Below, piece by piece: positions 1 through 64,000 of a DNA stretch of 64,000 nucleotides. Each line of letters starts with the position of its first letter. The stretch's first letter is position 1. The DNA is taken from NCBI RefSeq assembly GCF_000424005.1, contig NZ_AUJB01000011.1, forward strand, positions 124,001 through 188,000, written 5' to 3'. Under the pieces are notes generated by a model, which was not told the origin of the DNA, made no database searches, and saw nothing but the letters and a program-made list of their open reading frames with translations. Made by a program: the position numbers and the translations under genes. This DNA is from Pseudobutyrivibrio ruminis CF1b. Its GTDB lineage: Bacteria > Bacillota > Clostridia > Lachnospirales > Lachnospiraceae.

Positions 1-227
1 TCAAAGACATAAAAGAATACTTAAATCTAACCTGTGTACAAAGTGTATATCATTGGCTTGAGGAAAAATCTATGCCTTCAGTTGACAATTTATATGCTTT
101 AAGTGTGCTGTTCAATGTAACGCTTGACGATATGATTTGTGGAAATAGGCCAGTTGTAATAGATGACCCAAAGGCAAAACGACTATACCGATACTTTATT
201 GAGATTAATAATTTAAAAGTTGCATAA
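1..227 (+). CDS. XRE-family transcriptional regulator, C-terminal part (5' end outside window)
   Basis: The open frame enters from the left edge and ends at TAA 225-227. The readable 74 residues include SVYHWLEEKSMPSVDNLYAL and SVLFNVTLDDMICG, the classic end of a helix-turn-helix_3 (Cro/CI) domain, where the recognition helix is followed by the P-S-x-D-N-L-x-x-L-S segment. A short basic tail (KRLYRYFIEINNLKVA) follows, with no room for a further sensor domain. A rho-independent terminator lies just downstream, so it is not co-transcribed with the next gene. The targets cannot be inferred; a stand-alone repressor of a mobile or toxin-antitoxin module is plausible. Confidence 0.8.
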   Translation, partial: KDIKEYLNLTCVQSVYHWLEEKSMPSVDNLYALSVLFNVTLDDMICGNRPVVIDDPKAKRLYRYFIEINNLKVA

Positions 228-241
228 GAATACCTTTGAAG

Positions 242-274
242 CTCAGCTTACCAGAATTGGAGGCTGAGTTTTTT
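242..274 (+). terminator. Intrinsic terminator of the XRE gene
   Basis: CTCAGC and GCTGAG form a stem around a 15-nt loop, followed by TTTTTTG. It separates the regulator from the phosphoesterase transcription unit. Confidence 0.65.
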
Positions 275-277
275 GAA

Positions 278-341
278 TTACAAGTTCAATGACAATCGCT
301 GTTTTCTATGTAAAATTATTAATGATAACTAATAAAGGAGA
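278..341 (+). promoter_or_regulatory. Promoter/leader copy 1 (twin of 2796-2861)
   Basis: The stretch TACAAGTTCAATGACAA is repeated almost exactly upstream of the RNA ligase gene, and the similarity continues through TCTATG(T/C)AAAA to the ribosome site. ATGACA (289-294) and TAAAAT (311-316) are plausible -35/-10 boxes with a 16-nt spacer. AAAGGAGAG supplies the SD for the ATG at 351. The conservation of both box positions in two copies is seen directly; promoter function is inferred. Confidence 0.6.
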
Positions 342-350
342 GGCTTTAAT

Positions 351-1106
351 ATGATTTATATAACAGGGGACTGTCATGCTGATTTTCGGCGGTTTTCTAT
401 CAAAAATTTTCCAGAACAACGTGAAATGACAAAAGATGATTACATTATAATTTGTGGAGATTTTGGTGGTGTTTGGAATAGATTCGAAGAGAGTCCAGAA
501 GAAACAAATAAGCTTGATTGGCTTGATGAAAGGCCGTTTACCACATTGTTTGTTGATGGCAATCATGAGAATTTTGATAGATTAATGGCTTATCCAGTTG
601 AGAAATGGAACGGAGGAAATGTACATAGAATTCGCAAATCCGTTATTCATTTAATGCGCGGCCAAGTATTTGAATTAGATGGTAAAACTATTTTTACCTT
701 TGGTGGTGCTAGTAGTCACGATATTGATGGAGGGATTCTAGATATTAGTGATCCGGATTTTCATAGGAAGAGAAAACTACTGGATAGAGAATGGATACCA
801 TACAGAATTAATCATCTCAGCTGGTGGGAAAACGAATTACCTGATGCGGAAGAAATGGAGGAGGGTGTTCGCAATCTTGCAGCGCATGATAATTGCGTGG
901 ATTATATTGTTACACATTGTTGTTCTTCAAGTACTCAGGCAGTTATTGGTGGTGGAAAATTCACGACGGACGTAGCCACAAGATATCTAGAAGATATCAA
1001 ACAAAGCGTTAAATTCAAAAAATGGTTTTTTGGCCATTATCATGATAATAAGAATGTCAATGCTGATGAGATATTAATTTATGAGCAGATAATACGTATA
1101 TCTTAG
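351..1106 (+). CDS. Calcineurin-like metallophosphoesterase
   Basis: A 251-residue cytosolic protein with the full dimetal phosphoesterase motif series: GDCH near residue 6, GDFGGVW near 36, GNHEN near 71, THCC near 190 and GHYH near 228. The family hydrolyses phosphomono- or diesters, including cyclic nucleotides, RNA ends and phosphoproteins; the substrate cannot be read from sequence. Its neighbours are a RhuM-Fic protein and an RNA ligase that carries the same promoter/leader, so a role in processing RNA ends before ligation is possible but only inferred. AAAGGAGAG precedes the ATG. Two small genes follow closely and may be co-transcribed. Confidence 0.88.
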   Translation: MIYITGDCHADFRRFSIKNFPEQREMTKDDYIIICGDFGGVWNRFEESPEETNKLDWLDERPFTTLFVDGNHENFDRLMAYPVEKWNGGNVHRIRKSVIHLMRGQVFELDGKTIFTFGGASSHDIDGGILDISDPDFHRKRKLLDREWIPYRINHLSWWENELPDAEEMEEGVRNLAAHDNCVDYIVTHCCSSSTQAVIGGGKFTTDVATRYLEDIKQSVKFKKWFFGHYHDNKNVNADEILIYEQIIRIS

Positions 1107-1122
1107 GCTGGGAGGAGATGCA

Positions 1123-1419
1123 ATGGATGTTGTGGTAAGTTTTTTGAATGAAATTTCATTCTTTGGGTATGAGCAGGAAGATTTACAAGAGGAATTAGAT
1201 TTATTGAATGCATCAATTAAGGAATGTGAAGAACATCCGGAAAACCTTAAAGCCACTACAGCAGATGATCTTCGAGAGAGATTTGGATTACCAAAAGAAG
1301 AGATATATCAACATGAAATGGCTAAGGCTCAAAGTTTTTATAAAGCTGGTATGGATTACACTCAGTATTGCAAGACAGTTGAATTAGAAAAAATAAAAGA
1401 TTCTTTGATGGCACAGTAG
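1123..1419 (+). CDS. Small uncharacterised protein (98 aa)
   Basis: Not recognised. It starts 17 nt after the phosphoesterase stop with a strong GGGAGGAGA ribosome site, so translation and co-transcription are likely. The protein is predicted helical and acidic in the middle (QEDLQEELDLLNASIKECEEHP), with a segment TADDLRERFGLPKEEIYQHE that resembles the helical tail of small antitoxin-like proteins. No membrane segment or signal peptide. Just past its stop another frame stays open to 1504 (reading F-D-G-T-V-E-Y-L-E-E-W-I), so the gene may once have been longer and lost its end by a frameshift in the A-rich stretch near 1390. Confidence 0.6.
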   Translation: MDVVVSFLNEISFFGYEQEDLQEELDLLNASIKECEEHPENLKATTADDLRERFGLPKEEIYQHEMAKAQSFYKAGMDYTQYCKTVELEKIKDSLMAQ

Positions 1420-1497
1420 AATATCTTGAGGAGTGGATTGAGGTTGATGAGAAAAGAAGACCTAAGCTAAATTGTGAGGAAATAAAGGAACCTAAGA

Positions 1498-1830
1498 ATG
1501 GATAATTATGATGAATTTCTAGCCGATATTGCAGAAATAGCAGAAGGGTTGGCAAATCTTGGAAAAGAAGCTTATTATGAATACATGGGACCAGTAGAAA
1601 GACTATGTGATAATTCTTCTACTGTATCAGAAAATGAAGTAGGCTTAATGCTGGATTACCTCCTGAGTTTTTGCGGTTATGAAAAGGTACTAGGTTTGTA
1701 TAAAAAAGTATGTAGGACATTTTATAATAAGTACCCGGAGTGTATTTCCGACTATATTGTTTATTACCTTGAGGAATATGAACCTGAAAAATATGAGGAA
1801 CTAAAAAGGAGAGCAGTCATTGACAAATGA
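1498..1830 (+). CDS. Small uncharacterised helical protein (110 aa)
   Basis: Not recognised. AAGGA eight bases before the ATG supports the start. The product is acidic and aromatic-rich at its C-terminus (YIVYYLEEYEPEKYEELKRR), with no transmembrane segment or cysteine cluster, and looks like a small all-helical cytosolic protein. Its 3' end overlaps the TTG start of the RhuM-Fic gene by 11 bases, implying translational coupling. It could be a partner or inhibitor of that Fic-type protein, but that is only an argument from position. Confidence 0.6.
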   Translation: MDNYDEFLADIAEIAEGLANLGKEAYYEYMGPVERLCDNSSTVSENEVGLMLDYLLSFCGYEKVLGLYKKVCRTFYNKYPECISDYIVYYLEEYEPEKYEELKRRAVIDK

Positions 1831-2755
1831 AATAGTTTTATTTGAAACAAAAGACCAGAAGGTTAAGTTATCTGTTCCATTGGACAATGGAAATGTTTGG
1901 CTTAATAGACAGCAGATGGCAGAATTATTTGACCGTGATGTTAAGACGATTGGTAAGCATATTAATAATGCTCTGAAGGAAGAATTGGATAATTCAGTTG
2001 TCGCAAATTTTGCGACAACTGCCAAAGATGGAAAAAACTACAATGTAGATTATTATAGTTTGGATATGGTGATTTCTATTGGATACCGTGTAAAGTCAAA
2101 TCGAGGTGTCGAATTTAGACGTTGGGCCAATACAATTCTTAGACAGTACATAATGCAAGGCTATGCCATCAATGAAAAGCGTCTAGCTGCTCTTAACAAA
2201 ACAGTGGAGATTCAATCCAGAATTATCGCAAATACGTTAGACTTGGAGGAAAGAGAAGTACTTCAAGCTGTAAACTTATATACAGAGGCATTGATTCTTC
2301 TTGATCAGTATGATCATCAATCATTGAAGAAGCCTGATGGCAGTAGACCTCTATATCGTATTACTTATGCTGATTGCAGGAACATGATTAACCACATGGA
2401 GGATAGTTTTAGTTCGGATGTATTCGGTGTAGAAAAAGAAAAAGGTAAAGTAGAGGGAATTCTAGCTGCTGTTTATCAGGACGTGTTTGGTGGAGAAGTA
2501 TATCCATCACTAGAAGAAAAAGCAGCAAATCTTCTTTATTTTATGATTAAAGATCATCCTTTTGCAGATGGTTGTAAGAGAATAGCAGCTTCTCTTTTCT
2601 TGGAATTCTTGAGCAGGAATGATGCATTGTTTAGAGATGGACAAAAGATAATTAGTGATGGTGCCTTAGTAGCAATTACACTTATGATTGCAGAATCAAA
2701 TCCTGATGAAAAGGATATCATGACAACATTGGTTATGAATTTATTGAGATTATAG
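1820..2755 (+). CDS. RhuM-family protein fused to a Fic/Doc-like domain
   Basis: The N-terminal ~130 residues match the RhuM (virulence protein) family: VWLNRQQMAELFDRDVKTIGKHINNAL, then YNVDYYSLDMVISIGYRVKS and GVEFRRWANTILRQYIMQGY. The C-terminal half has a Fic/Doc core whose active loop reads HPFADGCKRIAA near residue 250. The usual Asn of the Doc-type H-x-F-x-x-x-N-K-R loop is Cys here, so AMP- or phospho-transfer activity may be altered. The start is TTG with AAAGGAGA just upstream. An 11-bp perfect inverted repeat lies inside the coding region (1995-2021). RhuM-Fic proteins are common on mobile islands; the function is unproven. Confidence 0.85.
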   Translation: MTNEIVLFETKDQKVKLSVPLDNGNVWLNRQQMAELFDRDVKTIGKHINNALKEELDNSVVANFATTAKDGKNYNVDYYSLDMVISIGYRVKSNRGVEFRRWANTILRQYIMQGYAINEKRLAALNKTVEIQSRIIANTLDLEEREVLQAVNLYTEALILLDQYDHQSLKKPDGSRPLYRITYADCRNMINHMEDSFSSDVFGVEKEKGKVEGILAAVYQDVFGGEVYPSLEEKAANLLYFMIKDHPFADGCKRIAASLFLEFLSRNDALFRDGQKIISDGALVAITLMIAESNPDEKDIMTTLVMNLLRL

Positions 2756-2764
2756 TTTTTAGTA

Positions 2765-2792
2765 CAGCAGGTCTTAAGCCTGCTGTTTTTTT
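2765..2792 (+). terminator. Intrinsic terminator after RhuM-Fic gene
   Basis: CAGCAGG - TCTTAAG - CCTGCTG stem-loop followed by seven T. It closes the unit that begins with the phosphoesterase. Confidence 0.85.
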
Positions 2793-2795
2793 ATA

Positions 2796-2861
2796 CTACA
2801 AGTTCAATGACAAGAGCTACTCTCTATGCAAAAATAGTAATAGCTAAAGATTGAAGGGAGA
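2796..2861 (+). promoter_or_regulatory. Promoter/leader copy 2 (twin of 278-341)
   Basis: ACAAGTTCAATGACAA, then CTCTATGCAAAAAT with the same spacing as copy 1. It leads into GAAGGGAG and the ATG of the RNA ligase. The two copies agree at most positions over about 60 bases although the genes they precede are unrelated. Confidence 0.6.
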
Positions 2862-2870
2862 ACAGCGAAC

Positions 2871-3911
2871 ATGAGAAAACTTGCAAGTATTCAAAGAATA
2901 TGGAAGATAGAACCTATTGAAGGAGCCGACAAAATTGAGTTAGCTTATGTTCTTGGGTGGCAGTGTGTGGTTAATAAAGGGCAATTTAAGCCAATGGATT
3001 TAGCAGTATATTTTGAGATTGACAGTTTCCTGCCTATAATACCTGAATTCGATTTTTTAAGAAGTTCCAGTTACAGAAAGACAGATGTCATGGGAGAAGG
3101 TTATAGGCTTAAAACTATGCGTTTTAGAGGACAAATATCTCAAGGTTTATTGCTGCCGGTAACTTGTTTTGCAATTATAAATGATAAACAAAATCTCGGA
3201 GACGATGTTACAGAATTGCTAGGAGTGAAAAAGTGGGAAATTGAGGAACGTGCAACCACAGGTGGAACTACAATTGGTACATTGCCTTATGATATTCCTC
3301 ATACAGATGAGACTAGAGTTCAGGCTGAGCCAGGATTAATTGAGGAGTTTTCTGGTCTGGAGTATTACATAAGTACGAAGATGGATGGTTCATCGCATTC
3401 GATTGGAATTGATGAAAATGGATTTCACGTTACCGGACATAATTATGAATATAAGGATGATGGCAAAAGTTCTTTTTATGAATTGGTAAAATCTCTAAAT
3501 ATACAAGAGGATATGCAAAATTATGTAGAAGAAAATAAACTATCTACACTGACCATTCAAGGAGAATTCTGTGGACCTGGTATTCAGCAAAATCGACTTA
3601 AGCTAGTTAGACCTGAGTGGTACGTATTTACCATTAGAGAAAATGGCAAAAGAGTGGGCTTAATGCGTATGCAGATGATATGTGAGAACCTACATTTACA
3701 AATGGTTCCAATTGAAGAAGTAGGTTATGATTTACCATCAAAGTATGCTTCAGTAGAAGATCTGCTTGCTAGAGCTGATGGAGAATATCCAAAAGGGGGC
3801 AAAAAAGAAGGAATAGTTATTCGTCCTACAGAACCAGTATATTCAGAGCTTATAAGTGGTTCGTTATCCATGAAGGTTGTTAGCAATAAATATTTACTTA
3901 AGAATGATTAG
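2871..3911 (+). CDS. RNA ligase, Rnl5/DraRnl-like, with N-terminal OB domain
   Basis: A 346-residue protein of the covalent nucleotidyltransferase superfamily. Residues 1-120 resemble the OB-type N-terminal domain of the Deinococcus DR_B0094 RNA ligase group. The adenylylation motif is STKMDGSS with Lys170 as the AMP acceptor; further ligase motifs are GEFCGPGIQQNRL (~231), KEGIVIRP (~313) and SMKVVSNKYL (~333). Such enzymes seal 3'-OH/5'-phosphate RNA ends with ATP. The gene stands alone between two terminators but shares its promoter/leader with the phosphoesterase gene 2.5 kb upstream. Co-regulation in an RNA repair or RNA modification response is an inference. Confidence 0.88.
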   Translation: MRKLASIQRIWKIEPIEGADKIELAYVLGWQCVVNKGQFKPMDLAVYFEIDSFLPIIPEFDFLRSSSYRKTDVMGEGYRLKTMRFRGQISQGLLLPVTCFAIINDKQNLGDDVTELLGVKKWEIEERATTGGTTIGTLPYDIPHTDETRVQAEPGLIEEFSGLEYYISTKMDGSSHSIGIDENGFHVTGHNYEYKDDGKSSFYELVKSLNIQEDMQNYVEENKLSTLTIQGEFCGPGIQQNRLKLVRPEWYVFTIRENGKRVGLMRMQMICENLHLQMVPIEEVGYDLPSKYASVEDLLARADGEYPKGGKKEGIVIRPTEPVYSELISGSLSMKVVSNKYLLKND

Positions 3912-3928
3912 GAAAATATATGTGTTCA

Positions 3929-3961
3929 AAGGATACTGTAAGAGCGCAGTATCCTTTATTT
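3929..3961 (+). terminator. Intrinsic terminator of the RNA ligase gene
   Basis: AAGGATACTG - TAAGAGCG - CAGTATCCTT, a 10-bp perfect stem, then TATTTATG. It is directly followed by repeat copy A. Confidence 0.75.
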
Positions 3962-3969
3962 ATGCAATG

Positions 3970-4007
3970 TGTGAATAAATTAACTATTTAATAATCTTAA
4001 AATTCAA
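3970..4007 (+). repeat. 3'-end interspersed repeat, copy A
   Basis: One of six copies of a ~37-bp AT-rich sequence whose consensus on this strand is GTCAAGAAATTAACTA, then a short variable stretch, then ATTAACTTAAAATT. This copy reads TGTGAATAAATTAACTA...CTTAAAATTCAA. It lies 23 bases 3' of the minus-strand HEPN remnant. Confidence 0.55.
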
Positions 4008-4030
4008 TCCTGTGATAAATTGCAAGGATC

Positions 4031-4169
4031 TTATCCCAAAACACCATTATCAGTTAAATATATATGTACCTTTTCAAGATTGTGTTTAGCCTGTTCAACC
4101 TGATTTTCACATTCTGCTTTATTGGCGATGTCTTACTTTTGCAAGGTTATTTCTATCTTCAATGTTCAT
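4031..4169 (-). pseudogene. HEPN toxin remnant (HepT-like), internally deleted
   Basis: An ATG overlapping the end of the nucleotidyltransferase gene opens a frame reading MNIEDRNNLAKVRHRQ and then stops. A second frame immediately downstream reads DIANKAECENQVEQAKHNLE and then KVHIYLTDNGVLG before its stop. These match the beginning and end of HEPN-domain proteins encoded directly after MNT-type nucleotidyltransferases. The middle, including the catalytic R-x4-6-H motif, is missing and the two ends are out of frame. The reading comes from direct translation; the assignment rests on gene order and family pattern. Confidence 0.65.
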
Positions 4170-4428
4170 ATAATACTATCCCTTCTTTTTTGATATTCAT
4201 AAAGTATGGATACCAGGTATTCTTTTCTTCGAACTCTTTTTTAGGTAAACATACAAAGTTCACTATAGCCATAGTATCTATACCAATTGATGTAGCTATA
4301 TCATCAATCTTTGAATCATACTTTTTAACTGTTTCTCTGTCGCTATCAGTAAGGATAGCAATATCAACATCAGAATTGCTAGTAAAGTCGCCTCTTGCGC
4401 AAGATCCATACAATATGATTTCCGTCAA
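4159..4428 (-). CDS. MntA-type nucleotidyltransferase (HEPN-MNT antitoxin)
   Basis: An 89-residue MNT nucleotidyltransferase with the polymerase-beta signature GSCARGDFTSNSDVDIAI, the G-S plus D-x-D metal site, near residues 8-25. In HEPN-MNT modules this protein AMPylates and silences the HEPN RNase encoded beside it; here only fragments of the HEPN gene survive. The only sensible start is TTG at 4426-4428, a few codons after an upstream in-frame stop, and no good SD is visible, so the 5' end may also be damaged. It looks like a leftover of a dead toxin-antitoxin pair, though the antitoxin fold is intact. Confidence 0.75.
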   Translation of the reverse strand: MTEIILYGSCARGDFTSNSDVDIAILTDSDRETVKKYDSKIDDIATSIGIDTMAIVNFVCLPKKEFEEKNTWYPYFMNIKKEGIVLYEH

Positions 4429-4577
4429 CTCAATATACAGAAGTGGCTAACATTATGGTGACCGCTTCGAGGTATATAAAATTATTTTCAAATTTTATAG
4501 AAAAATTGTAAGATAAAAAGATGTTTCCTGTCTATATAGATGTAAGGCCTACAAATAATGAACCGAAGGGAGAAAAC

Positions 4578-5141
4578 ATGAGAGACGAAGAAATAATCGA
4601 GTTGTATTTCAAGCGTAACGAACGAGCAATTGAAGAGACAGATAATAAATACGGCAATTACTTGGCATCCATAGCAGGTAATATTTTAAGGTGCGACGAG
4701 GACGTAGAAGAAACCCTCGACGACACATACATGAGGGCCTGGAAAAGAATACCTCCAACCCGACCACAAATCTTAAGAATTTTCTTGGGGAAAATCACTC
4801 GAAACATTGCATTTAACAGATATGAAAATATGACTGCTAAGAAAAGAGGCGGCGGAGAAATCGAAGCTGTTCTGGATGAATTAGAGGAATGCATTCCTGA
4901 TTCTAACGATGTGGAACAGACAATTTTAGGAAGTGAGCTTTCTCTTATAATTCGTGATTTTGTAAATGAATTACCTGAAAGAGACGCATGCATTTTTGCT
5001 TGCAGATATTTTTATACAGAGGATGTTAAGACAATTGCTTCAAAGTATAACATGTCGGCAAATAATGTTTCTGTTATCTTAAGCAGATTAAGAGAAAAAT
5101 TGCAGAGAAGACTTGTAAAGGAGGGGTATTTAGCATCATGA
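4578..5141 (+). CDS. RNA polymerase sigma factor, sigma-70/ECF-like
   Basis: About 187 residues. Region 2 spans roughly residues 20-90 (LASIAGNILRCDEDVEETLDDTYMRAWKRIPP) and region 4 ends with YFYTEDVKTIASKYNMSANNVSVILSRLREKL. The ATG preceded by GAAGGGAG is chosen over an upstream ATG without an SD. The gene overlaps the next one by four bases (ATGA), the usual arrangement of an ECF sigma and its membrane-bound controller. The sigma factor probably activates its own operon in response to an envelope signal sensed by the partner. Confidence 0.87.
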   Translation: MRDEEIIELYFKRNERAIEETDNKYGNYLASIAGNILRCDEDVEETLDDTYMRAWKRIPPTRPQILRIFLGKITRNIAFNRYENMTAKKRGGGEIEAVLDELEECIPDSNDVEQTILGSELSLIIRDFVNELPERDACIFACRYFYTEDVKTIASKYNMSANNVSVILSRLREKLQRRLVKEGYLAS

Positions 5142-6247
5142 CAAGTAGAGATTTATATATAAGCATGACGGGAATAGATGATGTGATTTTGGCAAAAGCA
5201 TCTAGACCTTCTAATAAAAAAAGAATTGTAAAATTTCAAAAGAGACTTTCATTTGTAGCTTGCATTTGCCTGGCTATACTGATTTCCGCCACAGCAGTGG
5301 CTGCTATACGTCATTTCTGGGGAAGAGGTATGAGCGGCCAGTTGAAATCTACGGAAGAACAGCAACAGACATTGACTGAGTCAGGACAGGCTATCGTATA
5401 TCCTGAGCTTACAGATTACTCATCATATCAGGTGACAGATCAGGGCGTAACTATTGCTCCAAATACAGTTGTGGTTGGCAATGATTTTGCTTACATTTCA
5501 TTCACAGTTTCTGGTTTTGAGGTCGGAGAGAATGAAGAACCAGCAGCAGAACTTGACTACTATTTAGGTGATGATCCAGATTCAGAGAGTTCATGGGTAA
5601 ATGGTTCATCGTCTTTCTATGACGGGTTAATTGCTGATGACAATGGAATGATTGCCAACGCAGACGGAAGTGAAGTTAAAAAAGGTGAAGATGGAAATAC
5701 ACTTTGTCATTATTATGATGATGACGGAAATCTCGAGTATATTATTCAGCTTCAATCAATAGAAGGACTTAACACTATATTGGGCAATACGTTACATGTT
5801 AACTTTACCGACTTGGGCATTTATCCTGGCAAAGCTGACTATAAGTCATATATATCTGGTAACTGGGATTTCACCTTAGAGCTTCCTACTGTAAGTAATA
5901 CTCAAAACATAAAGGTCGATAAAGAAGTGCCAGGCACAAATTTTGTAATTGAAAGTGTTGATATTTCACCTGTGTCAATGACAGTAAATTACAAGGTAAA
6001 TGGTGAGGTAAAAGAATCTGAGGACTTCTTGGGGATACCTCAATTTACTGGATTTGTTTTGGAAGATGGCACCAGACTTCCATATGTGGCAAATGGTGGC
6101 TCCTACGGATATAACGATGAAACAAAACAATACGCTACCAGCTCTAGTGCGTTTGATAGAGTAATCGACATCTCTCAGGTAAAATCATTATTACTCTGGC
6201 CAAATGATGATGGTAATAACGATATGGTAGAAGTTGAAATTCAATAG
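5138..6247 (+). CDS. Membrane-anchored DUF4179-type protein, putative anti-sigma factor
   Basis: A 369-residue protein: short cytoplasmic N-terminus (MTSRDLYISMTGIDDVILAK plus a basic stretch), one transmembrane helix near residues 35-55 (LSFVACICLAILISATAVAA), then a large extracellular beta-rich, acidic domain. This architecture, directly behind and overlapping a sigma factor gene, is that of DUF4179 proteins in Firmicutes, which are regarded as anti-sigma factors or envelope sensors. No protease or kinase motif is visible. The call rests mainly on topology and gene pairing. Confidence 0.75.
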   Translation: MTSRDLYISMTGIDDVILAKASRPSNKKRIVKFQKRLSFVACICLAILISATAVAAIRHFWGRGMSGQLKSTEEQQQTLTESGQAIVYPELTDYSSYQVTDQGVTIAPNTVVVGNDFAYISFTVSGFEVGENEEPAAELDYYLGDDPDSESSWVNGSSSFYDGLIADDNGMIANADGSEVKKGEDGNTLCHYYDDDGNLEYIIQLQSIEGLNTILGNTLHVNFTDLGIYPGKADYKSYISGNWDFTLELPTVSNTQNIKVDKEVPGTNFVIESVDISPVSMTVNYKVNGEVKESEDFLGIPQFTGFVLEDGTRLPYVANGGSYGYNDETKQYATSSSAFDRVIDISQVKSLLLWPNDDGNNDMVEVEIQ

Positions 6248-6257
6248 ACATAGAGAC

Positions 6258-6295
6258 AAACAAGGGATTATCAAATGCGATAATCCCTTGTTTAT
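6258..6295. terminator. Bidirectional-looking terminator
   Basis: A 15-bp perfect stem: AAACAAGGGATTATC, a 6-nt loop AAATGC, then GATAATCCCTTGTTT. The A-rich left flank and T-rich right flank allow action on both strands between convergent genes. Confidence 0.85.
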
Positions 6296-6298
6296 TAT

Positions 6299-6335
6299 GT
6301 TAAGAAATTCACTATTTTATTAACTTAAAATTGAA
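6299..6335 (+). repeat. 3'-end interspersed repeat, copy B
   Basis: Reads GTTAAGAAATTCACTA then TTAACTTAAAATTGAA. Located 12 bases beyond the stop of the minus-strand membrane-anchored protein gene. Confidence 0.55.
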
Positions 6336-6346
6336 TAAAGAAATAT

Positions 6347-7072
6347 TTAGTCCTGAAGGATACAGTCGATTAGTTTGTTGTATTCTGATTCTGATATTTT
6401 TTCTATTTCATCGCTGTCAGGAAGGCTACGGTAGAAGTACTTTTCACCGTTTTCATCTTCGTCGCTGCCGAATCGGATTGTTTCAGCTAAGGTAGAGCCT
6501 TCATATCTGTGCATGCTAAAATCGTCGAATTCTTCCCAAGCGTGGGCATGAACAATCCAGTAACTATCTTTGTAATATGACAAGATACATGTAGCTCCAG
6601 TACCTTGGCCATCTTCGAAGAGAATTACTTTGTTATCTCTTATATCAAAGAAGCTGTAACCGTAAGGACCTGAGAGCATTAATTCTGCATCACCGTCGTT
6701 GTTTACATCTCTATAGTCATAGAAGTGATAAGAATCCCATTCATCGCCTTCAAGATCAAGAGAAGAAGCATTTAAAGAATCTCTACCATCTTCTGAAATT
6801 ACTTCCGCATCTATTTTTCCGTTTAAGAAAAGATCAAATAAATCGTCTTTACTTTCTTGTTTATTTTCAGCTTCTTCAGAATTATTCTCAGTAGGTTGAG
6901 ACTGATCTATTGTAGTTGTAGTAGTAGGAGTGATATTTGATACTACTGTATCAGTTTTCTTTTCATTAAGAATGTAAAGTCCACAGCCTACAATTAGAAC
7001 TAAAGCTATGATAATCAAACATATGGAAAAAACTCTAGCTTTCTTCTTTCTTTTACTTTTTCTTGTTGCCAT
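6347..7072 (-). CDS. Membrane-anchored extracytoplasmic protein with a calcium-type loop
   Basis: About 241 residues. A very basic start (MATRKSKRKKKAR) is followed by one hydrophobic helix (VFSICLIIIALVLIVGCGLYIL), a Thr/Ser/Gln-rich linker (~residues 40-75) and a globular acidic domain. That domain contains DYRDVNNDGDAELMLSG, which resembles the D-x-D-x-D-G calcium loops of VCBS/dockerin-like domains. The ATG ten bases after GGGAG is preferred to one nine bases earlier, which sits too close to the SD. It is probably a surface protein; no enzyme family is recognised. Isolated gene flanked by convergent neighbours and repeat B. Confidence 0.65.
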   Translation of the reverse strand: MATRKSKRKKKARVFSICLIIIALVLIVGCGLYILNEKKTDTVVSNITPTTTTTIDQSQPTENNSEEAENKQESKDDLFDLFLNGKIDAEVISEDGRDSLNASSLDLEGDEWDSYHFYDYRDVNNDGDAELMLSGPYGYSFFDIRDNKVILFEDGQGTGATCILSYYKDSYWIVHAHAWEEFDDFSMHRYEGSTLAETIRFGSDEDENGEKYFYRSLPDSDEIEKISESEYNKLIDCILQD

Positions 7073-7196
7073 AATTATCATTCTCCCTGATATCTTTGAT
7101 TTTTCAAACAGGGTATATTATAGCACTGTTGTTGTAATTAACAATGTGTCTTACTTACTCGATTGAATTAAAATACATAAGTCCAGAGTCTATTAC

Positions 7197-7232
7197 ATAG
7201 GATGATAATAACTATAACCTATGGTTTTTTTA
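7197..7232 (+). terminator. Hairpin with T-run in a gene-free stretch
   Basis: CATAGG...CCTATG with partial inner pairing, followed by TTTTTTT. No gene precedes it on this strand, so it is either a relic or the end of a short unannotated RNA. Confidence 0.45.
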
Positions 7233-7386
7233 TCGTTTTAGTAAATAGCGTAATATTTATATTCTAAAAATCTATTTTAGTGTGAAATGCCCAATAAAAT
7301 ATGGAAAACATTAGTGGTGTTGCTGATTATAAATAATGGTAATTGGTCGATAGGATAACTGTAAGTATTTTTATAAGGCTAAGGAC

Positions 7387-7492
7387 GCATCTATTTCAAC
7401 GGAATGAAGTTGGAATAGGTGCTTTTTTAGTCGTTTTTTACCGCTCGGACCTTTCTGGAGAGCGGCGCAGCTTTGACTGACAGATGAGCTGC
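7387..7492 (+). promoter_or_regulatory. Structured leader with intrinsic terminator upstream of the 441-aa protein gene
   Basis: The 424-base gap before the next gene ends with three hairpins. First, GCATCTATTTCAAC / GTTGGAATAGGTGC with TTTTTT, a full intrinsic terminator. Second, CCGCTC / GAGCGG. Third, GCAGCT / AGCTGC, ending just before the AAAGGAG ribosome site. No plus-strand gene lies upstream that would need a terminator, so conditional attenuation of the following gene is likely. No known riboswitch class was recognised. Confidence 0.5.
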
Positions 7493-7505
7493 AGAAAGGA
7501 GTTAT

Positions 7506-8831
7506 ATGGCAGATTATTTAGCAGAAAACAATTTACTATTTCAAAGTGGCTATTCAAGCTCATATCTTTATTTTTCAAACTTTTTAAATAAAAATAACGA
7601 GTTTGAAAACGCTATGAAAGCGTCTTCCAATGAACAATTGAATACAGCAGAGTTACCTGATGATAAGCAAAGTAAAGGTAATAGTTATACTCGTGTTGTA
7701 TCGGCTTCTGTGATGAGTAGTGAGATGAGTGCCACAAGTACAGCAGATGGCCGAACAGCTTTTTCCTATCAAAGTGTTGTGCAGAAATTTGAGATAAGGA
7801 TAGATGTTAATGGCGATGATAGAAAATACACTGCTATCGGTACAGACAAAGATGGAAATGAATTTGAAAAAGAAATTGATCCATACAATGTTGATCCAAC
7901 TGATGCTGATTTTACAGAATTCGCTGCTTTATGCTCATATATTTGTGAAACAGAGAATCTTGCTGATGAGACAATGAAGTTCATGAGCGACTTTGAGGTA
8001 AACGATATCTTCAAGCGTATGGACTACCTTGCTACTTTTTCAAGTGAAATGGGTAAGTATGAAATAGCAGGGCTAGGAAATCTTTCGTTAGAAAACTTTA
8101 TGCCGCATATTAATAAGCTTATGGAAACTCTTATGGGTATAACTATGGAGTCGCTTAATGTAAATCTTGATACTGTTGTGGAAGAACCAACTGAGCCTCA
8201 GACTAAGGATTTAGGATTTGGATATTTATTGTCACCAGGTTCAGCTTTTGGAATGAGAGCAACTCAAATAATTAATCCAGATTCTGATGATGTGATTGTT
8301 AGAGTAAAGATGTCAGAAGCAAATGGTGGCGAGACGTTTGATGTTAATATTTCAGAAGTAGATCCAAGAAGTGCAACAGCTATTGAAATGTTTGCATATT
8401 GTCAGTACGCAGATTCTATTGGAGAAGGAATATCAAAGAGCAATTTTCCTAGTTGGAGTGAAGTGAAGAGATTTATGGATCCAGGCGGAGCTTTTGAGTT
8501 TGATTCAGTTGAGCAGGCATCCACTAAAAAATTCAATTGGACTAAAACAATTTCAGAATCAGACATATCCTTCAAGCGTGAATCAACAGGTGAAATACTT
8601 GATGCAAAAGATATTATAAAGATGCTTATGGAAAGCTATAAGAAAATCCATGAGAAGGATGATGAAGATGGTGACTGGCGCAAAATGACTGATGAGGAAT
8701 GGGAAAAGCTCTTGGCAAGAATCGATGCTGATATCGATGATATGATAGAGAGTGTCAAGGAGGAAATTGAGGAGACTAAAGAAGAACAAGCAAAAGAAAG
8801 ATTAGAAAAAGAGACTGTTGAAATTTCATAA
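7506..8831 (+). CDS. Uncharacterised 441-aa protein (possibly DUF6033-like)
   Basis: No enzyme motif, signal peptide or membrane helix is visible. Two internally similar blocks occur near residues 100-160 (FEIRIDVNGDDRKYTAIGTD ... FAALCSYICETENL) and 265-305 (VIVRVKMSEANGGETFDVNI ... MFAYCQYADSIGEG), indicating an internal duplication. The C-terminus is a charged coiled coil after DWRKMTDEEWEKLLARIDADIDD. The overall pattern resembles Lachnospiraceae proteins annotated as DUF6033, whose function is unknown; this match is from memory and uncertain. AAAGGAG precedes the ATG. The gene sits behind a terminator-containing leader and is followed by a 36-codon gene. Confidence 0.65.
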   Translation: MADYLAENNLLFQSGYSSSYLYFSNFLNKNNEFENAMKASSNEQLNTAELPDDKQSKGNSYTRVVSASVMSSEMSATSTADGRTAFSYQSVVQKFEIRIDVNGDDRKYTAIGTDKDGNEFEKEIDPYNVDPTDADFTEFAALCSYICETENLADETMKFMSDFEVNDIFKRMDYLATFSSEMGKYEIAGLGNLSLENFMPHINKLMETLMGITMESLNVNLDTVVEEPTEPQTKDLGFGYLLSPGSAFGMRATQIINPDSDDVIVRVKMSEANGGETFDVNISEVDPRSATAIEMFAYCQYADSIGEGISKSNFPSWSEVKRFMDPGGAFEFDSVEQASTKKFNWTKTISESDISFKRESTGEILDAKDIIKMLMESYKKIHEKDDEDGDWRKMTDEEWEKLLARIDADIDDMIESVKEEIEETKEEQAKERLEKETVEIS

Positions 8832-8859
8832 ATTACAGGCAATTTCAGAAAGGAGCTTT

Positions 8860-8970
8860 ATGTCAGTAAGTAATATTTTGTCAGGTTATGCTATTAGTAC
8901 AAGCGTGCAATATAGTAACGACACTGGTCTTATTAGCGATGCTGAATCCTACGGAAGCAGGCATAGCTGA
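8860..8970 (+). CDS. 36-aa small protein or N-terminal remnant
   Basis: A short frame (begins MSVSNILSGYAISTSVQYSN, ends GSRHS) with a very good ribosome site (AGAAAGGAG seven bases before ATG), 28 bases after the 441-aa protein gene. Its start resembles the N-terminus of that larger protein (Ser/Tyr/Asn-rich, with SGY), so it may be the stump of a deleted paralogue. A strong terminator follows. Real expression is plausible, function unknown. Confidence 0.45.
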   Translation: MSVSNILSGYAISTSVQYSNDTGLISDAESYGSRHS

Positions 8971-8997
8971 AGAATTGTATGTCTGATATATAAAAAT

Positions 8998-9033
8998 ACA
9001 GAGCCATCAATGAGAGTTGGTGGCTCTGTTTAT
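8998..9033 (+). terminator. Intrinsic terminator
   Basis: ACAGAGCCATCAA / TTGGTGGCTCTGT, a 13-bp stem with one wobble pair, then TTTATG. It ends the unit of the 441-aa gene and the small gene after it. Confidence 0.8.
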
Positions 9034-9049
9034 GGTTAATTAACTGTAT

Positions 9050-9087
9050 GTCAAAAAGTTAACTAGCAAGTTATTTTAAAATTCAAA
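9050..9087 (+). repeat. 3'-end interspersed repeat, copy C
   Basis: Reads GTCAAAAAGTTAACTA then TTATTTTAAAATTCAAAA. Lies 47 bases past the stop codon of the minus-strand peptidase E gene. Confidence 0.55.
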
Positions 9088-9134
9088 ATGCCTCTGCAAC
9101 CTGGAATTTGGCGTTTCTTTTTTTGAAAACTTTT

Positions 9135-9824
9135 TCAGATATGGATTACTTCCAGTTCTTGCTTTTTATTATCGGAAACTAACCAGGCTTTTGTAGCGTT
9201 ACGTGAGCCAATAATGAATTGTTTCCCACCTTTTTCAACATATGCAGCCTCGTTTTCCAATGCAAGACCTTCATACTCAGTATTAGAAATCATATGATCA
9301 AATGAATCTCTGCCTTCTTCATTGTAATGTGGGCAAAAGCAATATGGAAATAATCCTAACATTTCTCCAACTATAGTATATTTCCAATTATCACCGCCTT
9401 CAAAACTTGCACTGTCACTATGTCCAGCACTAAACCAGCATATGGCACCTGCACTAAGTCCCATCAAAACAGCTGTATCGTTCTTGTATATATCTTTTAG
9501 TTTTATATCCAGTGAATATTTTTTCCAAATTTCCATCATTGTCTTAGTGTCGCCGCCACCGACATAAATGACATCTGCCCACTCAAGTCTTGTATTTATT
9601 TCAGCATCATCAAGCTCTTCCTTCGTAAGAGGTAGATCCTTTACATTGCAATTCAGTTTACCAAACGCAGCTTTAATACCTGCCAAATAACCTTCTGAAT
9701 CCATACTGGCAGTTCCTATAAATAAAACATTTGGTGATTCCTTTTCTGAAAGTTTTACTGCGTACTTATTAATTTGTTCAGTAGTCTGAAGATCCCCACC
9801 ACTGATAGCAACCACTCTTCCCAT
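9135..9824 (-). CDS. Peptidase E-like serine peptidase (family S51)
   Basis: A 229-residue cytosolic protein of the class I glutamine amidotransferase-like fold. The nucleophile elbow GLSAGAICW (Ser124) and the preceding YVGGGDTKTMM motif are diagnostic for S51 peptidases such as aspartyl dipeptidase and cyanophycinase relatives. Length fits peptidase E. Nothing in the neighbourhood suggests cyanophycin metabolism, so a dipeptidase role in amino-acid salvage is more likely. It is a single-gene unit on the minus strand, with repeat copy C just beyond its stop. Confidence 0.88.
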   Translation of the reverse strand: MGRVVAISGGDLQTTEQINKYAVKLSEKESPNVLFIGTASMDSEGYLAGIKAAFGKLNCNVKDLPLTKEELDDAEINTRLEWADVIYVGGGDTKTMMEIWKKYSLDIKLKDIYKNDTAVLMGLSAGAICWFSAGHSDSASFEGGDNWKYTIVGEMLGLFPYCFCPHYNEEGRDSFDHMISNTEYEGLALENEAAYVEKGGKQFIIGSRNATKAWLVSDNKKQELEVIHI

Positions 9825-9910
9825 ATTATGCCTCCGCTTGTAGAATTATTCATAGTATTTATGTATATCTGACAAAGTGTGATTTGTTGAGTTCAATTAT
9901 ACATGATTGG

Positions 9911-9964
9911 GAGATTGATAACTATATGAAATGCAAAAAAGAAGAGGAGATCAGAAGCTCTCCC
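9911..9964 (-). terminator. Minus-strand terminator module, copy 1 (duplicated at 15546-15600)
   Basis: On the minus strand GGAGAGC - TTCT - GATCTCC is followed by TCTTCTTTTTTGC. The hairpin and its flank are almost identical to the copy at 15546-15600, including CTATATGAAATGC. It follows the SdpI-like remnant gene. Confidence 0.7.
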
Positions 9965-9970
9965 ACTGTA

Positions 9971-10009
9971 TGACAAGAAATTAACTACTGCATTAACATA
10001 AAATTTTAA
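9971..10009 (+). repeat. 3'-end interspersed repeat, copy D
   Basis: Reads TGACAAGAAATTAACTACTG then CATTAACATAAAATTTTAA. Lies 18 bases past the stop of the SdpI-like gene and next to the duplicated terminator. Confidence 0.55.
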
Positions 10010-10027
10010 ATTTTGGCTCATGTGCTA

Positions 10028-10333
10028 TTATTTCCTGTTTCCATTTTGATCAAATTTCTTTCTTAGTTTCAATTCTACAGGAATAAAACAAAGGAACAAA
10101 ATTATTAATTGAACAGTTTCTAACATAAGAGTCATTATTCCAATAATATCATCTGAAGAATGAATAAATGGTATCTGAACAATGGCGGTAGGAATTAATA
10201 AGATCAATCCTATTTTTAACCATAATCTTCCGCAATAATCATGGGCGAACTTCCATGTGTCCTTATTCTTCCTAGACATTTTGGTTCTATAACCAATAAC
10301 ACCATTTATCTCCTTAGGCGGGTGCTTATACAT
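10028..10333 (-). pseudogene. SdpI-family membrane protein, 5'-truncated
   Basis: The 101 readable residues begin MYKHPPKEINGVIGYRTKMS and continue NKDTWKFAHDYCGRLW, the hallmark of SdpI/YfhL-type proteins (the family of the SdpC toxin immunity factor). Two transmembrane helices follow (GLILLIPTAIVQIPF and TLMLETVQLIILFLCFIPV). Family members normally have a first membrane helix ending GxYFYKxPPKxIN. Here G-Y-F does precede the Met in frame, but a stop codon lies six codons further up and no SD is visible. The first helix is therefore missing, and the gene is probably broken or expressed only as a shortened protein. Confidence 0.65.
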
Positions 10334-10456
10334 GAAATAGCCACGTAAATTAAATTATTAATAACATTATCATATTAATCTTTTCATCTTTTTTGCCGAT
10401 ATTCGTAATGGAGAATGGGTACTTTACGTTTTCGATTTCATATGGAGGTATTCTTT

Positions 10457-11554
10457 ATGATGAAAATAAATACGTATAAGATAAGTTATTCCTCAGAATC
10501 GTTAAAAAATAAAAGTAATTATAATCTGGATTTAGATAAAGCAAAGGTCGAAGCGCCTGTACTTTTGACTGAAGCCAAGAATAAGAATGTATCTGTGTCC
10601 ATATCTAATGAAGGGCAAAAACGGCTGGAGATGAATCAGAATGTACCATCGGTTGAAAATCAAAGTGATTCGTCTCTGGAGAATTTTAATACCGAGGAAA
10701 AGAAAAAAGATGCCTACACCGAATATATGGAAAGAATGAATGATGTTCTAGGTAAAATTGGCAAAGGTGAGACTGTATCTCAGAAGGACAGAGAATGGCT
10801 GGATGGTGAGTTGAACAGCATCGTGTCAGGACACTATAATAATCTTGTAAATATGAAATTTGAACGACAAGATGTGTTGGAAGCTCTTAGTGAAAATATG
10901 GCTCAGCGAAGACGTATGATGTTTGATATGCTCAAGGAAATAGAGGCGAATGATAATGTTTTCCAACAGAATTTTGCATTCCTGCAGGACGAGTTTGAGA
11001 TAAAAGACAAAGAGGAACTAGTAGAAAAACTTACAGAGGCATTAGAATTAGAAGAGGAAGAAGAAGCCCAGGCAGAGGAATCCGAAGAAGAGGTTTCTGA
11101 GGAAGAAGTTGATGAAAATGGAGAGCCGATTTCACTCAATCACGATAGCCTTGAAAATGAAAAGCGTGCTGATAAACAAATCAGACAGACAAAAGAACAA
11201 ATTGATTTTATCGGTGAGCAAAGTAAAAAGGAGGAAGCCGACTCAAAATTCTACTCTGATATGGTAAATTCATCATATGATAACATTATGAAGATGGTTA
11301 ACAGTTCCGAGTTTTCATATGAAGACAAAGCAAATGCTGCAAAAGATTTTATGAAAAAATCATATGAGGGCACAGTCGAAAAAGAAAAATCCAGAATTAA
11401 GGCAGAGTTTGATAAAGAGACAGTTCGCATAGCTACCAGATTCTTCAGACAGCATAATGATATTGGCGAAGTATTAAAGAGAAATCATTATAAGGTAAAT
11501 TACATAAGTCAAGATATAGCGCAGGCATTATTAATACATAAGCGTAATGGGTAG
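10457..11554 (+). CDS. Uncharacterised coiled-coil protein (365 aa)
   Basis: The start is the first of two adjacent ATG codons, eight bases after GGAGG. The protein is soluble and mostly helical: a Ser/Asn-rich N-terminus, a helical segment near residues 80-180, a very acidic stretch (LELEEEEEAQAEESEEEVSE, ~residue 195) and a C-terminal coiled coil. No signal peptide, membrane helix or catalytic motif. It resembles the 441-aa protein at 7506 in style (charged C-terminal coil, no motif) but not clearly in sequence. Function unknown. Only a weak GGCC hairpin follows before repeat copy E. Confidence 0.6.
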   Translation: MMKINTYKISYSSESLKNKSNYNLDLDKAKVEAPVLLTEAKNKNVSVSISNEGQKRLEMNQNVPSVENQSDSSLENFNTEEKKKDAYTEYMERMNDVLGKIGKGETVSQKDREWLDGELNSIVSGHYNNLVNMKFERQDVLEALSENMAQRRRMMFDMLKEIEANDNVFQQNFAFLQDEFEIKDKEELVEKLTEALELEEEEEAQAEESEEEVSEEEVDENGEPISLNHDSLENEKRADKQIRQTKEQIDFIGEQSKKEEADSKFYSDMVNSSYDNIMKMVNSSEFSYEDKANAAKDFMKKSYEGTVEKEKSRIKAEFDKETVRIATRFFRQHNDIGEVLKRNHYKVNYISQDIAQALLIHKRNG

Positions 11555-11590
11555 TCAATGGCCTATTGAGAAAGTATCGCGGCCAATTTT

Positions 11591-11622
11591 GTCAAGGAAT
11601 TAACTATTCAGTTAAATTACAG
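11591..11622 (+). repeat. 3'-end interspersed repeat, copy E
   Basis: Reads GTCAAGGAATTAACTA then TTCAGTTAAATTACAG. This copy overlaps the TAA stop codon of the minus-strand GNAT gene. Confidence 0.5.
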
Positions 11623-12127
11623 GACAGATCATCTGAAGGTCATATGGTTCCTTTTCAGCAAGTTCTTTTATAGGAATGCTTGCCAGGCCACTTCCCATTG
11701 CTCTGTAAAATGCAATCGTCTCCTCAGAAGAACAGGCAGATATGTACAGAGCCTGTGCACCAGCTTTTATTGCTTCCGCTTGTCCCAATTCAAATAATCG
11801 TCTGCCAACACCTTGGCCTCTGCATTCAGAAGATACCTGCATCATATCAAGAATCATGTAAGGACCGTTTAGTTTCTTTAATAGCCCAATAAAGCCAACA
11901 ACTTTATCATTTTCTAATGCGATGTATGTAATATAGTCATCACTGCTTATTTGCTTTGCCACAGAACGCTTTTGGCTTAAGTCCCAATCTTCGGTATATT
12001 TGCATTCTACTAATGCATATTCTCCGTCTATTCTTCGATATACTTTATTTACATTCTGTTTTCTGTTATATGAATCTAATGATTCTAAACAGAAATTTGT
12101 CTCTGATAATAATTCGATTTTTATCAA
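11612..12127 (-). CDS. GNAT-family N-acetyltransferase
   Basis: About 171 residues. The acetyl-CoA binding motif A reads MMQVSSECRGQGVGRRLFEL (~residue 100), preceded by the beta-4 strand VGFIGLLKKL, and motif B is AQALYISACSSEETIAFYRAMG. It transfers an acetyl group to an unknown amine; the sequence does not identify the acceptor. It is a stand-alone minus-strand unit and its stop codon is formed inside repeat copy E, which hints that the repeat and the gene end arrived together. Confidence 0.82.
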   Translation of the reverse strand: MIKIELLSETNFCLESLDSYNRKQNVNKVYRRIDGEYALVECKYTEDWDLSQKRSVAKQISSDDYITYIALENDKVVGFIGLLKKLNGPYMILDMMQVSSECRGQGVGRRLFELGQAEAIKAGAQALYISACSSEETIAFYRAMGSGLASIPIKELAEKEPYDLQMICPVI

Positions 12128-12145
12128 ATGATAATTCCTCTTTCA

Positions 12146-12604
12146 TCACTCACATTTCTTAATATAATAAATGAATTCATTATCCCGACTCACTTCCACA
12201 TATCCCAGCTTGGTATAAAAGGCGTTTGTTCTGACATTCCAAATGGGAGTATCTAATACAAATTCCTTTACATTTGAAAACATTGTCTCAATTTCCTGCA
12301 TCATGTAGACTCCATAGCCTTTGCGATAATGCTCTGGGCTTACAAAGATCCTTCCGATGTTCAACTTGTCTTTTTCCAAAAAAAGAATCGCACCGCCAAC
12401 AATTAGTCCATTGTCCGTGAGCTTATACAAGTGATTTGTTCTGGCCATCTTTGTGTGATAAGAAACAGACATATATCCAGGTGGCCCACCAGCTGAAGGT
12501 GCTCCAACCTGAACATCGCTATCAAAGGCTCTTTTAGATATTCCATTAAGTGTTAAAGCATCAGAAGTGCTTGCTTTTACAAATCTAAGATTATTTTGTT
12601 CCAT
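12146..12604 (-). CDS. GNAT-family N-acetyltransferase
   Basis: About 152 residues from an ATG preceded by AGAGG (minus strand). An upstream in-frame Met is rejected because the intervening residues are low-complexity and run through the promoter. Motif A reads RIFVSPEHYRKGYGVYMMQEIE and motif B NVRTNAFYTKLGYVEV. The substrate is unknown. The promoter (TTGTAA, 17 bases, TACAAT on the minus strand) lies back-to-back with that of the next, divergent GNAT. Its 40-base leader is nearly identical to that of the carbamoyltransferase gene ending at 16735. Confidence 0.8.
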   Translation of the reverse strand: MEQNNLRFVKASTSDALTLNGISKRAFDSDVQVGAPSAGGPPGYMSVSYHTKMARTNHLYKLTDNGLIVGGAILFLEKDKLNIGRIFVSPEHYRKGYGVYMMQEIETMFSNVKEFVLDTPIWNVRTNAFYTKLGYVEVSRDNEFIYYIKKCE

Positions 12605-12646
12605 TTTAACCTCTACAGTTTTGTTGTTTTGGTAATTATTGTATCT
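12605..12646 (-). promoter_or_regulatory. Leader copy 1 shared with the carbamoyltransferase gene
   Basis: On the minus strand TACAAT is the likely -10, and ACTGTAGAGGTTAAA runs up to the start codon. About 36 of 41 positions match the leader at 16736-16775. Confidence 0.55.
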
Positions 12647-12710
12647 ATTGTTAGGAACGTTTACAATGGTATAAATTATTTTGAGCGAGATAGATATTGA
12701 AGGAGGCAGA

Positions 12711-13166
12711 ATGGAATATAGGATAGCAACTATTGATGACATCGAAGAATTGATGAACATACGATTTGAAATGCTAAGGATTGTTAATGACCTTAAAGAA
12801 GATCAGGATTTTTCAGATGAGCTAGTGGCATACAGCAGGAGGTATTTTATAGATGGAAATCAGGAGACCTGTCTTGCTTTTGATAATGGTGCAGCCGTAG
12901 GTTGTGCAAGTATTTCGTATATTGAAGTAATGCCTACATTTTCTCATCCAACGGGAAAAAGAGCTCATCTTATGAATGTTTACACAAAGGAAGAGTATAG
13001 GCGTCAAGGGATAGCTAGAAAAATGGTGGAGATTCTAATTGATAAAGCAAAAAGAAAAGGTGTAACAGAAATCAGTTTAGATGCTACCGAGTCTGGAAGA
13101 CCTTTATATGAGAGCCTAGGATTTAAGTCTTCTGATGAGTGCATGGTGATGAATGTTTTAGATTAA
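12711..13166 (+). CDS. GNAT-family N-acetyltransferase
   Basis: About 151 residues; the ATG follows GAAGGAGG and is preferred to an upstream Met without an SD. Motif A reads LMNVYTKEEYRRQGIARKMV and motif B EISLDATESGRPLYESLGF, a typical layout for stand-alone acetyltransferases of small amines or antibiotics. Acceptor unknown. Divergent from the previous GNAT with overlapping promoters. The hairpin region downstream lacks a clear terminator. Confidence 0.83.
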   Translation: MEYRIATIDDIEELMNIRFEMLRIVNDLKEDQDFSDELVAYSRRYFIDGNQETCLAFDNGAAVGCASISYIEVMPTFSHPTGKRAHLMNVYTKEEYRRQGIARKMVEILIDKAKRKGVTEISLDATESGRPLYESLGFKSSDECMVMNVLD

Positions 13167-13228
13167 ATGTTGGGAGAATTAAAGTATATATCAAATTCCC
13201 AAACTCCTTTCATTGTATCTGGGTGTCC

Positions 13229-14008
13229 TTAAAAATGTGTTATGTTTAGATTTACCTTTTCTTTTAATATATTATATTGATCCTCATCGGATATATCAGA
13301 GTCTGTGATAATAGTATTAAAGTCTTTGATATCTCCGAACTTTTTCATAGTATGTTGCCCGAATTTTGAGTGGTCAACAAGAAGAATATTTTGCTCAGAA
13401 TTTCTCATAACTACCTGTTTTATTGAACAATCCATTTCTGTGCTGGTCACACCATAATCTGTATCTATAAAGCCTGTTCCTAGAAATGCAGAATTAAAAT
13501 GGAAATTTGAAAGATATGTCATAGTATCCATATCCATAGAACCACCATTTGAATCCTGATATTTACCAGGAGCTATGTATAATGTGATATATGGGTTATG
13601 AGAACATTCCTGCATTACTGCCAATGAGCTTGTCACAACGGTGTGATGCAAAGATGGAAGATATCTAGTCATAAGTAACACTGTGGTGCTTGGATCTAGA
13701 TATATTACATCATTTTCTTTAATAAGTTCTGCTGCGCGACGAGCAATTGCAGTTTTAGCCTCGTAGAAGCTCTCTTTCCTCATATCAAAACTATGTATAG
13801 GTGAGTTAGGATGCCTGATAGTAGCGCCACCATAATGGGTAACAAGTATTCCCTGTTCCTCCATTATGTGTAAGTCTCTTCTGATAGTCATATCAGACAC
13901 ACCAAATTTTTGTGATAAATCCTTTACATTTACAGTAGTCTGTTCTTTTAACGATTCGTAGATAGATTCACGGCGGCGTATTCCATTATTTTCATTTATC
14001 TGTTTCAT
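13229..14008 (-). CDS. DeoR-family transcriptional regulator
   Basis: About 259 residues. The N-terminal winged helix reads RRESIYESLKEQTTVNVKDL then SQKFGVSDMTIRRDLHIMEE, the DeoR signature. The C-terminal DeoRC effector domain starts near residue 75 and contains IYLDPSTTVLLMTRYLP and LGTGFIDTDYGVTSTEMDCS. Effectors of this family are usually sugar phosphates. It is divergent from a HAD sugar-phosphatase gene, so autoregulation and control of that gene are likely. The ATG after GAAGGAG is chosen over an upstream Met. Confidence 0.87.
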   Translation of the reverse strand: MKQINENNGIRRRESIYESLKEQTTVNVKDLSQKFGVSDMTIRRDLHIMEEQGILVTHYGGATIRHPNSPIHSFDMRKESFYEAKTAIARRAAELIKENDVIYLDPSTTVLLMTRYLPSLHHTVVTSSLAVMQECSHNPYITLYIAPGKYQDSNGGSMDMDTMTYLSNFHFNSAFLGTGFIDTDYGVTSTEMDCSIKQVVMRNSEQNILLVDHSKFGQHTMKKFGDIKDFNTIITDSDISDEDQYNILKEKVNLNITHF

Positions 14009-14160
14009 AGAATGCTCCTTCAGATGATGAAATGTTTTATTAAACATAATTATACCACAGAACTCCGCAAATCGAACAACATTGAACGTTATATCATGTA
14101 AATATATGTGCTATTATCTTTTTGCAATCGAAAAATATAAAATACTGTTAGGAGATAGCA

Positions 14161-14952
14161 ATGTGTAAGAAAAAGTATTTGTTTTTTGATATCGATGGCA
14201 CACTGGCTGCAGGAGGATATGAAAATTTCTATATTCCAGACTCAACTGTTACAGCGCTGCAAAATCTTAAGAAGGCTGGTCATTTTCTGTGTATTGCAAC
14301 AGGCAGAGCTCAGGCTCTTGCAGTTGATATAATGAATGAATTAGGTTTTGAAAATATGGTAAGTGATGGAGGTTATGGTATTACCATTAACAAAACTCTA
14401 TTAGGAATAAAGCCACTTCCAAAAGAAAACGTTGTTACTTTAATAAGAGAATGTCAGGAGAAAGGATATCCATGGGGAATTCAACCTGAAAATTCAGCTG
14501 TAAGATATGTTCCCGATGAGCGCTTTAATGAAATCGCAAAGGATACATATATGGAACAAAAGATAATTAATGGATTGAATCCTGAAGATTATGAACATAT
14601 ATATAAAGCATATGTAGCCTGCAGAGCAGAAGATGAGAAAAATCTCAAAGCACTGGAAAATCTTCCTTGTTGTAGATTTCATGAAAGTTATTTGTTTATT
14701 GAGCCAAGCTACAAGTCTGTAGGCATAAAAAAGGTTATGGATTATTTTAATGCTGATTATAGTGATGCTGTTGTTTTTGGTGATTCTGGCAATGATATTT
14801 CAATGTTTACAGATGATTGGACAAAGGTTGCCATGGGGAATGCTATTCCTGAATTGAAGAAGCTTGCAGACTATGTGACTTCCGACGTTGATAAAGATGG
14901 AATTTACAATGCCTGCGAGAAGCTGGGATTATTTGATGCTGTTGCTTGTTAA
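14161..14952 (+). CDS. HAD-superfamily (Cof-type) phosphatase
   Basis: A 263-residue protein with the HAD nucleophile loop FFDIDGTLA (first Asp nucleophile, second Asp acid/base), motif II in CIATGRA, and motif IV VVFGDSGNDISMF. The large C2 cap between them is typical of Cof/YkrA-type sugar-phosphate phosphatases. TAGGAGATAGCA precedes the ATG. Divergent from the DeoR regulator, which may sense a phosphosugar handled by this enzyme; substrate unknown. Confidence 0.85.
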   Translation: MCKKKYLFFDIDGTLAAGGYENFYIPDSTVTALQNLKKAGHFLCIATGRAQALAVDIMNELGFENMVSDGGYGITINKTLLGIKPLPKENVVTLIRECQEKGYPWGIQPENSAVRYVPDERFNEIAKDTYMEQKIINGLNPEDYEHIYKAYVACRAEDEKNLKALENLPCCRFHESYLFIEPSYKSVGIKKVMDYFNADYSDAVVFGDSGNDISMFTDDWTKVAMGNAIPELKKLADYVTSDVDKDGIYNACEKLGLFDAVAC

Positions 14953-14998
14953 TACCTTTCAGCGTGATCTCGATAGGGAGCGTTATGAAAGGTATTAA
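14949..14998 (+). terminator. Hairpin after HAD phosphatase gene
   Basis: TTAATACCTTTC / GAAAGGTATTAA, a 12-bp perfect stem with a 26-nt loop that begins inside the stop codon. There is no T-run, so it may stabilise the 3' end rather than terminate. Confidence 0.45.
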
Positions 14999-15024
14999 TA
15001 TAAATCAAAGAATTAAAAGAGAAT

Positions 15025-15252
15025 TCAAACCACCTTATATCCTTGTTCTTCCAAAACACTCATTGCTTTTTCAAAATTCTCTGACTTAACAAGTATATAG
15101 TCCGTATTGTATGTCTAGACAGCAAAAATACCAATTTCATTTTCTGCAAGGATAGTTGACAGTTTAGACAGTATCCCAATCAGTGAAAAATCAAGTGTTC
15201 CCTGAATCCGAAATCCATTCCATCCATCCTCGCGCTCGATAGTACCTGCTGC
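15025..15252 (-). pseudogene. ACT-domain protein, truncated and with an internal stop
   Basis: Minus-strand translation reads AAGTIEREDGWNGFRIQG, TLDFSLIGILSKLSTILAEN, EIGIFAV, then a TAG stop (15115-15117), and continues in the same frame TYNTDYILVKSENFEKAMSV to the end. Proteins of this ACT family (ACT_7/CASTOR-like) normally read FAVSTYNTDYIL, so one Ser codon has become amber. The N-terminal half is also absent, with an in-frame stop before AAG. A decayed gene rather than a sequencing slip, given both lesions. Confidence 0.75.
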
Positions 15253-15404
15253 TTAAATCTTCTCATTTTTCTAAACATCGTAAACACCTCAATCTTCCTC
15301 CAAAACTAAAAAATGCCATTCCATTACCTGCTAAGACCTAACGGTAAAGGAATGATGTAAATCCCATTACTCGGTAGCATTGCGCTGCCTTGTATATGAT
15401 CAAT

Positions 15405-15546
15405 ATTCATAGGATTGATTTACTTTCCTAAGTGCAGCTACATAATCGCAACCTTTTTCCTTCCCTCCGTACTAAAATCAACATAAGAATCGACTTCAAT
15501 TATCTCTACACCCTTCGATTTGTTGATTTCAATTTTACTTTATTAG
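15405..15546 (-). pseudogene. Frameshifted coding fragment, unidentified
   Basis: On the minus strand a frame reads SKIEINKSKGVEIIEVDSYV and DFSTEGRKK; after a shift in the A-rich run it continues KGCDYVAALRKVNQSYEY to a stop. The composition and smooth join suggest a decayed gene end. The family is not recognised. The remaining sequence to 15255 shows only short remnants in several frames. Confidence 0.35.
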
Positions 15547-15600
15547 AGAGCTGATATCTATATGAAATGCAAAAAAGAAGAGGAGAGCAGAAGCTCTCCC
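15546..15600 (-). terminator. Minus-strand terminator module, copy 2
   Basis: On the minus strand GGAGAGC - TTCT - GCTCTCC then TCTTCTTTTTTGC, a perfect stem. The 55-bp block, including the CTATATGAAATGC flank, is nearly the same as 9911-9964. It lies downstream of the DJ-1 remnant. Confidence 0.75.
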
Positions 15601-15663
15601 GTACAAAGTGTCTTACTTTGTTCAGCAATAATAATTTGCAAAGAATCCATGTAATTTCCTCGT

Positions 15664-15873
15664 TTATAGAAAGCCCATACCTTGTTTCACAGTGTTTGTT
15701 TTTTCTTTACCAAGTAACACCTCTAATAATTTGAAAGCTACTTCGGCAGCCGTCTGAGGGCAATAAGATGTAATGACATTACTATCAATGACAACCGGTT
15801 TATCTATTACATCATAGAATGGCGCAAACTCCATCATTTCAAAGCCTTTACAACAAAATAGAAGTACTTTCAT
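15664..15873 (-). pseudogene. DJ-1/PfpI-family protein with large internal deletion
   Basis: The 69-residue frame joins the N-terminus of a DJ-1/PfpI protein (MKVLLFCCKGFEMMEFAPFYDVI) to its C-terminus (KPVVIDSNVITSYCPQTAAE then VAFKLLEVLLGKEK and GMGF). Normal members are about 190 residues, so roughly 120 internal residues are missing, including the nucleophile-cysteine elbow. The join is in frame. The remaining peptide lacks the fold's core and should be inactive, so it is treated as a deletion remnant. Confidence 0.75.
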
Positions 15874-15910
15874 AATAATATCTCCAACATGGTCTAAGCA
15901 AAAAAATAGA

Positions 15911-16735
15911 TTAATGTGACAAACAATAAATTAATATCGCTTGCTGTATTCTTAAAAGATTATTCTTAAACGTATACCCAACGAAGAAATCTGAATCAAT
16001 TACATCTTCAGATACTTCTTCACCGCGATAAAATGGTGGGCAGGGATTAAGGATTGCACCTTTATTTGCCTGTTTCATTATATCTTTTGTTATTTGATAC
16101 TCTTTGAAGTCATCAAGTATTTCTTCAGGAATAGAATCAGTGCAGATTATGTCTTTATTTTTTATGGAATCTAATAAATTATTACCATGCTTAACATCCA
16201 GAATTGCATATTCAGATGGGCTGCATTGAGATAGAGAAAGACTAAAGGCTTTAGAAGCTTCTTTCCAAGCTTTGCCTACATTCCCTGTAGCTCCAACAAA
16301 TAAATATTCATCTCCCAGATATGAAGATCGGAGCTTAGAAATTGAATATAAATCGGACATCATTTCGCAGGGATGATTTTCATCGGTTAATGCGTTTATA
16401 ACAGGAATATCAGTAACATTTGATATTTTATCAAGAAGGTTGATATCTTTATGTCTGACGACAACAGCATCAGCCCAGTTCTGCAGATAGCCAAAAACAT
16501 CTTTGATATCCTCTTTTTTCTCTAACGTGGCAGAATCAAATAAGATTGATTGACCTCCCAGGAGATATATTCCTTTTTCAAAAGAAACGCGAGTTCTTAT
16601 ACTATTTGAAGGAAAGAACATTACAATGGTTTTTCCCTTGAGAAAGTTCGGATACTTATCAATATTATCTGCAATCTGGAATATCTCTAGTAAATCTGAA
16701 ATATTGAAATCCGTTAATCTAATGAATGAACGCAT
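15911..16735 (-). CDS. Aspartate/ornithine carbamoyltransferase-family protein
   Basis: A 274-residue protein with the carbamoyl-phosphate loop SNSIRTRVSFEKG (S-x-R-T-R, ~residue 45), the RHKD segment (~95), the ALTDENHPCEMMSDL stretch with His-Pro (~118) and NPCPPFYRGEEV near residue 230. These are the main landmarks of the transcarbamoylase family. It is shorter than typical OTCases (about 310-340 aa) and divergent, so the amino acceptor (ornithine or another amine) is uncertain. No arginine genes lie nearby. Its leader is a near-copy of that of the GNAT gene ending at 12604. Confidence 0.8.
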   Translation of the reverse strand: MRSFIRLTDFNISDLLEIFQIADNIDKYPNFLKGKTIVMFFPSNSIRTRVSFEKGIYLLGGQSILFDSATLEKKEDIKDVFGYLQNWADAVVVRHKDINLLDKISNVTDIPVINALTDENHPCEMMSDLYSISKLRSSYLGDEYLFVGATGNVGKAWKEASKAFSLSLSQCSPSEYAILDVKHGNNLLDSIKNKDIICTDSIPEEILDDFKEYQITKDIMKQANKGAILNPCPPFYRGEEVSEDVIDSDFFVGYTFKNNLLRIQQAILIYCLSH

Positions 16736-16778
16736 TTTTAACCTCTACAGTTTCGATATTTTGGTAATCATTGTACTT
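16736..16778 (-). promoter_or_regulatory. Leader copy 2 shared with a GNAT gene
   Basis: Minus strand: TACAAT (16775-16770) as -10, then ACTGTAGAGGTTAAAA up to the ATG. The match to 12605-12646 covers the -10 box, leader and SD. Confidence 0.55.
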
Positions 16779-16795
16779 CATTGAGGGATAATTAG

Positions 16796-16836
16796 CCATA
16801 TAAAAAGAAAAACTCCGTGGAAAAGAATCCACGGAG
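16796..16836 (-). terminator. Orphan minus-strand terminator between divergent genes
   Basis: Minus strand: CTCCGTGG - ATTCTTTT - CCACGGAG then TTTTTCTTTTTA. It lies upstream of the carbamoyltransferase promoter with no minus-strand gene before it, so it is probably the end of a lost gene. Confidence 0.65.
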
Positions 16837-16963
16837 ATAGGATAGCTTGCTCGGTTAACTTAAAAAATTGGAAAATATTATCGACTACATTAAATGGACA
16901 ATATTCACAAAATGGTGTTATATTTAAAATGGAGTTAGGAACAAAAAAAGTGGGAGGGTAATC

Positions 16964-17356
16964 ATGAACAAGAAGTTAACTATCGTTGGTTCATATCTTA
17001 TAGTTTTGTGTATTTCACTAATAGTGTTTTGGGTTTCGTATCATAATGGAACTATGGACGCAATGGGGTATTCTATTATTTTCTTTTGGGGTGTTATACC
17101 TATTCTCATTTTTATTAATTCTTTCATCATAGGTAAGCATAAAGAATGGGGATTATTGAGATGGCTTATGTCAGTTCCTTCTGGAATTATGTATATGCTT
17201 GCTTCATACGCAACTTTTAGTCTGGCAAACAATATTATGTTCAATAAAGTAAATTCTCCAGATTTTACTATATTTTTTGCAGGTTTGATTATTTCGCTAT
17301 TGGGAATGGTGATTGGCTATTTGAGGTCAGTAAATAGTAAGAGGAAAAGTTTATGA
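16964..17356 (+). CDS. Small membrane protein with four predicted helices
   Basis: 130 residues. Hydrophobic segments lie near residues 7-27 (IVGSYLIVLCISLIVFWVSY), 36-56 (YSIIFFWGVIPILIFINSFI), 68-90 and 98-118 (FTIFFAGLIISLLGMVIGYL), followed by a basic end (NSKRKSL). GGGAGGG precedes the ATG. Family not recognised. It overlaps the following lipoprotein gene by four bases and heads a five-gene run of small membrane or exported proteins, probably one transcript. Confidence 0.65.
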   Translation: MNKKLTIVGSYLIVLCISLIVFWVSYHNGTMDAMGYSIIFFWGVIPILIFINSFIIGKHKEWGLLRWLMSVPSGIMYMLASYATFSLANNIMFNKVNSPDFTIFFAGLIISLLGMVIGYLRSVNSKRKSL

Positions 17357-17886
17357 AGAAGGTTGCTGTCTTATTATTGTCAATAATGATAGTTTTTCTT
17401 GTGGGATGTGGTAAAAGTTCTAGCCCTGTCGTAGATGTTATTACTTCAAATATAGAGACAGGTGAGATTCATTACTGGACTATCTATGACAATAATAGTT
17501 CTGAAGAAATAGAGGAATTCGAGCCAGCAAACATCGAAATGCTTCAAGTCTCAGATAATGACTTTTCTTCTGAGATTAATGGTAAAAAGATTTCTGTCAG
17601 TGTAAATAAATACGAGCTAGAAGATGAAGATGGAAGCAGATATGAGGCTGATGGTAATCTGAGAAGAATCATTGATGATGTGGCAGAAAATGCGGGTCAC
17701 GATATTTATGGTGTAAAAATATTTAGTGTAGATGGAAATATCTTTGTATTCGAAAAGCATAATGTAAATTGGCAATTACCTTGTGTTTTGTATCAGTATT
17801 TCCCAGATACGAGGGAGCTTTCAAAACTATATCAGTGGGATGGTGTTGAGCTGGTTGGCTTAGGAAATATAAGAATAGCAGATTAG
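17353..17886 (+). CDS. Lipoprotein of unknown function
   Basis: 177 residues. The signal peptide MKKVAVLLLSIMIVFLVGCG has a lipobox LVGC with Cys19 as the lipidation site, and the mature protein is acidic and Ser-rich at its start. No recognised domain. It begins with an ATGA overlap on the previous membrane protein gene, implying coupled translation; the two may act together at the membrane. Confidence 0.7.
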   Translation: MKKVAVLLLSIMIVFLVGCGKSSSPVVDVITSNIETGEIHYWTIYDNNSSEEIEEFEPANIEMLQVSDNDFSSEINGKKISVSVNKYELEDEDGSRYEADGNLRRIIDDVAENAGHDIYGVKIFSVDGNIFVFEKHNVNWQLPCVLYQYFPDTRELSKLYQWDGVELVGLGNIRIAD

Positions 17887-17908
17887 GACAATGATGGAGG
17901 AGGCTCAT

Positions 17909-18154
17909 ATGGAGTTTTACAAGTACTTATTGATTTATTCAGGGATTTTTATTTTGATAATTATGGTAGCCTATGTTATTAGTTGCGTAATATCGCATAT
18001 TGATTACAAACGTCAAATCAGTGGGAAAAGAAAAATGCGAGAATTCAAAGGCTCAATAAACTATGACAAAGAAGGTCAACTTAACACTGAGTTAGAGATA
18101 GAAAGAGCATCAAAAGGTATGCTTACTAAAAATGAGATGTCTCATAGAATTTAA
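17909..18154 (+). CDS. Small single-helix membrane protein
   Basis: About 81 residues from an ATG preceded by GGAGGAGG; an earlier in-frame ATG overlaps this SD and is rejected. One N-terminal transmembrane helix (YLLIYSGIFILIIMVAYVIS) is followed by a basic cytoplasmic tail (YKRQISGKRKMREFKG). No family recognised. Same direction and close spacing to its neighbours. Confidence 0.6.
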   Translation: MEFYKYLLIYSGIFILIIMVAYVISCVISHIDYKRQISGKRKMREFKGSINYDKEGQLNTELEIERASKGMLTKNEMSHRI

Positions 18155-18171
18155 AATATATCGGAGGACAC

Positions 18172-18396
18172 ATGAAAAAGATATCAGTGTTTTTGATTAT
18201 TTTGGCAATTGTTCTGTCAGATGCTATGTGTGCTGTTGTCGCATATAATTATTGTGACTTGCTGTGGGGCGGAAAGTATGCTGGGTATAGTGCGCCGGCA
18301 AGTACAGCATATATTTATGCTATTCCATTCATAATAGGTATAATTATATGTTTGGTCTTGGCATTGTTATCTCATAAGAAGGGACATAGAGCATAA
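18172..18396 (+). CDS. Small membrane protein with two helices
   Basis: 74 residues: an N-terminal hydrophobic helix (ISVFLIILAIVLSDAMCAVV), a short outside loop with WGGKYAGYSAP, and a second helix (YIYAIPFIIGIIICLVLALL) ending SHKKGHRA. TCGGAGGACAC precedes the ATG. Not recognised; a small holin-like or accessory membrane protein. Confidence 0.6.
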   Translation: MKKISVFLIILAIVLSDAMCAVVAYNYCDLLWGGKYAGYSAPASTAYIYAIPFIIGIIICLVLALLSHKKGHRA

Positions 18397-18512
18397 TATC
18401 GAAATATTGTTTCAGTCTGAATAATAGGAAAGTATCGAATTATTAGACACATAGTAGTAAAATGGACATAAAGAGTGGCGTGTCATACGATTTATTAGCA
18501 TGGGGGGTGCTT

Positions 18513-19034
18513 ATGAGATCAAGAATATTTATGGCATTGACTGTATTACTATTTGGAGTATGTATAGCAGGGGGAACTGATGATATATCAGGAGAATTGC
18601 CTGCGGATGTAGTTGGCACCAACGTTTCTTATGAGGAAATTAAGCCAAGTAAAGATCAAAGTGAAGAGCAAAAGAGAGAATCTCTTAATAACTATCTGGC
18701 GAACATGCTTGCTAAAGATATCATGACATGCAGAGGGGTGCTTGGCTGCAAGGTAAATTTGGATATATACAGTGAAAGTGCCTCTGAAAACTCCATCACA
18801 GTTCAGTATTTTTACGACCCAGAGGTTATAGATGATGCAGTAGGGTTTGAGGACACTTTGAGGCAGTTTATGCTTGCAAGTGTTCCTGAGGTAGAGAATG
18901 TCTATTTGCGTGGAACATCTGTAACAAATCAGAATGCTGATGAGTTTGCTGTGGACGCTGATGATTCGCCTATAAAAAATCTTCCAATAGATTTAGGTTC
19001 CAATCTGAACTTTATTCCTGTTGTGCCTAATTAA
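18513..19034 (+). CDS. Exported protein with a ring-building-like domain
   Basis: About 173 residues from an ATG after GGGGGGTG. An N-terminal signal/anchor (SRIFMALTVLLFGVCIAG) is followed by a mature part with YLANMLAKDIMTCRGVLGCK and VNLDIYSESASENSITVQYF. That pattern weakly recalls the secretin-like ring domain of SpoIIIAG/SpoIIIAF proteins; the similarity is only visual. Last gene of the small membrane-protein cluster, closed by a strong terminator. Confidence 0.55.
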   Translation: MRSRIFMALTVLLFGVCIAGGTDDISGELPADVVGTNVSYEEIKPSKDQSEEQKRESLNNYLANMLAKDIMTCRGVLGCKVNLDIYSESASENSITVQYFYDPEVIDDAVGFEDTLRQFMLASVPEVENVYLRGTSVTNQNADEFAVDADDSPIKNLPIDLGSNLNFIPVVPN

Positions 19035-19042
19035 ATAATCAC

Positions 19043-19068
19043 GGCCTCCCAGAAATGGGAGGCCTTTA
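19043..19068 (+). terminator. Intrinsic terminator
   Basis: GGCCTCCC - AGAAAT - GGGAGGCC followed by TTTAGT. Closes the small membrane-protein cluster. Confidence 0.8.
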
Positions 19069-19157
19069 GTATGTATTATCATAGAAAACTAAAAGTTCAA
19101 GACTCCAGCCGTCTAGCACAATTAATAGAGGGCTGTTTTATTATAGATATCAGTTTT

Positions 19158-19190
19158 GTTAAAAGAATAACTACTGCATTATCTTTAGGA
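19158..19190 (+). repeat. 3'-end interspersed repeat, copy F (partial)
   Basis: Reads GTTAAAAGAATAACTACTG then CATTATCTTTAGGAG. It shares ACTACTGCATTA exactly with copy D. No minus-strand gene remains on its right, so it may mark a lost gene. Confidence 0.45.
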
Positions 19191-19263
19191 GTGATGTAAA
19201 TAGAGCGAATAGTTTGGAGAATTACTAGGCTCGATAATTAATTTCCTTATTGAAAAATCTTAT

Positions 19264-20727
<1,464 letters not shown>

Positions 20728-20760
20728 ATAAACAAATTTTAATCAAAGGAGAGAGTAATC

Positions 20761-21192
20761 ATGAGTAAAGTAAATGTAGTTTTTTGGTCACAGTCAGGTA
20801 ATACAGAAGCTATGGCTAATGCGGTAGCAGCGGGTGTTAAAGAAGCAGGAGGAGAGGCAAATGTCGTTTATGTTGGCGATGCTTCTATTGATGAATTAAA
20901 GAAAGAAAAAGCGTTTGCACTTGGATGTCCAGCTATGGGTGCTGAAGTTTTAGAGGAAGGAGAAATGGAGCCATTCGTTTCTGACTTGGAAGGCTTTGTT
21001 TCAGGAAAGACAATTGGTCTTTTTGGATCATACGGTTGGGGCGATGGCCAGTGGATGCGTGACTGGGTTGATCGCATGACTGCAGCTGGTGCCACAGTGG
21101 TAAATGGCGAGGGTGTTATCTGTCAGGATGCACCAGACGGTTCAGCAGAGGCAGAATGCAAGGAACTTGGCAAGGCTCTTGCAGCAATTTAA
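20761..21192 (+). CDS. Flavodoxin
   Basis: A 143-residue FMN-binding electron carrier. The phosphate loop is VFWSQSGNTEAMANAV, with the aromatic flavin loops around ALGCPAMGAEVLEE and LFGSYGWGDGQWMRDW. Short-chain flavodoxin of the clostridial type, able to replace ferredoxin under iron limitation. AAAGGAGAG precedes the ATG; a terminator follows. Probably read through from eno. Confidence 0.95.
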   Translation: MSKVNVVFWSQSGNTEAMANAVAAGVKEAGGEANVVYVGDASIDELKKEKAFALGCPAMGAEVLEEGEMEPFVSDLEGFVSGKTIGLFGSYGWGDGQWMRDWVDRMTAAGATVVNGEGVICQDAPDGSAEAECKELGKALAAI

Positions 21193-21203
21193 ACTTATTT
21201 TTG

Positions 21204-21243
21204 GCCCTCAGGCATGTCAAAGCCTGGGGGCTTTTATTTTTTT
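21204..21243 (+). terminator. Intrinsic terminator after flavodoxin
   Basis: GCCCTCAGGC / GCCTGGGGGC with one wobble, then TTTTATTTTTTTC. Confidence 0.88.
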
Positions 21244-21338
21244 CTTAAATTAACATGATTAATCAAAAGTAGTAACACTTTTATCACAATCATTATTTAA
21301 AATAGCATCGAGGGAGTATAAAGTTTTAGGGTTTTACT

Positions 21339-23546
21339 ATGAAGCAGGGTTTTTTTAGACATATTGTTATAACGCTAATAAGCACAGTTTCTGTGCTTTG
21401 TTTTGCTGTTCAAAATTATAGTATTATTACTGCTTCAGAATCTGAAAAGCTGGTGGTAGGTGTACTGCCAGATCGATGTCCTGTAATGTATGTTGATGAA
21501 TCAGGTGAGCAAGTCGGAATAGCTGTGGATTTACTTAAACAGGCAGCAAATAAGGCCGGTTATGAAATTGAAATTAAAATTATTACAGAAAAAGATATAA
21601 AGGAAGCACTTGATAATACAGCATACGATATTGTTATGCCTTTGGGTAGCGCAACAACTTCAGCTAAAGGTAGAGCGACCATAATATCAGATAATCTTTC
21701 TGAAGTTCCATTCACTCTTGTTACAGAAGAAAAGCATCCGATTCATATTTCATCGCACCTGAGGATTGGTATGCTTCGCTCTCTAAGAAGTTTTGCAGAG
21801 CTTGTTCCACAGCGCTATCCAAATACCGATATTGTTTTTTATGATGATATATCTGAATCCATCAAAGCTCTTCGTAATGGAGAAGTGGATGCCTTACTTG
21901 ATAATTCTTATGTTTGGAGCTATGTATTGCAGAAACCTGCCTATAGTAATTTGCATGTTCAGCCTGGCGCGATACTTTCTATCGATTATAAGGCAGCCGT
22001 TTTGGATACTCCAAAGGGACATGAAATCATTTCCAGGTTAAATAAGGGTATTGCAAGGATAGATGATTCTCATCGAGAAGCTATTGTTTTGGATTATACC
22101 ACTCGACGACTTTACAAATATACCCTTGGTGACTATTGGCATATGTATGGCGTTTTTATTATTCTAGGGTCCCTTTTGTTCTACGCCATATTAGCAATTA
22201 TGATAATGAGAGCACGAGCATATCGTCAGAAGCAGGATAATAGGCTCCGTGAGTATATCGAAATTGACAAGCTTACCGGTGCCTATACTCTGGCTGGGTT
22301 TAAAAAGAAGGTTGCTGAATTAATAAAGGAGTATCCAGAGAATAGATACTTTATTGCATATAATAACATTGTTAACTTCAAATTTATAAATGATCACTTT
22401 GGAATGGAAGCAGGTGATAATCTTCTAAAGTTTTGGGTAAAGAAATCTATTGATGCCTTAACTGAGGAAGAAGCTATATGCAGAGCTGTCGCTGATAGAA
22501 TTGTTGTATTCCGAAAAATGGATGGCCAACAAACATTTTATCACGATTTAGCAGACGTAATTGAGCCAGTATCTAATTTCTTTGTAGAAGTTGGTAATAA
22601 CTATAAGGCAGAAATTAGAAGTGGTATCTATGTTCTTACAGATGAGGATTATCAAAATCTTAATCTGGAGCATATTTTGGATTGCGCAAGAGTTGCAGAA
22701 AAAAAGGTTATTGAAAAAGGAAATGTAAATTTCGAATTTTATAATCTTAGTCATTGGGAAGCAGAAAAACAAGCCACAGATATTACCAGTCATTTAACTC
22801 CTGCTCTAAAGGAAGGTCGTATTCAGGTTTGGTACCAGCCTCAGGTAAATTTTGAGAAAGGTATTATAACGGGAGCAGAAGCGCTGTGTCGTTGGAACCA
22901 CAGTGATTTAGGTTGGATTAGTCCGGGAATCTTTATTCCAGTATTGGAGAAAGCAGGAAAAATTTACGAGCTTGACAGCTATATTTGGGATAGAGTGTGT
23001 CAGGATTTAAGCAGGTGGAATGAAGAAGGTAAATATAGAACAGTATCCGTAAACGTATCACGAGCAGATATTAAAGCTAATCCTAACGTACAGGAGCATT
23101 TCCGCTCGCTTATTGACAGATACTTCTTGTCACCTGATCAGCTGCATATTGAAATAACGGAAAATGCATTTGCAGATGATGCTAAAGCACTTATTGAAGT
23201 TACCAAAAATTTACAGAAATTGGGATTTACTGTAGAGATGGATGATTTTGGAAGCGGTTACTCATCACTTCATATGCTTAAGGAAGTTCCTATTAACCGT
23301 GTAAAGATGGATCTTAATTTCCTTTCTGACGAGGGATCAAAAGAAAAAGGAAAAATTATCATCAGTAATATGATTCACATGATTGATGATTTAGGAATGA
23401 AGCTGATTTCTGAAGGTGTTGAAACAGAAAAACAGGCCGAATTCCTTAGAGAAAAAGGCTGTGTTGAAATGCAGGGATACTATTTCTACAAGCCAGTTTG
23501 CGTAGAAGAGTTTGAAAACCTGTGTGACAAAGGAGTCACAACATAG
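21339..23546 (+). CDS. Solute-binding sensor with degenerate GGDEF and intact EAL domain (c-di-GMP phosphodiesterase)
   Basis: 735 residues. A signal anchor is followed by an extracellular SBP_bac_3-like domain (~residues 35-260, starting KLVVGVLPDRCPVMYVDE), one transmembrane helix (MYGVFIILGSLLFYAILAIM), a GGDEF-type domain (~300-450) and an EAL domain (~470-730). The cyclase signature is lost (RAVADRIVVF in place of GGDEF). The EAL domain keeps EALCRWNH, the Glu of HIEITENAF, MDDFGSGYSS, the Lys of VKMDLNF and EGVETEKQ. It most likely degrades c-di-GMP in response to an amino acid or similar ligand. The start lacks a strong SD. Confidence 0.9.
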   Translation: MKQGFFRHIVITLISTVSVLCFAVQNYSIITASESEKLVVGVLPDRCPVMYVDESGEQVGIAVDLLKQAANKAGYEIEIKIITEKDIKEALDNTAYDIVMPLGSATTSAKGRATIISDNLSEVPFTLVTEEKHPIHISSHLRIGMLRSLRSFAELVPQRYPNTDIVFYDDISESIKALRNGEVDALLDNSYVWSYVLQKPAYSNLHVQPGAILSIDYKAAVLDTPKGHEIISRLNKGIARIDDSHREAIVLDYTTRRLYKYTLGDYWHMYGVFIILGSLLFYAILAIMIMRARAYRQKQDNRLREYIEIDKLTGAYTLAGFKKKVAELIKEYPENRYFIAYNNIVNFKFINDHFGMEAGDNLLKFWVKKSIDALTEEEAICRAVADRIVVFRKMDGQQTFYHDLADVIEPVSNFFVEVGNNYKAEIRSGIYVLTDEDYQNLNLEHILDCARVAEKKVIEKGNVNFEFYNLSHWEAEKQATDITSHLTPALKEGRIQVWYQPQVNFEKGIITGAEALCRWNHSDLGWISPGIFIPVLEKAGKIYELDSYIWDRVCQDLSRWNEEGKYRTVSVNVSRADIKANPNVQEHFRSLIDRYFLSPDQLHIEITENAFADDAKALIEVTKNLQKLGFTVEMDDFGSGYSSLHMLKEVPINRVKMDLNFLSDEGSKEKGKIIISNMIHMIDDLGMKLISEGVETEKQAEFLREKGCVEMQGYYFYKPVCVEEFENLCDKGVTT

Positions 23547-23650
23547 GGTTAACAAATACAGAGAGCCAGACCATGAAGGATGGAAACCTATGGTCTTCAG
23601 GTCGATTTAGGAAAAACACTTATAGTAGGTGTCTGCGACAACTGTTTATC

Positions 23651-24490
23651 TTAATAATCAGTATTTGATAGCTCAACAGAATCAGTAATATAGAAATGAA
23701 AGCCTTGTTTTTTACAATAATGGGTTATTTCATCCATTAGTTTAGAGTCATTAGTATATTCTATAATAAAGATATCAGCTCCTAGTGAGCTGTATCTTTT
23801 TATATAATTCTCGAAGTATTCACGGTTAGATTTTTCAGCTATCCCAAAGCTGTTATTATCCCAGTCAATGTAGGAGAAGACTGACTCCTGATTGATTCCT
23901 GTAATAACGTCATCCCAGCTGCCAAGCTTTTGGGTATAGGAGTCCATAAATACATCGCCCCCATTTATAATGACATCTTTGTCATAGGATTTTAGCCCTT
24001 TCATAATTGTTGCAAGGCCATTTAGAATATCATCGTTTTGATATTGATAATAAACATCTGTGTTATCTACAAAGAAGCCAGAAATTCCTTTATCTAATAA
24101 GGATGGAGCAAGCTCGTTCAGAATAAAATCTTGCCATTTTTCAGAAGATACATCAATCCATTTTTCTTCATCCCAGTGCTCGTATTCATCCAAAGTCAAA
24201 TCTTCGAAGCGAGAGTAGTAGTCTCTGTAGTTTTCCAAGGAACCAACATTAATATAGCTGTATACCTTGTGTCCTTTGGAAACGAAGGATTTAATTTCAT
24301 TAGCAGAAAAATACTGAGCATCTACCACAACAATATAAGTGTCCGAAAACTGCTCAAGGTTTTCATTGACACCCAAATAGACACCGTAGTCTTTTGGAAA
24401 TTTAGGTATTGTGGCTATGACAATTATTATTGCAAGCAATGCAAAAATTATTGGGATTAAAATTTTTGTATATAGTTTCATGTATTTCAT
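23651..24490 (-). CDS. GH114-like (alpha-1,4-polygalactosaminidase-type) membrane-anchored protein
   Basis: 279 residues. An N-terminal anchor (LYTKILIPIIFALLAIIIVI) is followed by a TIM-barrel-like domain. Stretches such as VVVDAQYFSANEIKSFVSKG, KVYSYINVGSLENYRDYY, DVSSEKWQDFILNELAP and GISGFFVDNTDVYYQY match the GH114/TM1410 family, which acts on galactosaminogalactan-like polymers; Asp residues in FVDNTD and YSYINVGS correspond to conserved positions. The substrate in this organism is unknown. Two ATGs three codons apart are possible; neither has a strong SD. The gene converges on the EAL protein. Confidence 0.72.
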   Translation of the reverse strand: MKYMKLYTKILIPIIFALLAIIIVIATIPKFPKDYGVYLGVNENLEQFSDTYIVVVDAQYFSANEIKSFVSKGHKVYSYINVGSLENYRDYYSRFEDLTLDEYEHWDEEKWIDVSSEKWQDFILNELAPSLLDKGISGFFVDNTDVYYQYQNDDILNGLATIMKGLKSYDKDVIINGGDVFMDSYTQKLGSWDDVITGINQESVFSYIDWDNNSFGIAEKSNREYFENYIKRYSSLGADIFIIEYTNDSKLMDEITHYCKKQGFHFYITDSVELSNTDY

Positions 24491-24627
24491 TTTACTTGAA
24501 ATTGAAATTAATTTGTATTGGTAAAATAGCTATAAAAACAGAAAAGACCAACTACCCGGTCAACCTTTTTTCTACTTATTCAATATGTTAGTATATATGG
24601 CATAACATTAAGAAGAAGGTATATTAA

Positions 24628-25431
24628 ATGATTAAACTTATTGCAACAGATGTAGATGGAACATTAGTGAAAGATGCTTCGCCTGAGATTTATCCAGAGA
24701 TTATCGAGATGGTGAAGGAGCTCAGAAGAAGAGACATCATTGTCTGCATTGCCAGCGGAAGACAGTATTCCAGCATCGAAAAACTCTTCAAGGATGTTAA
24801 GGATGATTTGATTTTTATCGCCGATAATGGTGCTCACGTAAAGTGCCGCGGCAAAGATTTAAATATCGTAAATATGAATCCGGAATATCTTGATGAACTT
24901 ATAAAAGAGCTTAGAACATTTGAAGACTGCGAGATGATCTGTGAGGGCCCAGGTATCACGTACATTGAGTCAAAGAATCCAGAGTTCATTGATTTCATTG
25001 AGACTCAGTATAAGTGCGACTACAAGCAGGTGGATGATGTCCTTACTGAGGGTGAAAATATTATCAAGGCTTCTATCTTCAAGAGACCTTCTATCAGATC
25101 TATAGGTGACGATATTCTCATCCCAGAGTGGAAGGATAGACTAAAGGTTACTATGGCAGGTGAGGACTGGGTTGATTTCATGGATAAGTCAGTGGATAAG
25201 GGAAATGCTCTTTCATTTATCCAGAAGTTCTATGGAATCTCACCTGATGAGACCATGGTATTTGGAGATAACAATAATGATATCGGCATGCTTAAGTGTG
25301 CCACAGAAAGCTATGCTGTGGAGACAGCTCCGGATGTAGTAAAGGCTGCAGCAAATCACGTTTGCCCTTCATGGAAGGAAAAGGGTGTGTATCAGATTCT
25401 TGCTGCCAACTTTCCAGTAGAAGAAAATTAG
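24628..25431 (+). CDS. HAD-superfamily (Cof-type) phosphatase
   Basis: 267 residues with IATDVDGTLVKD (nucleophile loop), CIASGRQYSS (motif II), Lys in DKGNALSF (motif III) and MVFGDNNNDIGMLKCA (motif IV). The C2B cap indicates a Cof/YidA-type phosphatase of sugar phosphates or FMN. AGAAGAAGGT precedes the ATG. The next gene begins 23 bases on, in the same direction, and encodes a flavin-pathway-like reductase; a functional link is only suggested. Confidence 0.87.
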   Translation: MIKLIATDVDGTLVKDASPEIYPEIIEMVKELRRRDIIVCIASGRQYSSIEKLFKDVKDDLIFIADNGAHVKCRGKDLNIVNMNPEYLDELIKELRTFEDCEMICEGPGITYIESKNPEFIDFIETQYKCDYKQVDDVLTEGENIIKASIFKRPSIRSIGDDILIPEWKDRLKVTMAGEDWVDFMDKSVDKGNALSFIQKFYGISPDETMVFGDNNNDIGMLKCATESYAVETAPDVVKAAANHVCPSWKEKGVYQILAANFPVEEN

Positions 25432-25454
25432 ACTAGTTTATGGGGAATAATTTT

Positions 25455-26138
25455 ATGATTAAAAGACCAATTACTACTTTGTTTATGCTTATGTCTGTGG
25501 ATGGAAAGATAAGTCCGGGAGCCACTGATGAAGTGGATTATGACAAGGACTTTCCAAATATTGATGGCCTGAAGGAAGGGCTCCATCAATATTATGAAAT
25601 AGAGCAGACTACTGATTTATGGTCATTTAATACAGGTCGAGTGCAGCAGAAGATGGGAGTAAATGAACTACCTATTCCAGAGAAGACTCCTGTATCTTTT
25701 GTGTTACTTGATAACAGTCATCTTACAGAGCAGGGAGTGAAGTATTTTTGTGCAAGGTCAAAGAACTTTGTGGTAATCACCAGCAACAAGAATCATCCTG
25801 CATTTTCGCTAGCAGAGGATAATCTTCACATCATTTATCAGGAAGAACAGAACCTTGAGGCGGCTTTAGTAGAGCTGAAAGAGAAATATGGATGTGAGAG
25901 AATTACCATCCAAAGTGGTGGCACATTAAATGGATTATTCCTTAGGGAAAAGCTATTTGATTATGTGGATATCGTGGTGGCACCAACACTTGTTGGAGGA
26001 AAAGATACATCCACATTGATAGATGGAAAATCTATTACAGGTACTGATGAGCTTAATAAGCTTGGAGTTTTAAAACTTGAAAATGTTGAGGCGTTAGAGG
26101 ATTCGTATATACGAATCAAATATAAGGTTATGGCATAA
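25455..26138 (+). CDS. RibD C-terminal/DHFR-like reductase
   Basis: About 227 residues. The start is the ATG eight bases after GGGGAA; an ATG fifteen bases earlier lacks an SD. The family pattern begins KRPITTLFMLMSVDGKISPG and ends with the NADPH-binding ERITIQSGGTLNGLFL and VAPTLVGGKDTSTLIDG. Stand-alone RibD_C proteins are NADPH-dependent reductases related to the riboflavin-pathway reductase; no deaminase domain is attached, so the true substrate is uncertain. Confidence 0.85.
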   Translation: MIKRPITTLFMLMSVDGKISPGATDEVDYDKDFPNIDGLKEGLHQYYEIEQTTDLWSFNTGRVQQKMGVNELPIPEKTPVSFVLLDNSHLTEQGVKYFCARSKNFVVITSNKNHPAFSLAEDNLHIIYQEEQNLEAALVELKEKYGCERITIQSGGTLNGLFLREKLFDYVDIVVAPTLVGGKDTSTLIDGKSITGTDELNKLGVLKLENVEALEDSYIRIKYKVMA

Positions 26139-26175
26139 TGCTAAATGGGTTGAAGTTACGTGGGGGTAAATAAAA

Positions 26176-26250
26176 ATGGACAAGAAGCTTGTGGATTTTC
26201 TACAAAAAGAAAATGGTTTACGAATGTCTCTTCCATGGAGGACTAATTGA
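26176..26250 (+). pseudogene. mutY N-terminal stub (24 codons)
   Basis: A short frame (starts MDKKLVDFLQKENG, ends RMSLPWRTN) stops exactly where the next gene begins. The L-P-W-R ending is the conserved start of MutY A/G-specific adenine glycosylases (xLPWRxxxxPYxxWVSE), and the lead-in matches in spacing. It appears to be the 5' stump of mutY left after the rest was replaced. Its TGA overlaps the TTG start of the EamA gene by four bases, so it may now serve as a coupling leader. Confidence 0.5.
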
Positions 26251-27176
26251 ATAATAAAAATCTTAATATATTTAACAATAAAATAGTAGTATTCTTATTG
26301 GCGATTCTTTGCTGCCTGTTGTGGGGAAGCGCATTTCCATGTATCAAAATCGGATATGCGATATTTGGAATAGAAGCATCAGATGTAATGTCACAGATTT
26401 TATTTGCGGGAACTAGATTTTTCTTAGCTGGCATTCTTACTATTATCTTTGGCTCATTATTACAAAAGAAATTCCTATGCCCAAAGAAAGAATCCGCAAA
26501 ACTTATAATCAACTTGAGCTTGTTTCAAACCATCATCCAATATTTTTTCTTCTACATAGGTCTTGCCCATTCCACAGGAGTGAAATCTTCCATCATAAAT
26601 GGAATGAGCACATTTTTTGCAATCTTACTTGCCAGTCTTGTGAGAAAGCAGGAAAAGCTTACCGGAAATAAAATATTAGGATGTATCTTAGGTGCAGCAG
26701 GTGTGATTCTTGTTAGCCTGACTGGAGGAGATTTAGGAAGTGGATTTGCCCTAAATGGTGAGGGCTTTATTCTCATCGCTTCAGTGTCCTATGCTATTTC
26801 ATCAGTGCTGATAAAAGAATATTCCAGAAAAGAAAATCCTGTGACCCTTAGTGGCTACCAGTTTATGCTGGGCGGTCTGGTTATGATGATTGTAGCTCTT
26901 ATTTCAGGAGCCAGAATTCATATCACCACAGGGTCAGGAATTATCCTGCTAATATATATGGCACTGATTTCATCTGTGGCATATTCACTGTGGGGGATTC
27001 TTCTGAAATACAATCCAGTATCTTCAGTTACTATATACGGATTTACGAATCCAATTTTTGGCGCGATTTTATCAGCGGTATTTCTTGCTGAGTGGAGCAC
27101 CCTTAGTATCAAATATTTAATTGCACTTGCTCTTGTCAGTGCAGGTATTTACATTGTTAACGGAACTGAGGAGTGA
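26247..27176 (+). CDS. EamA-family (DMT) transporter
   Basis: 309 residues with ten predicted helices in two homologous EamA halves. The first opens VFLLAILCCLLWGSAFPCIK and the second LNGEGFILIASVSYAISSVL. These are metabolite exporters of the drug/metabolite transporter superfamily; the substrate is not predictable. The start is TTG, supported by GGAGG eight bases upstream and no in-frame ATG nearby. It is followed after four bases by a phosphoesterase gene, probably in the same operon. Confidence 0.9.
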   Translation: MNNKNLNIFNNKIVVFLLAILCCLLWGSAFPCIKIGYAIFGIEASDVMSQILFAGTRFFLAGILTIIFGSLLQKKFLCPKKESAKLIINLSLFQTIIQYFFFYIGLAHSTGVKSSIINGMSTFFAILLASLVRKQEKLTGNKILGCILGAAGVILVSLTGGDLGSGFALNGEGFILIASVSYAISSVLIKEYSRKENPVTLSGYQFMLGGLVMMIVALISGARIHITTGSGIILLIYMALISSVAYSLWGILLKYNPVSSVTIYGFTNPIFGAILSAVFLAEWSTLSIKYLIALALVSAGIYIVNGTEE

Positions 27177-27180
27177 TGGC

Positions 27181-27927
27181 ATGAGCTTATTTGCGATAGG
27201 AGATTTACATCTACATTTTCAGTCTGAGCTAAAGGCCAGAGAACAAATAGAAGGTAAAATCTGGCACAATCACGAGGCGATTTTCAGAGAAAATTGTCTG
27301 AAGGCTATGAAGCCAGATGATACCCTGGTGCTTGTTGGGGACCATAGCTGGGGCAAAAATCTGGATGCGTGCCAGAAGGATTTGGAATATATAGAGAATC
27401 TTCCAGGAAGAAAAATTTTGCTTCGTGGAAATCATGACATGTTTTGGGATGCAAAGAAGACCAATCAGCTGAACGAAATGTTTAAAGGCAGGTTGGAGTT
27501 TTTGCAGAACAATTATTATTCATATGAAGATTATGCATTGGTTGGCACAAAGGGTTACACCTTTGAGGGGCCATTCTATGTTGACAGCTATGGTAATATT
27601 CAGGGCTGGGATGAAAAAGAGGCAGAGCATGCTGAAAAGCTTGTTAAGAGAGAATCTGAACGACTAATAGTTTCTCTTGAGGCAGCCAAGGCTGATGGCT
27701 ATAAGAAGTTCATCATGTTTTTACATTATCCACCTACCAACATTATACAGACAAACAGCATCTTCACGAAGCTTGCTGAGCAGTATGGTGTATCGCAGGT
27801 GATTTATGGACATTGTCATGGCGAAACCAGATTCCATGACAGCATTACTGGGAAAAAGAGAAGAATTAGATATTCACTTGTTTCAGGTGATGCTTTGAGA
27901 TGGAAACCACTTAAGGTTTTGGATTAG
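27181..27927 (+). CDS. Calcineurin-like metallophosphoesterase
   Basis: About 248 residues from an ATG after GAGGAGTGATGGC. Motifs: GDLHLHF (~8), VGDHSWG (~57), RGNHDMFW (~84), FLHYPPTN (~183) and YGHCHGETRFH (~217), the complete dimetal centre. It resembles the YkuE-like/predicted phosphohydrolase group seen in Firmicutes. Substrate unknown. Translationally close to the EamA transporter gene. Confidence 0.88.
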   Translation: MSLFAIGDLHLHFQSELKAREQIEGKIWHNHEAIFRENCLKAMKPDDTLVLVGDHSWGKNLDACQKDLEYIENLPGRKILLRGNHDMFWDAKKTNQLNEMFKGRLEFLQNNYYSYEDYALVGTKGYTFEGPFYVDSYGNIQGWDEKEAEHAEKLVKRESERLIVSLEAAKADGYKKFIMFLHYPPTNIIQTNSIFTKLAEQYGVSQVIYGHCHGETRFHDSITGKKRRIRYSLVSGDALRWKPLKVLD

Positions 27928-27989
27928 ATTTCACAAAGCTTTGCAGGTTTTTTGAAGGTTCTATCACATTTACATTTTAGAATAGGACC

Positions 27990-28928
27990 ATGAGGTATTT
28001 CCGTAATTTCGTAGTTAGTTCAATAGGTATTTTTCTTATGATTTTCTGCGCTGCTGTTAAATGTAATGCAACTGATTTCGTTATCGTTGATGTGTCACGG
28101 CAGATTTATTCCTATGATTCTTTATGTGAAGATATGGCACTTCTTGCGGCAGGCCATGAGGATATTATTTCATATGAATCTTTAGCCACCACTTTACAGG
28201 GAAGAAATGTGTGGCTGGTTAAATATGGAAATCTTCAGGCTGACAAGAGGATTCTTATAACTGCATCCATTCATGCCAGGGAGTATATGACATCCCAGCT
28301 AGTGATGAGGATGTTAGAAGAGTATGTGTTAAATGTTGATACTCCTCAGGTAGATGGCCATACATACAGGCAGCTATTCAGTGACACATGCCTTTATATT
28401 ATGCCTATGGTAAATCCTGATGGTGTCACAATGTGTCAGTTCCAACCAGGAATGCACCAGCTAAAAGCAAATGCAAATGGAGTTGATTTAAATAGGAATT
28501 TCCCAGTAGGCTTTGGTCATGGTGGCACAGCGTCTTCACCAGGTTTGTTTTACTACCCAGGCACAGCACCATTAACAGAAGCAGAGACCCAAGCTCTTTC
28601 TGGGCTGATTAACACTTATCCATTTATGGCCTGTATTAACTATCATTCCATGGGAAATGTAAATTACTATGGGGCCAGCACTAATTCGGCGGAAAATGCT
28701 AAACGTTGTAAAGCGCTTGCCAACGTAGTGAGTTCGGTAAATGGTTACAGAACAAAATATTGCGGAGATGCCTGCGGCAGCTTTGCAGATTATTTCTATG
28801 AAGTGACAGACTGTCCAAGTGTAACCATAGAGATAGGAACAGCAAATCCTGTGCCAATATCCCAATTTACAGGTATTTATAATAAAAATGTTGGTTTATG
28901 GAAGGTTTTGGCGGCTCTGTTTTTGTAA
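27990..28928 (+). CDS. Secreted M14-family zinc carboxypeptidase
   Basis: 312 residues with a signal peptide (FVVSSIGIFLMIFCAAVKCN) and an M14 domain. Zinc ligands are His and Glu in ASIHAREYMTSQL and the later His of INYHSMGNV; the substrate-binding NANGVDLNRNFPVGFG and the catalytic Glu of SVTIEIGT are present. This combination fits gamma-D-glutamyl-meso-diaminopimelate or peptide carboxypeptidases acting outside the membrane. No attached LysM or SH3 domain. AGGA sits very close to the ATG, so initiation may be weak. Confidence 0.92.
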   Translation: MRYFRNFVVSSIGIFLMIFCAAVKCNATDFVIVDVSRQIYSYDSLCEDMALLAAGHEDIISYESLATTLQGRNVWLVKYGNLQADKRILITASIHAREYMTSQLVMRMLEEYVLNVDTPQVDGHTYRQLFSDTCLYIMPMVNPDGVTMCQFQPGMHQLKANANGVDLNRNFPVGFGHGGTASSPGLFYYPGTAPLTEAETQALSGLINTYPFMACINYHSMGNVNYYGASTNSAENAKRCKALANVVSSVNGYRTKYCGDACGSFADYFYEVTDCPSVTIEIGTANPVPISQFTGIYNKNVGLWKVLAALFL

Positions 28929-29002
28929 ATAGACATATTTCACAGAACATACACACGAACATTGAGCTATCTGACAATTCTGTTTTAAAGTGGAAAATAA
29001 TC

Positions 29003-29030
29003 TTGCAATTTATAAAACCGAGGCTATAAT
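29003..29030 (+). promoter_or_regulatory. Strong vegetative promoter for the repeat RNA
   Basis: TTGCAA - 16 bases - TATAAT, close to the sigma-A consensus. No open reading frame follows for more than 600 bases; instead the repeat-containing RNA and its terminator follow. Confidence 0.75.
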
Positions 29031-29036
29031 AATAAT

Positions 29037-29396
29037 TACAAAAGGTGTTATAGAAAAAAAGAGGAAAGGGAGGTACAGTCCACCAAAACATTAAGTAGTT
29101 ATTGTAATGGTTTTATTAAAATCTAGTGATTGGAGGTATGGTCCACCAGAGGATTAATTTTAAAACCAAAGTAATTTATTAAAATCTAGGGAATGGAGGT
29201 ATAGTCCGCCAGAGATTTAAATCAGTTACACACGCGACAATTTCATGATGAGGTCCATCAATGATTAAAAGTTTTCAAATGGACAGCAACAATGAAAAAT
29301 GAAACAGAATGAGAGGTATAGTCCATTGGGATCGAATTTCAGGGGCGGCACCAGTTAGGAATCAGAGGATTTCGAATTGGTGTCGCCCGTTTTTTG
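29037..29396 (+). ncRNA. Candidate ~360-nt repeat-containing RNA
   Basis: The unit starts about seven bases after TATAAT and ends with the terminator GGGCGGCACCA / TGGTGTCGCCC plus GTTTTTT. In between lie tandem units with a GGAGGTATAGTCCACC core, each able to fold into a small GGAGG:CCACC hairpin. No coding frame of useful length exists on this strand. Promoter, terminator and repeat structure are seen directly. Function is unknown; a sponge for an RNA-binding protein or a ribosome-site mimic are possibilities. Confidence 0.65.
29068..29329 (+). repeat. Tandem ~60-bp repeat array, GGAGGTA..GTCCACC core
   Basis: Cores at 29068-29084 (GGGAGGTACAGTCCACC), 29132-29147 (GGAGGTATGGTCCACC), 29195-29210 (GGAGGTATAGTCCGCC), 29248-29259 (degenerate, GATGAGGTCCATC) and 29311-29327 (GAGAGGTATAGTCCATT). 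Units 2 and 3 are also nearly identical upstream (TTATTAAAATCTAG). Period 55-64 bases. Confidence 0.8.
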
Positions 29397-29404
29397 TGTC
29401 AATT

Positions 29405-29600
29405 TTGTTACTATTCACAGTGAAAAATATTTAATGATTAATTCTTGTCAAGCTTGCTTGTAAAAGAATAATCATTGAATATTTTTTGACTTGAATAAGT
29501 GACTTTCCATACATGAATAATGTTAGGTGCTTTAGCACCGAGAAAGAAGTCTGAAAGACTTCCATTATGAATGTTGGAAAGTTACTGTGAATAGTAACAA
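29405..29600. mobile_element. MITE-like element with 17-bp terminal inverted repeats
   Basis: TTGTTACTATTCACAGT at the left end and ACTGTGAATAGTAACAA at the right end are perfect inverted repeats. The 196-bp interior contains further nested palindromes: AATGATTAATTCTT / AAGAATAATCATT, and GACTTTCCA...TGGAAAGTT. It encodes no protein. An isolated copy of the end sequence lies at 30653-30670. The non-autonomous element interpretation is inferred from structure. Confidence 0.65.
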
Positions 29601-29646
29601 ATCCACTTGACTTAGTGGTTGAAATTCCTTAGAATACTAAATGTTC

Positions 29647-29730
29647 GCAGAAGTGGCGGAATTGGCAGACGCGCAGGCTTCAGGTGCCTGTGGTAGCAAT
29701 ATCGTGTGGGTTCAAGTCCCATCTTCTGCA
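29647..29730 (+). tRNA. tRNA-Leu (anticodon CAG)
   Basis: Acceptor stem GCAGAAG / CTTCTGC, D-arm with AATTGGCAGACG, anticodon arm CAGGC-TTCAGGT-GCCTG with CAG at 34-36, a long class II variable arm, and T-arm GTGGGTTCAAGTCCCAT. CCA is not encoded. A strong terminator follows. Confidence 0.95.
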
Positions 29731-29731
29731 T

Positions 29732-29769
29732 AAAAAAAGACCCCAGACATAGTCTGTGGGTCTTTTTTT
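29732..29769 (+). terminator. Terminator of tRNA-Leu
   Basis: AAAAAAAGACCC (with inner CAGAC / GTCTG) pairs with GGGTCTTTTTTT. The symmetrical A and T tracts allow termination in either direction. Confidence 0.9.
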
Positions 29770-29799
29770 ATGCAGAAGATTAGGCTTAATTCAATTTCG

Positions 29800-29904
29800 C
29801 GATATTGCTCGCAATATCGAGTGGGGTGCGGTCGTCCAGTGGACGACCCTTGCGAAGCAAGGAGCACCGACCGAGCCGGGAGGCGAGACCAAGTCCCATC
29901 TTTT
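29800..29904. repeat. Broken tRNA-Leu 3' copy split by a GC-rich cloverleaf palindrome
   Basis: GCAATATCGAGTGGG and CAAGTCCCATCTT repeat the variable arm and T-arm end of the adjacent tRNA-Leu, but are separated by about 65 bases. That insert folds as a closing stem GGTGC / GCACC around two hairpins, GGTCGTCC-AGT-GGACGACC and CTTGC-GAA-GCAAG. A further hairpin, CGATATTG-CTCG-CAATATCG, sits on the left flank. The insert is much richer in G+C than its surroundings. Confidence 0.65.
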
Positions 29905-29926
29905 CAAATATGGAAGAAGTTAAAAA

Positions 29927-30061
29927 ATGTTAAAGATACAATCCATGATGTACTTACTAAGGGGGGGAGCATCTACTGTAGAGGAGCGCAAGCTTAAGTT
30001 ATCTGAGAAGGAAGCTTCTACTTATGTAGATCAGATTCTTAAAGCTATGGATCAGGAATAG
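29927..30061 (+). pseudogene. Small gene fragment with probable frameshift at a G7 run
   Basis: The frame gives 44 residues ending GGASTVEERKLKLSEKEAST then YVDQILKAMDQE. Upstream of the seven-G run (around 29960) the other frame reads more protein-like (KNVKDTIHDVLTKG), suggesting a one-base slip in a longer gene. No good start or SD is visible. Family not recognised; likely debris of a mobile region. Confidence 0.4.
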
Positions 30062-30076
30062 ATAAAGACTTTTTTA

Positions 30077-30114
30077 TTGTATTTTTAACATAGATGTAGT
30101 ACAATGTATTACAA
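30077..30114 (+). promoter_or_regulatory. Promoter and operator-like palindrome of the toxin-antitoxin pair
   Basis: TTGTAT - 17 bases - TACAAT. An imperfect palindrome, TGTAGTAC-AAT-GTATTACA, overlaps the -10 box, the expected place for antitoxin autorepression. Confidence 0.6.
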
Positions 30115-30131
30115 GAAAGGAAGTGGTATTT

Positions 30132-30365
30132 ATGGCATTTTCACTTAGATTAACTGATGAAGAAAAAGCTCTTGCTGATAGCTATGCTAAGCTACATTCT
30201 ATGTCATTGGCAGAAGCATTTAAAAGAGCATTGTTTGAAAAAATAGAAGATGAGTATGATATCGCTATAGCTGATGAAGCACATAAAGAATGGGTTGCCA
30301 GTGGTTGCAAAACTACACCTGTTGAGGAATTCTGGAAGGAGCTTGATTTAGAGGATGAAGTATAG
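30132..30365 (+). CDS. RelB/DUF6290-like antitoxin
   Basis: 77 residues from an ATG preceded by GAAAGGAAG. The N-terminal ribbon-helix-helix pattern reads AFSLRLTDEEKALADSYAKL and SMSLAEAFKRALFEKIEDEY; the C-terminus is acidic (VEEFWKELDLEDEV), as needed to cover the toxin active site. It overlaps the RelE-like gene by 11 bases. The protein should repress its own promoter and neutralise the toxin. Confidence 0.85.
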   Translation: MAFSLRLTDEEKALADSYAKLHSMSLAEAFKRALFEKIEDEYDIAIADEAHKEWVASGCKTTPVEEFWKELDLEDEV

Positions 30366-30621
30366 TGTTGAATTATCCGAAGGCTTCAAGAAGGAATTCA
30401 AAAGACTTGATAAATACACCCAAAGGATGATACGTTCTTGGATTAATAATCATCTAGTTGATTGCGAGGATCCAAGGGTTTCAGGTAAACCTCTTAAAGG
30501 AAATTTTGCAGGACAATGGAGATATAGAATAGGTGATTACAGATTAATATGTGAAATACATGATAATCAGTTTGTAATTCTTGCATTGAATATTGGTCAT
30601 AGAAGTAAAATATATGAATAA
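30355..30621 (+). CDS. RelE/ParE-family toxin
   Basis: 88 residues of the type II toxin fold: MKYSVELSEGFKKEFKRLDK, SGKPLKGNFAGQWRYRIGDY and RLICEIHDNQFVILALNIGH RSKIYE at the end. The conserved W-R-Y-R-I-G-D-Y-R-L strand is the RelE-type core. RelE members cut mRNA on the ribosome, ParE members poison gyrase; the C-terminal G-H-R-x-x-Y favours RelE. It overlaps and is coupled to the antitoxin. A terminator follows. Confidence 0.87.
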   Translation: MKYSVELSEGFKKEFKRLDKYTQRMIRSWINNHLVDCEDPRVSGKPLKGNFAGQWRYRIGDYRLICEIHDNQFVILALNIGHRSKIYE

Positions 30622-30647
30622 AATAGGCACTTAGGTGCCTATTTTTG
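30622..30647 (+). terminator. Terminator of the toxin-antitoxin operon
   Basis: AATAGGCAC - TTAG - GTGCCTATT then TTTT. Confidence 0.85.
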
Positions 30648-30652
30648 CGCTC

Positions 30653-30670
30653 GTTACTGTGAATAGTAAC
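30653..30670. repeat. Solo copy of the MITE end sequence
   Basis: GTTACTGTGAATAGTAAC, itself a near-palindrome and identical to the right end of the element at 29405-29600. Together the copies bracket the tRNA and toxin-antitoxin segment. An AAAAAAAGGATATCC palindrome with a T-run follows at 30683-30704. Confidence 0.55.
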
Positions 30671-30756
30671 TTTTTTTAATAAAAAAAAGGATATCCTTTT
30701 TTTCTGTGTAATTTGTTTTATAGAAGTGTCGTGTAATGCATGTTTGGGAGGCTAAA

Positions 30757-31773
30757 ATGGGCACAATTCGAGAGATGATTGAGCAGATGGAAAGGGAGAC
30801 TCTTAGTCCTTTTGCCACACTCAATGAAAATTCACGTGGCCGCGAAAAAGATGAGCCACAATGTGATATCAGACCTCTATTTCAGAGGGATCGAGACAGA
30901 ATTCTTCACAGCAAGGCATTTCGCCGATTGAAGAATAAGACTCAGGTTTTTCTCACTCCACAAGGAGATCATTACAGAACCAGATTATCTCACACATTGG
31001 AAGTTTCACAGAACGCCAGAACCATTGCAAAGGCTTTGAGACTTAACGAGGATTTGGTAGAGGCAATTGCTTTAGGGCACGATTTGGGTCACACCCCATT
31101 TGGACATGCGGGCGAGGCTCAGCTTAATGCCATGTGCTCCACTGGCTTTGTGCACTCAGAGCAGAGTGTGCGCATTGTAGAAAAGCTTGAAAAAGGCGGT
31201 CAGGGCCTTAATCTTACCTGGGAGGTTCGTGATGGCATTCGAAATCACCAGACAGAAGGTCACCCAGCTACGCCTGAGGGTCAGATTGTGCGCCTTTCTG
31301 ACAAGATTGCCTATGTAAACAGTGATGTGGATGACGCTATCCGCGCACAGATTCTTACCGAGGAATCTATTCCTATGAGCGTAAGAAAGACACTGGGTAT
31401 GACTTCTGCAGTTCGTTTGGATACTCTTATCCACGACGTTATTATCAGCAGTCAGAACAGCCCAGAGATTAAAATGTCACCTGAAATCGCTGAGGCTATG
31501 AAAGAACTGAGAGATTTCATGTTTGCAAATGTCTATAAGGACTCTATTGCAAAGGTGGAAGAGGTAAAGGCAAAGCGTATGATTCGCGAGCTTTTCGAGT
31601 ATTATCAGGTTCACTTTGATGAGTTACCTGACAGATATCGCGCTATGGAGGACGATGGAGAGACTCAGGAGCGTATTATCTGCGATTATATTTCAGGTAT
31701 GACAGATCAGTATTGCATTACCAAATTCAACGAATACTTTATGCCAAAGGCTTGGATCGTTGATGGATTTTAA
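30757..31773 (+). CDS. dgt: dGTP triphosphohydrolase-like HD protein
   Basis: About 338 residues; the ATG after GGGAGG is chosen. dGTPase-family signature FRRLKNKTQVFLTPQGDHYR is followed by TRLSHTLEVSQNA, and the HD metal site is in ALGHDLGHTPFGHAGE, with a later Asp in RLSDKIAYVNSDVDDA. It hydrolyses dNTPs to deoxynucleoside and triphosphate, adjusting pools for DNA replication. It is the usual upstream neighbour of dnaG in Lachnospiraceae; here the gap is 28 bases, indicating an operon. Confidence 0.93.
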   Translation: MGTIREMIEQMERETLSPFATLNENSRGREKDEPQCDIRPLFQRDRDRILHSKAFRRLKNKTQVFLTPQGDHYRTRLSHTLEVSQNARTIAKALRLNEDLVEAIALGHDLGHTPFGHAGEAQLNAMCSTGFVHSEQSVRIVEKLEKGGQGLNLTWEVRDGIRNHQTEGHPATPEGQIVRLSDKIAYVNSDVDDAIRAQILTEESIPMSVRKTLGMTSAVRLDTLIHDVIISSQNSPEIKMSPEIAEAMKELRDFMFANVYKDSIAKVEEVKAKRMIRELFEYYQVHFDELPDRYRAMEDDGETQERIICDYISGMTDQYCITKFNEYFMPKAWIVDGF

Positions 31774-31801
31774 AATATAGAAATGTAAGTTAGGGAGAAC
31801 G

Positions 31802-33574
31802 ATGGCTTTTTATTCTGACGAAGTTGTTGAGGAGGTGCGAAATCGCACTAACATCGTTGATGTAATCTCGCAATATGTTAACTTACAAAAAAAGGGCAGC
31901 CAGTATTTTGGCCTTTGTCCCTTTCATAATGAAAAAACAGGTTCATTTTCTGTAAGCCCACAGAAGCAGATGTATTACTGCTTCGGATGTGGAAAGGGTG
32001 GAAATGTTTTCAGCTTTTTGATGGACTATGAAAATATGACATTCAAGGAAGCTGTGGAGGAACTGGCACCGAAATGTGGCGTCACCCTTCCTCAAAGAGA
32101 GCTGACACCTCAGGAACGACAGCGTGCCGACAGACGCAGCCGCTTATTCGAGATTAATAAGGATGCGGCAGCCTACTATTATAAGATGCTTCGTTCCGAT
32201 GCTGGAAAGCAGGCCATGGATTATTTCACCAAGCGTGAATTGACACCTGATACCATGCACAAGTTTGGTTTGGGTTGCACCAGCAAATATTCCGATTCCC
32301 TCTATAAATATCTTAGAGGTAGAGGATATGAAGATGATATTTTAAAGGATTGCGGTCTCATCACTATCGATGAGAAGCGAGGCGGTCATGATAAGTTCTG
32401 GAACCGTGCAATGTTTCCTATATTCGATGCCAACGGCAAAGTAGTTGCCTTCGGTGGCCGAGTAATGGGAGACGGAGAGCCTAAATACCTGAACTCTCCT
32501 GAGACGGAGATTTTCAACAAATCAAAGACTCTCTTTGGATTGTATTTTGCCAGAAAGACCAGACGCGAACAGTTTATACTATGCGAAGGCTACATGGATG
32601 TAATTTCCCTGCATCAGGCAGGTTTCGATAATGCAGTTGCATCCCTTGGCACGGCCCTTACAGAAGGCCACGCCGGCATGCTCAAACGATATGTTAAGGA
32701 TGTTTACCTTAGCTACGATTCAGATGGGGCAGGTCAGAAAGCAGCCCTTCGAGCAATACCTATCCTTAAAAATGCCGGTATTTCATGCCGAATCATCAAC
32801 ATGAGTCCATACAAGGATCCTGATGAGTTCATCAAGAATCTTGGGGCAGAGGAATATGAAAAGCGCATACAAAATGCGGAGAACAGCTTTATGTATCAGG
32901 TTCGCATGCTTCAGAACAATTACGACATGACTGATCCTGAGAAAAAGTCAGACTTCCAAAAGGAAGCGGCCCGCATGATAGTTATGGAGTTTTCTACTCA
33001 GCTTGAGCGTGAAAACTACACAGAGTCTGTAGCAGCCAAATTCAACATCCCTAAGGATGCGTTGGCTAAATATATATTAGAGCTTGGTCAGTCAGGCATC
33101 ACGGCCAGAAGAGATTCAGCCACAGGTGATGACTACCAGAAAAAACAGTTAAAGCCAAAGGATGATGGCATGAAAATGTCCCAGAGGCTGTTGCTTACTT
33201 GGTTGGTTGAGACCCCGGATGTTTATCCAAAGATTTCACTTTACGTGAATCCGCAGGATTTTGAAGCGGGGGTATATCGAACGGTAGCAGAGGAAGTTTT
33301 CAAATACTGTGATGAAGGAAATCCAGTAGACACCGCCAGAATCGTTGATTTGTTCATGGAGGACGAGGAACGCAAGACGGTGGCAGCCCTGTTTAACACC
33401 ACAGTTGGCGAACTTACAGAAAACAGTGATCTTAGCAAGGCTCTTAAAGAGACTCTGCTTAGAATAAAAAAGAACTCCCTGGAGCTGGCTCAGAAAAATG
33501 GAGCCGATTTGAAAAGCCTGGTGGAGGGTAAGAAGACACTACAACGCCTTGAGCGTTTAGACATTTCACTTTAG
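31802..33574 (+). CDS. dnaG: DNA primase
   Basis: 590 residues. The N-terminal CHC2 zinc ribbon reads GLCPFHNEKTGSFSVS then YYCFGCGKGGNVFSF. The catalytic RNA-polymerase/TOPRIM core begins near residue 120 with NRAMFPIFDANGKVVAFGGR, has the TOPRIM Glu in ILCEGYMDVISL, and the D-x-D in LSYDSDGAGQKAA. The C-terminal helicase-binding domain follows from ~450. It makes primers at the fork with DnaB. AGGGAGAACG precedes the ATG. Operon with dgt and rpoD. Confidence 0.97.
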   Translation: MAFYSDEVVEEVRNRTNIVDVISQYVNLQKKGSQYFGLCPFHNEKTGSFSVSPQKQMYYCFGCGKGGNVFSFLMDYENMTFKEAVEELAPKCGVTLPQRELTPQERQRADRRSRLFEINKDAAAYYYKMLRSDAGKQAMDYFTKRELTPDTMHKFGLGCTSKYSDSLYKYLRGRGYEDDILKDCGLITIDEKRGGHDKFWNRAMFPIFDANGKVVAFGGRVMGDGEPKYLNSPETEIFNKSKTLFGLYFARKTRREQFILCEGYMDVISLHQAGFDNAVASLGTALTEGHAGMLKRYVKDVYLSYDSDGAGQKAALRAIPILKNAGISCRIINMSPYKDPDEFIKNLGAEEYEKRIQNAENSFMYQVRMLQNNYDMTDPEKKSDFQKEAARMIVMEFSTQLERENYTESVAAKFNIPKDALAKYILELGQSGITARRDSATGDDYQKKQLKPKDDGMKMSQRLLLTWLVETPDVYPKISLYVNPQDFEAGVYRTVAEEVFKYCDEGNPVDTARIVDLFMEDEERKTVAALFNTTVGELTENSDLSKALKETLLRIKKNSLELAQKNGADLKSLVEGKKTLQRLERLDISL

Positions 33575-33586
33575 AAAGGAATAAAA

Positions 33587-34990
33587 ATGGCAAAGAAGAA
33601 AGTAGATGAGTTAATCGAAAACGGAGATTTAAATGCAGCTGCTGAGGCATTCTTAGCTGAGGCAGAGGCAGATGTTGAAGATGCAGACGATATCGAAGAT
33701 ACTGAGTCAGATGACAAAGATGTAGATTTCGGCGATCTCGAAGAAATTTCAGCTGAGGACCTTGAGTTCGATGAGCATGATTTCGACAACATCGATGAGA
33801 CAGAGGATGACGATGATGTAGATGAGTTCCTTGCTTCTGTAGGAGCAAAGACATCTATGGATATGGATGATGATGACGAGGATGATGATATTGATTCATT
33901 CGGTAGCGATGAGCTCGATTCAAAGGTTACTGAGCTTATCAAAATCGCAAAGTCTCAGAAGAACATCCTTGAGGACTACGAAATCTCTGAGTTCTTAAAG
34001 GATTACAAGATTGATGCTAAGCAGATGGAGCGCATCCTTACTTATCTTGATAAGAAGGGAATCGATGTAAACTTCTCATCTGGCCCTTCAGATGCACTTT
34101 TACTTGCAAGTGATGATGAGGATTTGGAAGACATTGATATGTCGGTTCCTGATTCAGTCAGCATCGAAGATCCTGTACGTATGTACCTTAAGGAAATCGG
34201 TAAGGTACCACTTCTTTCAGCAGAGGAAGAGGTTGAGCTTGCTCAGCGTATGGAAGAGGGTGACCAGGATGCTAAGAACAAGCTTGCTGAGGCAAACCTT
34301 CGTCTTGTAGTTTCTATCGCTAAGCGTTACGTAGGTCGTGGTATGCTTTTCCTTGATCTTATCCAGGAAGGTAACCTCGGTCTTATGAAGGCTGTAGAAA
34401 AGTTCGATTACCACAAGGGATATAAGTTCTCTACATATGCTACATGGTGGATTCGTCAGGCTATCACACGTGCTATCGCAGATCAGGCCCGTACAATTCG
34501 TATTCCTGTACATATGGTTGAGACTATCAACAAACTCATCAGAGTTTCTAGACAGTTACTCCAGGAGTACGGCCGTGAACCGACTCCAGAGGAAATCGCT
34601 GCAGCAATGGGTATTACTGTAGACAGAGTTCACGAGATTCTTAAGATTTCTCAGGAGCCAGTTTCTCTTGAGACACCTATCGGCGAGGAGGAAGACAGCC
34701 ACCTTGGTGATTTCCTTCCAGACGAGAATGTACCAGTACCTGCAGAGGCAGCTACATTCACACTTTTGAAGGAGCAGCTCCACGAGGTTCTCGATACACT
34801 TACAGAGCGTGAGCAGCGCGTACTTATCCTTAGATTCGGTCTTGAGGATGGTAAGGCCCGCACACTTGAAGAGGTAGGTAAGGAGTTCAACGTTACACGT
34901 GAGCGTATCCGTCAGATTGAGGCAAAGGCTCTTAGAAAGCTTCGTCACCCAAGCCGCAGTAGAAAGTTAAAGGATTACTTAGATCAATAA
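33587..34990 (+). CDS. rpoD: Primary sigma factor RpoD (sigma-A) with acidic N-terminal extension
   Basis: 467 residues. Regions 1.2-4.2 are typical: [55 protein letters not shown], and the region 4.2 helix [21 protein letters not shown] region 1.1-like helical domain (~108-165) is preceded by roughly 105 residues dominated by Asp and Glu (e.g. [14 protein letters not shown]), much more acidic than in Bacillus sigma-A. GAAAGGAATAAAA precedes the ATG, 12 bases after dnaG. The whole cell's housekeeping promoters depend on this protein. Confidence 0.97.
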
Positions 34991-34993
34991 AGG

Positions 34994-35077
34994 CATAACA
35001 AAATCCGAACATAAGTGAAGGATTTTATTATGCTCAAGAACTGCCCATTGCCGAAGGCAATTTGCATGGCAGTTTTT
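34994..35077 (+). terminator. Double terminator after rpoD
   Basis: A first stem, CATAA/AAAATCC with GGATTTT/TTATG, is followed by a second, AACTGCC/ATTGCC with GGCAAT/GGCAGTT and TTT. It ends the dgt-dnaG-rpoD unit. Confidence 0.7.
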
Positions 35078-35112
35078 CCTTAGAAATAAAAACAAGGAAA
35101 GAACAAATTTTA

Positions 35113-35820
35113 ATGATAAAATTGTCACCAAGATTACAAATTGTATATGATATGATTCCTGCCTGCGACACTGTAGCAGACGTTGGCTGTGACCACGGAT
35201 ATCTCAGCATTGCACTACTTGAAAATGGTGTCGCAAAAAGGGTTATTCCCATGGATGTTAACAAAGGGCCTCTTAGTAAGGCCCAGGAAAACATTCAGGC
35301 GGCAGGCTTTATGGACCAGTCAGATCTTAGATTGTCAGATGGTCTTGCAAAGCTTTCACCAGACGAGGCAGATGTCATATGCATTTGTGGCATGGGCGGC
35401 GCTCTCATTCAAAGGATAATAAGCGCTGGTATCGCTGTAGCCAAATCAGCAAAGTTGATGATTATTGAGCCACAGTCAGAATACCTAGAACTTAGAACAT
35501 TTCTCATGAATCAGGGCTTCGTTATTGATGACGAAGATCTCACCTGTGAGGAAAATAAGATTTATCCTATTATCAAGTTTCATTATGAAGCTGATGAGAG
35601 CAAACGTATTACTTATACTACCGCTCAGCTGGAATACGGACCTAAGGTTATTGAAAAGACACCAGAGCTTTTGATTAAGCTATTGGATAAAAACGAAAGT
35701 GAATACAGTTCAATTATTAACAAGCTTGAGCGAGGGGGCGCTTCTGAAGTGGCAGCTGCCAGATGTCAGGAGCTTAGAGCTGAGCTTGAAATAATAACGC
35801 AAATCAAAAATTCACTGTAG
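35113..35820 (+). CDS. trmK: tRNA (adenine22-N1)-methyltransferase TrmK
   Basis: About 235 residues from the ATG after AAGGAAAG. The SAM-binding Rossmann core reads CDTVADVGCDHGYLSIALLE and PMDVNKGPLSKAQENI; the catalytic-site ICGMGGALIQRII segment and MIIEPQSEYLELR are conserved in TrmK (former YqfN). It methylates N1 of A22 in tRNA. Its position directly after rpoD is conserved in Firmicutes. The next gene follows after 14 bases. Confidence 0.92.
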   Translation: MIKLSPRLQIVYDMIPACDTVADVGCDHGYLSIALLENGVAKRVIPMDVNKGPLSKAQENIQAAGFMDQSDLRLSDGLAKLSPDEADVICICGMGGALIQRIISAGIAVAKSAKLMIIEPQSEYLELRTFLMNQGFVIDDEDLTCEENKIYPIIKFHYEADESKRITYTTAQLEYGPKVIEKTPELLIKLLDKNESEYSSIINKLERGGASEVAAARCQELRAELEIITQIKNSL

Positions 35821-35834
35821 GAGGGGAAGGAACT

Positions 35835-37499
35835 ATGGCGAAAGTAATCATAGGCGGCAAGGAAGAAACTTACGAAGAAGGCACACGATTAGTCGACATT
35901 GCAGCAAAACATCAGTCTGAGTTTAAGGATGATATTGTGCTGGCAAAGTACAAGGGAAGCCTTACAGAGCTTAGCAAGGCTGTTACTGGCGTAGCAGAAG
36001 TAGAGTTTCTTACAACAGCAGATAAGGATGGACGTAGAGCCTATAGACGAAGTGTTGTATTTCTTCTTCAGCGAGCTCTTATGGATGTTTATCCTTTGCC
36101 ATCAAATCCATATCTTCGAGTAGAACATTCTCTTGGACAGGGTGATTTCTGCACTTTAGAGGGTGTTGGAGAGATTACAGAAGAGGATTTGGAAGAGCTT
36201 AAAAAGGTAATGCTTGACTTGGTTGAGAAGGATGTTCCTCTTAAGAAATATTCCATCAAGACTACTCAGGCTAAAGAGATGTTCCACAGCTTCAATATGA
36301 AGGACAAGGAACAGCTTTTAAAGTATCGTACCAGCTCAAATATTAATGTATATGATTTAGATGGCTGTATAGACTATTTCTATGGCTATATGGTGCCATC
36401 TACTAAATATCTTAAGTATTTTGACCTGCTCAAATTCGAGCATGGTTTTATGCTTTTGTATCCAGACGGAAGTCTTCCAGGCAAAGATACAAGAAAGGTT
36501 GCTGAATTCAAAAAGCCAATGAAGCTTTTCAATGTTCAGCAGGCTGCTTCTGACTTCGGTCAGATTATGGGTGTGCCTACTGTAGGCGCATTAAACGAAG
36601 TCATTGCCAAGGGAAACATTAGGGATTTGGTTCTTTCACAGGAGGCTATTTTTGAGAGAAATATTGGCGAGCTTGCTAGTATTATAGCTTCCAACAAGGA
36701 CGTTAAGTTTGTTATGATGGCTGGTCCTTCATCATCAGGAAAGACCACATTTTCTCACAAGCTTTCTGCCCAGCTTAGAGCCTTGGGCTGCGTTCCACAT
36801 CCACTTCCATTGGATGATTTCTATTTAGACAGAGATCAGATGCCTATCGACGAATATGGCGAGAAGGATTTTGAGGCTATAGAAGGTCTTGATATCCCTT
36901 ATTTCAACGAGTGTATGGTTAAGCTTCTCAATGGAGAGCGTGTTCTTTTGCCAAATTTCAATTTCAAAATTGGAAAAAGAGAGTATAATGACCATTACAT
37001 GCAGCTTGGCAAGAATGATATTCTTGTAATCGAAGGTATTCATGGTCTTAATGACAGAATGAGCTCATCGCTGCCAGCAGAATCTAAATATAAGATTTAT
37101 CTTTCTGCTTTGACACAGCTTTCTATTGATGAGCACAATCCACTATCTACAGCAGATGGTAGATTGATTCGTCGAATTGTTAGAGATGCCAGAACCAGAG
37201 CCACATCAGCAGCAGAAACTATTGCTATGTGGGATTCAGTTCGCCGCGGAGAGGAGAAGAATATCTTCCCATTCCAGGAAAAGGCTGATTATATATTTAA
37301 TACAGCTTTAATTTATGAGATGGCTGTGCTAAAATTATACGTCGATCCAATGCTTTACGCTATTGAGCCTGATCATCCAATGTATGCTGAGGCAAAGCGT
37401 CTTATTAAGCTTTTGGATTATTTCCTTCCAATGGCACCAGATGTTATTCCAAACAATTCTCTGGTTCGCGAGTTTATTGGAGGAAGCTGTATTCTATAA
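35835..37499 (+). CDS. TGS-domain nucleoside (uridine) kinase
   Basis: 554 residues. The N-terminal TGS-like domain (VIIGGKEETYEEGTRLVDIA) and a threonyl-tRNA-synthetase-like second domain precede a kinase domain starting near residue 290. That domain has the P-loop AGPSSSGKTTFSHKL, the DDFYLDRDQMP lid and a Walker-B-type DILVIEGIHGLN. These are features of the uridine kinase-like enzymes typical of clostridia. It phosphorylates nucleosides for salvage. GGAGGGGAAGG precedes the ATG; probably an operon with trmK. Confidence 0.9.
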   Translation: MAKVIIGGKEETYEEGTRLVDIAAKHQSEFKDDIVLAKYKGSLTELSKAVTGVAEVEFLTTADKDGRRAYRRSVVFLLQRALMDVYPLPSNPYLRVEHSLGQGDFCTLEGVGEITEEDLEELKKVMLDLVEKDVPLKKYSIKTTQAKEMFHSFNMKDKEQLLKYRTSSNINVYDLDGCIDYFYGYMVPSTKYLKYFDLLKFEHGFMLLYPDGSLPGKDTRKVAEFKKPMKLFNVQQAASDFGQIMGVPTVGALNEVIAKGNIRDLVLSQEAIFERNIGELASIIASNKDVKFVMMAGPSSSGKTTFSHKLSAQLRALGCVPHPLPLDDFYLDRDQMPIDEYGEKDFEAIEGLDIPYFNECMVKLLNGERVLLPNFNFKIGKREYNDHYMQLGKNDILVIEGIHGLNDRMSSSLPAESKYKIYLSALTQLSIDEHNPLSTADGRLIRRIVRDARTRATSAAETIAMWDSVRRGEEKNIFPFQEKADYIFNTALIYEMAVLKLYVDPMLYAIEPDHPMYAEAKRLIKLLDYFLPMAPDVIPNNSLVREFIGGSCIL

Positions 37500-37506
37500 A
37501 AAAGGT

Positions 37507-37586
37507 GACCTGCCATTTTAAAATCAGCTTTGCTGATTAGGGCAGGTCGCTGTTCCCGATTTTCTGCGTCAAGCTAGAAAATCGGG
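37507..37586 (+). promoter_or_regulatory. Two hairpins in front of rnpB, overlapping its promoter
   Basis: GACCTGCC / GGCAGGTC with inner ATCAGC / GCTGAT closes the kinase transcript. The following CCCGATTTTCT / AGAAAATCGGG (11-bp perfect) covers the -35 area of rnpB; TATAAT (37590-37595) lies just after it. Confidence 0.6.
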
Positions 37587-37599
37587 AAATATAATAAAA

Positions 37600-37935
37600 G
37601 GTCCGATGAGTAGTCGCTGCCTGGTGGTAATAGCCAGGGAGAGGAAAGTCCGGGCTTCACAGGGCAAGGATGCCGGCTAACGGCCGGTGGAGGTAACTCC
37701 AAGGATAGTGCAACAGAAATATACCGCCTGATTTTTCAGGTAAGGGTGGAAAGGCGGTGTAAGAGACCACCGTATCGCTGGTAACAGCGGTAGCCATGTA
37801 AACCCCATCCGAAGCAAGTTCTAAAATGCGCGTACGCGGCCCGCCAGCGCAAGGTTGAACGCTTGAGGCTGTTGGCAACAGCAGTCCTAGATAGATGACT
37901 ACTTTAAAAGACATAACCCGGCTCACAGTCGGGCC
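37600..37935 (+). ncRNA. rnpB: RNase P RNA (type A)
   Basis: P1 is formed by GGTCCGA / TCGGGCC. The conserved core is present: GAGGAAAGTCCGGGC (P4 left strand region), CAACAGAAA, AAGGTTGAACGCTTGAGGCTG and ACATAACCCGGCT. The type A peripheral layout and size (~336 nt) fit. The T-run after the P1 strand acts as terminator. It is the catalytic subunit that matures tRNA 5' ends. Confidence 0.97.
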
Positions 37936-38157
37936 TTTTTTATTTTGCGAATGGGGGCTGAATAGATACATTGTTTTCTGATAATTTGTAACATCTCACA
38001 ATGGATTCTACATTTTCGTAAGTTTTCGTGTGAATTATTAACGAATGTGAATTTTCTGTGTTCTGAAGACTAAAATCGTGCTATAATTACATTAAGTAAT
38101 GGGAGAAAATGAGTTATGGAGGTACATATTGTTTATGCTTTAGAAGGATGGTGAAAA

Positions 38158-38691
38158 ATGAATTATCAGGTAGGCGATTTTTTAGTTCATGAGGGAAGTG
38201 GTGTTTGTAAAATTGAGGACATCGATGATATGGAGCTTATGGGCAAAGGTTCAAAAAAGACCTACTACTGCATGGCACCTGTATTCAAAGCTGGAGCAAA
38301 AGTATTCACTCCAATTACTGGTTCTACAATCAGATTACGTCCGGTAGCAGAAATGGCTACATTTACTAAAATTCTTGATAATATTGATGATATCGAATGT
38401 ATCGATGAGCCAAACGACAGAATGCTTCAGGAGAAGTTCAAAGAGGTTATGGCTGAGTTTACACCAGAGTCTCTGGCCCGTGTGGTAAAGACGGTTCTTA
38501 TCAGAAAGTGGCAGCGTATCGAGTCTGGCAAGAAGGTTATGGCATTAGATGAGAAGATTTTAAGCCTTGCAGGTCGTAAGCTCTACGAGGAAATGGCTTT
38601 TTCAATGGGAAAGGATATCCCTTATGCACAGCATTTATTTGAGGACGCCGTTAAGATACATTTTTCAAATAATTTACTTGTAGGTGCATAA
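38158..38691 (+). CDS. CarD-family transcriptional regulator
   Basis: 177 residues. The N-terminal RID domain starts MNYQVGDFLVHEGSGVCKIE and continues VFTPITGSTIRLRPV; the C-terminal helical DNA-binding part has KRWQ-like KWQRIESGKKVMALDEKILS and AGRKLYEEMAFSMG. CarD/CdnL proteins bind RNA polymerase beta and stabilise open complexes, often at rRNA promoters. The upstream extended -10 TGCTATAAT (38079-38087) is a likely promoter; AGAAGGATGG precedes the ATG. Confidence 0.85.
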   Translation: MNYQVGDFLVHEGSGVCKIEDIDDMELMGKGSKKTYYCMAPVFKAGAKVFTPITGSTIRLRPVAEMATFTKILDNIDDIECIDEPNDRMLQEKFKEVMAEFTPESLARVVKTVLIRKWQRIESGKKVMALDEKILSLAGRKLYEEMAFSMGKDIPYAQHLFEDAVKIHFSNNLLVGA

Positions 38692-38696
38692 ATTTA

Positions 38697-39232
38697 ATGA
38701 AGATTTCATATTCTGATTTATCAACTTCAATAAAAAATAATAGTGGTCTTGTTACAGCACTCAATGTGCTGGACAAGGCCATTACTTATATTACGATTTT
38801 ATTTTACCTTGGGCTGCTTATTTATGCAGCTATCTCTATTCCTAAAATAGGAGCTACCCTTTTATACAGAAGTATAGTGATTCCAGGGGTTTCCTTTGTG
38901 TTAGTCAGCTTATTTAGAAAAGTTGCCAGCGCACCTCGTCCATACGAGGTTTATAATTTCACCCCAGCTTTACACAAGGATACAAAGGGAAAAAGCTTTC
39001 CTAGTCGACATGTGTTCTCCATATTCATGGTTGCAATCACATTTTCCAGGTTTCTATCCCTGCAGGTGTATTTTTATTAGTGCTAGGCGTGGGCCTTGCA
39101 GTAATAAGAGTGGTAGGAGGAGTCCATTTTATCAAGGATGTCGTGGCAGGAGCACTCATGGCTATTTTAATTGGTGTGATATGCTTTTGGTTTTTTTGTG
39201 GCGTTTTTGGACTCATTATGCTACCATTTTAA
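38697..39232 (+). pseudogene. PAP2-family membrane phosphatase with a single frameshift
   Basis: The first frame encodes 120+ residues with membrane helices and the PAP2 motifs KVASAPRPYE (K-x6-R-P) and SFPSRHVFS. At an A-T4-C run near 39045 the frame is lost and would stop at 39080. One extra T restores FQVSIPAGVFLLVLGVGL and VVGGVHFIKDVVAGALM, which holds the third PAP2 motif (S-R-x5-H-x3-D type). It is either a slippage mutation, phase variation or a sequencing error. An intact protein would dephosphorylate undecaprenyl- or phosphatidyl-phosphates. Confidence 0.8.
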
Positions 39233-39258
39233 TAGATACAATTTTACGGAGATATTAT

Positions 39259-39519
39259 ATGAAGAAGAATGCAAAGAGAGCGTTAGCTGTGCTGTTTAGC
39301 ATTCTTGGCACAGTTTTAGGGTTGTACATAGGCGGATATCTTTTATTCGTTCGCTCTGTTTATTGGCTAGTTATTGGGTTTACTGGTGGCACGCTCACAG
39401 CGGGGATGCTTCTGGTAAATGTTATTAAGATTTTTATAGCATCAACAGTTGGAGGAGCTATTTGGTGCTTGTGCGACATCATTGCAGGTTATTTTCGCGA
39501 TATTCCAGAGGATGATTAG
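39259..39519 (+). CDS. Small membrane protein with two helices
   Basis: 86 residues from an ATG preceded by ACGGAGATATT. Hydrophobic stretches RALAVLFSILGTVLGLYIGG and YWLVIGFTGGTLTAGMLLVN surround a short loop, with a C-terminal SILWCLCD-like helix and acidic end (GYFRDIPEDD). Family not recognised. It follows the broken PAP2 gene and may belong to the CarD unit. Confidence 0.55.
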   Translation: MKKNAKRALAVLFSILGTVLGLYIGGYLLFVRSVYWLVIGFTGGTLTAGMLLVNVIKIFIASTVGGAIWCLCDIIAGYFRDIPEDD

Positions 39520-39619
39520 CATATCAGCGGGTCTTTATCTTTAATGGGGATTTGGATAAGGACATATGATTATTGGTCTTAATTTTTTTTGACAATAAAT
39601 GATTGGGAGGTAATATGTA

Positions 39620-40864
39620 ATGACTGGAAACGTAATTGTGGGACAATCAGGCGGACCAACCGCCGCAATTAACTCTTCTTTAGCGGGAGTTTACCGTACA
39701 GCTAAGGACCGTGGAGCTGGAAAAGTTTACGGCATGCTGCATGGTATCAAAGGATTGATGGACGAGCAGTACATTGATCTTTCAGACTACATCAAGAACG
39801 ACTTGGATGTAGAACTTTTAAAACGTACACCAGCAGCTTATTTAGGTTCTTGCCGTTTTAAGCTTCCAGAAATCCACGAGGATATGGAAACTTACGAGAA
39901 AATCTTCGCTATTCTCAAGAAGCTGGAAATCGAAGCGCTTATCTACATTGGTGGAAATGATTCCATGGACACCATCAAAAAGCTTTCCGACTACGCTATT
40001 CTTACAGGTTCTGATATCAGGTTCATTGGTTGTCCAAAGACAATTGATAACGACCTGGCTCTTACTGATCACACACCAGGCTATGGTAGTGCCGCAAAAT
40101 ACATCGGTACATCTGTCAAGGAAATCATCCGTGATAGCTATTGCTTAGAGTATGACAAGGGACTTGTTACAATCGTTGAAATCATGGGACGTAACGCAGG
40201 TTGGCTTACAGGAGCTTCCATCCTTGCAAAGGGAGAAGATTGTGACGGCCCAGATTTGATTTATTTGCCAGAGGTTCCATTTGATATTGAAAAATTCAAA
40301 GAGAGAGTTCTCAAGCTTTTAAAGACACAGTCATCTGTTGTTATTTGTATTTCTGAAGGTATCCATACAAAGGACGGAAAATATGTATGTGAGCTTGGAA
40401 ATAATGTAGAGTTTGTTGATGCGTTTAATCACAAGCAGCTTACAGGTACAGCAGCATATCTTTGCAATTACATCGCAGCTGAGGTAGGTTGCAAGACCAG
40501 AGCTATCGAGCTTTCTACATTACAGCGTGCAGGTTCACATCTTGCATCTCGTGTAGATATCCTTGAGGCATATCAGGTTGGTGGTGCCGCTGTTCTTGCT
40601 GCTGACGAAGGTGATACAGGAAAGATGGTTACACTTACCCGTCATTCTGATGATCCTTATCAGTGTGGAACTGAGGTTAAGGATGTTCACAAGATTGCCA
40701 ACGATGAGAAGCTTGTACCTCGCAACTGGATTACACACGATGGTACATATGTAACAGAGGCATTTATCACATACGTAAGACCTCTTATCCAGGGTGATGT
40801 TTCACCTATCATGGTAGATGGTATCCCAAGACACATCTACAGACCAACAGGCAGTAAGAAATAA
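39620..40864 (+). CDS. pfp: 6-phosphofructokinase, pyrophosphate-dependent type
   Basis: 414 residues. The signature IYIGGNDSMDT has Asp where ATP-using enzymes have Gly, and CPKTIDNDLALTDHTPGYGS has Lys where ATP enzymes have Gly (PGTIDND); both changes mark PPi as phosphoryl donor. Further motifs are EIMGRNAGWLTGAS and CISEGIHT. It catalyses the reversible fructose-6-phosphate/fructose-1,6-bisphosphate step, consistent with an energy-saving anaerobic glycolysis. GGGAGG precedes the ATG. Single-gene unit. Confidence 0.93.
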   Translation: MTGNVIVGQSGGPTAAINSSLAGVYRTAKDRGAGKVYGMLHGIKGLMDEQYIDLSDYIKNDLDVELLKRTPAAYLGSCRFKLPEIHEDMETYEKIFAILKKLEIEALIYIGGNDSMDTIKKLSDYAILTGSDIRFIGCPKTIDNDLALTDHTPGYGSAAKYIGTSVKEIIRDSYCLEYDKGLVTIVEIMGRNAGWLTGASILAKGEDCDGPDLIYLPEVPFDIEKFKERVLKLLKTQSSVVICISEGIHTKDGKYVCELGNNVEFVDAFNHKQLTGTAAYLCNYIAAEVGCKTRAIELSTLQRAGSHLASRVDILEAYQVGGAAVLAADEGDTGKMVTLTRHSDDPYQCGTEVKDVHKIANDEKLVPRNWITHDGTYVTEAFITYVRPLIQGDVSPIMVDGIPRHIYRPTGSKK

Positions 40865-40900
40865 AGATTTATAGATTTTTAAAGTTTTTGGAGGGGACAA

Positions 40901-42448
40901 ATGCAGGTATTTCATGGAACAATTTTAACTTGTGATGAAAACAATACCGTTGCAAATTATTTAGTCGAGCGTGAGGGCCGTATAGCCTACATTGGAACTA
41001 AGCTCCCTACACAGTATGAGGTGGTTCCACCTATCGAGCTTGGAAACAATGTTTTGATTCCAGCTTTCGTTGATACTCACATGCATTATTCAGGATTTTC
41101 TGTTTTGCATAAGATGTTTCCTATCAATGATACGGATTCCAACGCTAAGATTTTGGAGCAGCTTAAGGAATACGCTTCTCGTACCAGAGAAAATATAATT
41201 GTTGGCTTTGGCGCCACAGAGTTTTCTGTATCTGAAGGACACCTTATCCTTAAGGAACAGATGGATATGGCATGCCCTGAAAAGCCTGCTTTTATTATCA
41301 AGCATGATGCTCATTCTGGTGTGGCAAACAGCTTATTCTTAGATGCTATCAAGTCAAAAGTTTCTAACCTTAGAGGTTATAATGCAGATACAGGCGAGCT
41401 GAAGCAGGAAGCGTTTTTAGCAGCTTGCGAATTCATTACTCACGGAATGTCCACCAAAAAGGTTATCGATTCCATGGTGGAGACATCAGATTTCCTTGCC
41501 AGCAAGGGTATCGGTCTGATTTGTTCAGCCAGCGGAATGGGATTCATTCGTGATTATGATTTCGATATGGAGCGTTCTGTTGCCAAGGGACTTGATAACG
41601 GAATGCAGGTAAGGGTTGCATATCAGTGCTCAAACGTTGATAAGATTGCCAAGAAGGATATGACAAGAGTCGTGTTTGGAAATCTTGACGGTACTTTTGC
41701 CAATAAGGATGCTGCGTTAAACGATAACTACGAAACAATAAATAATAAGGGTGTTTCATATTTCAGCGATGCTGAGGTTCAGAATTTCTGTATCAATGCC
41801 AACAGAGCAGGCTACCAGATAGCTTTGCATGCGGTTGGTGATGCTGCATTTGAACAGGCTGTAAATGCTATTTCAATGGCACTGGAGGATTATCCTCGCT
41901 ACGACCACAGACACATTATTCTGCATGGTTCCCTGCCTACAGAAAAGGCATTGAAGATTTGTGCCAAGTACAACATCATGATTTCGGTAAAGCCATCATT
42001 GCTTTCTCATATCGATGGTGTTAAGGAATTCGTTGAAGGAATACTTTCTGAGGATAGAGCTAAGGGAATTAATCCTCTGAAAACTATTACTGATATGGGC
42101 ATTAAAGTGTGCTTCAATTCAGATGCACCAGCCTCAGATCCAAATCCTATTATGTGGATTCACGATGCATGTAATAATGCTAACCCAGAAGAGTCAGTTT
42201 CTATTTATGATGCGCTTAAAATGGCTACTATCAATGGCGCCATTTCCTGCTTCGATGAAAAGGAACGCGGCACTCTTGAAATGGGTAAGAGCTGTGATTT
42301 GGCAGTTCTCGACAAGAATCCATATGAGATTCCAGTGGATGAGCTAAAGACAATCAATGTCTCAGAGCTTTATCTTAAAGGAAAACCTTATAAACGTTCT
42401 CGGACCGGCTCAATGGCCACAATGCTTCGAGGAATGTTTCCACAATAG
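40901..42448 (+). CDS. Amidohydrolase family protein (YtcJ-like)
   Basis: 515 residues. The metal-dependent hydrolase fold is indicated by the first site FVDTHMHYSG, Lys/His residues in FIIKHDAHSG, later HAVGDAA and IILHGSL, and the C-terminal Asp in CFNSDAPASDPNPI. The flanking beta-sandwich contains VLIPAFVD and GKSCDLAVLDKNPYEIP. Length and motif order match the amidohydrolase_3/YtcJ group acting on N-substituted amino acids or related amides. The substrate is unknown. GGAGGGGAC precedes the ATG; a terminator follows. Confidence 0.85.
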   Translation: MQVFHGTILTCDENNTVANYLVEREGRIAYIGTKLPTQYEVVPPIELGNNVLIPAFVDTHMHYSGFSVLHKMFPINDTDSNAKILEQLKEYASRTRENIIVGFGATEFSVSEGHLILKEQMDMACPEKPAFIIKHDAHSGVANSLFLDAIKSKVSNLRGYNADTGELKQEAFLAACEFITHGMSTKKVIDSMVETSDFLASKGIGLICSASGMGFIRDYDFDMERSVAKGLDNGMQVRVAYQCSNVDKIAKKDMTRVVFGNLDGTFANKDAALNDNYETINNKGVSYFSDAEVQNFCINANRAGYQIALHAVGDAAFEQAVNAISMALEDYPRYDHRHIILHGSLPTEKALKICAKYNIMISVKPSLLSHIDGVKEFVEGILSEDRAKGINPLKTITDMGIKVCFNSDAPASDPNPIMWIHDACNNANPEESVSIYDALKMATINGAISCFDEKERGTLEMGKSCDLAVLDKNPYEIPVDELKTINVSELYLKGKPYKRSRTGSMATMLRGMFPQ

Positions 42449-42456
42449 CTATTTTT

Positions 42457-42487
42457 CCCTCCCTGAAAAGGGAGGGGTTTATTTTTT
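42457..42487 (+). terminator. Intrinsic terminator before addB
   Basis: CCCTCCC - TGAAAA - GGGAGGG then GTTTATTTTTT. Confidence 0.88.
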
Positions 42488-42498
42488 AGGAGTTTTTT

Positions 42499-45400
42499 AT
42501 GTCGCTTAGTCTAATTGTAGGTAGTTCAGGAAGTGGAAAGTCTACCAATATTTACAGTCGAATAATTAAAGAATCCATGGAAAATATGGATAATAATTAT
42601 CTTGTAATCGTTCCGGAGCAGTACACTATGTCCACCCAGCGTCTGCTGGTATCCATGCATCCAAACAAATGCATTATGAATATCGACGTGCTTTCCTTCA
42701 ATCGTCTGGCCTACAGAGTGTTTGAGGAATTGGGAACGGCTGTACAGTCCGTTTTGGATGATACAGGAAAATCCCTTGTGATTCGAAAGCTGGTAAATAG
42801 CAAGCTGGATGATATTAAAGCCCTTAGGAATAACATCACCAGGGTTAGCTATATCACTCAGATTAAGTCACTGATTTCTGAGATGACCCAGTACAACATC
42901 ACACCGGAAAGACTTCAGGATATGATGAATTCTCCAGTAATGTCTGAGAGTTTTAGAAGAAAGGCTTCAGATTTACTGGTAATTTACCAGGCCTTTTTAG
43001 ATTTCATTGAGGGTAAATATGTCACCACAGAATCTATTTTATCCACTTTAAATGAAATGCTGGACAGCTCTGAGATTGTTACAGGTTCCACTGTAGTTTT
43101 GGATGGATTTACCGGATTTACACCTATCCAGTACCAGCTTGTGGAGCACATGCTTCAGATTTGCGACGAGGTAGCAGTTACAATCACAGCAGATGAAAAT
43201 ACTGCTTTGTTTGAAATGAAATCAGAGGATGATGTTTTTGCCATGTCCTCAGAATTTGCTGTAAAGATGAATCAGATTGCAAAAAGAATCGGCAAGGAGA
43301 TTAACGAGCCGGTATATATATCTGATGAAAATGGATGGCTTTCAGATAACCCCGCACTTCAGTTTTTAGAGAGAAATATCTTTAGAAATGATGTGAAATT
43401 TGAGGGAGAAGAAGCACAAAAATCGATTAAGATCACCAGTCTTAGAAGTCCAAGAGATGAGCTTAAATATGTAGCTATCACTATAAATAAACTTGTGCGA
43501 AATGGAATGCGATACAAGGATATTGCCGTGGTGGCACCTAACATGGAAAACTACAGATATCTTTTGCCAGGGATTTGGTCAGATTACCAGATACCTTACT
43601 TTATTGATGCCAAAACCGAGATTTTATTCCATCCAATGGCAGAGGCAATAGATTCTTTATTTGATGTTTTTGATAATGATTTTAGAAAAGAGGACGTGTT
43701 TAGATTTTTACGAACAGATTTAACAGTCCTTACTAATGATGAGATAGATTTTCTGGAAAACTATGTTTTGGCCACAGGCATTCGTGGAAAAAAGAAATAT
43801 TTCCACCCATTTGCCATTCGTTCAAATCAGTTTAAAGAAGATGAAGATTTAATTCGTGTAAACGAAATAAGAAGTAAATTTATCCAGCCATTTATTGATT
43901 TCGATAATGCCATAGAAAAAACTGACACTGTTAGAAATATAGCCACAGCCCTTTACAGATTCCTTCTGTATTTTGATGTGGAAAACAGAATTAATGAGAG
44001 AGGAAATCTTTATCAGGAAAACAATAACGCTGTGAAGGCGAAGGAGTATAGCCAGATTTACCCTATCATTATGGATATCCTGGATAAGATGGTAAACATC
44101 TTAGACCAGGAGAAGATGAAGCTTGATGAGTTCCACGACATCTATGAAGCGGGCCTTTCTGCTGCATCCATAGGTGTTATTCCACCTGCAAATGACAGTG
44201 TTATTTTGGGTGATATTGAACGTACCAGACTTTCAAATATCAAGGTTCTTTTCTGCCTTGGAGCATCTGATGATGCTATTCCTAAGAAGGTGGAAAATGG
44301 AGGTATTCTTTCTCAGCTTGAACGAGAGCAGCTTTTGGACCAGGGATTTGAACTGGCACCATCTGACAGACAAAAATCATTTAGACAACGATTTTATTTG
44401 TACCTGATGCTCACCAAGCCAAATCAGCAGCTGTACATTACCATGCCTCGAGTAGATGTGGATGGAAAATCAGTAAATCCATCATATCTGGTGGAGGTTA
44501 TTACAAAGATGTTCCCTCAGGTTTCTCTTACAGAAATCGAGGACTTCAATGTTTCAGACAGACTTTTATCAAAGAAGAGCGCTGTAAATTACCTTATCGA
44601 ACTAATAAATAAGGCAGCCTCAGAAGGTATAGAGGCTATGACAGAAGAGGAACAGAAAATCTTCAAGGGCCTTATAGAGTGGACAAAGTCAGAGGATGAG
44701 AAGACCCTGGGTACCATCCTTTCAGGAGCATTCTATCAGCATCAGCCTGAGTCAGTGGAAAAGGATATCATGCTTGCTGTTAATGAGGCTTTTAACGCAG
44801 ACGAGACTGTTTCAGGTTCAGTGTCCCGTTTCGAGCTTTATAATGAATGTGCTTATAAATATTTCCTTACATATATTCTAAAGCTTCAGGAAAGGGAGAA
44901 ATTCGAGCTGTCCAGCATGGATATGGGTAACTTTTATCATGCTGCCATCGAGCACTATTCTGAAAATCTGAAGAATGATGGAAAGAAGTGGAAGGATGTT
45001 TCAGAGGAAGAGCGAGAGGTTTATTTGAATACTGCCTTCAACCAGACATTCGAATCAATGGCAAAGGTTTCCACCCTTGAGGATTCCACTCAGAAATACA
45101 TTGTAGAGGCCATGAGAGACACATTGCGTCACACAGTAGAGGTCATTACTACTCAGGTGTCCAGAGGCGAATTTGAGCCTGCATTTTTCGAGGAATCGAT
45201 AGCAGCAGAGATTCGCGACAAGGACAGTGATGAACTAGTGGCTAATTTAAAAGGTAAGGTAGACAGAATCGATTTGACAGATTCTGATGATATGGCAGTT
45301 CGAATCATAGATTATAAGTCCAGTGGTCATAAGCTGGATTTGGAGGAATGCTACTATGGACTTTCCATGCAGCTGCCTATTTATATGGGAGTTGTTTTGG

Positions 45401-45939
45401 ATAAGCTTAAGGAAAAATATCCCAACGCATCCATGCATCCATCAGCCATGCTTTATTATGAGATGGCAAATAAATATGTGCCGCGCACAGGAACACTCTC
45501 TGGCACAAAAGAGGAGCGATTAAAGTTAAGCCGAATGGAAGGCTTGTTATCTTCAGAAGAGAGCGATTTGTTTGCCAACGATTCCTCAGTTGGTACAGAG
45601 GATGGACAGACATCAAAGTCATCTATCGTTCCTTATGGTGTGAAAAAGGATGGTAATATCGATGCCTACACAAACGCCGTCAGCTTAGAGGGAATTAATA
45701 CTGTTTTGGAATACGCAAAGTATTCTGCAGCGGAAACAGCTAAGCACATTATTGAGGGAGATTTTGATTGCTCTCCAGCCAAGCTTGGTGACATAGATGC
45801 CTGCAGATTCTGCAGCTTTAACAGCGTTTGTCACTTCAATGAAAATGAAGAGGGCTATCAGGCTCGTAAGCTTCAGAAGCTTGGCAAAAAAGAAGAAGTA
45901 ATCGAACTTATGAAAGAATCAATGGATTCAAAGGAGTAA
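42499..45939 (+). CDS. addB: ATP-dependent helicase/deoxyribonuclease subunit B
   Basis: 1146 residues. The N-terminal Walker A is IVGSSGSGKST, with VIVPEQYTMSTQR next. The C-terminal nuclease domain has YNECAYKYFL (first Cys of the iron-sulfur staple), the VDRIDL...RIIDYKSSGH catalytic D-E-K core and CRFCSFNSVC, completing the [4Fe-4S] set. With AddA it processes double-strand breaks for RecA loading. TTTAGGAG precedes the ATG. The addA start lies six bases after its stop. Confidence 0.96.
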   Translation: MSLSLIVGSSGSGKSTNIYSRIIKESMENMDNNYLVIVPEQYTMSTQRLLVSMHPNKCIMNIDVLSFNRLAYRVFEELGTAVQSVLDDTGKSLVIRKLVNSKLDDIKALRNNITRVSYITQIKSLISEMTQYNITPERLQDMMNSPVMSESFRRKASDLLVIYQAFLDFIEGKYVTTESILSTLNEMLDSSEIVTGSTVVLDGFTGFTPIQYQLVEHMLQICDEVAVTITADENTALFEMKSEDDVFAMSSEFAVKMNQIAKRIGKEINEPVYISDENGWLSDNPALQFLERNIFRNDVKFEGEEAQKSIKITSLRSPRDELKYVAITINKLVRNGMRYKDIAVVAPNMENYRYLLPGIWSDYQIPYFIDAKTEILFHPMAEAIDSLFDVFDNDFRKEDVFRFLRTDLTVLTNDEIDFLENYVLATGIRGKKKYFHPFAIRSNQFKEDEDLIRVNEIRSKFIQPFIDFDNAIEKTDTVRNIATALYRFLLYFDVENRINERGNLYQENNNAVKAKEYSQIYPIIMDILDKMVNILDQEKMKLDEFHDIYEAGLSAASIGVIPPANDSVILGDIERTRLSNIKVLFCLGASDDAIPKKVENGGILSQLEREQLLDQGFELAPSDRQKSFRQRFYLYLMLTKPNQQLYITMPRVDVDGKSVNPSYLVEVITKMFPQVSLTEIEDFNVSDRLLSKKSAVNYLIELINKAASEGIEAMTEEEQKIFKGLIEWTKSEDEKTLGTILSGAFYQHQPESVEKDIMLAVNEAFNADETVSGSVSRFELYNECAYKYFLTYILKLQEREKFELSSMDMGNFYHAAIEHYSENLKNDGKKWKDVSEEEREVYLNTAFNQTFESMAKVSTLEDSTQKYIVEAMRDTLRHTVEVITTQVSRGEFEPAFFEESIAAEIRDKDSDELVANLKGKVDRIDLTDSDDMAVRIIDYKSSGHKLDLEECYYGLSMQLPIYMGVVLDKLKEKYPNASMHPSAMLYYEMANKYVPRTGTLSGTKEERLKLSRMEGLLSSEESDLFANDSSVGTEDGQTSKSSIVPYGVKKDGNIDAYTNAVSLEGINTVLEYAKYSAAETAKHIIEGDFDCSPAKLGDIDACRFCSFNSVCHFNENEEGYQARKLQKLGKKEEVIELMKESMDSKE

Positions 45940-45945
45940 ATAAAC

Positions 45946-48900
45946 GTGGGTCTTACTAAAGAACAGGAAAAGGTAAGGGATACCAGAAATAAAAATATGT
46001 TGGTCAGTGCTGCTGCAGGTAGTGGTAAAACTTTCGTACTTGTGCAGCGTATAATATCTGAAATTCTTGATGAGAAAAATCCTATCGATGTAGACAGAAT
46101 TTTGGTTGTTACTTTCACCAATGCTGCCGCAGCGGAGATGAAGGACAGAATTCGTCAGGCCATCGATAAGGCTGTTTCAGAAAAGGGTAGCGACAAGCGC
46201 ATCAAGGCTCAGGCTACTTTGATTCACAGCGCCCATATCAGGACCATCGACAGTTTTTGTAGCTGGATTGTAAAGAATTATTTCTATGAAATCGACCAGG
46301 AACCATCCTTTAGAATTGGCACAACGGGTGAGCTAAAAATGCTTGCAGATCAGGTCTTTGATGAGCTTCTTAGCAAGTATCTTGAAGATGCTGATGAGGA
46401 GTTTAGACTTCTTGCAGATGCATATATTTCAGGTCGCAAAACTGACACTTTAAAGAAGATGGTTTTTGATCTTCATGCAAAGGCACAAAGCTATCCATGG
46501 CCACATGAATGGTATCAGGATGCACTTCGTATATACGATATTGCATCAGAGGAAGAGCTGGAAGAAAGTGAATTTATACAGTGTATTATCAGGACAACAG
46601 ACCTTGTTTTATCGGATCTTTTAAAGCGTCTTGAGCCATTGATGAAGCTTTATAATGGCGATTATTCTTCTAAAGATGGAACCATCATTTCTGAGGAATA
46701 TTCATATATTCAGGCTATTTTAAATGCAAAAACATATCGGGAAAAAGTCGGATTATATGCAGGTTTTTCTCCAGTAACCTGGAATGCAAGAAAGACTCCA
46801 CTTAATCCAGACGAGATAGACCGCATCAGAGAAATAAGGGATTTATATAAGGGTGTCATTAGCGAATACGCAAAGGATTTCTTTGCCATGAATCCCGATG
46901 AATTATTTGACTGTATTTCATTTGTGAAAAAACAGGCTACATCACTTATTAGATTTACCCAGGACTACACTGACACACTCCTTAAAATGAAGGAGAAAAA
47001 GAATATATATGACTTCAATGACATTGAACATATGGCATTGGAGATTTTGAGAAATAAGGATTCAAAAGAGCACGAGATTCGTCCTGTGGCAGTGGAGCTT
47101 GCCAACCATTTTAAAGAGGTAATGGTAGATGAGTATCAGGATTCAAATGAGCTTCAGGAGCAGATTCTTACAGCTATTACCTCTGGAAATAATTACTTTA
47201 CAGTAGGTGATGTAAAGCAGTCCATCTATGCTTTCAGACAGGCCAGCCCGAAGCTGTTTATTGAGAAGCTTTATTCTTACCCTATGGATGATGAAAATGC
47301 TGATTCAGTTCGAATTGATTTAGATTACAATTTCCGAAGCCGTGGAGAGGTACTGAATTTTTGCAATCAGATTTTTGCACCACTTATGCAGGCAGATATG
47401 GGTGGCGTAATTTACGATGAGAGAGCTGCTCTTAAGGTTGGAGATGATAAATTCAAGGGCGACAGTAAAACATACGAATCTGAGATTATTGTTGCCGCTC
47501 AGGACAGTGAAGCAATGAGAGAACTTTCCATCGAAGATGCAGAGTCCTTGGAGGCACTGGTTGTTGCAAAGAGAATTAAAGAATTGAAAAGGGACAATTT
47601 CCAGGTCAGCTTCAAAAATGGAGATGAGAGAGAGCTTCGTCCTATGAAATATTCCGACATAGTTATTCTTATGTCGGCAGTAAAAGGTCACGCAGAAAAA
47701 TTTATAAGTGTCCTTAAAGAAAAAGGAATACCAGCCTATGTGGCTGAAGAGACGGGCTTTTTTGAGCGAGAGGAAATTGAGACAGTTTTATCTATGCTTA
47801 CCTGCATTGATAATCCATTTAATGACATTCCTCTTGCTGCCGTTTTACACTCGCCTATGTTTGGATTTTCCTCAAACAGACTGGCGCAGATTCGCTCTAC
47901 AGAGCCAAATGGTTTTTTATATAACTGCCTGATTTCTTATCAGGAAAAGAAACCTTCTGAGGACATTGAAAAGTTTCTTGATACATTAAATCGATTCAGA
48001 GATATTGCTATCGACACACCTATCCATGAGGTTATCGAAATGCTTTTAGAGGAGACAGGATATGGTCTTTATGTCCGCTCACTTCCTCTTGGAAAGATGG
48101 CTTATGCCAATTTGGAAAAGCTTGTGGATGAGGCAGTCAGCTTCGAAGGAACCAGTTTCAAGGGTCTCTCACGTTTTGTAGAATACATCGAGGGACTTCG
48201 TACATACGAAGAAGATTTAGGCCTTGCAAAGACAGTAGGAGAGAATGATGATGCAGTAAAAATCATGACCATCCACAAAAGTAAGGGATTGGAATTCCCT
48301 GTTGTTTTTGTAAGTGGATGTGGGCGTGGAATGGCGAATGAAGGTGGTAAATTTTGCTACGACGATAGCCTGGGTCTTGCCCTTAATTATCAAAATCCAC
48401 GTACCAGAATCAGCTGCACCACACCTTTCTATAGCATTGTGAAAACAAAGCTTAATGAAAGCGCCAAGGGCGAATTTTTCAGGAAGTATTATGTAGCTCT
48501 TACACGACCGGTTGATAAGCTGATTATCACAGCCACCATGAAACCTACCACGAAAAAATCGGTGGTGGAAATTATCGATGGATTTACTGCTACTGGTTCT
48601 GTGATTGATTATCTTACAAAGGAGAAGGCGCAGTCTGCAATCGAGTTGATGATTCGCGGATTAAATGCTTCAGGAGTTTCATACAATAAGACAGTTGTGG
48701 AATGTGGTCAGCTGTTTGTTGACGAAGTAGAGCGAGCTATTCTTCGCGAGGATGCAAAAAATGCTATTCAGCGCTTGGTGGATGACGCCCAGCTTTCATC
48801 TGATAATGAAATCGTAAATACGTTGTCATTTAAATATGACGCTATAGAGGACAGCAAATATAAGAGCAAGTATTCTGTTTCTGAAATCAAACATAGCGCC

Positions 48901-49563
48901 ATGGAATCTGTTTATGAACAGAATTTAGATGCAGCACCAGCCTTTATTCATCATGAAGAAGAAAGTTATATTCCAGCATTTATGAGAGCAGAAATAAATG
49001 AGGAGGCAGGGGATGATTCTGGTTCCAAAATTCCTGCAGGTGCTCTTTATGGAACAGCCATGCATCGCTTTATGGAATGCTTTGATTTTGCCAGAGCTGA
49101 CTATGAGAAGTCTTTTGACGAGCAGCTCAAATATATGAAAGATGTTCATATGCTTTCCGATGATGAGCAGAACAGAATCAATACATATAAGCTGAAAAAA
49201 TTCTTATCTGATGACATAGCAAAGCGTATGTCCCTTGCTGCTGAAAAAGGTCTTTTATTCAAAGAAAAACCTTTCGTTTTTGGAAGCAATGGAAGAGATT
49301 TATTTGACGATCAAACAGCATCAGATGAGCTGATTTTAGTACAGGGAATTATCGATGTTTTCTTCCAGGAAGATGATGGAATAGTTCTTCTGGATTATAA
49401 GACAGATAGAGTAGACGAGGATAATCAATTAGTGCTAAGATATGAAAAGCAGTTGCAGTTATACAAGTCTGCAATCGAAAAAGCTTACAACACCCCTGTG
49501 AAGGAAATGCTTCTATATTCCTTCGCATTAGAGAAAGGAGTTACGATATGTACGACAAATTAA
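45946..49563 (+). CDS. addA: ATP-dependent helicase/nuclease subunit A
   Basis: 1205 residues beginning with GTG, ten bases after AAAGGAG. UvrD-like helicase motifs: SAAAGSGKTFVL (Walker A), VTFTNAAAAEMKDRIR, VMVDEYQDSNELQE (DExx box), LDYNFRSRGEVL, KIMTIHKSKGLEFPVVF and YVALTRPVDKL. The C-terminal RecB-type nuclease site is VQGIIDVFFQEDDGIVLLDY then KTDR. With AddB it forms the AddAB break-repair complex. The last codons overlap the next gene. Confidence 0.96.
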   Translation: MGLTKEQEKVRDTRNKNMLVSAAAGSGKTFVLVQRIISEILDEKNPIDVDRILVVTFTNAAAAEMKDRIRQAIDKAVSEKGSDKRIKAQATLIHSAHIRTIDSFCSWIVKNYFYEIDQEPSFRIGTTGELKMLADQVFDELLSKYLEDADEEFRLLADAYISGRKTDTLKKMVFDLHAKAQSYPWPHEWYQDALRIYDIASEEELEESEFIQCIIRTTDLVLSDLLKRLEPLMKLYNGDYSSKDGTIISEEYSYIQAILNAKTYREKVGLYAGFSPVTWNARKTPLNPDEIDRIREIRDLYKGVISEYAKDFFAMNPDELFDCISFVKKQATSLIRFTQDYTDTLLKMKEKKNIYDFNDIEHMALEILRNKDSKEHEIRPVAVELANHFKEVMVDEYQDSNELQEQILTAITSGNNYFTVGDVKQSIYAFRQASPKLFIEKLYSYPMDDENADSVRIDLDYNFRSRGEVLNFCNQIFAPLMQADMGGVIYDERAALKVGDDKFKGDSKTYESEIIVAAQDSEAMRELSIEDAESLEALVVAKRIKELKRDNFQVSFKNGDERELRPMKYSDIVILMSAVKGHAEKFISVLKEKGIPAYVAEETGFFEREEIETVLSMLTCIDNPFNDIPLAAVLHSPMFGFSSNRLAQIRSTEPNGFLYNCLISYQEKKPSEDIEKFLDTLNRFRDIAIDTPIHEVIEMLLEETGYGLYVRSLPLGKMAYANLEKLVDEAVSFEGTSFKGLSRFVEYIEGLRTYEEDLGLAKTVGENDDAVKIMTIHKSKGLEFPVVFVSGCGRGMANEGGKFCYDDSLGLALNYQNPRTRISCTTPFYSIVKTKLNESAKGEFFRKYYVALTRPVDKLIITATMKPTTKKSVVEIIDGFTATGSVIDYLTKEKAQSAIELMIRGLNASGVSYNKTVVECGQLFVDEVERAILREDAKNAIQRLVDDAQLSSDNEIVNTLSFKYDAIEDSKYKSKYSVSEIKHSAMESVYEQNLDAAPAFIHHEEESYIPAFMRAEINEEAGDDSGSKIPAGALYGTAMHRFMECFDFARADYEKSFDEQLKYMKDVHMLSDDEQNRINTYKLKKFLSDDIAKRMSLAAEKGLLFKEKPFVFGSNGRDLFDDQTASDELILVQGIIDVFFQEDDGIVLLDYKTDRVDEDNQLVLRYEKQLQLYKSAIEKAYNTPVKEMLLYSFALEKGVTICTTN

Positions 49564-49802
49564 CAATCAAGGCTTTTCTTGACAACCAGCTTAAGCTCTT
49601 CCCAGAAAAGGTAGCTGAAGATGAGCAGGAGGCCGCAGAGTTTTTAGAGGACGTTTGTGCCACTGTATGTAAAAATAAAAAAGAAGTAATGGAATATCTT
49701 GAAGATGCAATGGATATCTCAGGAATGTCAGAAGATGAGATTCTTTCTTCTGAGGAAGTTTTTGCCATTGGCGACGGAAGATATCTTATTGTAGAGGGAT
49801 AG
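49548..49802 (+). CDS. Small acidic protein of unknown function (84 aa)
   Basis: The reading frame overlaps the 3' end of addA by 16 bases, with GAAAGGAG positioned for its ATG, so translation is coupled. Helical, acidic, with two Cys in EDVCATVCKNKKEVME. No recognised domain (MYDKLTIKAFLDNQLKLFPE at the start). Its constant place after addA suggests it is a genuine conserved protein rather than chance. Confidence 0.6.
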   Translation: MYDKLTIKAFLDNQLKLFPEKVAEDEQEAAEFLEDVCATVCKNKKEVMEYLEDAMDISGMSEDEILSSEEVFAIGDGRYLIVEG

Positions 49803-49804
49803 AA

Positions 49805-50791
49805 ATGAAGTTAGTAAAAAGAATCTGTGCAGCCTGTCTTGTGGCATCACTTTCATTGTCATTTTCTGCCTGCACATTTCAGGATAAGACAGTGTATTTT
49901 GACACCTCCAGTGGGAGAAATACAGTGTTCAAAATTGGTGACATGAAGTGCTCAAAAAAGGAAGCACTTTTATATCTTTTAAATGAGAAAAATATTTATG
50001 GTTCAGTTGATGGTGTGAATCTTTGGACAGAAGATTTTGATACTGACACAATGACAGGTTCAATTAAGGATTTAACCATTGAACATTTAACACGTGTTTA
50101 CGTATTAAATTTATATGCTCAGGAGAAGGAAATTACTCTCTCAGAAAAAGAAGAAAAAGCATGCGAAGATGCAGCTAAAGAATATTACTCTTCACTAAAT
50201 TCTGCAGAGCGTTCTTTCACTGGAGTGAGAAAAAAAGATGTAGCAAACGCATACAAAAAATATGCTCTTGCTACAAAGGTTTATAAGGAACTTATGAACT
50301 CAGTTGATGAGGAAGTTTCTGAAGACGAAGCACGAGTTATGGAAGCATTTGTTTTGTTTGTATCGGACGAAGCAAAAGCAAATGAAATCCAGGGTATGAT
50401 TGATTACGGATACACTTTTGAACGTCTTGCATCTACATATACAGAGCTTGATTCTTATCAGGTTACATTTGCAAGAGGAGAGTACTCAAAAGAAATTGAC
50501 GACGTAGTTTTCAACCTTGATACAGAGGAAGTTTCCACTGCAATTTCTGCTGACAATGGATATTATTTCTTCCAGTGCCTGGATAAATATAATGAGGAAT
50601 TATCAGAGGCAAATAAAGAGGTCATAATTGAGAAAAGACGTCAGCAGGTTTTGGAAGATATTGTGACAGATTTGGAAGAAAAAAACTTCTCAGATATGAA
50701 CACAGAACTTTGGAACAATATCGTATTTACGGATGATGTTTCTGAACTTACAAGTGCAAGTTTTTTTGAAACATTAAATGAGTATTTATAA
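49805..50791 (+). CDS. PrsA/SurA-like foldase lipoprotein
   Basis: 328 residues. The signal peptide ends in the lipobox LSFSAC (Cys ~23). The N-terminal helical chaperone region (~40-180) includes LTIEHLTRVYVLNLYAQEKE, and a parvulin-like region (~185-260) contains VMEAFVLFVSDEAKA and FERLASTYTELDSY. That domain lacks a clean catalytic parvulin signature, so isomerase activity is uncertain. It probably folds secreted proteins at the membrane face. Starts two bases after the preceding gene. Confidence 0.75.
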   Translation: MKLVKRICAACLVASLSLSFSACTFQDKTVYFDTSSGRNTVFKIGDMKCSKKEALLYLLNEKNIYGSVDGVNLWTEDFDTDTMTGSIKDLTIEHLTRVYVLNLYAQEKEITLSEKEEKACEDAAKEYYSSLNSAERSFTGVRKKDVANAYKKYALATKVYKELMNSVDEEVSEDEARVMEAFVLFVSDEAKANEIQGMIDYGYTFERLASTYTELDSYQVTFARGEYSKEIDDVVFNLDTEEVSTAISADNGYYFFQCLDKYNEELSEANKEVIIEKRRQQVLEDIVTDLEEKNFSDMNTELWNNIVFTDDVSELTSASFFETLNEYL

Positions 50792-50953
50792 ATTATAAGT
50801 GCACTTTGTATTAAATCCATTTTATAATTTGTTTTTTATTGTTAAATTGGTAGAAAATTTTCACAATAGACTAGCATTTAAAAGAAAGAATGACTATAAT
50901 ACTATTTAAATAAAAAACAAAAACTTTTATTGCTCAAATAGGAGGGTGAAAAA

Positions 50954-51394
50954 ATGGTAACAAATGCAAAGGTTACAGTTGATGATGTAAAGAAGTCTGC
51001 AGCATCTGCAGCTACAACTGTTAAGTCTGCAGTAGCTAGTGCATCTGAAGCTACAAAAAAAGGTGTAGCTGAAGTAAAGAAAGAAGTAGCAACAAAGAAG
51101 GCAGCAGCTGCTAAGAAAGCTCCTGCTAAGAAGACAGCTGCAAAGAAAACAACTGCTAAAAAGACTACAGCTAAGAAAGCTACAGCAAAGAAAAAAGCAG
51201 TTGCAACAACAGCAGTTGTTCAGTATCAGGATCGTGAGTTTACAGAGGCTGAGTGCTTAAAGAAAGCACAGGCTCAGTTCAAGAAGGATTACAAGGGTAA
51301 GACTCTTGAAGAGATCAGCATCTATATCAAGCCTGAAGAGCGTAGAATTTATTATGTAGCTAATAAGGACAGTGTGGGATCAGTAGAGCTTTAA
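50954..51394 (+). CDS. Histone H1-like Lys/Ala-rich protein with DUF6465-type C-terminus
   Basis: 146 residues. The first half is built of Ala/Lys repeats (KKAAAAKKAPAKKTAAKKTT and similar, ~45-80), very like histone H1 tails and bacterial H1-like DNA-binding proteins. The C-terminal ~60 residues (VVQYQDREFTEAECLKKAQA then YIKPEERRIYYVANKD) form a compact domain matching DUF6465. A nucleoid or RNA-binding function is likely. AGGAGGGTG precedes the ATG. A strong terminator follows, so it is a monocistronic unit. Confidence 0.8.
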   Translation: MVTNAKVTVDDVKKSAASAATTVKSAVASASEATKKGVAEVKKEVATKKAAAAKKAPAKKTAAKKTTAKKTTAKKATAKKKAVATTAVVQYQDREFTEAECLKKAQAQFKKDYKGKTLEEISIYIKPEERRIYYVANKDSVGSVEL

Positions 51395-51420
51395 GATTTT
51401 GTTTTATTATGACGTAGCGT

Positions 51421-51457
51421 AGAGCTGTATCGTATATACGATACAGCTCTTTTTTTA
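51421..51457. terminator. Intrinsic terminator, perfect 30-bp palindrome
   Basis: AGAGCTGTATCG - TATATA - CGATACAGCTCT then TTTTTTT. Every base pairs, including the loop region when cruciform. Confidence 0.92.
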
Positions 51458-51464
51458 CTCATTA

Positions 51465-51491
51465 TTAGCACTCTCGTAAAAAGAGTGCTAA
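51465..51491. promoter_or_regulatory. CIRCE element (HrcA operator) upstream of htpG
   Basis: TTAGCACTC - nine bases - GAGTGCTAA, an exact match to the CIRCE consensus arms and spacing. It sits just upstream of the promoter TTGACT (51499-51504), 17 bases, TATCAT (51522-51527), placing htpG under HrcA heat-shock repression. Confidence 0.95.
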
Positions 51492-51550
51492 TTTTCTATT
51501 GACTTCGTAAACATGCAGTATTATCATAAGTTTTAGTGAAAATAGCTGTA

Positions 51551-51629
51551 ACTAACAAGCTATGATATTTCTTAAGCGAGGCTTTCTTCAGCCGAGTGTA
51601 GAAATCATCATGCTTGTTAGTGTAACAGC
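51551..51629 (+). promoter_or_regulatory. Long hairpin in the htpG 5' leader
   Basis: CTAACAAGC and GCTTGTTAG, extended by ATGATATTTC / GAAATCAT and the inner AGGC / GCCG-like pairs, bring the two ends of a 75-nt leader together just ahead of the AAGGAG ribosome site. An RNA-level heat or stability control is possible. Confidence 0.55.
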
Positions 51630-51648
51630 GAGAGAAGGAGTAGAAATT

Positions 51649-53598
51649 ATGAGTAATAAAAAAGGTAGTTTATCTATTACAAGTGAGAATATTTTCCCAG
51701 TAATTAAGAAGTGGTTATACAGTGATCACGACATTTTTTATAGAGAGCTTATTTCAAATGGTTGTGATGCAATCACAAAGCTTAAGAAGTTAGATATGAT
51801 GGGAGAGTATTCTCTTCCACTTGATTACAAGGCAAAGATTCAGGTCATCGTTAGTCCTGAAGATAAGACTCTTACATTCATTGATAATGGTCTTGGAATG
51901 ACATCTGAAGAGGTAGATGAGTACATCAATCAGATTGCATTTTCTGGTGCTACAGACTTCCTCGAGAAATATAAGGACAAGGCAGATAGTGATCAGATTA
52001 TTGGACACTTCGGTCTTGGTTTCTACTCAGCCTTCATGGTAGCTGATGAGGTTCACATCGATACACTTTCATATAAGGATGGCGCTACAGCTGTTCACTG
52101 GGAATGTGATGGTGGTACAGAGTTCGAGATGGGAGATGGCGACTGGGATCAGGTAGGTACCAAAATCACATTATTCTTAAACGAAGATTGTTTAGAATTT
52201 GCTAACGAATACAGAGCAAGAGAAGTTATCACAAAGTACTGCTCATTCATGCCTACAGAAATTTATCTTTCAAAGAAGGGTGAGGAGCCAAAGAAGGATG
52301 ATGACGGAAATGTAATCGAGCCTACACCTCTTAATGAGACACAGCCACTCTGGGCTAAGTCTCCATCAGAGTGTACAGATGATGATTACAAGGCATTCTA
52401 TCGCGACGTATTCCATGATTATAAGGAGCCACTTTTCTGGATTCACCTTAACATGGATTATCCATTTAATCTTAAGGGTATCTTATACTTCCCTAAGATT
52501 AATACAGAGTATGATTCAATCGAAGGTACTATCAAGCTTTACAACAATCAGGTATTCATCGCTGATAACATTAAGGAAGTTATCCCAGAGTTCTTAATGC
52601 TTCTTAAGGGTGTTATCGACTGTCCAGATCTTCCACTTAATGTATCTCGTTCTGCACTTCAGAATGATGGCTTTGTTACAAAGATTTCTGAGTACATCAC
52701 AAAGAAGGTTGCTGACAAGCTTACAGGTATGTGCAAGACTGATAAGGAATCTTACGAGAAGTATTGGGACGACATCGCTCCATTCATCAAGTTTGGTTGC
52801 TTAAAGGATACAAAGTTCTGCGATAAGATGAACGACTACATCTTATTCAAGGATATTAATGATAAGTACACTACACTTCCAGAGCTTCTTGTTAAGGAAG
52901 AAGAGAAGGCTACAGATGAAAATGGCGAGGCTGTAGAGGCAGAGGTTGTAGAGGAAAATAAAGATGCTGACGACACAAAGGAGCCAGAGGATACTCGTAA
53001 GACAGTTTACTATGTAACAGATCTTCAGCAGCAGTCTCAGTATGTAAATATGTTCAAGGAGCAGGGACAGAATGCAGTTATTCTTGACCACGCTATTGAT
53101 ACATCATTCATCACACAGCTTGAGCAGCGCAATGAGAATTATAAGTTCTGTCGTATCGATGCTGATGTTACTGACACTATGGTTGAGGAGACAGCAGAGG
53201 ACGAGCTTAAGGCAGAGACAGAGACACTTACAGATGTATTCCGTAAGGCACTTAACAACGAAGGTCTCGAGGTTAAGGTTGAGAAGTTTAAGAACAAGGA
53301 TCTTTCTTCTATGCTTACAGTATCAGAGGAGAGCCGTCGTATGCAGGATATGATGAGAATGTACGCTATGGGTGGCATGGATATGAACATGTTTGGTTCT
53401 GCATCAGAGACTCTTGTGCTTAATGCAAACAACGACTTAGTTCAGTACATCCTTAACAATAAGGATTCAGAGAACGTACCTACATTTGCAGCTCAGCTTT
53501 ATGATTTAGCAAAGATTGCTAACGCACCTCTTTCGCCAGAGGCTATGACAGAATTTGTAGCACGTTCAAATAAGATTATGATGTTACTCACAAAATAA
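51649..53598 (+). CDS. htpG: Chaperone HtpG (Hsp90 family)
   Basis: About 649 residues. The ATG after GAAGGAG is chosen; an earlier in-frame ATG lies in the hairpin leader. The N-terminal GHKL ATPase has YRELISNGCDAITKLKKLDM (E..N box), FIDNGLGMTSEEV (D-x-G) and IGHFGLGFYSAFMVAD (lid). The middle domain has LYNNQVFIADNIKEVIPEFL, and the C-terminal dimerisation domain ends RSNKIMMLLTK. It assists folding under stress. Regulated by CIRCE/HrcA, unlike Bacillus htpG. Confidence 0.97.
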   Translation: MSNKKGSLSITSENIFPVIKKWLYSDHDIFYRELISNGCDAITKLKKLDMMGEYSLPLDYKAKIQVIVSPEDKTLTFIDNGLGMTSEEVDEYINQIAFSGATDFLEKYKDKADSDQIIGHFGLGFYSAFMVADEVHIDTLSYKDGATAVHWECDGGTEFEMGDGDWDQVGTKITLFLNEDCLEFANEYRAREVITKYCSFMPTEIYLSKKGEEPKKDDDGNVIEPTPLNETQPLWAKSPSECTDDDYKAFYRDVFHDYKEPLFWIHLNMDYPFNLKGILYFPKINTEYDSIEGTIKLYNNQVFIADNIKEVIPEFLMLLKGVIDCPDLPLNVSRSALQNDGFVTKISEYITKKVADKLTGMCKTDKESYEKYWDDIAPFIKFGCLKDTKFCDKMNDYILFKDINDKYTTLPELLVKEEEKATDENGEAVEAEVVEENKDADDTKEPEDTRKTVYYVTDLQQQSQYVNMFKEQGQNAVILDHAIDTSFITQLEQRNENYKFCRIDADVTDTMVEETAEDELKAETETLTDVFRKALNNEGLEVKVEKFKNKDLSSMLTVSEESRRMQDMMRMYAMGGMDMNMFGSASETLVLNANNDLVQYILNNKDSENVPTFAAQLYDLAKIANAPLSPEAMTEFVARSNKIMMLLTK

Positions 53599-53642
53599 GA
53601 ATTGTTATAAAAATTAGAGGTTGTGCACTTGCATAAATCTAT

Positions 53643-53675
53643 AACGGCAGACGGATGAGTCTGCCGTTTTTTTAC
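53643..53675 (+). terminator. Intrinsic terminator of htpG
   Basis: AACGGCAGAC - GGATGA - GTCTGCCGTT then TTTTT. Confidence 0.9.
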
Positions 53676-53832
53676 TATTATTATGAAAATATACCATTTG
53701 TCGCAATAATTAGTAACTGATGTGATGATTGTGTGATGAAATTGTTGAAAAACTATGTACTTTACTTTATTATAGGTCTATGGGGAGAGCGCATAGGTAT
53801 TTTATTGCGTATGAGCACATTGGGGGAACGGT

Positions 53833-55455
53833 ATGGCCACAACTGGTACAAAAAAATGGTGGAAGAACGCGGTTGTATATCAAATATATCCGCGCTCATT
53901 CTGTGATAGTAATGGTGACGGTATAGGAGACTTGCCGGGCATCATTTCTAAACTTAATTATCTAAAGAATCTGGGGGTTGACGTCATTTGGCTCAGCCCA
54001 GTCTATCCGAGCCCAGGCTATGATAATGGCTACGACATTTCTGAATATAAAGACATAAATCCCGAATACGGCACAATGGAGGATATGGAACGACTAATCA
54101 GTCGCGCAAAGAGACTAGGCATAAGAATTATTATGGACCTGGTTATTAACCATACTTCTGATGAGCACGAATGGTTTAAGAAGGCCCTTGCAGGAGACCA
54201 AAAGTACAGGAACTATTATTTCTTTAGTGACACACCTAATAACTGGGGTTCTTTCTTTGGAAATAAAACATGGACCAAAACTGAGGATGGGGATTACTAT
54301 CTACATTTATTCAGTGAGAAGCAGCCAGACTTAAATTGGCGAAATCCAGATGTTTATGATGAGATTACAGATGTAATGCGCTTCTGGCTTGATAAGGGAA
54401 TATCTGGTTTCAGATGTGATGTGATAAATATCATTTATAAGAATTCTATTAATAACGGAAGACGAAGATTTATTCTTACAGGTCGTGAGCATTATCTTAA
54501 CACTGAAGGGTGCCATGAGCTGTTAAAGAGATTTAATAAAGATGTATGGTCAAATTACAAGACCTTTATAGTTGGTGAGACAGTATTTGTTACTCCAAAC
54601 GATGCCAAACTTTTATGTGACGAAGAAAGAGGAGAATTGGATGCAATATTCTTCTTTGAACACATGGATGTAGATAGCAGAGGTGGAATAAAATGGTTCA
54701 AAAAACAGTATAAGCCAAATAAGCTTATTAAAGTTTTAGATAAATGGCAAAACGCTTTAGAATTTCCTGCAAACTATTTAGAAAATCATGACCAGATTCG
54801 TTCAGTTAATCACTTCGGAAATACGAAGGAATACTGGGAAAAGAGTGCTAAGCTTTTATGCGGTTTGAATCTCAGCCTTAAGGGGATTCCATTTATTTAT
54901 GAAGGCGAAGAAATTGGAATGACCAATGGAGATTTTATAGGTCTAAGAGATATAAAAGATATCGAATCCTATAATGTTAATCAGGCAATGAAGCGATTAT
55001 TATTAACACATAAGCTTCGAAGAAAATTAATCCTAAGAACATCCCGTGATAATGCAAGGACACCTGTCCAGTGGGATTCTTCAGAAAATGCAGGATTTAC
55101 CACCGGCACACCTTGGCTTAGGATTAATGAAAATAAATCATTCATTAATGTGGAAGCAGAGTCAGAGGACGAAAATAGTATCCTTAATTTCTACAAGCAG
55201 ATGATAGAATTCAGGAAAAATTCAAAAGCTATAACAGAGGGTATTTATAGAAGAGTTGCAGCACCAAACGACGTGTACATATTCACAAGGGAAGCAAAAG
55301 AAGAGCGCCTTTATATTTATTGTAATCTCTCTTCATCAAATCGCCATGTAGAGTTCTATGGCGACCGCATCATCTTCGGAAACTATCACGCATACGACCG
55401 AGATAACTTCTACCTCAAACCATACGAGTTTCGCATCGTCGCATCAAACATATAA
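53833..55455 (+). CDS. GH13 alpha-glucosidase (oligo-1,6-glucosidase type)
   Basis: 540 residues. The (beta/alpha)8 amylase core has AVVYQIYPRSFCDSNGDGIG and DLPGI, region I MDLVINHTSDEH, region II GFRCDVIN (Asp nucleophile), region III VGETVF (Glu acid/base) and region IV LENHDQIR. The calcium-like loop D-x-N-x-D-G-I-G-D and the overall length match GH13 subfamily 31 (oligo-1,6-glucosidase, isomaltase, trehalose-6-phosphate hydrolase). No signal peptide, so it acts on imported oligosaccharides. GGGGGAACGG precedes the ATG. Confidence 0.93.
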   Translation: MATTGTKKWWKNAVVYQIYPRSFCDSNGDGIGDLPGIISKLNYLKNLGVDVIWLSPVYPSPGYDNGYDISEYKDINPEYGTMEDMERLISRAKRLGIRIIMDLVINHTSDEHEWFKKALAGDQKYRNYYFFSDTPNNWGSFFGNKTWTKTEDGDYYLHLFSEKQPDLNWRNPDVYDEITDVMRFWLDKGISGFRCDVINIIYKNSINNGRRRFILTGREHYLNTEGCHELLKRFNKDVWSNYKTFIVGETVFVTPNDAKLLCDEERGELDAIFFFEHMDVDSRGGIKWFKKQYKPNKLIKVLDKWQNALEFPANYLENHDQIRSVNHFGNTKEYWEKSAKLLCGLNLSLKGIPFIYEGEEIGMTNGDFIGLRDIKDIESYNVNQAMKRLLLTHKLRRKLILRTSRDNARTPVQWDSSENAGFTTGTPWLRINENKSFINVEAESEDENSILNFYKQMIEFRKNSKAITEGIYRRVAAPNDVYIFTREAKEERLYIYCNLSSSNRHVEFYGDRIIFGNYHAYDRDNFYLKPYEFRIVASNI

Positions 55456-55461
55456 CGTAAA

Positions 55462-55500
55462 AAGCCAGCCTGCACATTCGTACAAGCTGGCTTCGTTTTT
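55462..55500 (+). terminator. Intrinsic terminator of the GH13 gene
   Basis: AAGCCAGC - 16 bases - GCTGGCTT then CGTTTTTGTTT. Confidence 0.8.
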
Positions 55501-55506
55501 GTTTAT

Positions 55507-55635
55507 CATAGATGACTTCATAACCTTGGCAAGCGCGAGCAAGAGGGCCCCGCTCAGGTTCTTTGACATTTAGTCAAAGGTTCTGAGATGGGAGATGGCT
55601 TGCGGAAGCATGTAAGTCTTGGATAGTCATCTATG
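55507..55635. repeat. 129-bp palindromic element at the end of the dehydratase activase gene
   Basis: CATAGATGACT (55507-55517) and AGTCATCTATG (55625-55635) are perfect 11-bp inverted ends. The interior holds a second palindrome (CTCAG..TTTGAC-ATTTA-GTCAAA..CTGAG) and GC-rich stretches (GAGGGCCCC). The right end covers the activase stop codon. Confidence 0.6.
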
Positions 55636-58600
55636 CATCCTTAAGATTCTTATTTGCTGTAGAAAGCATAAGCTTAATTCTATTGAGCTGGTTTACCTCT
55701 GATGCACCTGGATCGTAATCGATGGCTACAATGTTTGCATCTGGATGCTCATGGCGAATTCTCTTGATTACACCCTTACCAACTACATGGTTTGGTAAGC
55801 ATCCGAAAGGCTGGATACATACAATATTGCTTGCTCCATTTTCAATGAGCTCAAGCATCTCGCCAGTAAGGAACCAACCCTCACCAGTCTGATTTCCGAT
55901 TGATACAATATCCTTTGCCTGCTCAGCAGTATCTTTAATGTAAGCTGGAGCTGTAAATCTCTTAGACTTATTAAATTCATCTCTTGCAGCACTTCTAAGC
56001 CACTCAAAGAATTTAATTCCAAGATTTCCAATGTGCTTAGACATCTTGCTTGCTCCAAGATTATCAGCCTTAAATGTTGAATCGTAGAAGCAGTAGAGTA
56101 AGAAGTCTGTAAGATCTGGTACAACTGCCTCAGCACCTTCCTGTTCAAGTAAGTCAGCAAGATGATTGTTTGCTGCTGGAAGGAACTTAACAAGAATCTC
56201 ACCTACGATACCAACTCTTGGCTTAACAAGTCCTTCTATGATAGGAAGATTATCAAAATCACGAATCATCTCACGGCACATCTTCTTGTACTTTCTATGT
56301 GAAAGCATCTTTGGTGTACCAACGAATTCTACAATTTTCTTTTTCCACTTCTCGTGAAGCTCATCTGTAGAACCAGGAACTGCTTCGTATGGACGAACTC
56401 TGTAAACACAACGAAGAAGAATATCTCCGAATGTGAGAGCGTAAAGTCCATGCTGGATAAGGCTTGGTGTAAGCTTAAATCCAGGGTTTGGCTCTAAACC
56501 GCTAAGGTTAAGAGAGATAACTGGAACATCTGGATAACCTGCTTTTGCAAGTGCACGACGAATGAATCCGATGTAGTTGGAAGCACGACATCCACCACCA
56601 GTCTGAGATATCAAAAGAGCTGTGCGGTTCATATCGAACTCACCTGTGTCGATGGCAGCCATAAGCTGTCCGATAACCATAAGTGAAGGATAGCATGCAT
56701 CGTTGTTTACATATTTAAGACCAACATCTACGCATGTACGTGTAGGGATGTCTGGTACCACAAGATTGTAGCCGGCAGCATTAAATGCTGGCTCAATCAA
56801 ATCGAAGTGGATAGGTGACATCTGTGGACAAAGAATTGTGTAATTCTTCTTCATGTCCTCTGTAAACATTACACGGTTATAGTTAGCTGGAACGATTGTG
56901 CGCTCCTGCTTCTTCTTTTTCTTTACACGAAGTGCAGCAAGTAATGAACGAACACGAATACGTGCAGCACCAAGGTTGTTAACCTCATCAATCTTAAGGC
57001 AAGTATAAATCTTACCTGAGTGAGTAAGGATATCTGAAACCTGATCTGTAGTAACAGCATCAAGACCACAACCAAATGAGTTAAGCTGAATCAAATCGAG
57101 GTTGTCATGCTTCTTAACATAGTTTGCTGCGGCATACATACGTGAGTGGAACATCCACTGATCCATAACGATAAGAGGACGCTCAACCTCACCAAGGTTT
57201 GAAATAGAATCCTCAGTAAGAACTGCGATACCGTAGCTGTTAATAAGCTCTGGAATACCGTGGTTAATCTCAGGATCTACGTGGTAAGGACGACCAGCAA
57301 GAACGATACCGTGTCTGCCAGTTTCCTCTAAATACTTGAGAACCTCAGCGCCCTTTGCATACATATCATTTCTGAAATGCTCCTGTTCAAGCCATGCAGC
57401 GTGAGCAGCAGCACGAACCTCGCTCTCAGAAATATCAAACTCTTCCTTAAATACCTTTGCAAGCTGAGCAGCAAGAATGTCCTCACTTGTAAATGCCATA
57501 AATGGATTAAGGAAACGAACATTTCCACTAGTAATCTCATCTACGTTATTCTTAATGTTTTCTGCGTAAGAAGTAACGATAGGGCAGTTGTAGTGGTTGT
57601 TTGAATCTGGGAACTCGTTTCTTTCATATGGAATACATGGATAGTAAATGAAATCAACATTTCCCTCGTTGATAAGCCACTGAACATGTCCGTGAGCAAG
57701 CTTAGCTGGATAGCACTCAGACTCTGATGGAATTGATTCAATACCAAGCTCGTAAACCTTACGGTTTGAACGAGGAGATAATACAACTCTAAACTTCAAA
57801 GCCTTGAAGAATGTAGCCCAGAAAGGATAGTTTTCGTATAAGTTAAGTACTCTAGGAATACCTACTGTACCACGAGTAGCTTCCTCCTCTGTAAGAGGCT
57901 CATAATCAAATAATCTGTTGTATTTATAATCGTAAAGGTTAGGAATGTTTTCCTTATTCTTAACACCGCCTGCACCCTTTTCACATCTGTTTCCAGTGAT
58001 GAATGAACGTCCGCCAGAGAAACGATTGATTGTAAGGAGACAGTGGTTTACACAACCCTGACATCTTGTAAGCTTTGTATCAAAAGTAAGGCTGTTAATC
58101 TCATCGATGCCAAGAGTAGTTGTAGTAGGATTTTCCTCATAACGCTCCTTAGCAATAAGAGCACAACCGAAAGCACCCATGATACCTGCAATATCAGGAC
58201 GAACAACATTTACACCAGCTGTCTTCTCAAGTGAACGAAGTACAGCATCGTTGTAGAAAGTACCACCCTGAACTACGATATTCTTTCCAAGCTCTGAAGC
58301 ATCAGAAAGCTTAATAACCTTGAATAATGCATTCTTAATTACTGAGTAAGCAAGACCTGAAGAAATATCTGCTACTGAAGCACCTTCCTTCTGAGCCTGC
58401 TTAACCTTTGAATTCATGAATACAGTACAACGTGTTCCAAGGTCAATTGGATTAAGAGCAAATAAAGCTTCCTCTGCAAAATCCTGTACGCTAAAATCAA
58501 GTGACTTGGCAAATGTCTCGATGAAAGAACCGCAACCAGAAGAGCAAGCCTCGTTAAGCTGAACGCTATCAACAACACCGTTCTTAATGCGGATGCACTT

Positions 58601-59887
58601 CATATCCTGACCACCGATATCAAGGATACAGTCAACCTCAGGATTGAAAAATGCTGCAGCATAGTAGTGAGCGATTGTCTCTACTTCTCCGTCATCAAGC
58701 TGGAGAGCTGCCTTTAAAAGTGCCTCACCATAACCTGTAGAGCATGAATGTACGATATGTGTATCCTCAGGCATGATAGAGTAAATTTCTTTTAATGCCT
58801 TAAGGGATGTAGCAAGTGGGCTACCATTGTTGCTTGAGTAGAATGAATAAAGAAGTGTTCCGTCATCACCTACAACAGCAAGCTTTGTAGTAGTAGAACC
58901 TGCATCAATACCAAGGTAAACATTTCCATGATAATTAGCCAGGTCACCCTTCTTTACTTCTGCTAATGCATGTCTGTCCTTGAACTCACGGAAATCTTCC
59001 TCTGATTCAAAGAGAGGTTCAAGTCTTGCAACCTCGAAATCCATCTTGATTCCTTCAGAGAGCTTATCAATGAGCTCATCCATAGGAACGTGATTTTCTT
59101 CTTTTGAATTAAGAGCAGAACCGATAGCAGCAAAAAGATGTGAGTTATCTAAGTCAATTGTATGCTCATCATCAAGCTTCAATGTACGAATGAAAGCTTC
59201 TTTAAGCTGATCTAGGAAGTGAAGAGGACCGCCAAGGAATGCAACGTGTCCGCGGATTGGCTTACCACATGCAAGACCAGAGATAGTCTGATTAACAACT
59301 GCCTGGAAAATAGAAGCTGAAAGATCTTCCTTTGAAGCTCCCTCATTAATAAGAGGCTGAATATCTGTCTTGGCAAATACACCACAGCGTGCAGCGATAG
59401 GATAGATAGCTTTATAATCCTTTGCATATGTATTAAGACCAGGAGCATCTGTCTGTAAAAGTGAAGCCATCTGGTCGATAAAAGAACCTGTACCACCAGC
59501 ACAGATACCATTCATACGCTGTTCAACATTTCCATTTTCAAAATAAATGATTTTTGCATCCTCACCACCAAGCTCGATAGCAACATCTGTCTGTGGAGCA
59601 TAGTGAGTAAGAGATGTGGAAACAGCAATTACTTCCTGTACAAATTCAACACCAAGATGCTTTGCAAGAGTGAGTCCGCCGGAACCTGTAATCATAGGTC
59701 TGACCTCGATCTTTCCAAGCATTGACTTGGCTTGTGTTAATAAATCGGTAAGAGTCTGCTGAATATTAGCGAAATGCCTCTGATAATCCGAAAATAAAAG
59801 ATTGTTTTCTTCATCTAACACGGCGATTTTTACTGTAGTAGAGCCGATGTCGATGCCGAGTTTAAACTGTTTGTTTTCCATAATCAT
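55631..59887 (-). CDS. Acyl-CoA dehydratase activase-type protein (BadF/BcrA ATPases fused to DUF2229 and HgdB-like domain)
   Basis: 1418 residues. Two ASKHA ATPase domains lie in tandem: the first begins [20 protein letters not shown] and has [13 protein letters not shown] (~138), the second begins [20 protein letters not shown] (~322) and has [15 protein letters not shown]. In 2-hydroxyglutaryl-CoA dehydratase activators these loops bind ATP and a bridging [4Fe-4S] cluster. A DUF2229 region follows (~650-800), then a C-terminal part with 2-hydroxyacyl-CoA dehydratase D-like sequence ([20 protein letters not shown]) and [16 protein letters not shown]. The fused form is common in clostridia; the exact substrate is unknown. 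Monocistronic, weak SD. Confidence 0.9.
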
Positions 59888-60040
59888 TATTATTCTTTCT
59901 TATTATATGTATAAATTCTAACCTCAGCTATTATAAATGTTGCTGAAAAAAATGACAATAAACAAAACTGAAAATTTGTCCGAGAGCCCCCTTTACAAAA
60001 ATTAAACCTTGTTGTATATTCTTTAAGTACAGGGCGTACA

Positions 60041-60069
60041 TTTTTATGAGAACTCATTTCTCATAAAAA
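60041..60069. terminator. Symmetrical hairpin between divergent activase and pyrG leaders
   Basis: TTTTTATGAGAA - CTCAT - TTCTCATAAAAA. T-runs and A-runs on either side could act in both directions. An A8-CGC-T8 stretch follows. Confidence 0.45.
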
Positions 60070-60100
60070 AAAACGCTTTTTTTTATTTTCAGGAGGAAAT

Positions 60101-60160
60101 ATGTGTCGACTATCACATGTTGAATTAGTTGAAGATCACATTTGTTTATATTGGAGTTGA
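60101..60160 (+). CDS. pyrG leader peptide (19 aa)
   Basis: ATG four bases after AGGAGG opens MCRLSHVELVEDHICLYWS and stops with TGA at the very position where the left arm of the downstream terminator ends. The strong ribosome site and the stop placement suggest that translation of this peptide decides whether the terminator can form. The peptide has no signal or family. Confidence 0.6.
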   Translation: MCRLSHVELVEDHICLYWS

Positions 60161-60206
60161 GCTGCACCTTCAAGAGAGGTGTAAGTTTCGACTCCTTTTC
60201 TTTTTG
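60153..60206 (+). promoter_or_regulatory. Attenuator (intrinsic terminator) in the pyrG leader
   Basis: GGAGTTGA (60153-60160) pairs with TCGACTCC (60188-60195), enclosing CACCTT / GAGGTG, and is followed by TTTTCTTTTT. A ribosome sitting on the leader peptide stop codon would cover the left arm and allow read-through into pyrG. Confidence 0.7.
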
Positions 60207-60255
60207 GAAGAAACTGTACAGAGTAATTAATTTATAAATATAGAAGGAGTATAAC

Positions 60256-61848
60256 ATGACAAAGCACGTATTTGTTACTGGTGGTGTAGTATCAGGTTTA
60301 GGTAAAGGTATTACAGCTGCGTCTTTAGGACGTCTACTTAAAATGAGAGGATATAAGGTAGCTTCACAGAAGCTCGATCCTTACATGAACGTAGATCCAG
60401 GTACCATGAGCCCATATCAGCATGGTGAGGTTTTCGTTACAGATGATGGAGCCGAGACTGACCTTGATCTTGGCCATTATGAGAGATTTATTGATGAGAG
60501 CCTTAACAAATATTCAAATCTTACTTCTGGTAGAGTATATTGGAACGTTCTTAATCGTGAGAGAAAGGGTGAGTACCTTGGACAGACAGTTCAGGTAATT
60601 CCTCATATCACAGAAGAGATTAAGAGATTCATTTACATGGGTGCTGAGACATCTGATTGTGATGTTCTTATTACTGAGATTGGCGGTACAACAGGTGATA
60701 TCGAGTCACAGCCATTCCTTGAGGCTATTCGTCAGGTTTCCCTTGAGAAGGGCCGCGAGAATTGCTTATTCATTCACGTTACATTGGTTCCATGGCTTTC
60801 AGGTTCAGAGGAGCACAAGTCAAAGCCAACACAGCACTCAGTTAAGGAGCTTCAGTCACTTGGTATCGCTCCAAACATCATTGTTTGCCGTGTTGATCAT
60901 CCACTTGAGCAGTCTATTAAGGATAAGATTTCTCTTTTCTGTAATGTTAAGAAGGACTGCGTAATCGAGAATGATACACTTGATTGCTTATACGAAGCAC
61001 CACTTATGATGCATAAGTATGGTCTTGATGATGTTGTTTGTCGTGAGCTTGGCCTCGAGAATCGCGAGCCTAAGATTCAGGAATGGGAAGACATGGTTAA
61101 GACAATCAAAGGTCTTAAGAAGACAACAAAGATTGCTATCGTTGGTAAGTATGTTGCTCTTCACGATGCTTATCTTTCAGTTAGAGAAGCTCTTTACCAT
61201 GGTGGTTATGCAAACAATGCTCACGTTGAAGTTGAGTGGGTTGATTCAGAGGAAATCACAAAGAAGAATGTTAAAGAAAAACTTGGCATGTGTGATGGTA
61301 TCTTAGTACCAGGTGGTTTCGGTGACAGAGGTATCGAAGGAAAGATTATTGCTTGTCAGTTTGCACGTGAAAATGATATTCCTTATCTTGGAATCTGTCT
61401 TGGTATGCAGGTTGCTGCTATCGAGTTTGCAAGAAATGTTTGCGGTCTTGAGGATGCCAATTCTAGAGAGTTCAACAGCACAGGAAAGAACTGCGTAATC
61501 GACCTTATGGAAGAGCAGATGGCTGTACTTCGTAAAGGCGGTACAATGAGACTTGGTGCTTACCCATGTGCAGTTCGCCCAGATACAAAGCTTCACGAGG
61601 CTTATGGCGAGGACAATATTTCTGAGCGTCACAGACATAGATTCGAGTTCAATAACTCATATAGAGATGTAATGACATCAAAGGGTCTTACAATTTCTGG
61701 TACATCACCTAACGATGAAGTAGTAGAGGCAGTAGAGGTTTCTACAAACAAGTTCCATGTTGGTGTTCAGTTCCATCCAGAATTTAAGAGCCGCCCAAAC
61801 AAGCCACATCCATTATTCGCAGCTTTTGTAAAGGCTAGTATTAAATAG
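60256..61848 (+). CDS. pyrG: CTP synthase
   Basis: 530 residues. The N-terminal amidoligase domain begins [20 protein letters not shown] and has [20 protein letters not shown] and [12 protein letters not shown]. The C-terminal glutaminase domain has the nucleophile loop [19 protein letters not shown] (Cys) and [12 protein letters not shown] (His/Glu). It converts UTP, ATP and glutamine to CTP. GAAGGAG precedes the ATG. Its leader carries a peptide-linked terminator, so expression is likely tuned to nucleotide supply. Confidence 0.98.
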
Positions 61849-61894
61849 GCTTCCCCTTGAGGGGAAGCTGTCAGCGGAGCTGACTGATGAGGTG
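61848..61894 (+). repeat. REP-like palindrome after pyrG
   Basis: GCTTCCCC-TTGA-GGGGAAGC, then GTCAGC-GGA-GCTGAC, then TGATGAGGTG. Two GC-rich hairpins in an AT-rich gap, starting one base from the pyrG stop. This form of sequence recurs in Lachnospiraceae genomes as far as I recall. Confidence 0.6.
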
Positions 61895-61938
61895 TAATAA
61901 ATATTTTATAAAAATATTTAATATAAAGGAGAAAAAAT

Positions 61939-63366
61939 ATGTTAGAAAAAAGATTCAAACTTAGTGCTAACAACACTACAGTGAAGACTGAGGTGATCGC
62001 CGGTCTCACTACATTTATGACTATGGCTTACATCATTGCCTTGAATCCAAACATCCTTACAAACTATGGAGCAGGTGGCGCAGAGCTCTGGAATGGTGTA
62101 TTCCTTGCTACATGTCTTTCATCTGCAGTTGCTATGTTTGTAATGGCGTTTCTTGCTAACAAGCCATTCTGTCTTGCTCCAGGTATGGGTCTCAACTCAT
62201 TCATGGCAATCGTTATTGGCCAGTTAGTTGCTACAACAGGAATGGGCTATGTTCAGTCATTCCAGTCAATGCTTTGCATCATCCTTATCGAAGGTGTTGT
62301 ATTCCTTATCCTTTCACTTCTTAATGTTCGTGAAAAGATCGTTGATGCAATTCCACTTGGTATCAGACTTGGTATCTCACCAGCTATCGGTCTTATGCTT
62401 CTTAACATTGGTTTTGGTTCTAACGTTTACATTGCTGATTCAAACTTCAATCAGTTCTTTGTAATGAAGGATTTCTTTGGAGCTCTTACAGCTTCTTATG
62501 CTAAGGACACAATGACAGATGCTTATCCAGTAATGGTTCTTTCAGCAATCACAATGTTCGTTGGTCTTTTCGTAATTGTTGTTCTTGCATCTAAGGGTGT
62601 AAAGGGTGCAGTTATTATCGGTATGCTTGCGGCTTCAGTTCTTTACTGGGTATGCGATGCAGTATTCCTTGGAAGCAACCCATTTGCTTCACTTGCAACA
62701 GCTTCATTCGTTCCAGCATTTGGCGATATGGCTTCAACAACACTCTTCAAGTTCAACTTCGCTGGACTTGCTCAGATGGGTTGGTTCACAGCAGTAACAC
62801 TTGTTATTACATTCTGTATCATTGATATGTTCGATACAATTGGAACACTTGTAGGTACAGCTTCACGTGCAGGAATGGTTGACCGCGAGGGGAACATGCC
62901 AAACATGAAGGAAGCACTTCTTTCAGATTCAGTTGGTACAATCGTTGGTTCTTGCACAGGTACTTCTACAGTAACAACATTCATCGAGTCAGCTTCAGGT
63001 GTAGAGGCAGGCGGACGTACAGGTCTTACAGCACTTACATGCGGTATTGCTTTCCTTCTTTGCATCTTCCTTGCACCAATCGCTGCAATCATTCCAGCAG
63101 CAGCTACATCATCAGCTCTTATCTATGTTGGTGTACTTATGATGACAGGTCTTAAGAAGGTTAACTTCGACGATCTTTCGGTTTGTGTTCCTGTAACAAT
63201 CATGCTTATCGGTATGCCAATCTCTGGTTCAATCGGACATGGTATCGGTCTTGCAATGATTTCATACACATTCATCAAGGTATTTACAGGCAAGGCTAAG
63301 GAAGTATCAGGACTTACATATGTAATTTCAATTCTCTTCCTTATCAAGTTCTTCTTAGCAGTATAA
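61939..63366 (+). CDS. NCS2-family purine permease (hypoxanthine/guanine type)
   Basis: 475 residues with about 12-14 helices. Family landmarks are LTTFMTMAYIIALNPNIL, the FCLAPGMGLNSFMAI loop, and the second-repeat STVTTFIESASGVEAGGRTG, which carries the conserved Glu and Asn/Thr-rich substrate site. It belongs to the AzgA/PbuG-like group that imports hypoxanthine, guanine or adenine with protons. TAAAGGAG precedes the ATG. A terminator follows. No purine riboswitch was visible in the short gap from pyrG. Confidence 0.92.
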   Translation: MLEKRFKLSANNTTVKTEVIAGLTTFMTMAYIIALNPNILTNYGAGGAELWNGVFLATCLSSAVAMFVMAFLANKPFCLAPGMGLNSFMAIVIGQLVATTGMGYVQSFQSMLCIILIEGVVFLILSLLNVREKIVDAIPLGIRLGISPAIGLMLLNIGFGSNVYIADSNFNQFFVMKDFFGALTASYAKDTMTDAYPVMVLSAITMFVGLFVIVVLASKGVKGAVIIGMLAASVLYWVCDAVFLGSNPFASLATASFVPAFGDMASTTLFKFNFAGLAQMGWFTAVTLVITFCIIDMFDTIGTLVGTASRAGMVDREGNMPNMKEALLSDSVGTIVGSCTGTSTVTTFIESASGVEAGGRTGLTALTCGIAFLLCIFLAPIAAIIPAAATSSALIYVGVLMMTGLKKVNFDDLSVCVPVTIMLIGMPISGSIGHGIGLAMISYTFIKVFTGKAKEVSGLTYVISILFLIKFFLAV

Positions 63367-63383
63367 TCATACGAAGATATAAT

Positions 63384-63419
63384 AAAAGCGTATTGCATTT
63401 CGCAATACGCTTTTATTTT
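63384..63419. terminator. Terminator between convergent permease and RHH genes
   Basis: AAAAGCGTATTGC / GCAATACGCTTTT with a 5-nt loop, then ATTTTTTG. The A-rich left flank lets it serve the minus-strand gene as well. Confidence 0.88.
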
Positions 63420-63589
63420 TTGTCTTTCTCCATATTATCTAAAGCATATTCACAGGCTTGTATTACAAATCCTGAGAAACTCACTTCTTTTCCCACAATA
63501 GCTTTTTCTATTCTTTCGATAAGAGGAACTGGGAATCTTATTGTTTTAGTCTCAGTTTCTTTTCGCTCCGATTTTAAATGAAATGCCAT
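63413..63589 (-). CDS. Small ribbon-helix-helix-like protein (YlcI/CopG type)
   Basis: 58 residues from an ATG preceded by GGAGG on the minus strand; an upstream in-frame Met has no such site. The core KETETKTIRFPVPLIERIEK and FSGFVIQACEYALDNMEKD has the beta-strand plus two-helix pattern of CopG/Arc DNA-binding proteins. It may be an autoregulator or an antitoxin without a partner; no toxin gene lies beside it. Confidence 0.65.
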   Translation of the reverse strand: MAFHLKSERKETETKTIRFPVPLIERIEKAIVGKEVSFSGFVIQACEYALDNMEKDKK

Positions 63590-63829
63590 ATCTAGCCTCC
63601 TTATTTCTTGAATGTTTCCATAATAAAAATCATCACTCAAAATTACACGCTGTATTATTTCTATACATAAATTGTAAATTGTGTGAAAATATTATGAAAT
63701 ATTACGTATAGTATGACTATAAGTATTGCAAAAAGTAATACAAGTTATTAAAATACGAATTATAGGCGGGAATGTAATAGGAATCCGGTCAAAAATTAAA
63801 AAATAATGTATAGAAAGGGGCTAAAAGAG

Positions 63830-64000
63830 ATGACACGAAACAAGAAACTAGTAAGACTTATGGCACTCACAGTTGCCGCAACAACAGTTGCAACAGCAGT
63901 ACCAGCTTACGCAGCATTTGATGCAGCATATTATGCAAAGCAGAATCCTGATGTAGTTGCTGTTGTAGGTAACACTCCAAAGGCTTTAGAGCAGCATTAC
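63830..64000 (+). CDS. Secreted surface protein, N-terminal part (continues beyond window)
   Basis: The first 57 residues are readable: signal peptide KKLVRLMALTVAATTVATAV with AYA cleavage site, then FDAAYYAKQNPDVVAVVGNT. That start matches the F-D-x-x-Y-Y-x-x-x-N-P-D-V repeat found at the N-terminus of large Lachnospiraceae cell-surface proteins. GAAAGGGG precedes the ATG. The remaining domains lie outside the window. Confidence 0.75.
   Translation, partial: MTRNKKLVRLMALTVAATTVATAVPAYAAFDAAYYAKQNPDVVAVVGNTPKALEQHY

Follow-up and report, generated by a model that had tools for sequence, protein, structure and literature searches.

The window, a 64,000-nt stretch of the genome of Pseudobutyrivibrio ruminis CF1b, carries at 29003-29396 a stand-alone RNA gene in which repeated GGAGGTAYRGWCCACC units follow a promoter and lead to a last unit of a different kind and a terminator. 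This RNA very probably represents a real RNA family without an entry in Rfam. Its last unit contains a start-stop frame of a few codons, and its upstream units carry a similar ribosome-binding-like sequence with another codon at the start position. As the best explanation, held tentatively and a little short of an even chance, we propose that the RNA may capture 30S subunits or initiating ribosomes at the start-less sites and at the start-stop minigene, acting in trans as a decoy or store.

Layout and conservation in the genus

A sequence-only reading of this DNA had proposed a promoter TTGCAA-N16-TATAAT, a core recurring about every 60 bases in three good and two degenerate copies, and a terminator with a T-run. 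The features are listed below; R3 is one of three covariance models (R1, the 3' domain; R2, the unit; R3, built from 50 units).

28956..28977, + strand: conserved element upstream of the promoter, CGAACATTGAGCTATCTGACAA, a possible regulator site (putative function)
29003..29030, + strand: promoter TTGCAA-N16-TATAAT (TTGCAA 29003-29008, 16 nt, TATAAT 29025-29030)
29037..29396, + strand: predicted RNA as a whole, its 5' end placed from the -10 box
29069..29084, + strand: unit 1 core GGAGGTACAGTCCACC, ribosome-binding-like, without a start codon at +13; R3 match 29053-29106
29132..29147, + strand: unit 2 core GGAGGTATGGTCCACC; R3 match 29116-29169
29195..29210, + strand: unit 3 core GGAGGTATAGTCCGCC; R3 match 29179-29232
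29230..29240, + strand: conserved spacer ACACGCGACAA, read from the alignment; absent from L025
29252..29285, + strand: further hairpin GGTCCAT ... ATGGACA, distinct from the repeat units; clade-specific
29313..29325, + strand: 3' unit, SD-like GAGG plus conserved spacer, TATAGTCCA
29326..29358, + strand: mini reading frame TTG...TAG (LGSNFRGGTS), starting 9 nt after GAGG; translation predicted
29343..29395, + strand: terminator hairpin and T-run (stem 29343-29388, T-run 29390-29395)

The proposed promoter and terminator were confirmed, as were the three good copies, GGAGGTAYRGTCCRCC cores that begin at 29069, 29132 and 29195, 63 nt apart. One of the supposedly degenerate copies, at 29313-29325, is a distinct and highly conserved 3' unit (the last unit being GAGAGGTATAGTCCATTGG), whereas the other, at about 29252-29285, is a different hairpin, present in 12 long-form genus sequences and in L044. 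The terminator, missing from the list of a simple terminator scan, has a stem that covaries among the genus homologues, and four of the 22 pairs predicted for the 3' domain are changed on both sides. None of 100 shuffled sequences folds as well as the RNA (z -4.65), and GGTAYRGWCC occurs four times in the window, all in the RNA and on the + strand (0.24 expected; four copies in 0/100 shuffles).

The gene is flanked by an M14 peptidase gene (27990-28928) and a tRNA-Leu gene (29647-29730). Directly downstream of the RNA, at 29404-29608, a large hairpin contains an 18-nt inverted repeat without a mismatch (29404-29421 / 29584-29601). Clostridiales-1 RNA (RF01699) matches below threshold at 29418-29608 (26.1 bits; threshold 48), adjoining the repeat RNA without overlapping it. 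After the tRNA-Leu gene, at about 29790-29910, fragments of that gene are repeated (for example AAGTCCCATCTT), which suggests a decayed duplication. A DUF6290 protein gene and the ParE-type toxin gene that follows it, at 30123-30621, probably form a type II toxin-antitoxin pair, with no relation to the RNA. The core GAGGTAYAGTCC has a look-alike in the RNase P stretch GAGGAAAGTCC (37641-37651), a likeness that is probably due to chance.

By nucleotide search, the RNA is present in 26 of 29 genus genomes, namely its own and 25 of 28 other members; G010 and G027 gave no match, and G020 gave a chance-level match alone. The spacers vary among the 26 aligned homologues, which keep the -10 box, the units, the 3' unit and the terminator. 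TATAAT is found in 26/26, TTGCAA in all except L018, and the number of CCACC-type units before the 3' unit ranges from one to three. The element at 28956-28977 includes TCTGACAA, eight consecutive invariant columns in this alignment; its remaining matches in its own genome all have 3 mismatches, which is chance level. A regulator may act at this element, because the genus carries TTGCAA rather than the consensus -35 box. A tRNA-Leu(CAG) gene lies near the RNA at 25 of 25 scanned genus loci, up to about 3.4 kb away and in varying orientation. Across L001-L026, the RNA stays by this tRNA gene, yet orientation and distance differ among species, as if the spot had been repeatedly rearranged. Of the 30 loci L021-L050, 11 show the dGTPase or primase genes known from the window; L047 in this set may be a chance match to the search pattern.

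The motif GAGGTAYRGWCCA has 48 copies in 18 genus genomes, 48/48 inside the RNA (in 16 of the 18 genomes), and these 18 genomes held no motif site outside it; beyond the genus set, GGUAYRGWCC had one match, in G038 of another family. This exclusive placement favors the main rival to ribosome capture, that the RNA is a multivalent platform for an RNA-binding protein that reads GGUAYRGWCC, single-stranded or in a small hairpin, with the minigene secondary and serving, for example, stability. We consider such a platform rather unlikely, on evidence that is weighed below with the structure of the units. An RNA-only scaffold or base-pairing sRNA would agree with the repetition of the units and with the self-complementary GUAC found in most cross-genus cores, but other loops occur, and the core with up to two mismatches has one further site in its own genome, within the level of a reversed-pattern control; we regard this alternative as improbable.

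Occurrence and gene context in Lachnospiraceae

In separate searches of the same 397 Lachnospiraceae genomes, R1 matched 46 and R2 matched 60 (E<=0.1), and the two coincided in several genomes, such as G164, G314, G279, G199, G241 and G068. At E<=0.05, R3 matched 158/397 genomes in 135 of 334 genera, with 131 matches among the 320 genomes of good quality; chance alone may contribute up to about 20 of 397 genomes at this threshold, and 144/397 pass E<=0.001. Because R3 was trained on the window and on 47 loci from 46 genomes, those 47 genomes match by construction, and 111 carriers were found anew. An order-wide search matched six of 146 genomes, all six Lachnospiraceae, and no genome from other families of the order (about 131 of the 146, an estimate from a genome order that appears to follow kinship).

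The homologues that the sequence-only reading anticipated in related genomes were thus found, and its view that no described RNA family has this form stood at curated thresholds: at the gathering threshold of Rfam 15, no family matched the window RNA or 40 loci of other genomes. When 28929-29646 was searched against Rfam with relaxed settings, nothing convincing fell on the RNA, and no description of such an RNA was found in searches of open-access literature. Two other candidates were rejected. The match to 6S RNA (RF00013) in the same genome sits elsewhere, at C1:345447-345627, and an RNA of mobile elements had no phage or plasmid match, the 16-mer core occurring in 27 viral contigs and the unit flanks in 0/27.

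Loci beyond the genus share a common plan of promoter, AAATCTAAGAAAGGAGGTACGGACCACC-like units, spacer, 3' unit and terminator. G164 (L066) has two copies of the RNA in tandem, and G096 (L094) has a long array with GGCGGU in several units and ATG plus an early stop in several. L067 and L071 are members of the family whose diverged 5' units lose the AYRG spacer and keep AAAGGAGG or AAAGGGG together with CCACC. Some units have GGCGGU or GGAAGGU, still preceded in most by AAAGG or AAGG. Between the units of 21 RNAs, enriched words were few, each in at most 11/21; TACAAAAG occurs in 6/21 (0.7 expected). In L076, L079, L090 and L093, GTACAAAAGA-like words are repeated in some RNA spacers.

Promoters, which are part of no covariance model, are enriched. 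A perfect 12/12 consensus promoter lies within 200 nt before the first unit at 30 of 51 loci outside the genus compared to 0/1020 shuffles, and a promoter of at least 11/12 lies there at 42/51 compared to 7/1020 shuffles, the fairer control, and to 0/139 other stretches, which are largely coding. Judged from these promoters, we infer that strong transcription of the RNA is quite probable. A strict terminator lies within 600 nt downstream at 20/49 loci compared to 6/46 controls; for the promoter and terminator counts, and for the count of +22 stops given below, the pattern that selected the units ended in CACC, which fixes those letters by selection.

No neighboring gene is consistent. The downstream genes are unrelated at 10/10 loci and encode enzymes, transporters, regulators, a peptidoglycan-binding protein and an iron-sulphur protein. 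Upstream, one gene cluster, which we take to be aspartokinase, recurs at six loci from five genomes, and a cluster including a glycoside hydrolase 3 protein was seen at four loci from three genomes. These contexts bear on two alternatives. In an attenuator, a ribosome at the minigene stop would open the terminator and let transcription run into the next gene. The position of the stop, at or near the foot of the terminator hairpin and inside its stem in the genus, would suit such a device, but the unrelated downstream genes and a next gene that is reversed at three of the ten loci (L068, L069, L081) make it hard to credit. As for type III toxin-antitoxin systems, their antitoxin RNAs, as described in PMC5086642, comprise tandem repeats behind one promoter with a terminator after the repeats, a layout that the present RNA resembles. 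It differs in being a repeat RNA without a toxin gene: a tRNA-Leu gene follows the terminator in the window, and the next genes at 10/10 loci elsewhere matched no Pfam or PADLOC toxin model, apart from one weak BrxP match in the iron-sulphur protein. A type III antitoxin is therefore largely refuted.

The sequence-only reading had likened the RNA to a CsrB-type sponge and pointed to csrA as a gene to look for. csrA is indeed present in this genome and in 24 of 25 genus genomes searched, and some units contain AUGGAGG or AGGGAGG, as a CsrA sponge would lead one to expect. Across the family, however, the comparison fails, since 82/158 carriers have no csrA, which excludes a CsrA sponge family-wide; csrA was found in 76/158 carriers and 134/239 non-carriers (odds ratio 0.73, p 0.12). 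GGA is present in most CCACC units and missing from the genus 3' unit cores and others. The genus 3' units read GAGAGG or GTGAGG, with no GGA before the core, and only 20/48 3' type units have a G before GAGG. Even for Pseudobutyrivibrio, we therefore consider a CsrA sponge very unlikely.

The start-stop frame and the start-less units

Among 34 distinct cores before a terminator-like hairpin, selected without any condition at +13, 33 have ATG or TTG at +13 from the first G of GAGG, which is 9 nt after GAGG. The codons at this position are TTG in 18, ATG in 15 and CGA in one core that is apparently a chance find; R1, which found many of the 3' units and contains CCATTGG, may favor TTG in this tally. 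The frame has five codons in 22/33 cases, six in five and seven to ten in six, so that 27/33 have at most six codons, compared to 36% in shuffles. A stop falls within six codons in 48/55 sequences in the minigene frame compared to 25/55 and 22/55 in the other two frames. The usual peptide is M/L-D-x-x-x-stop (MDSIV, LDSEV, MDNMF and similar). Codon 2 is nearly fixed except at its third base (entropies of 0.28, 0.28 and 1.55 bits by position). The start varies between A and T alone, and in the five-codon set the stop is either TAA or TAG; L067 has TGA. Single-base codon differences were synonymous or not in a ratio of 120:157 in this frame compared to 55:154 and 15:119 in the other frames, counted over sequence pairs that are non-independent. 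In the genus, TTG is found in 26/26 homologues, followed by an in-frame stop after ten codons in 25 and after five in one, and changes in codons 4-5 show no regard for the amino acid. Conservation thus lies in the start, the stop and their distance from GAGG, and far less in the peptide. From this pattern, a conserved start-stop frame in the 3' unit is predicted with high confidence, and the frame is probably translated.

The earlier statement that the RNA has no ORF holds at ordinary lengths but not for the conserved ten-codon TTG frame at 29326-29358. The longest + strand frames of the 26 homologues have 12-35 amino acids, near or below shuffled means in most, and an ordinary protein product was rejected because there is no long frame. 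A conserved protein frame, which that reading had named as evidence against a repeat RNA, is found in minimal form, as 5-10 codons in the 3' unit, and does not explain the whole RNA. If a pentapeptide or other short peptide were itself the product, for example a signal, the upstream units might tune its translation. Conservation of start, stop and length and the codon-like variation would be expected of such a peptide, but its residues past the Asp of codon 2 vary widely and the genus peptide differs and has ten residues, and we judge a peptide product to be unlikely.

The CCACC-type units share SD and spacer with the 3' unit, but the start position is occupied by CCA or CCG and, in rare cases, by a different codon; with the start codon so replaced, a 30S subunit could bind there but not start. 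A stop in the minigene register is found at +22 in 41/51 start-less units, and +4 to +21 show codon-like variation (1056:883 compared to 754:1651 and 123:2166 in the other frames). No route for translation of these units is apparent, because 41/51 are without an in-frame ATG before the upstream stop. In L094 and L103, several upstream units have ATG and a stop after 2 to 7 codons.

Predicted SD pairing was strongest for 51 5' units (median -13.9 kcal/mol), weaker at the start sites of 41 ORFs in the window (-8.8) and weakest in shuffled units (-5.5). That SD-like GGAGG might engage ribosomes, as had been suggested early on, has gained support from the start-stop frame, but GAGGU is predicted to be mostly paired (mean unpaired probability 0.31). 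The proposed folding of GGAGG against CCACC is possible as pairing; covariation gives GAGGU/CCACC no support. Only 11/51 5' cores and 1/48 3' cores fold better than 95% of shuffles. Single loci had hinted at an outer A/U stem enclosing the unit, which was rejected as unsupported over 50 sequences, with 61.5% of stem cells paired. For the whole unit structure, the shuffles as good among 500 numbered 113 by paired cells, 76 by covariation score, 412 by two-side-changed pairs and 25 by two-side-changed cells.

We also scored two-part pairing, in which a second contact with the 16S end lies outside the SD. With a 16S end taken from relatives, ordinary units were matched by 3266/10200 and 3583/9800 shuffles and, when the 16S part was shuffled, by 141/500 and 121/500. 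L067 and L071 pair better with the 16S end, 45/1000 and 22/1000 shuffles being as good. With an assumed 16S end and the 16S part shuffled, 7/200 were as good for 3' type units and 43/200 for 5' units.

These results divide between ribosome capture and the protein platform. In favor of a protein, the core is nearly invariant over 50 units, and conservation of the 9-nt spacer TAYRGWCCA goes far beyond what an SD requires; this spacer conservation and the two-part 16S failure of ordinary units count against the ribosome. Against a protein, no partner is known, L067 and L071 drop spacer letters and keep the SD and CCACC, and the hairpin that it might read is without covariation support, with few cores beating their shuffles. 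The start-stop frame and the membership of L067 and L071 shifted weight from the platform to the ribosome.

Proposed ribosome capture and known systems

The 3' unit is probably a translation start, made of GAGG, the conserved 9-nt spacer UAYRGWCCA, AUG or UUG, usually five codons and a stop; it would load a ribosome and, with the stop only a few codons on, release it at once. The start-less units could hold a 30S subunit without starting, and if the RNA is strongly transcribed, some of the cell's ribosomes could be bound in this way. Among the 397 Lachnospiraceae genomes sampled, about 40% have the RNA, with near-perfect promoters, start-less sites and a five-codon frame; if this explanation is true, it would point to RNA-based ribosome control in one of the main families of the gut and rumen. 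We know of no such control of ribosomes by RNA in other bacteria.

A gut metatranscriptome study reports many uncharacterized reads and, in its excerpted text, nothing specific to the repeat RNA (PMC3050895). In Clostridium phytofermentans ISDg, also a member of Lachnospiraceae, a presumed non-coding intergenic transcript without a supported peptide lies downstream of cphy2658, according to a start-site study (PMC5171806). On that description, this transcript is like the repeat RNA in family, intergenic position and the lack of a supported peptide. We suggest, at somewhat less than even odds, a Lachnospiraceae-specific class of ribosome-directed RNAs, with tandem start-less sites, a pentapeptide minigene against the terminator and near-perfect promoters, that would capture or meter ribosomes and to which the dominant transcript of C. 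phytofermentans may belong.

CsrB, CsrC, RsmY and RsmZ are stand-alone protein-sponge RNAs with several repeated short sites. The present RNA is likewise a stand-alone RNA with repeated short sites, but the site is another one, GGA is not fixed, there is no link to csrA across the family and a start-stop frame is present. The bar minigenes of phage lambda are start-stop minigenes that trap ribosomes or shed peptidyl-tRNA, and they share with the 3' unit an SD, a start codon, very few codons and a stop. What sets the frame described here apart from the bar minigenes is its place in a dedicated stand-alone RNA that has start-less copies ahead of the frame, a terminator immediately behind it and a wide distribution in one bacterial family.
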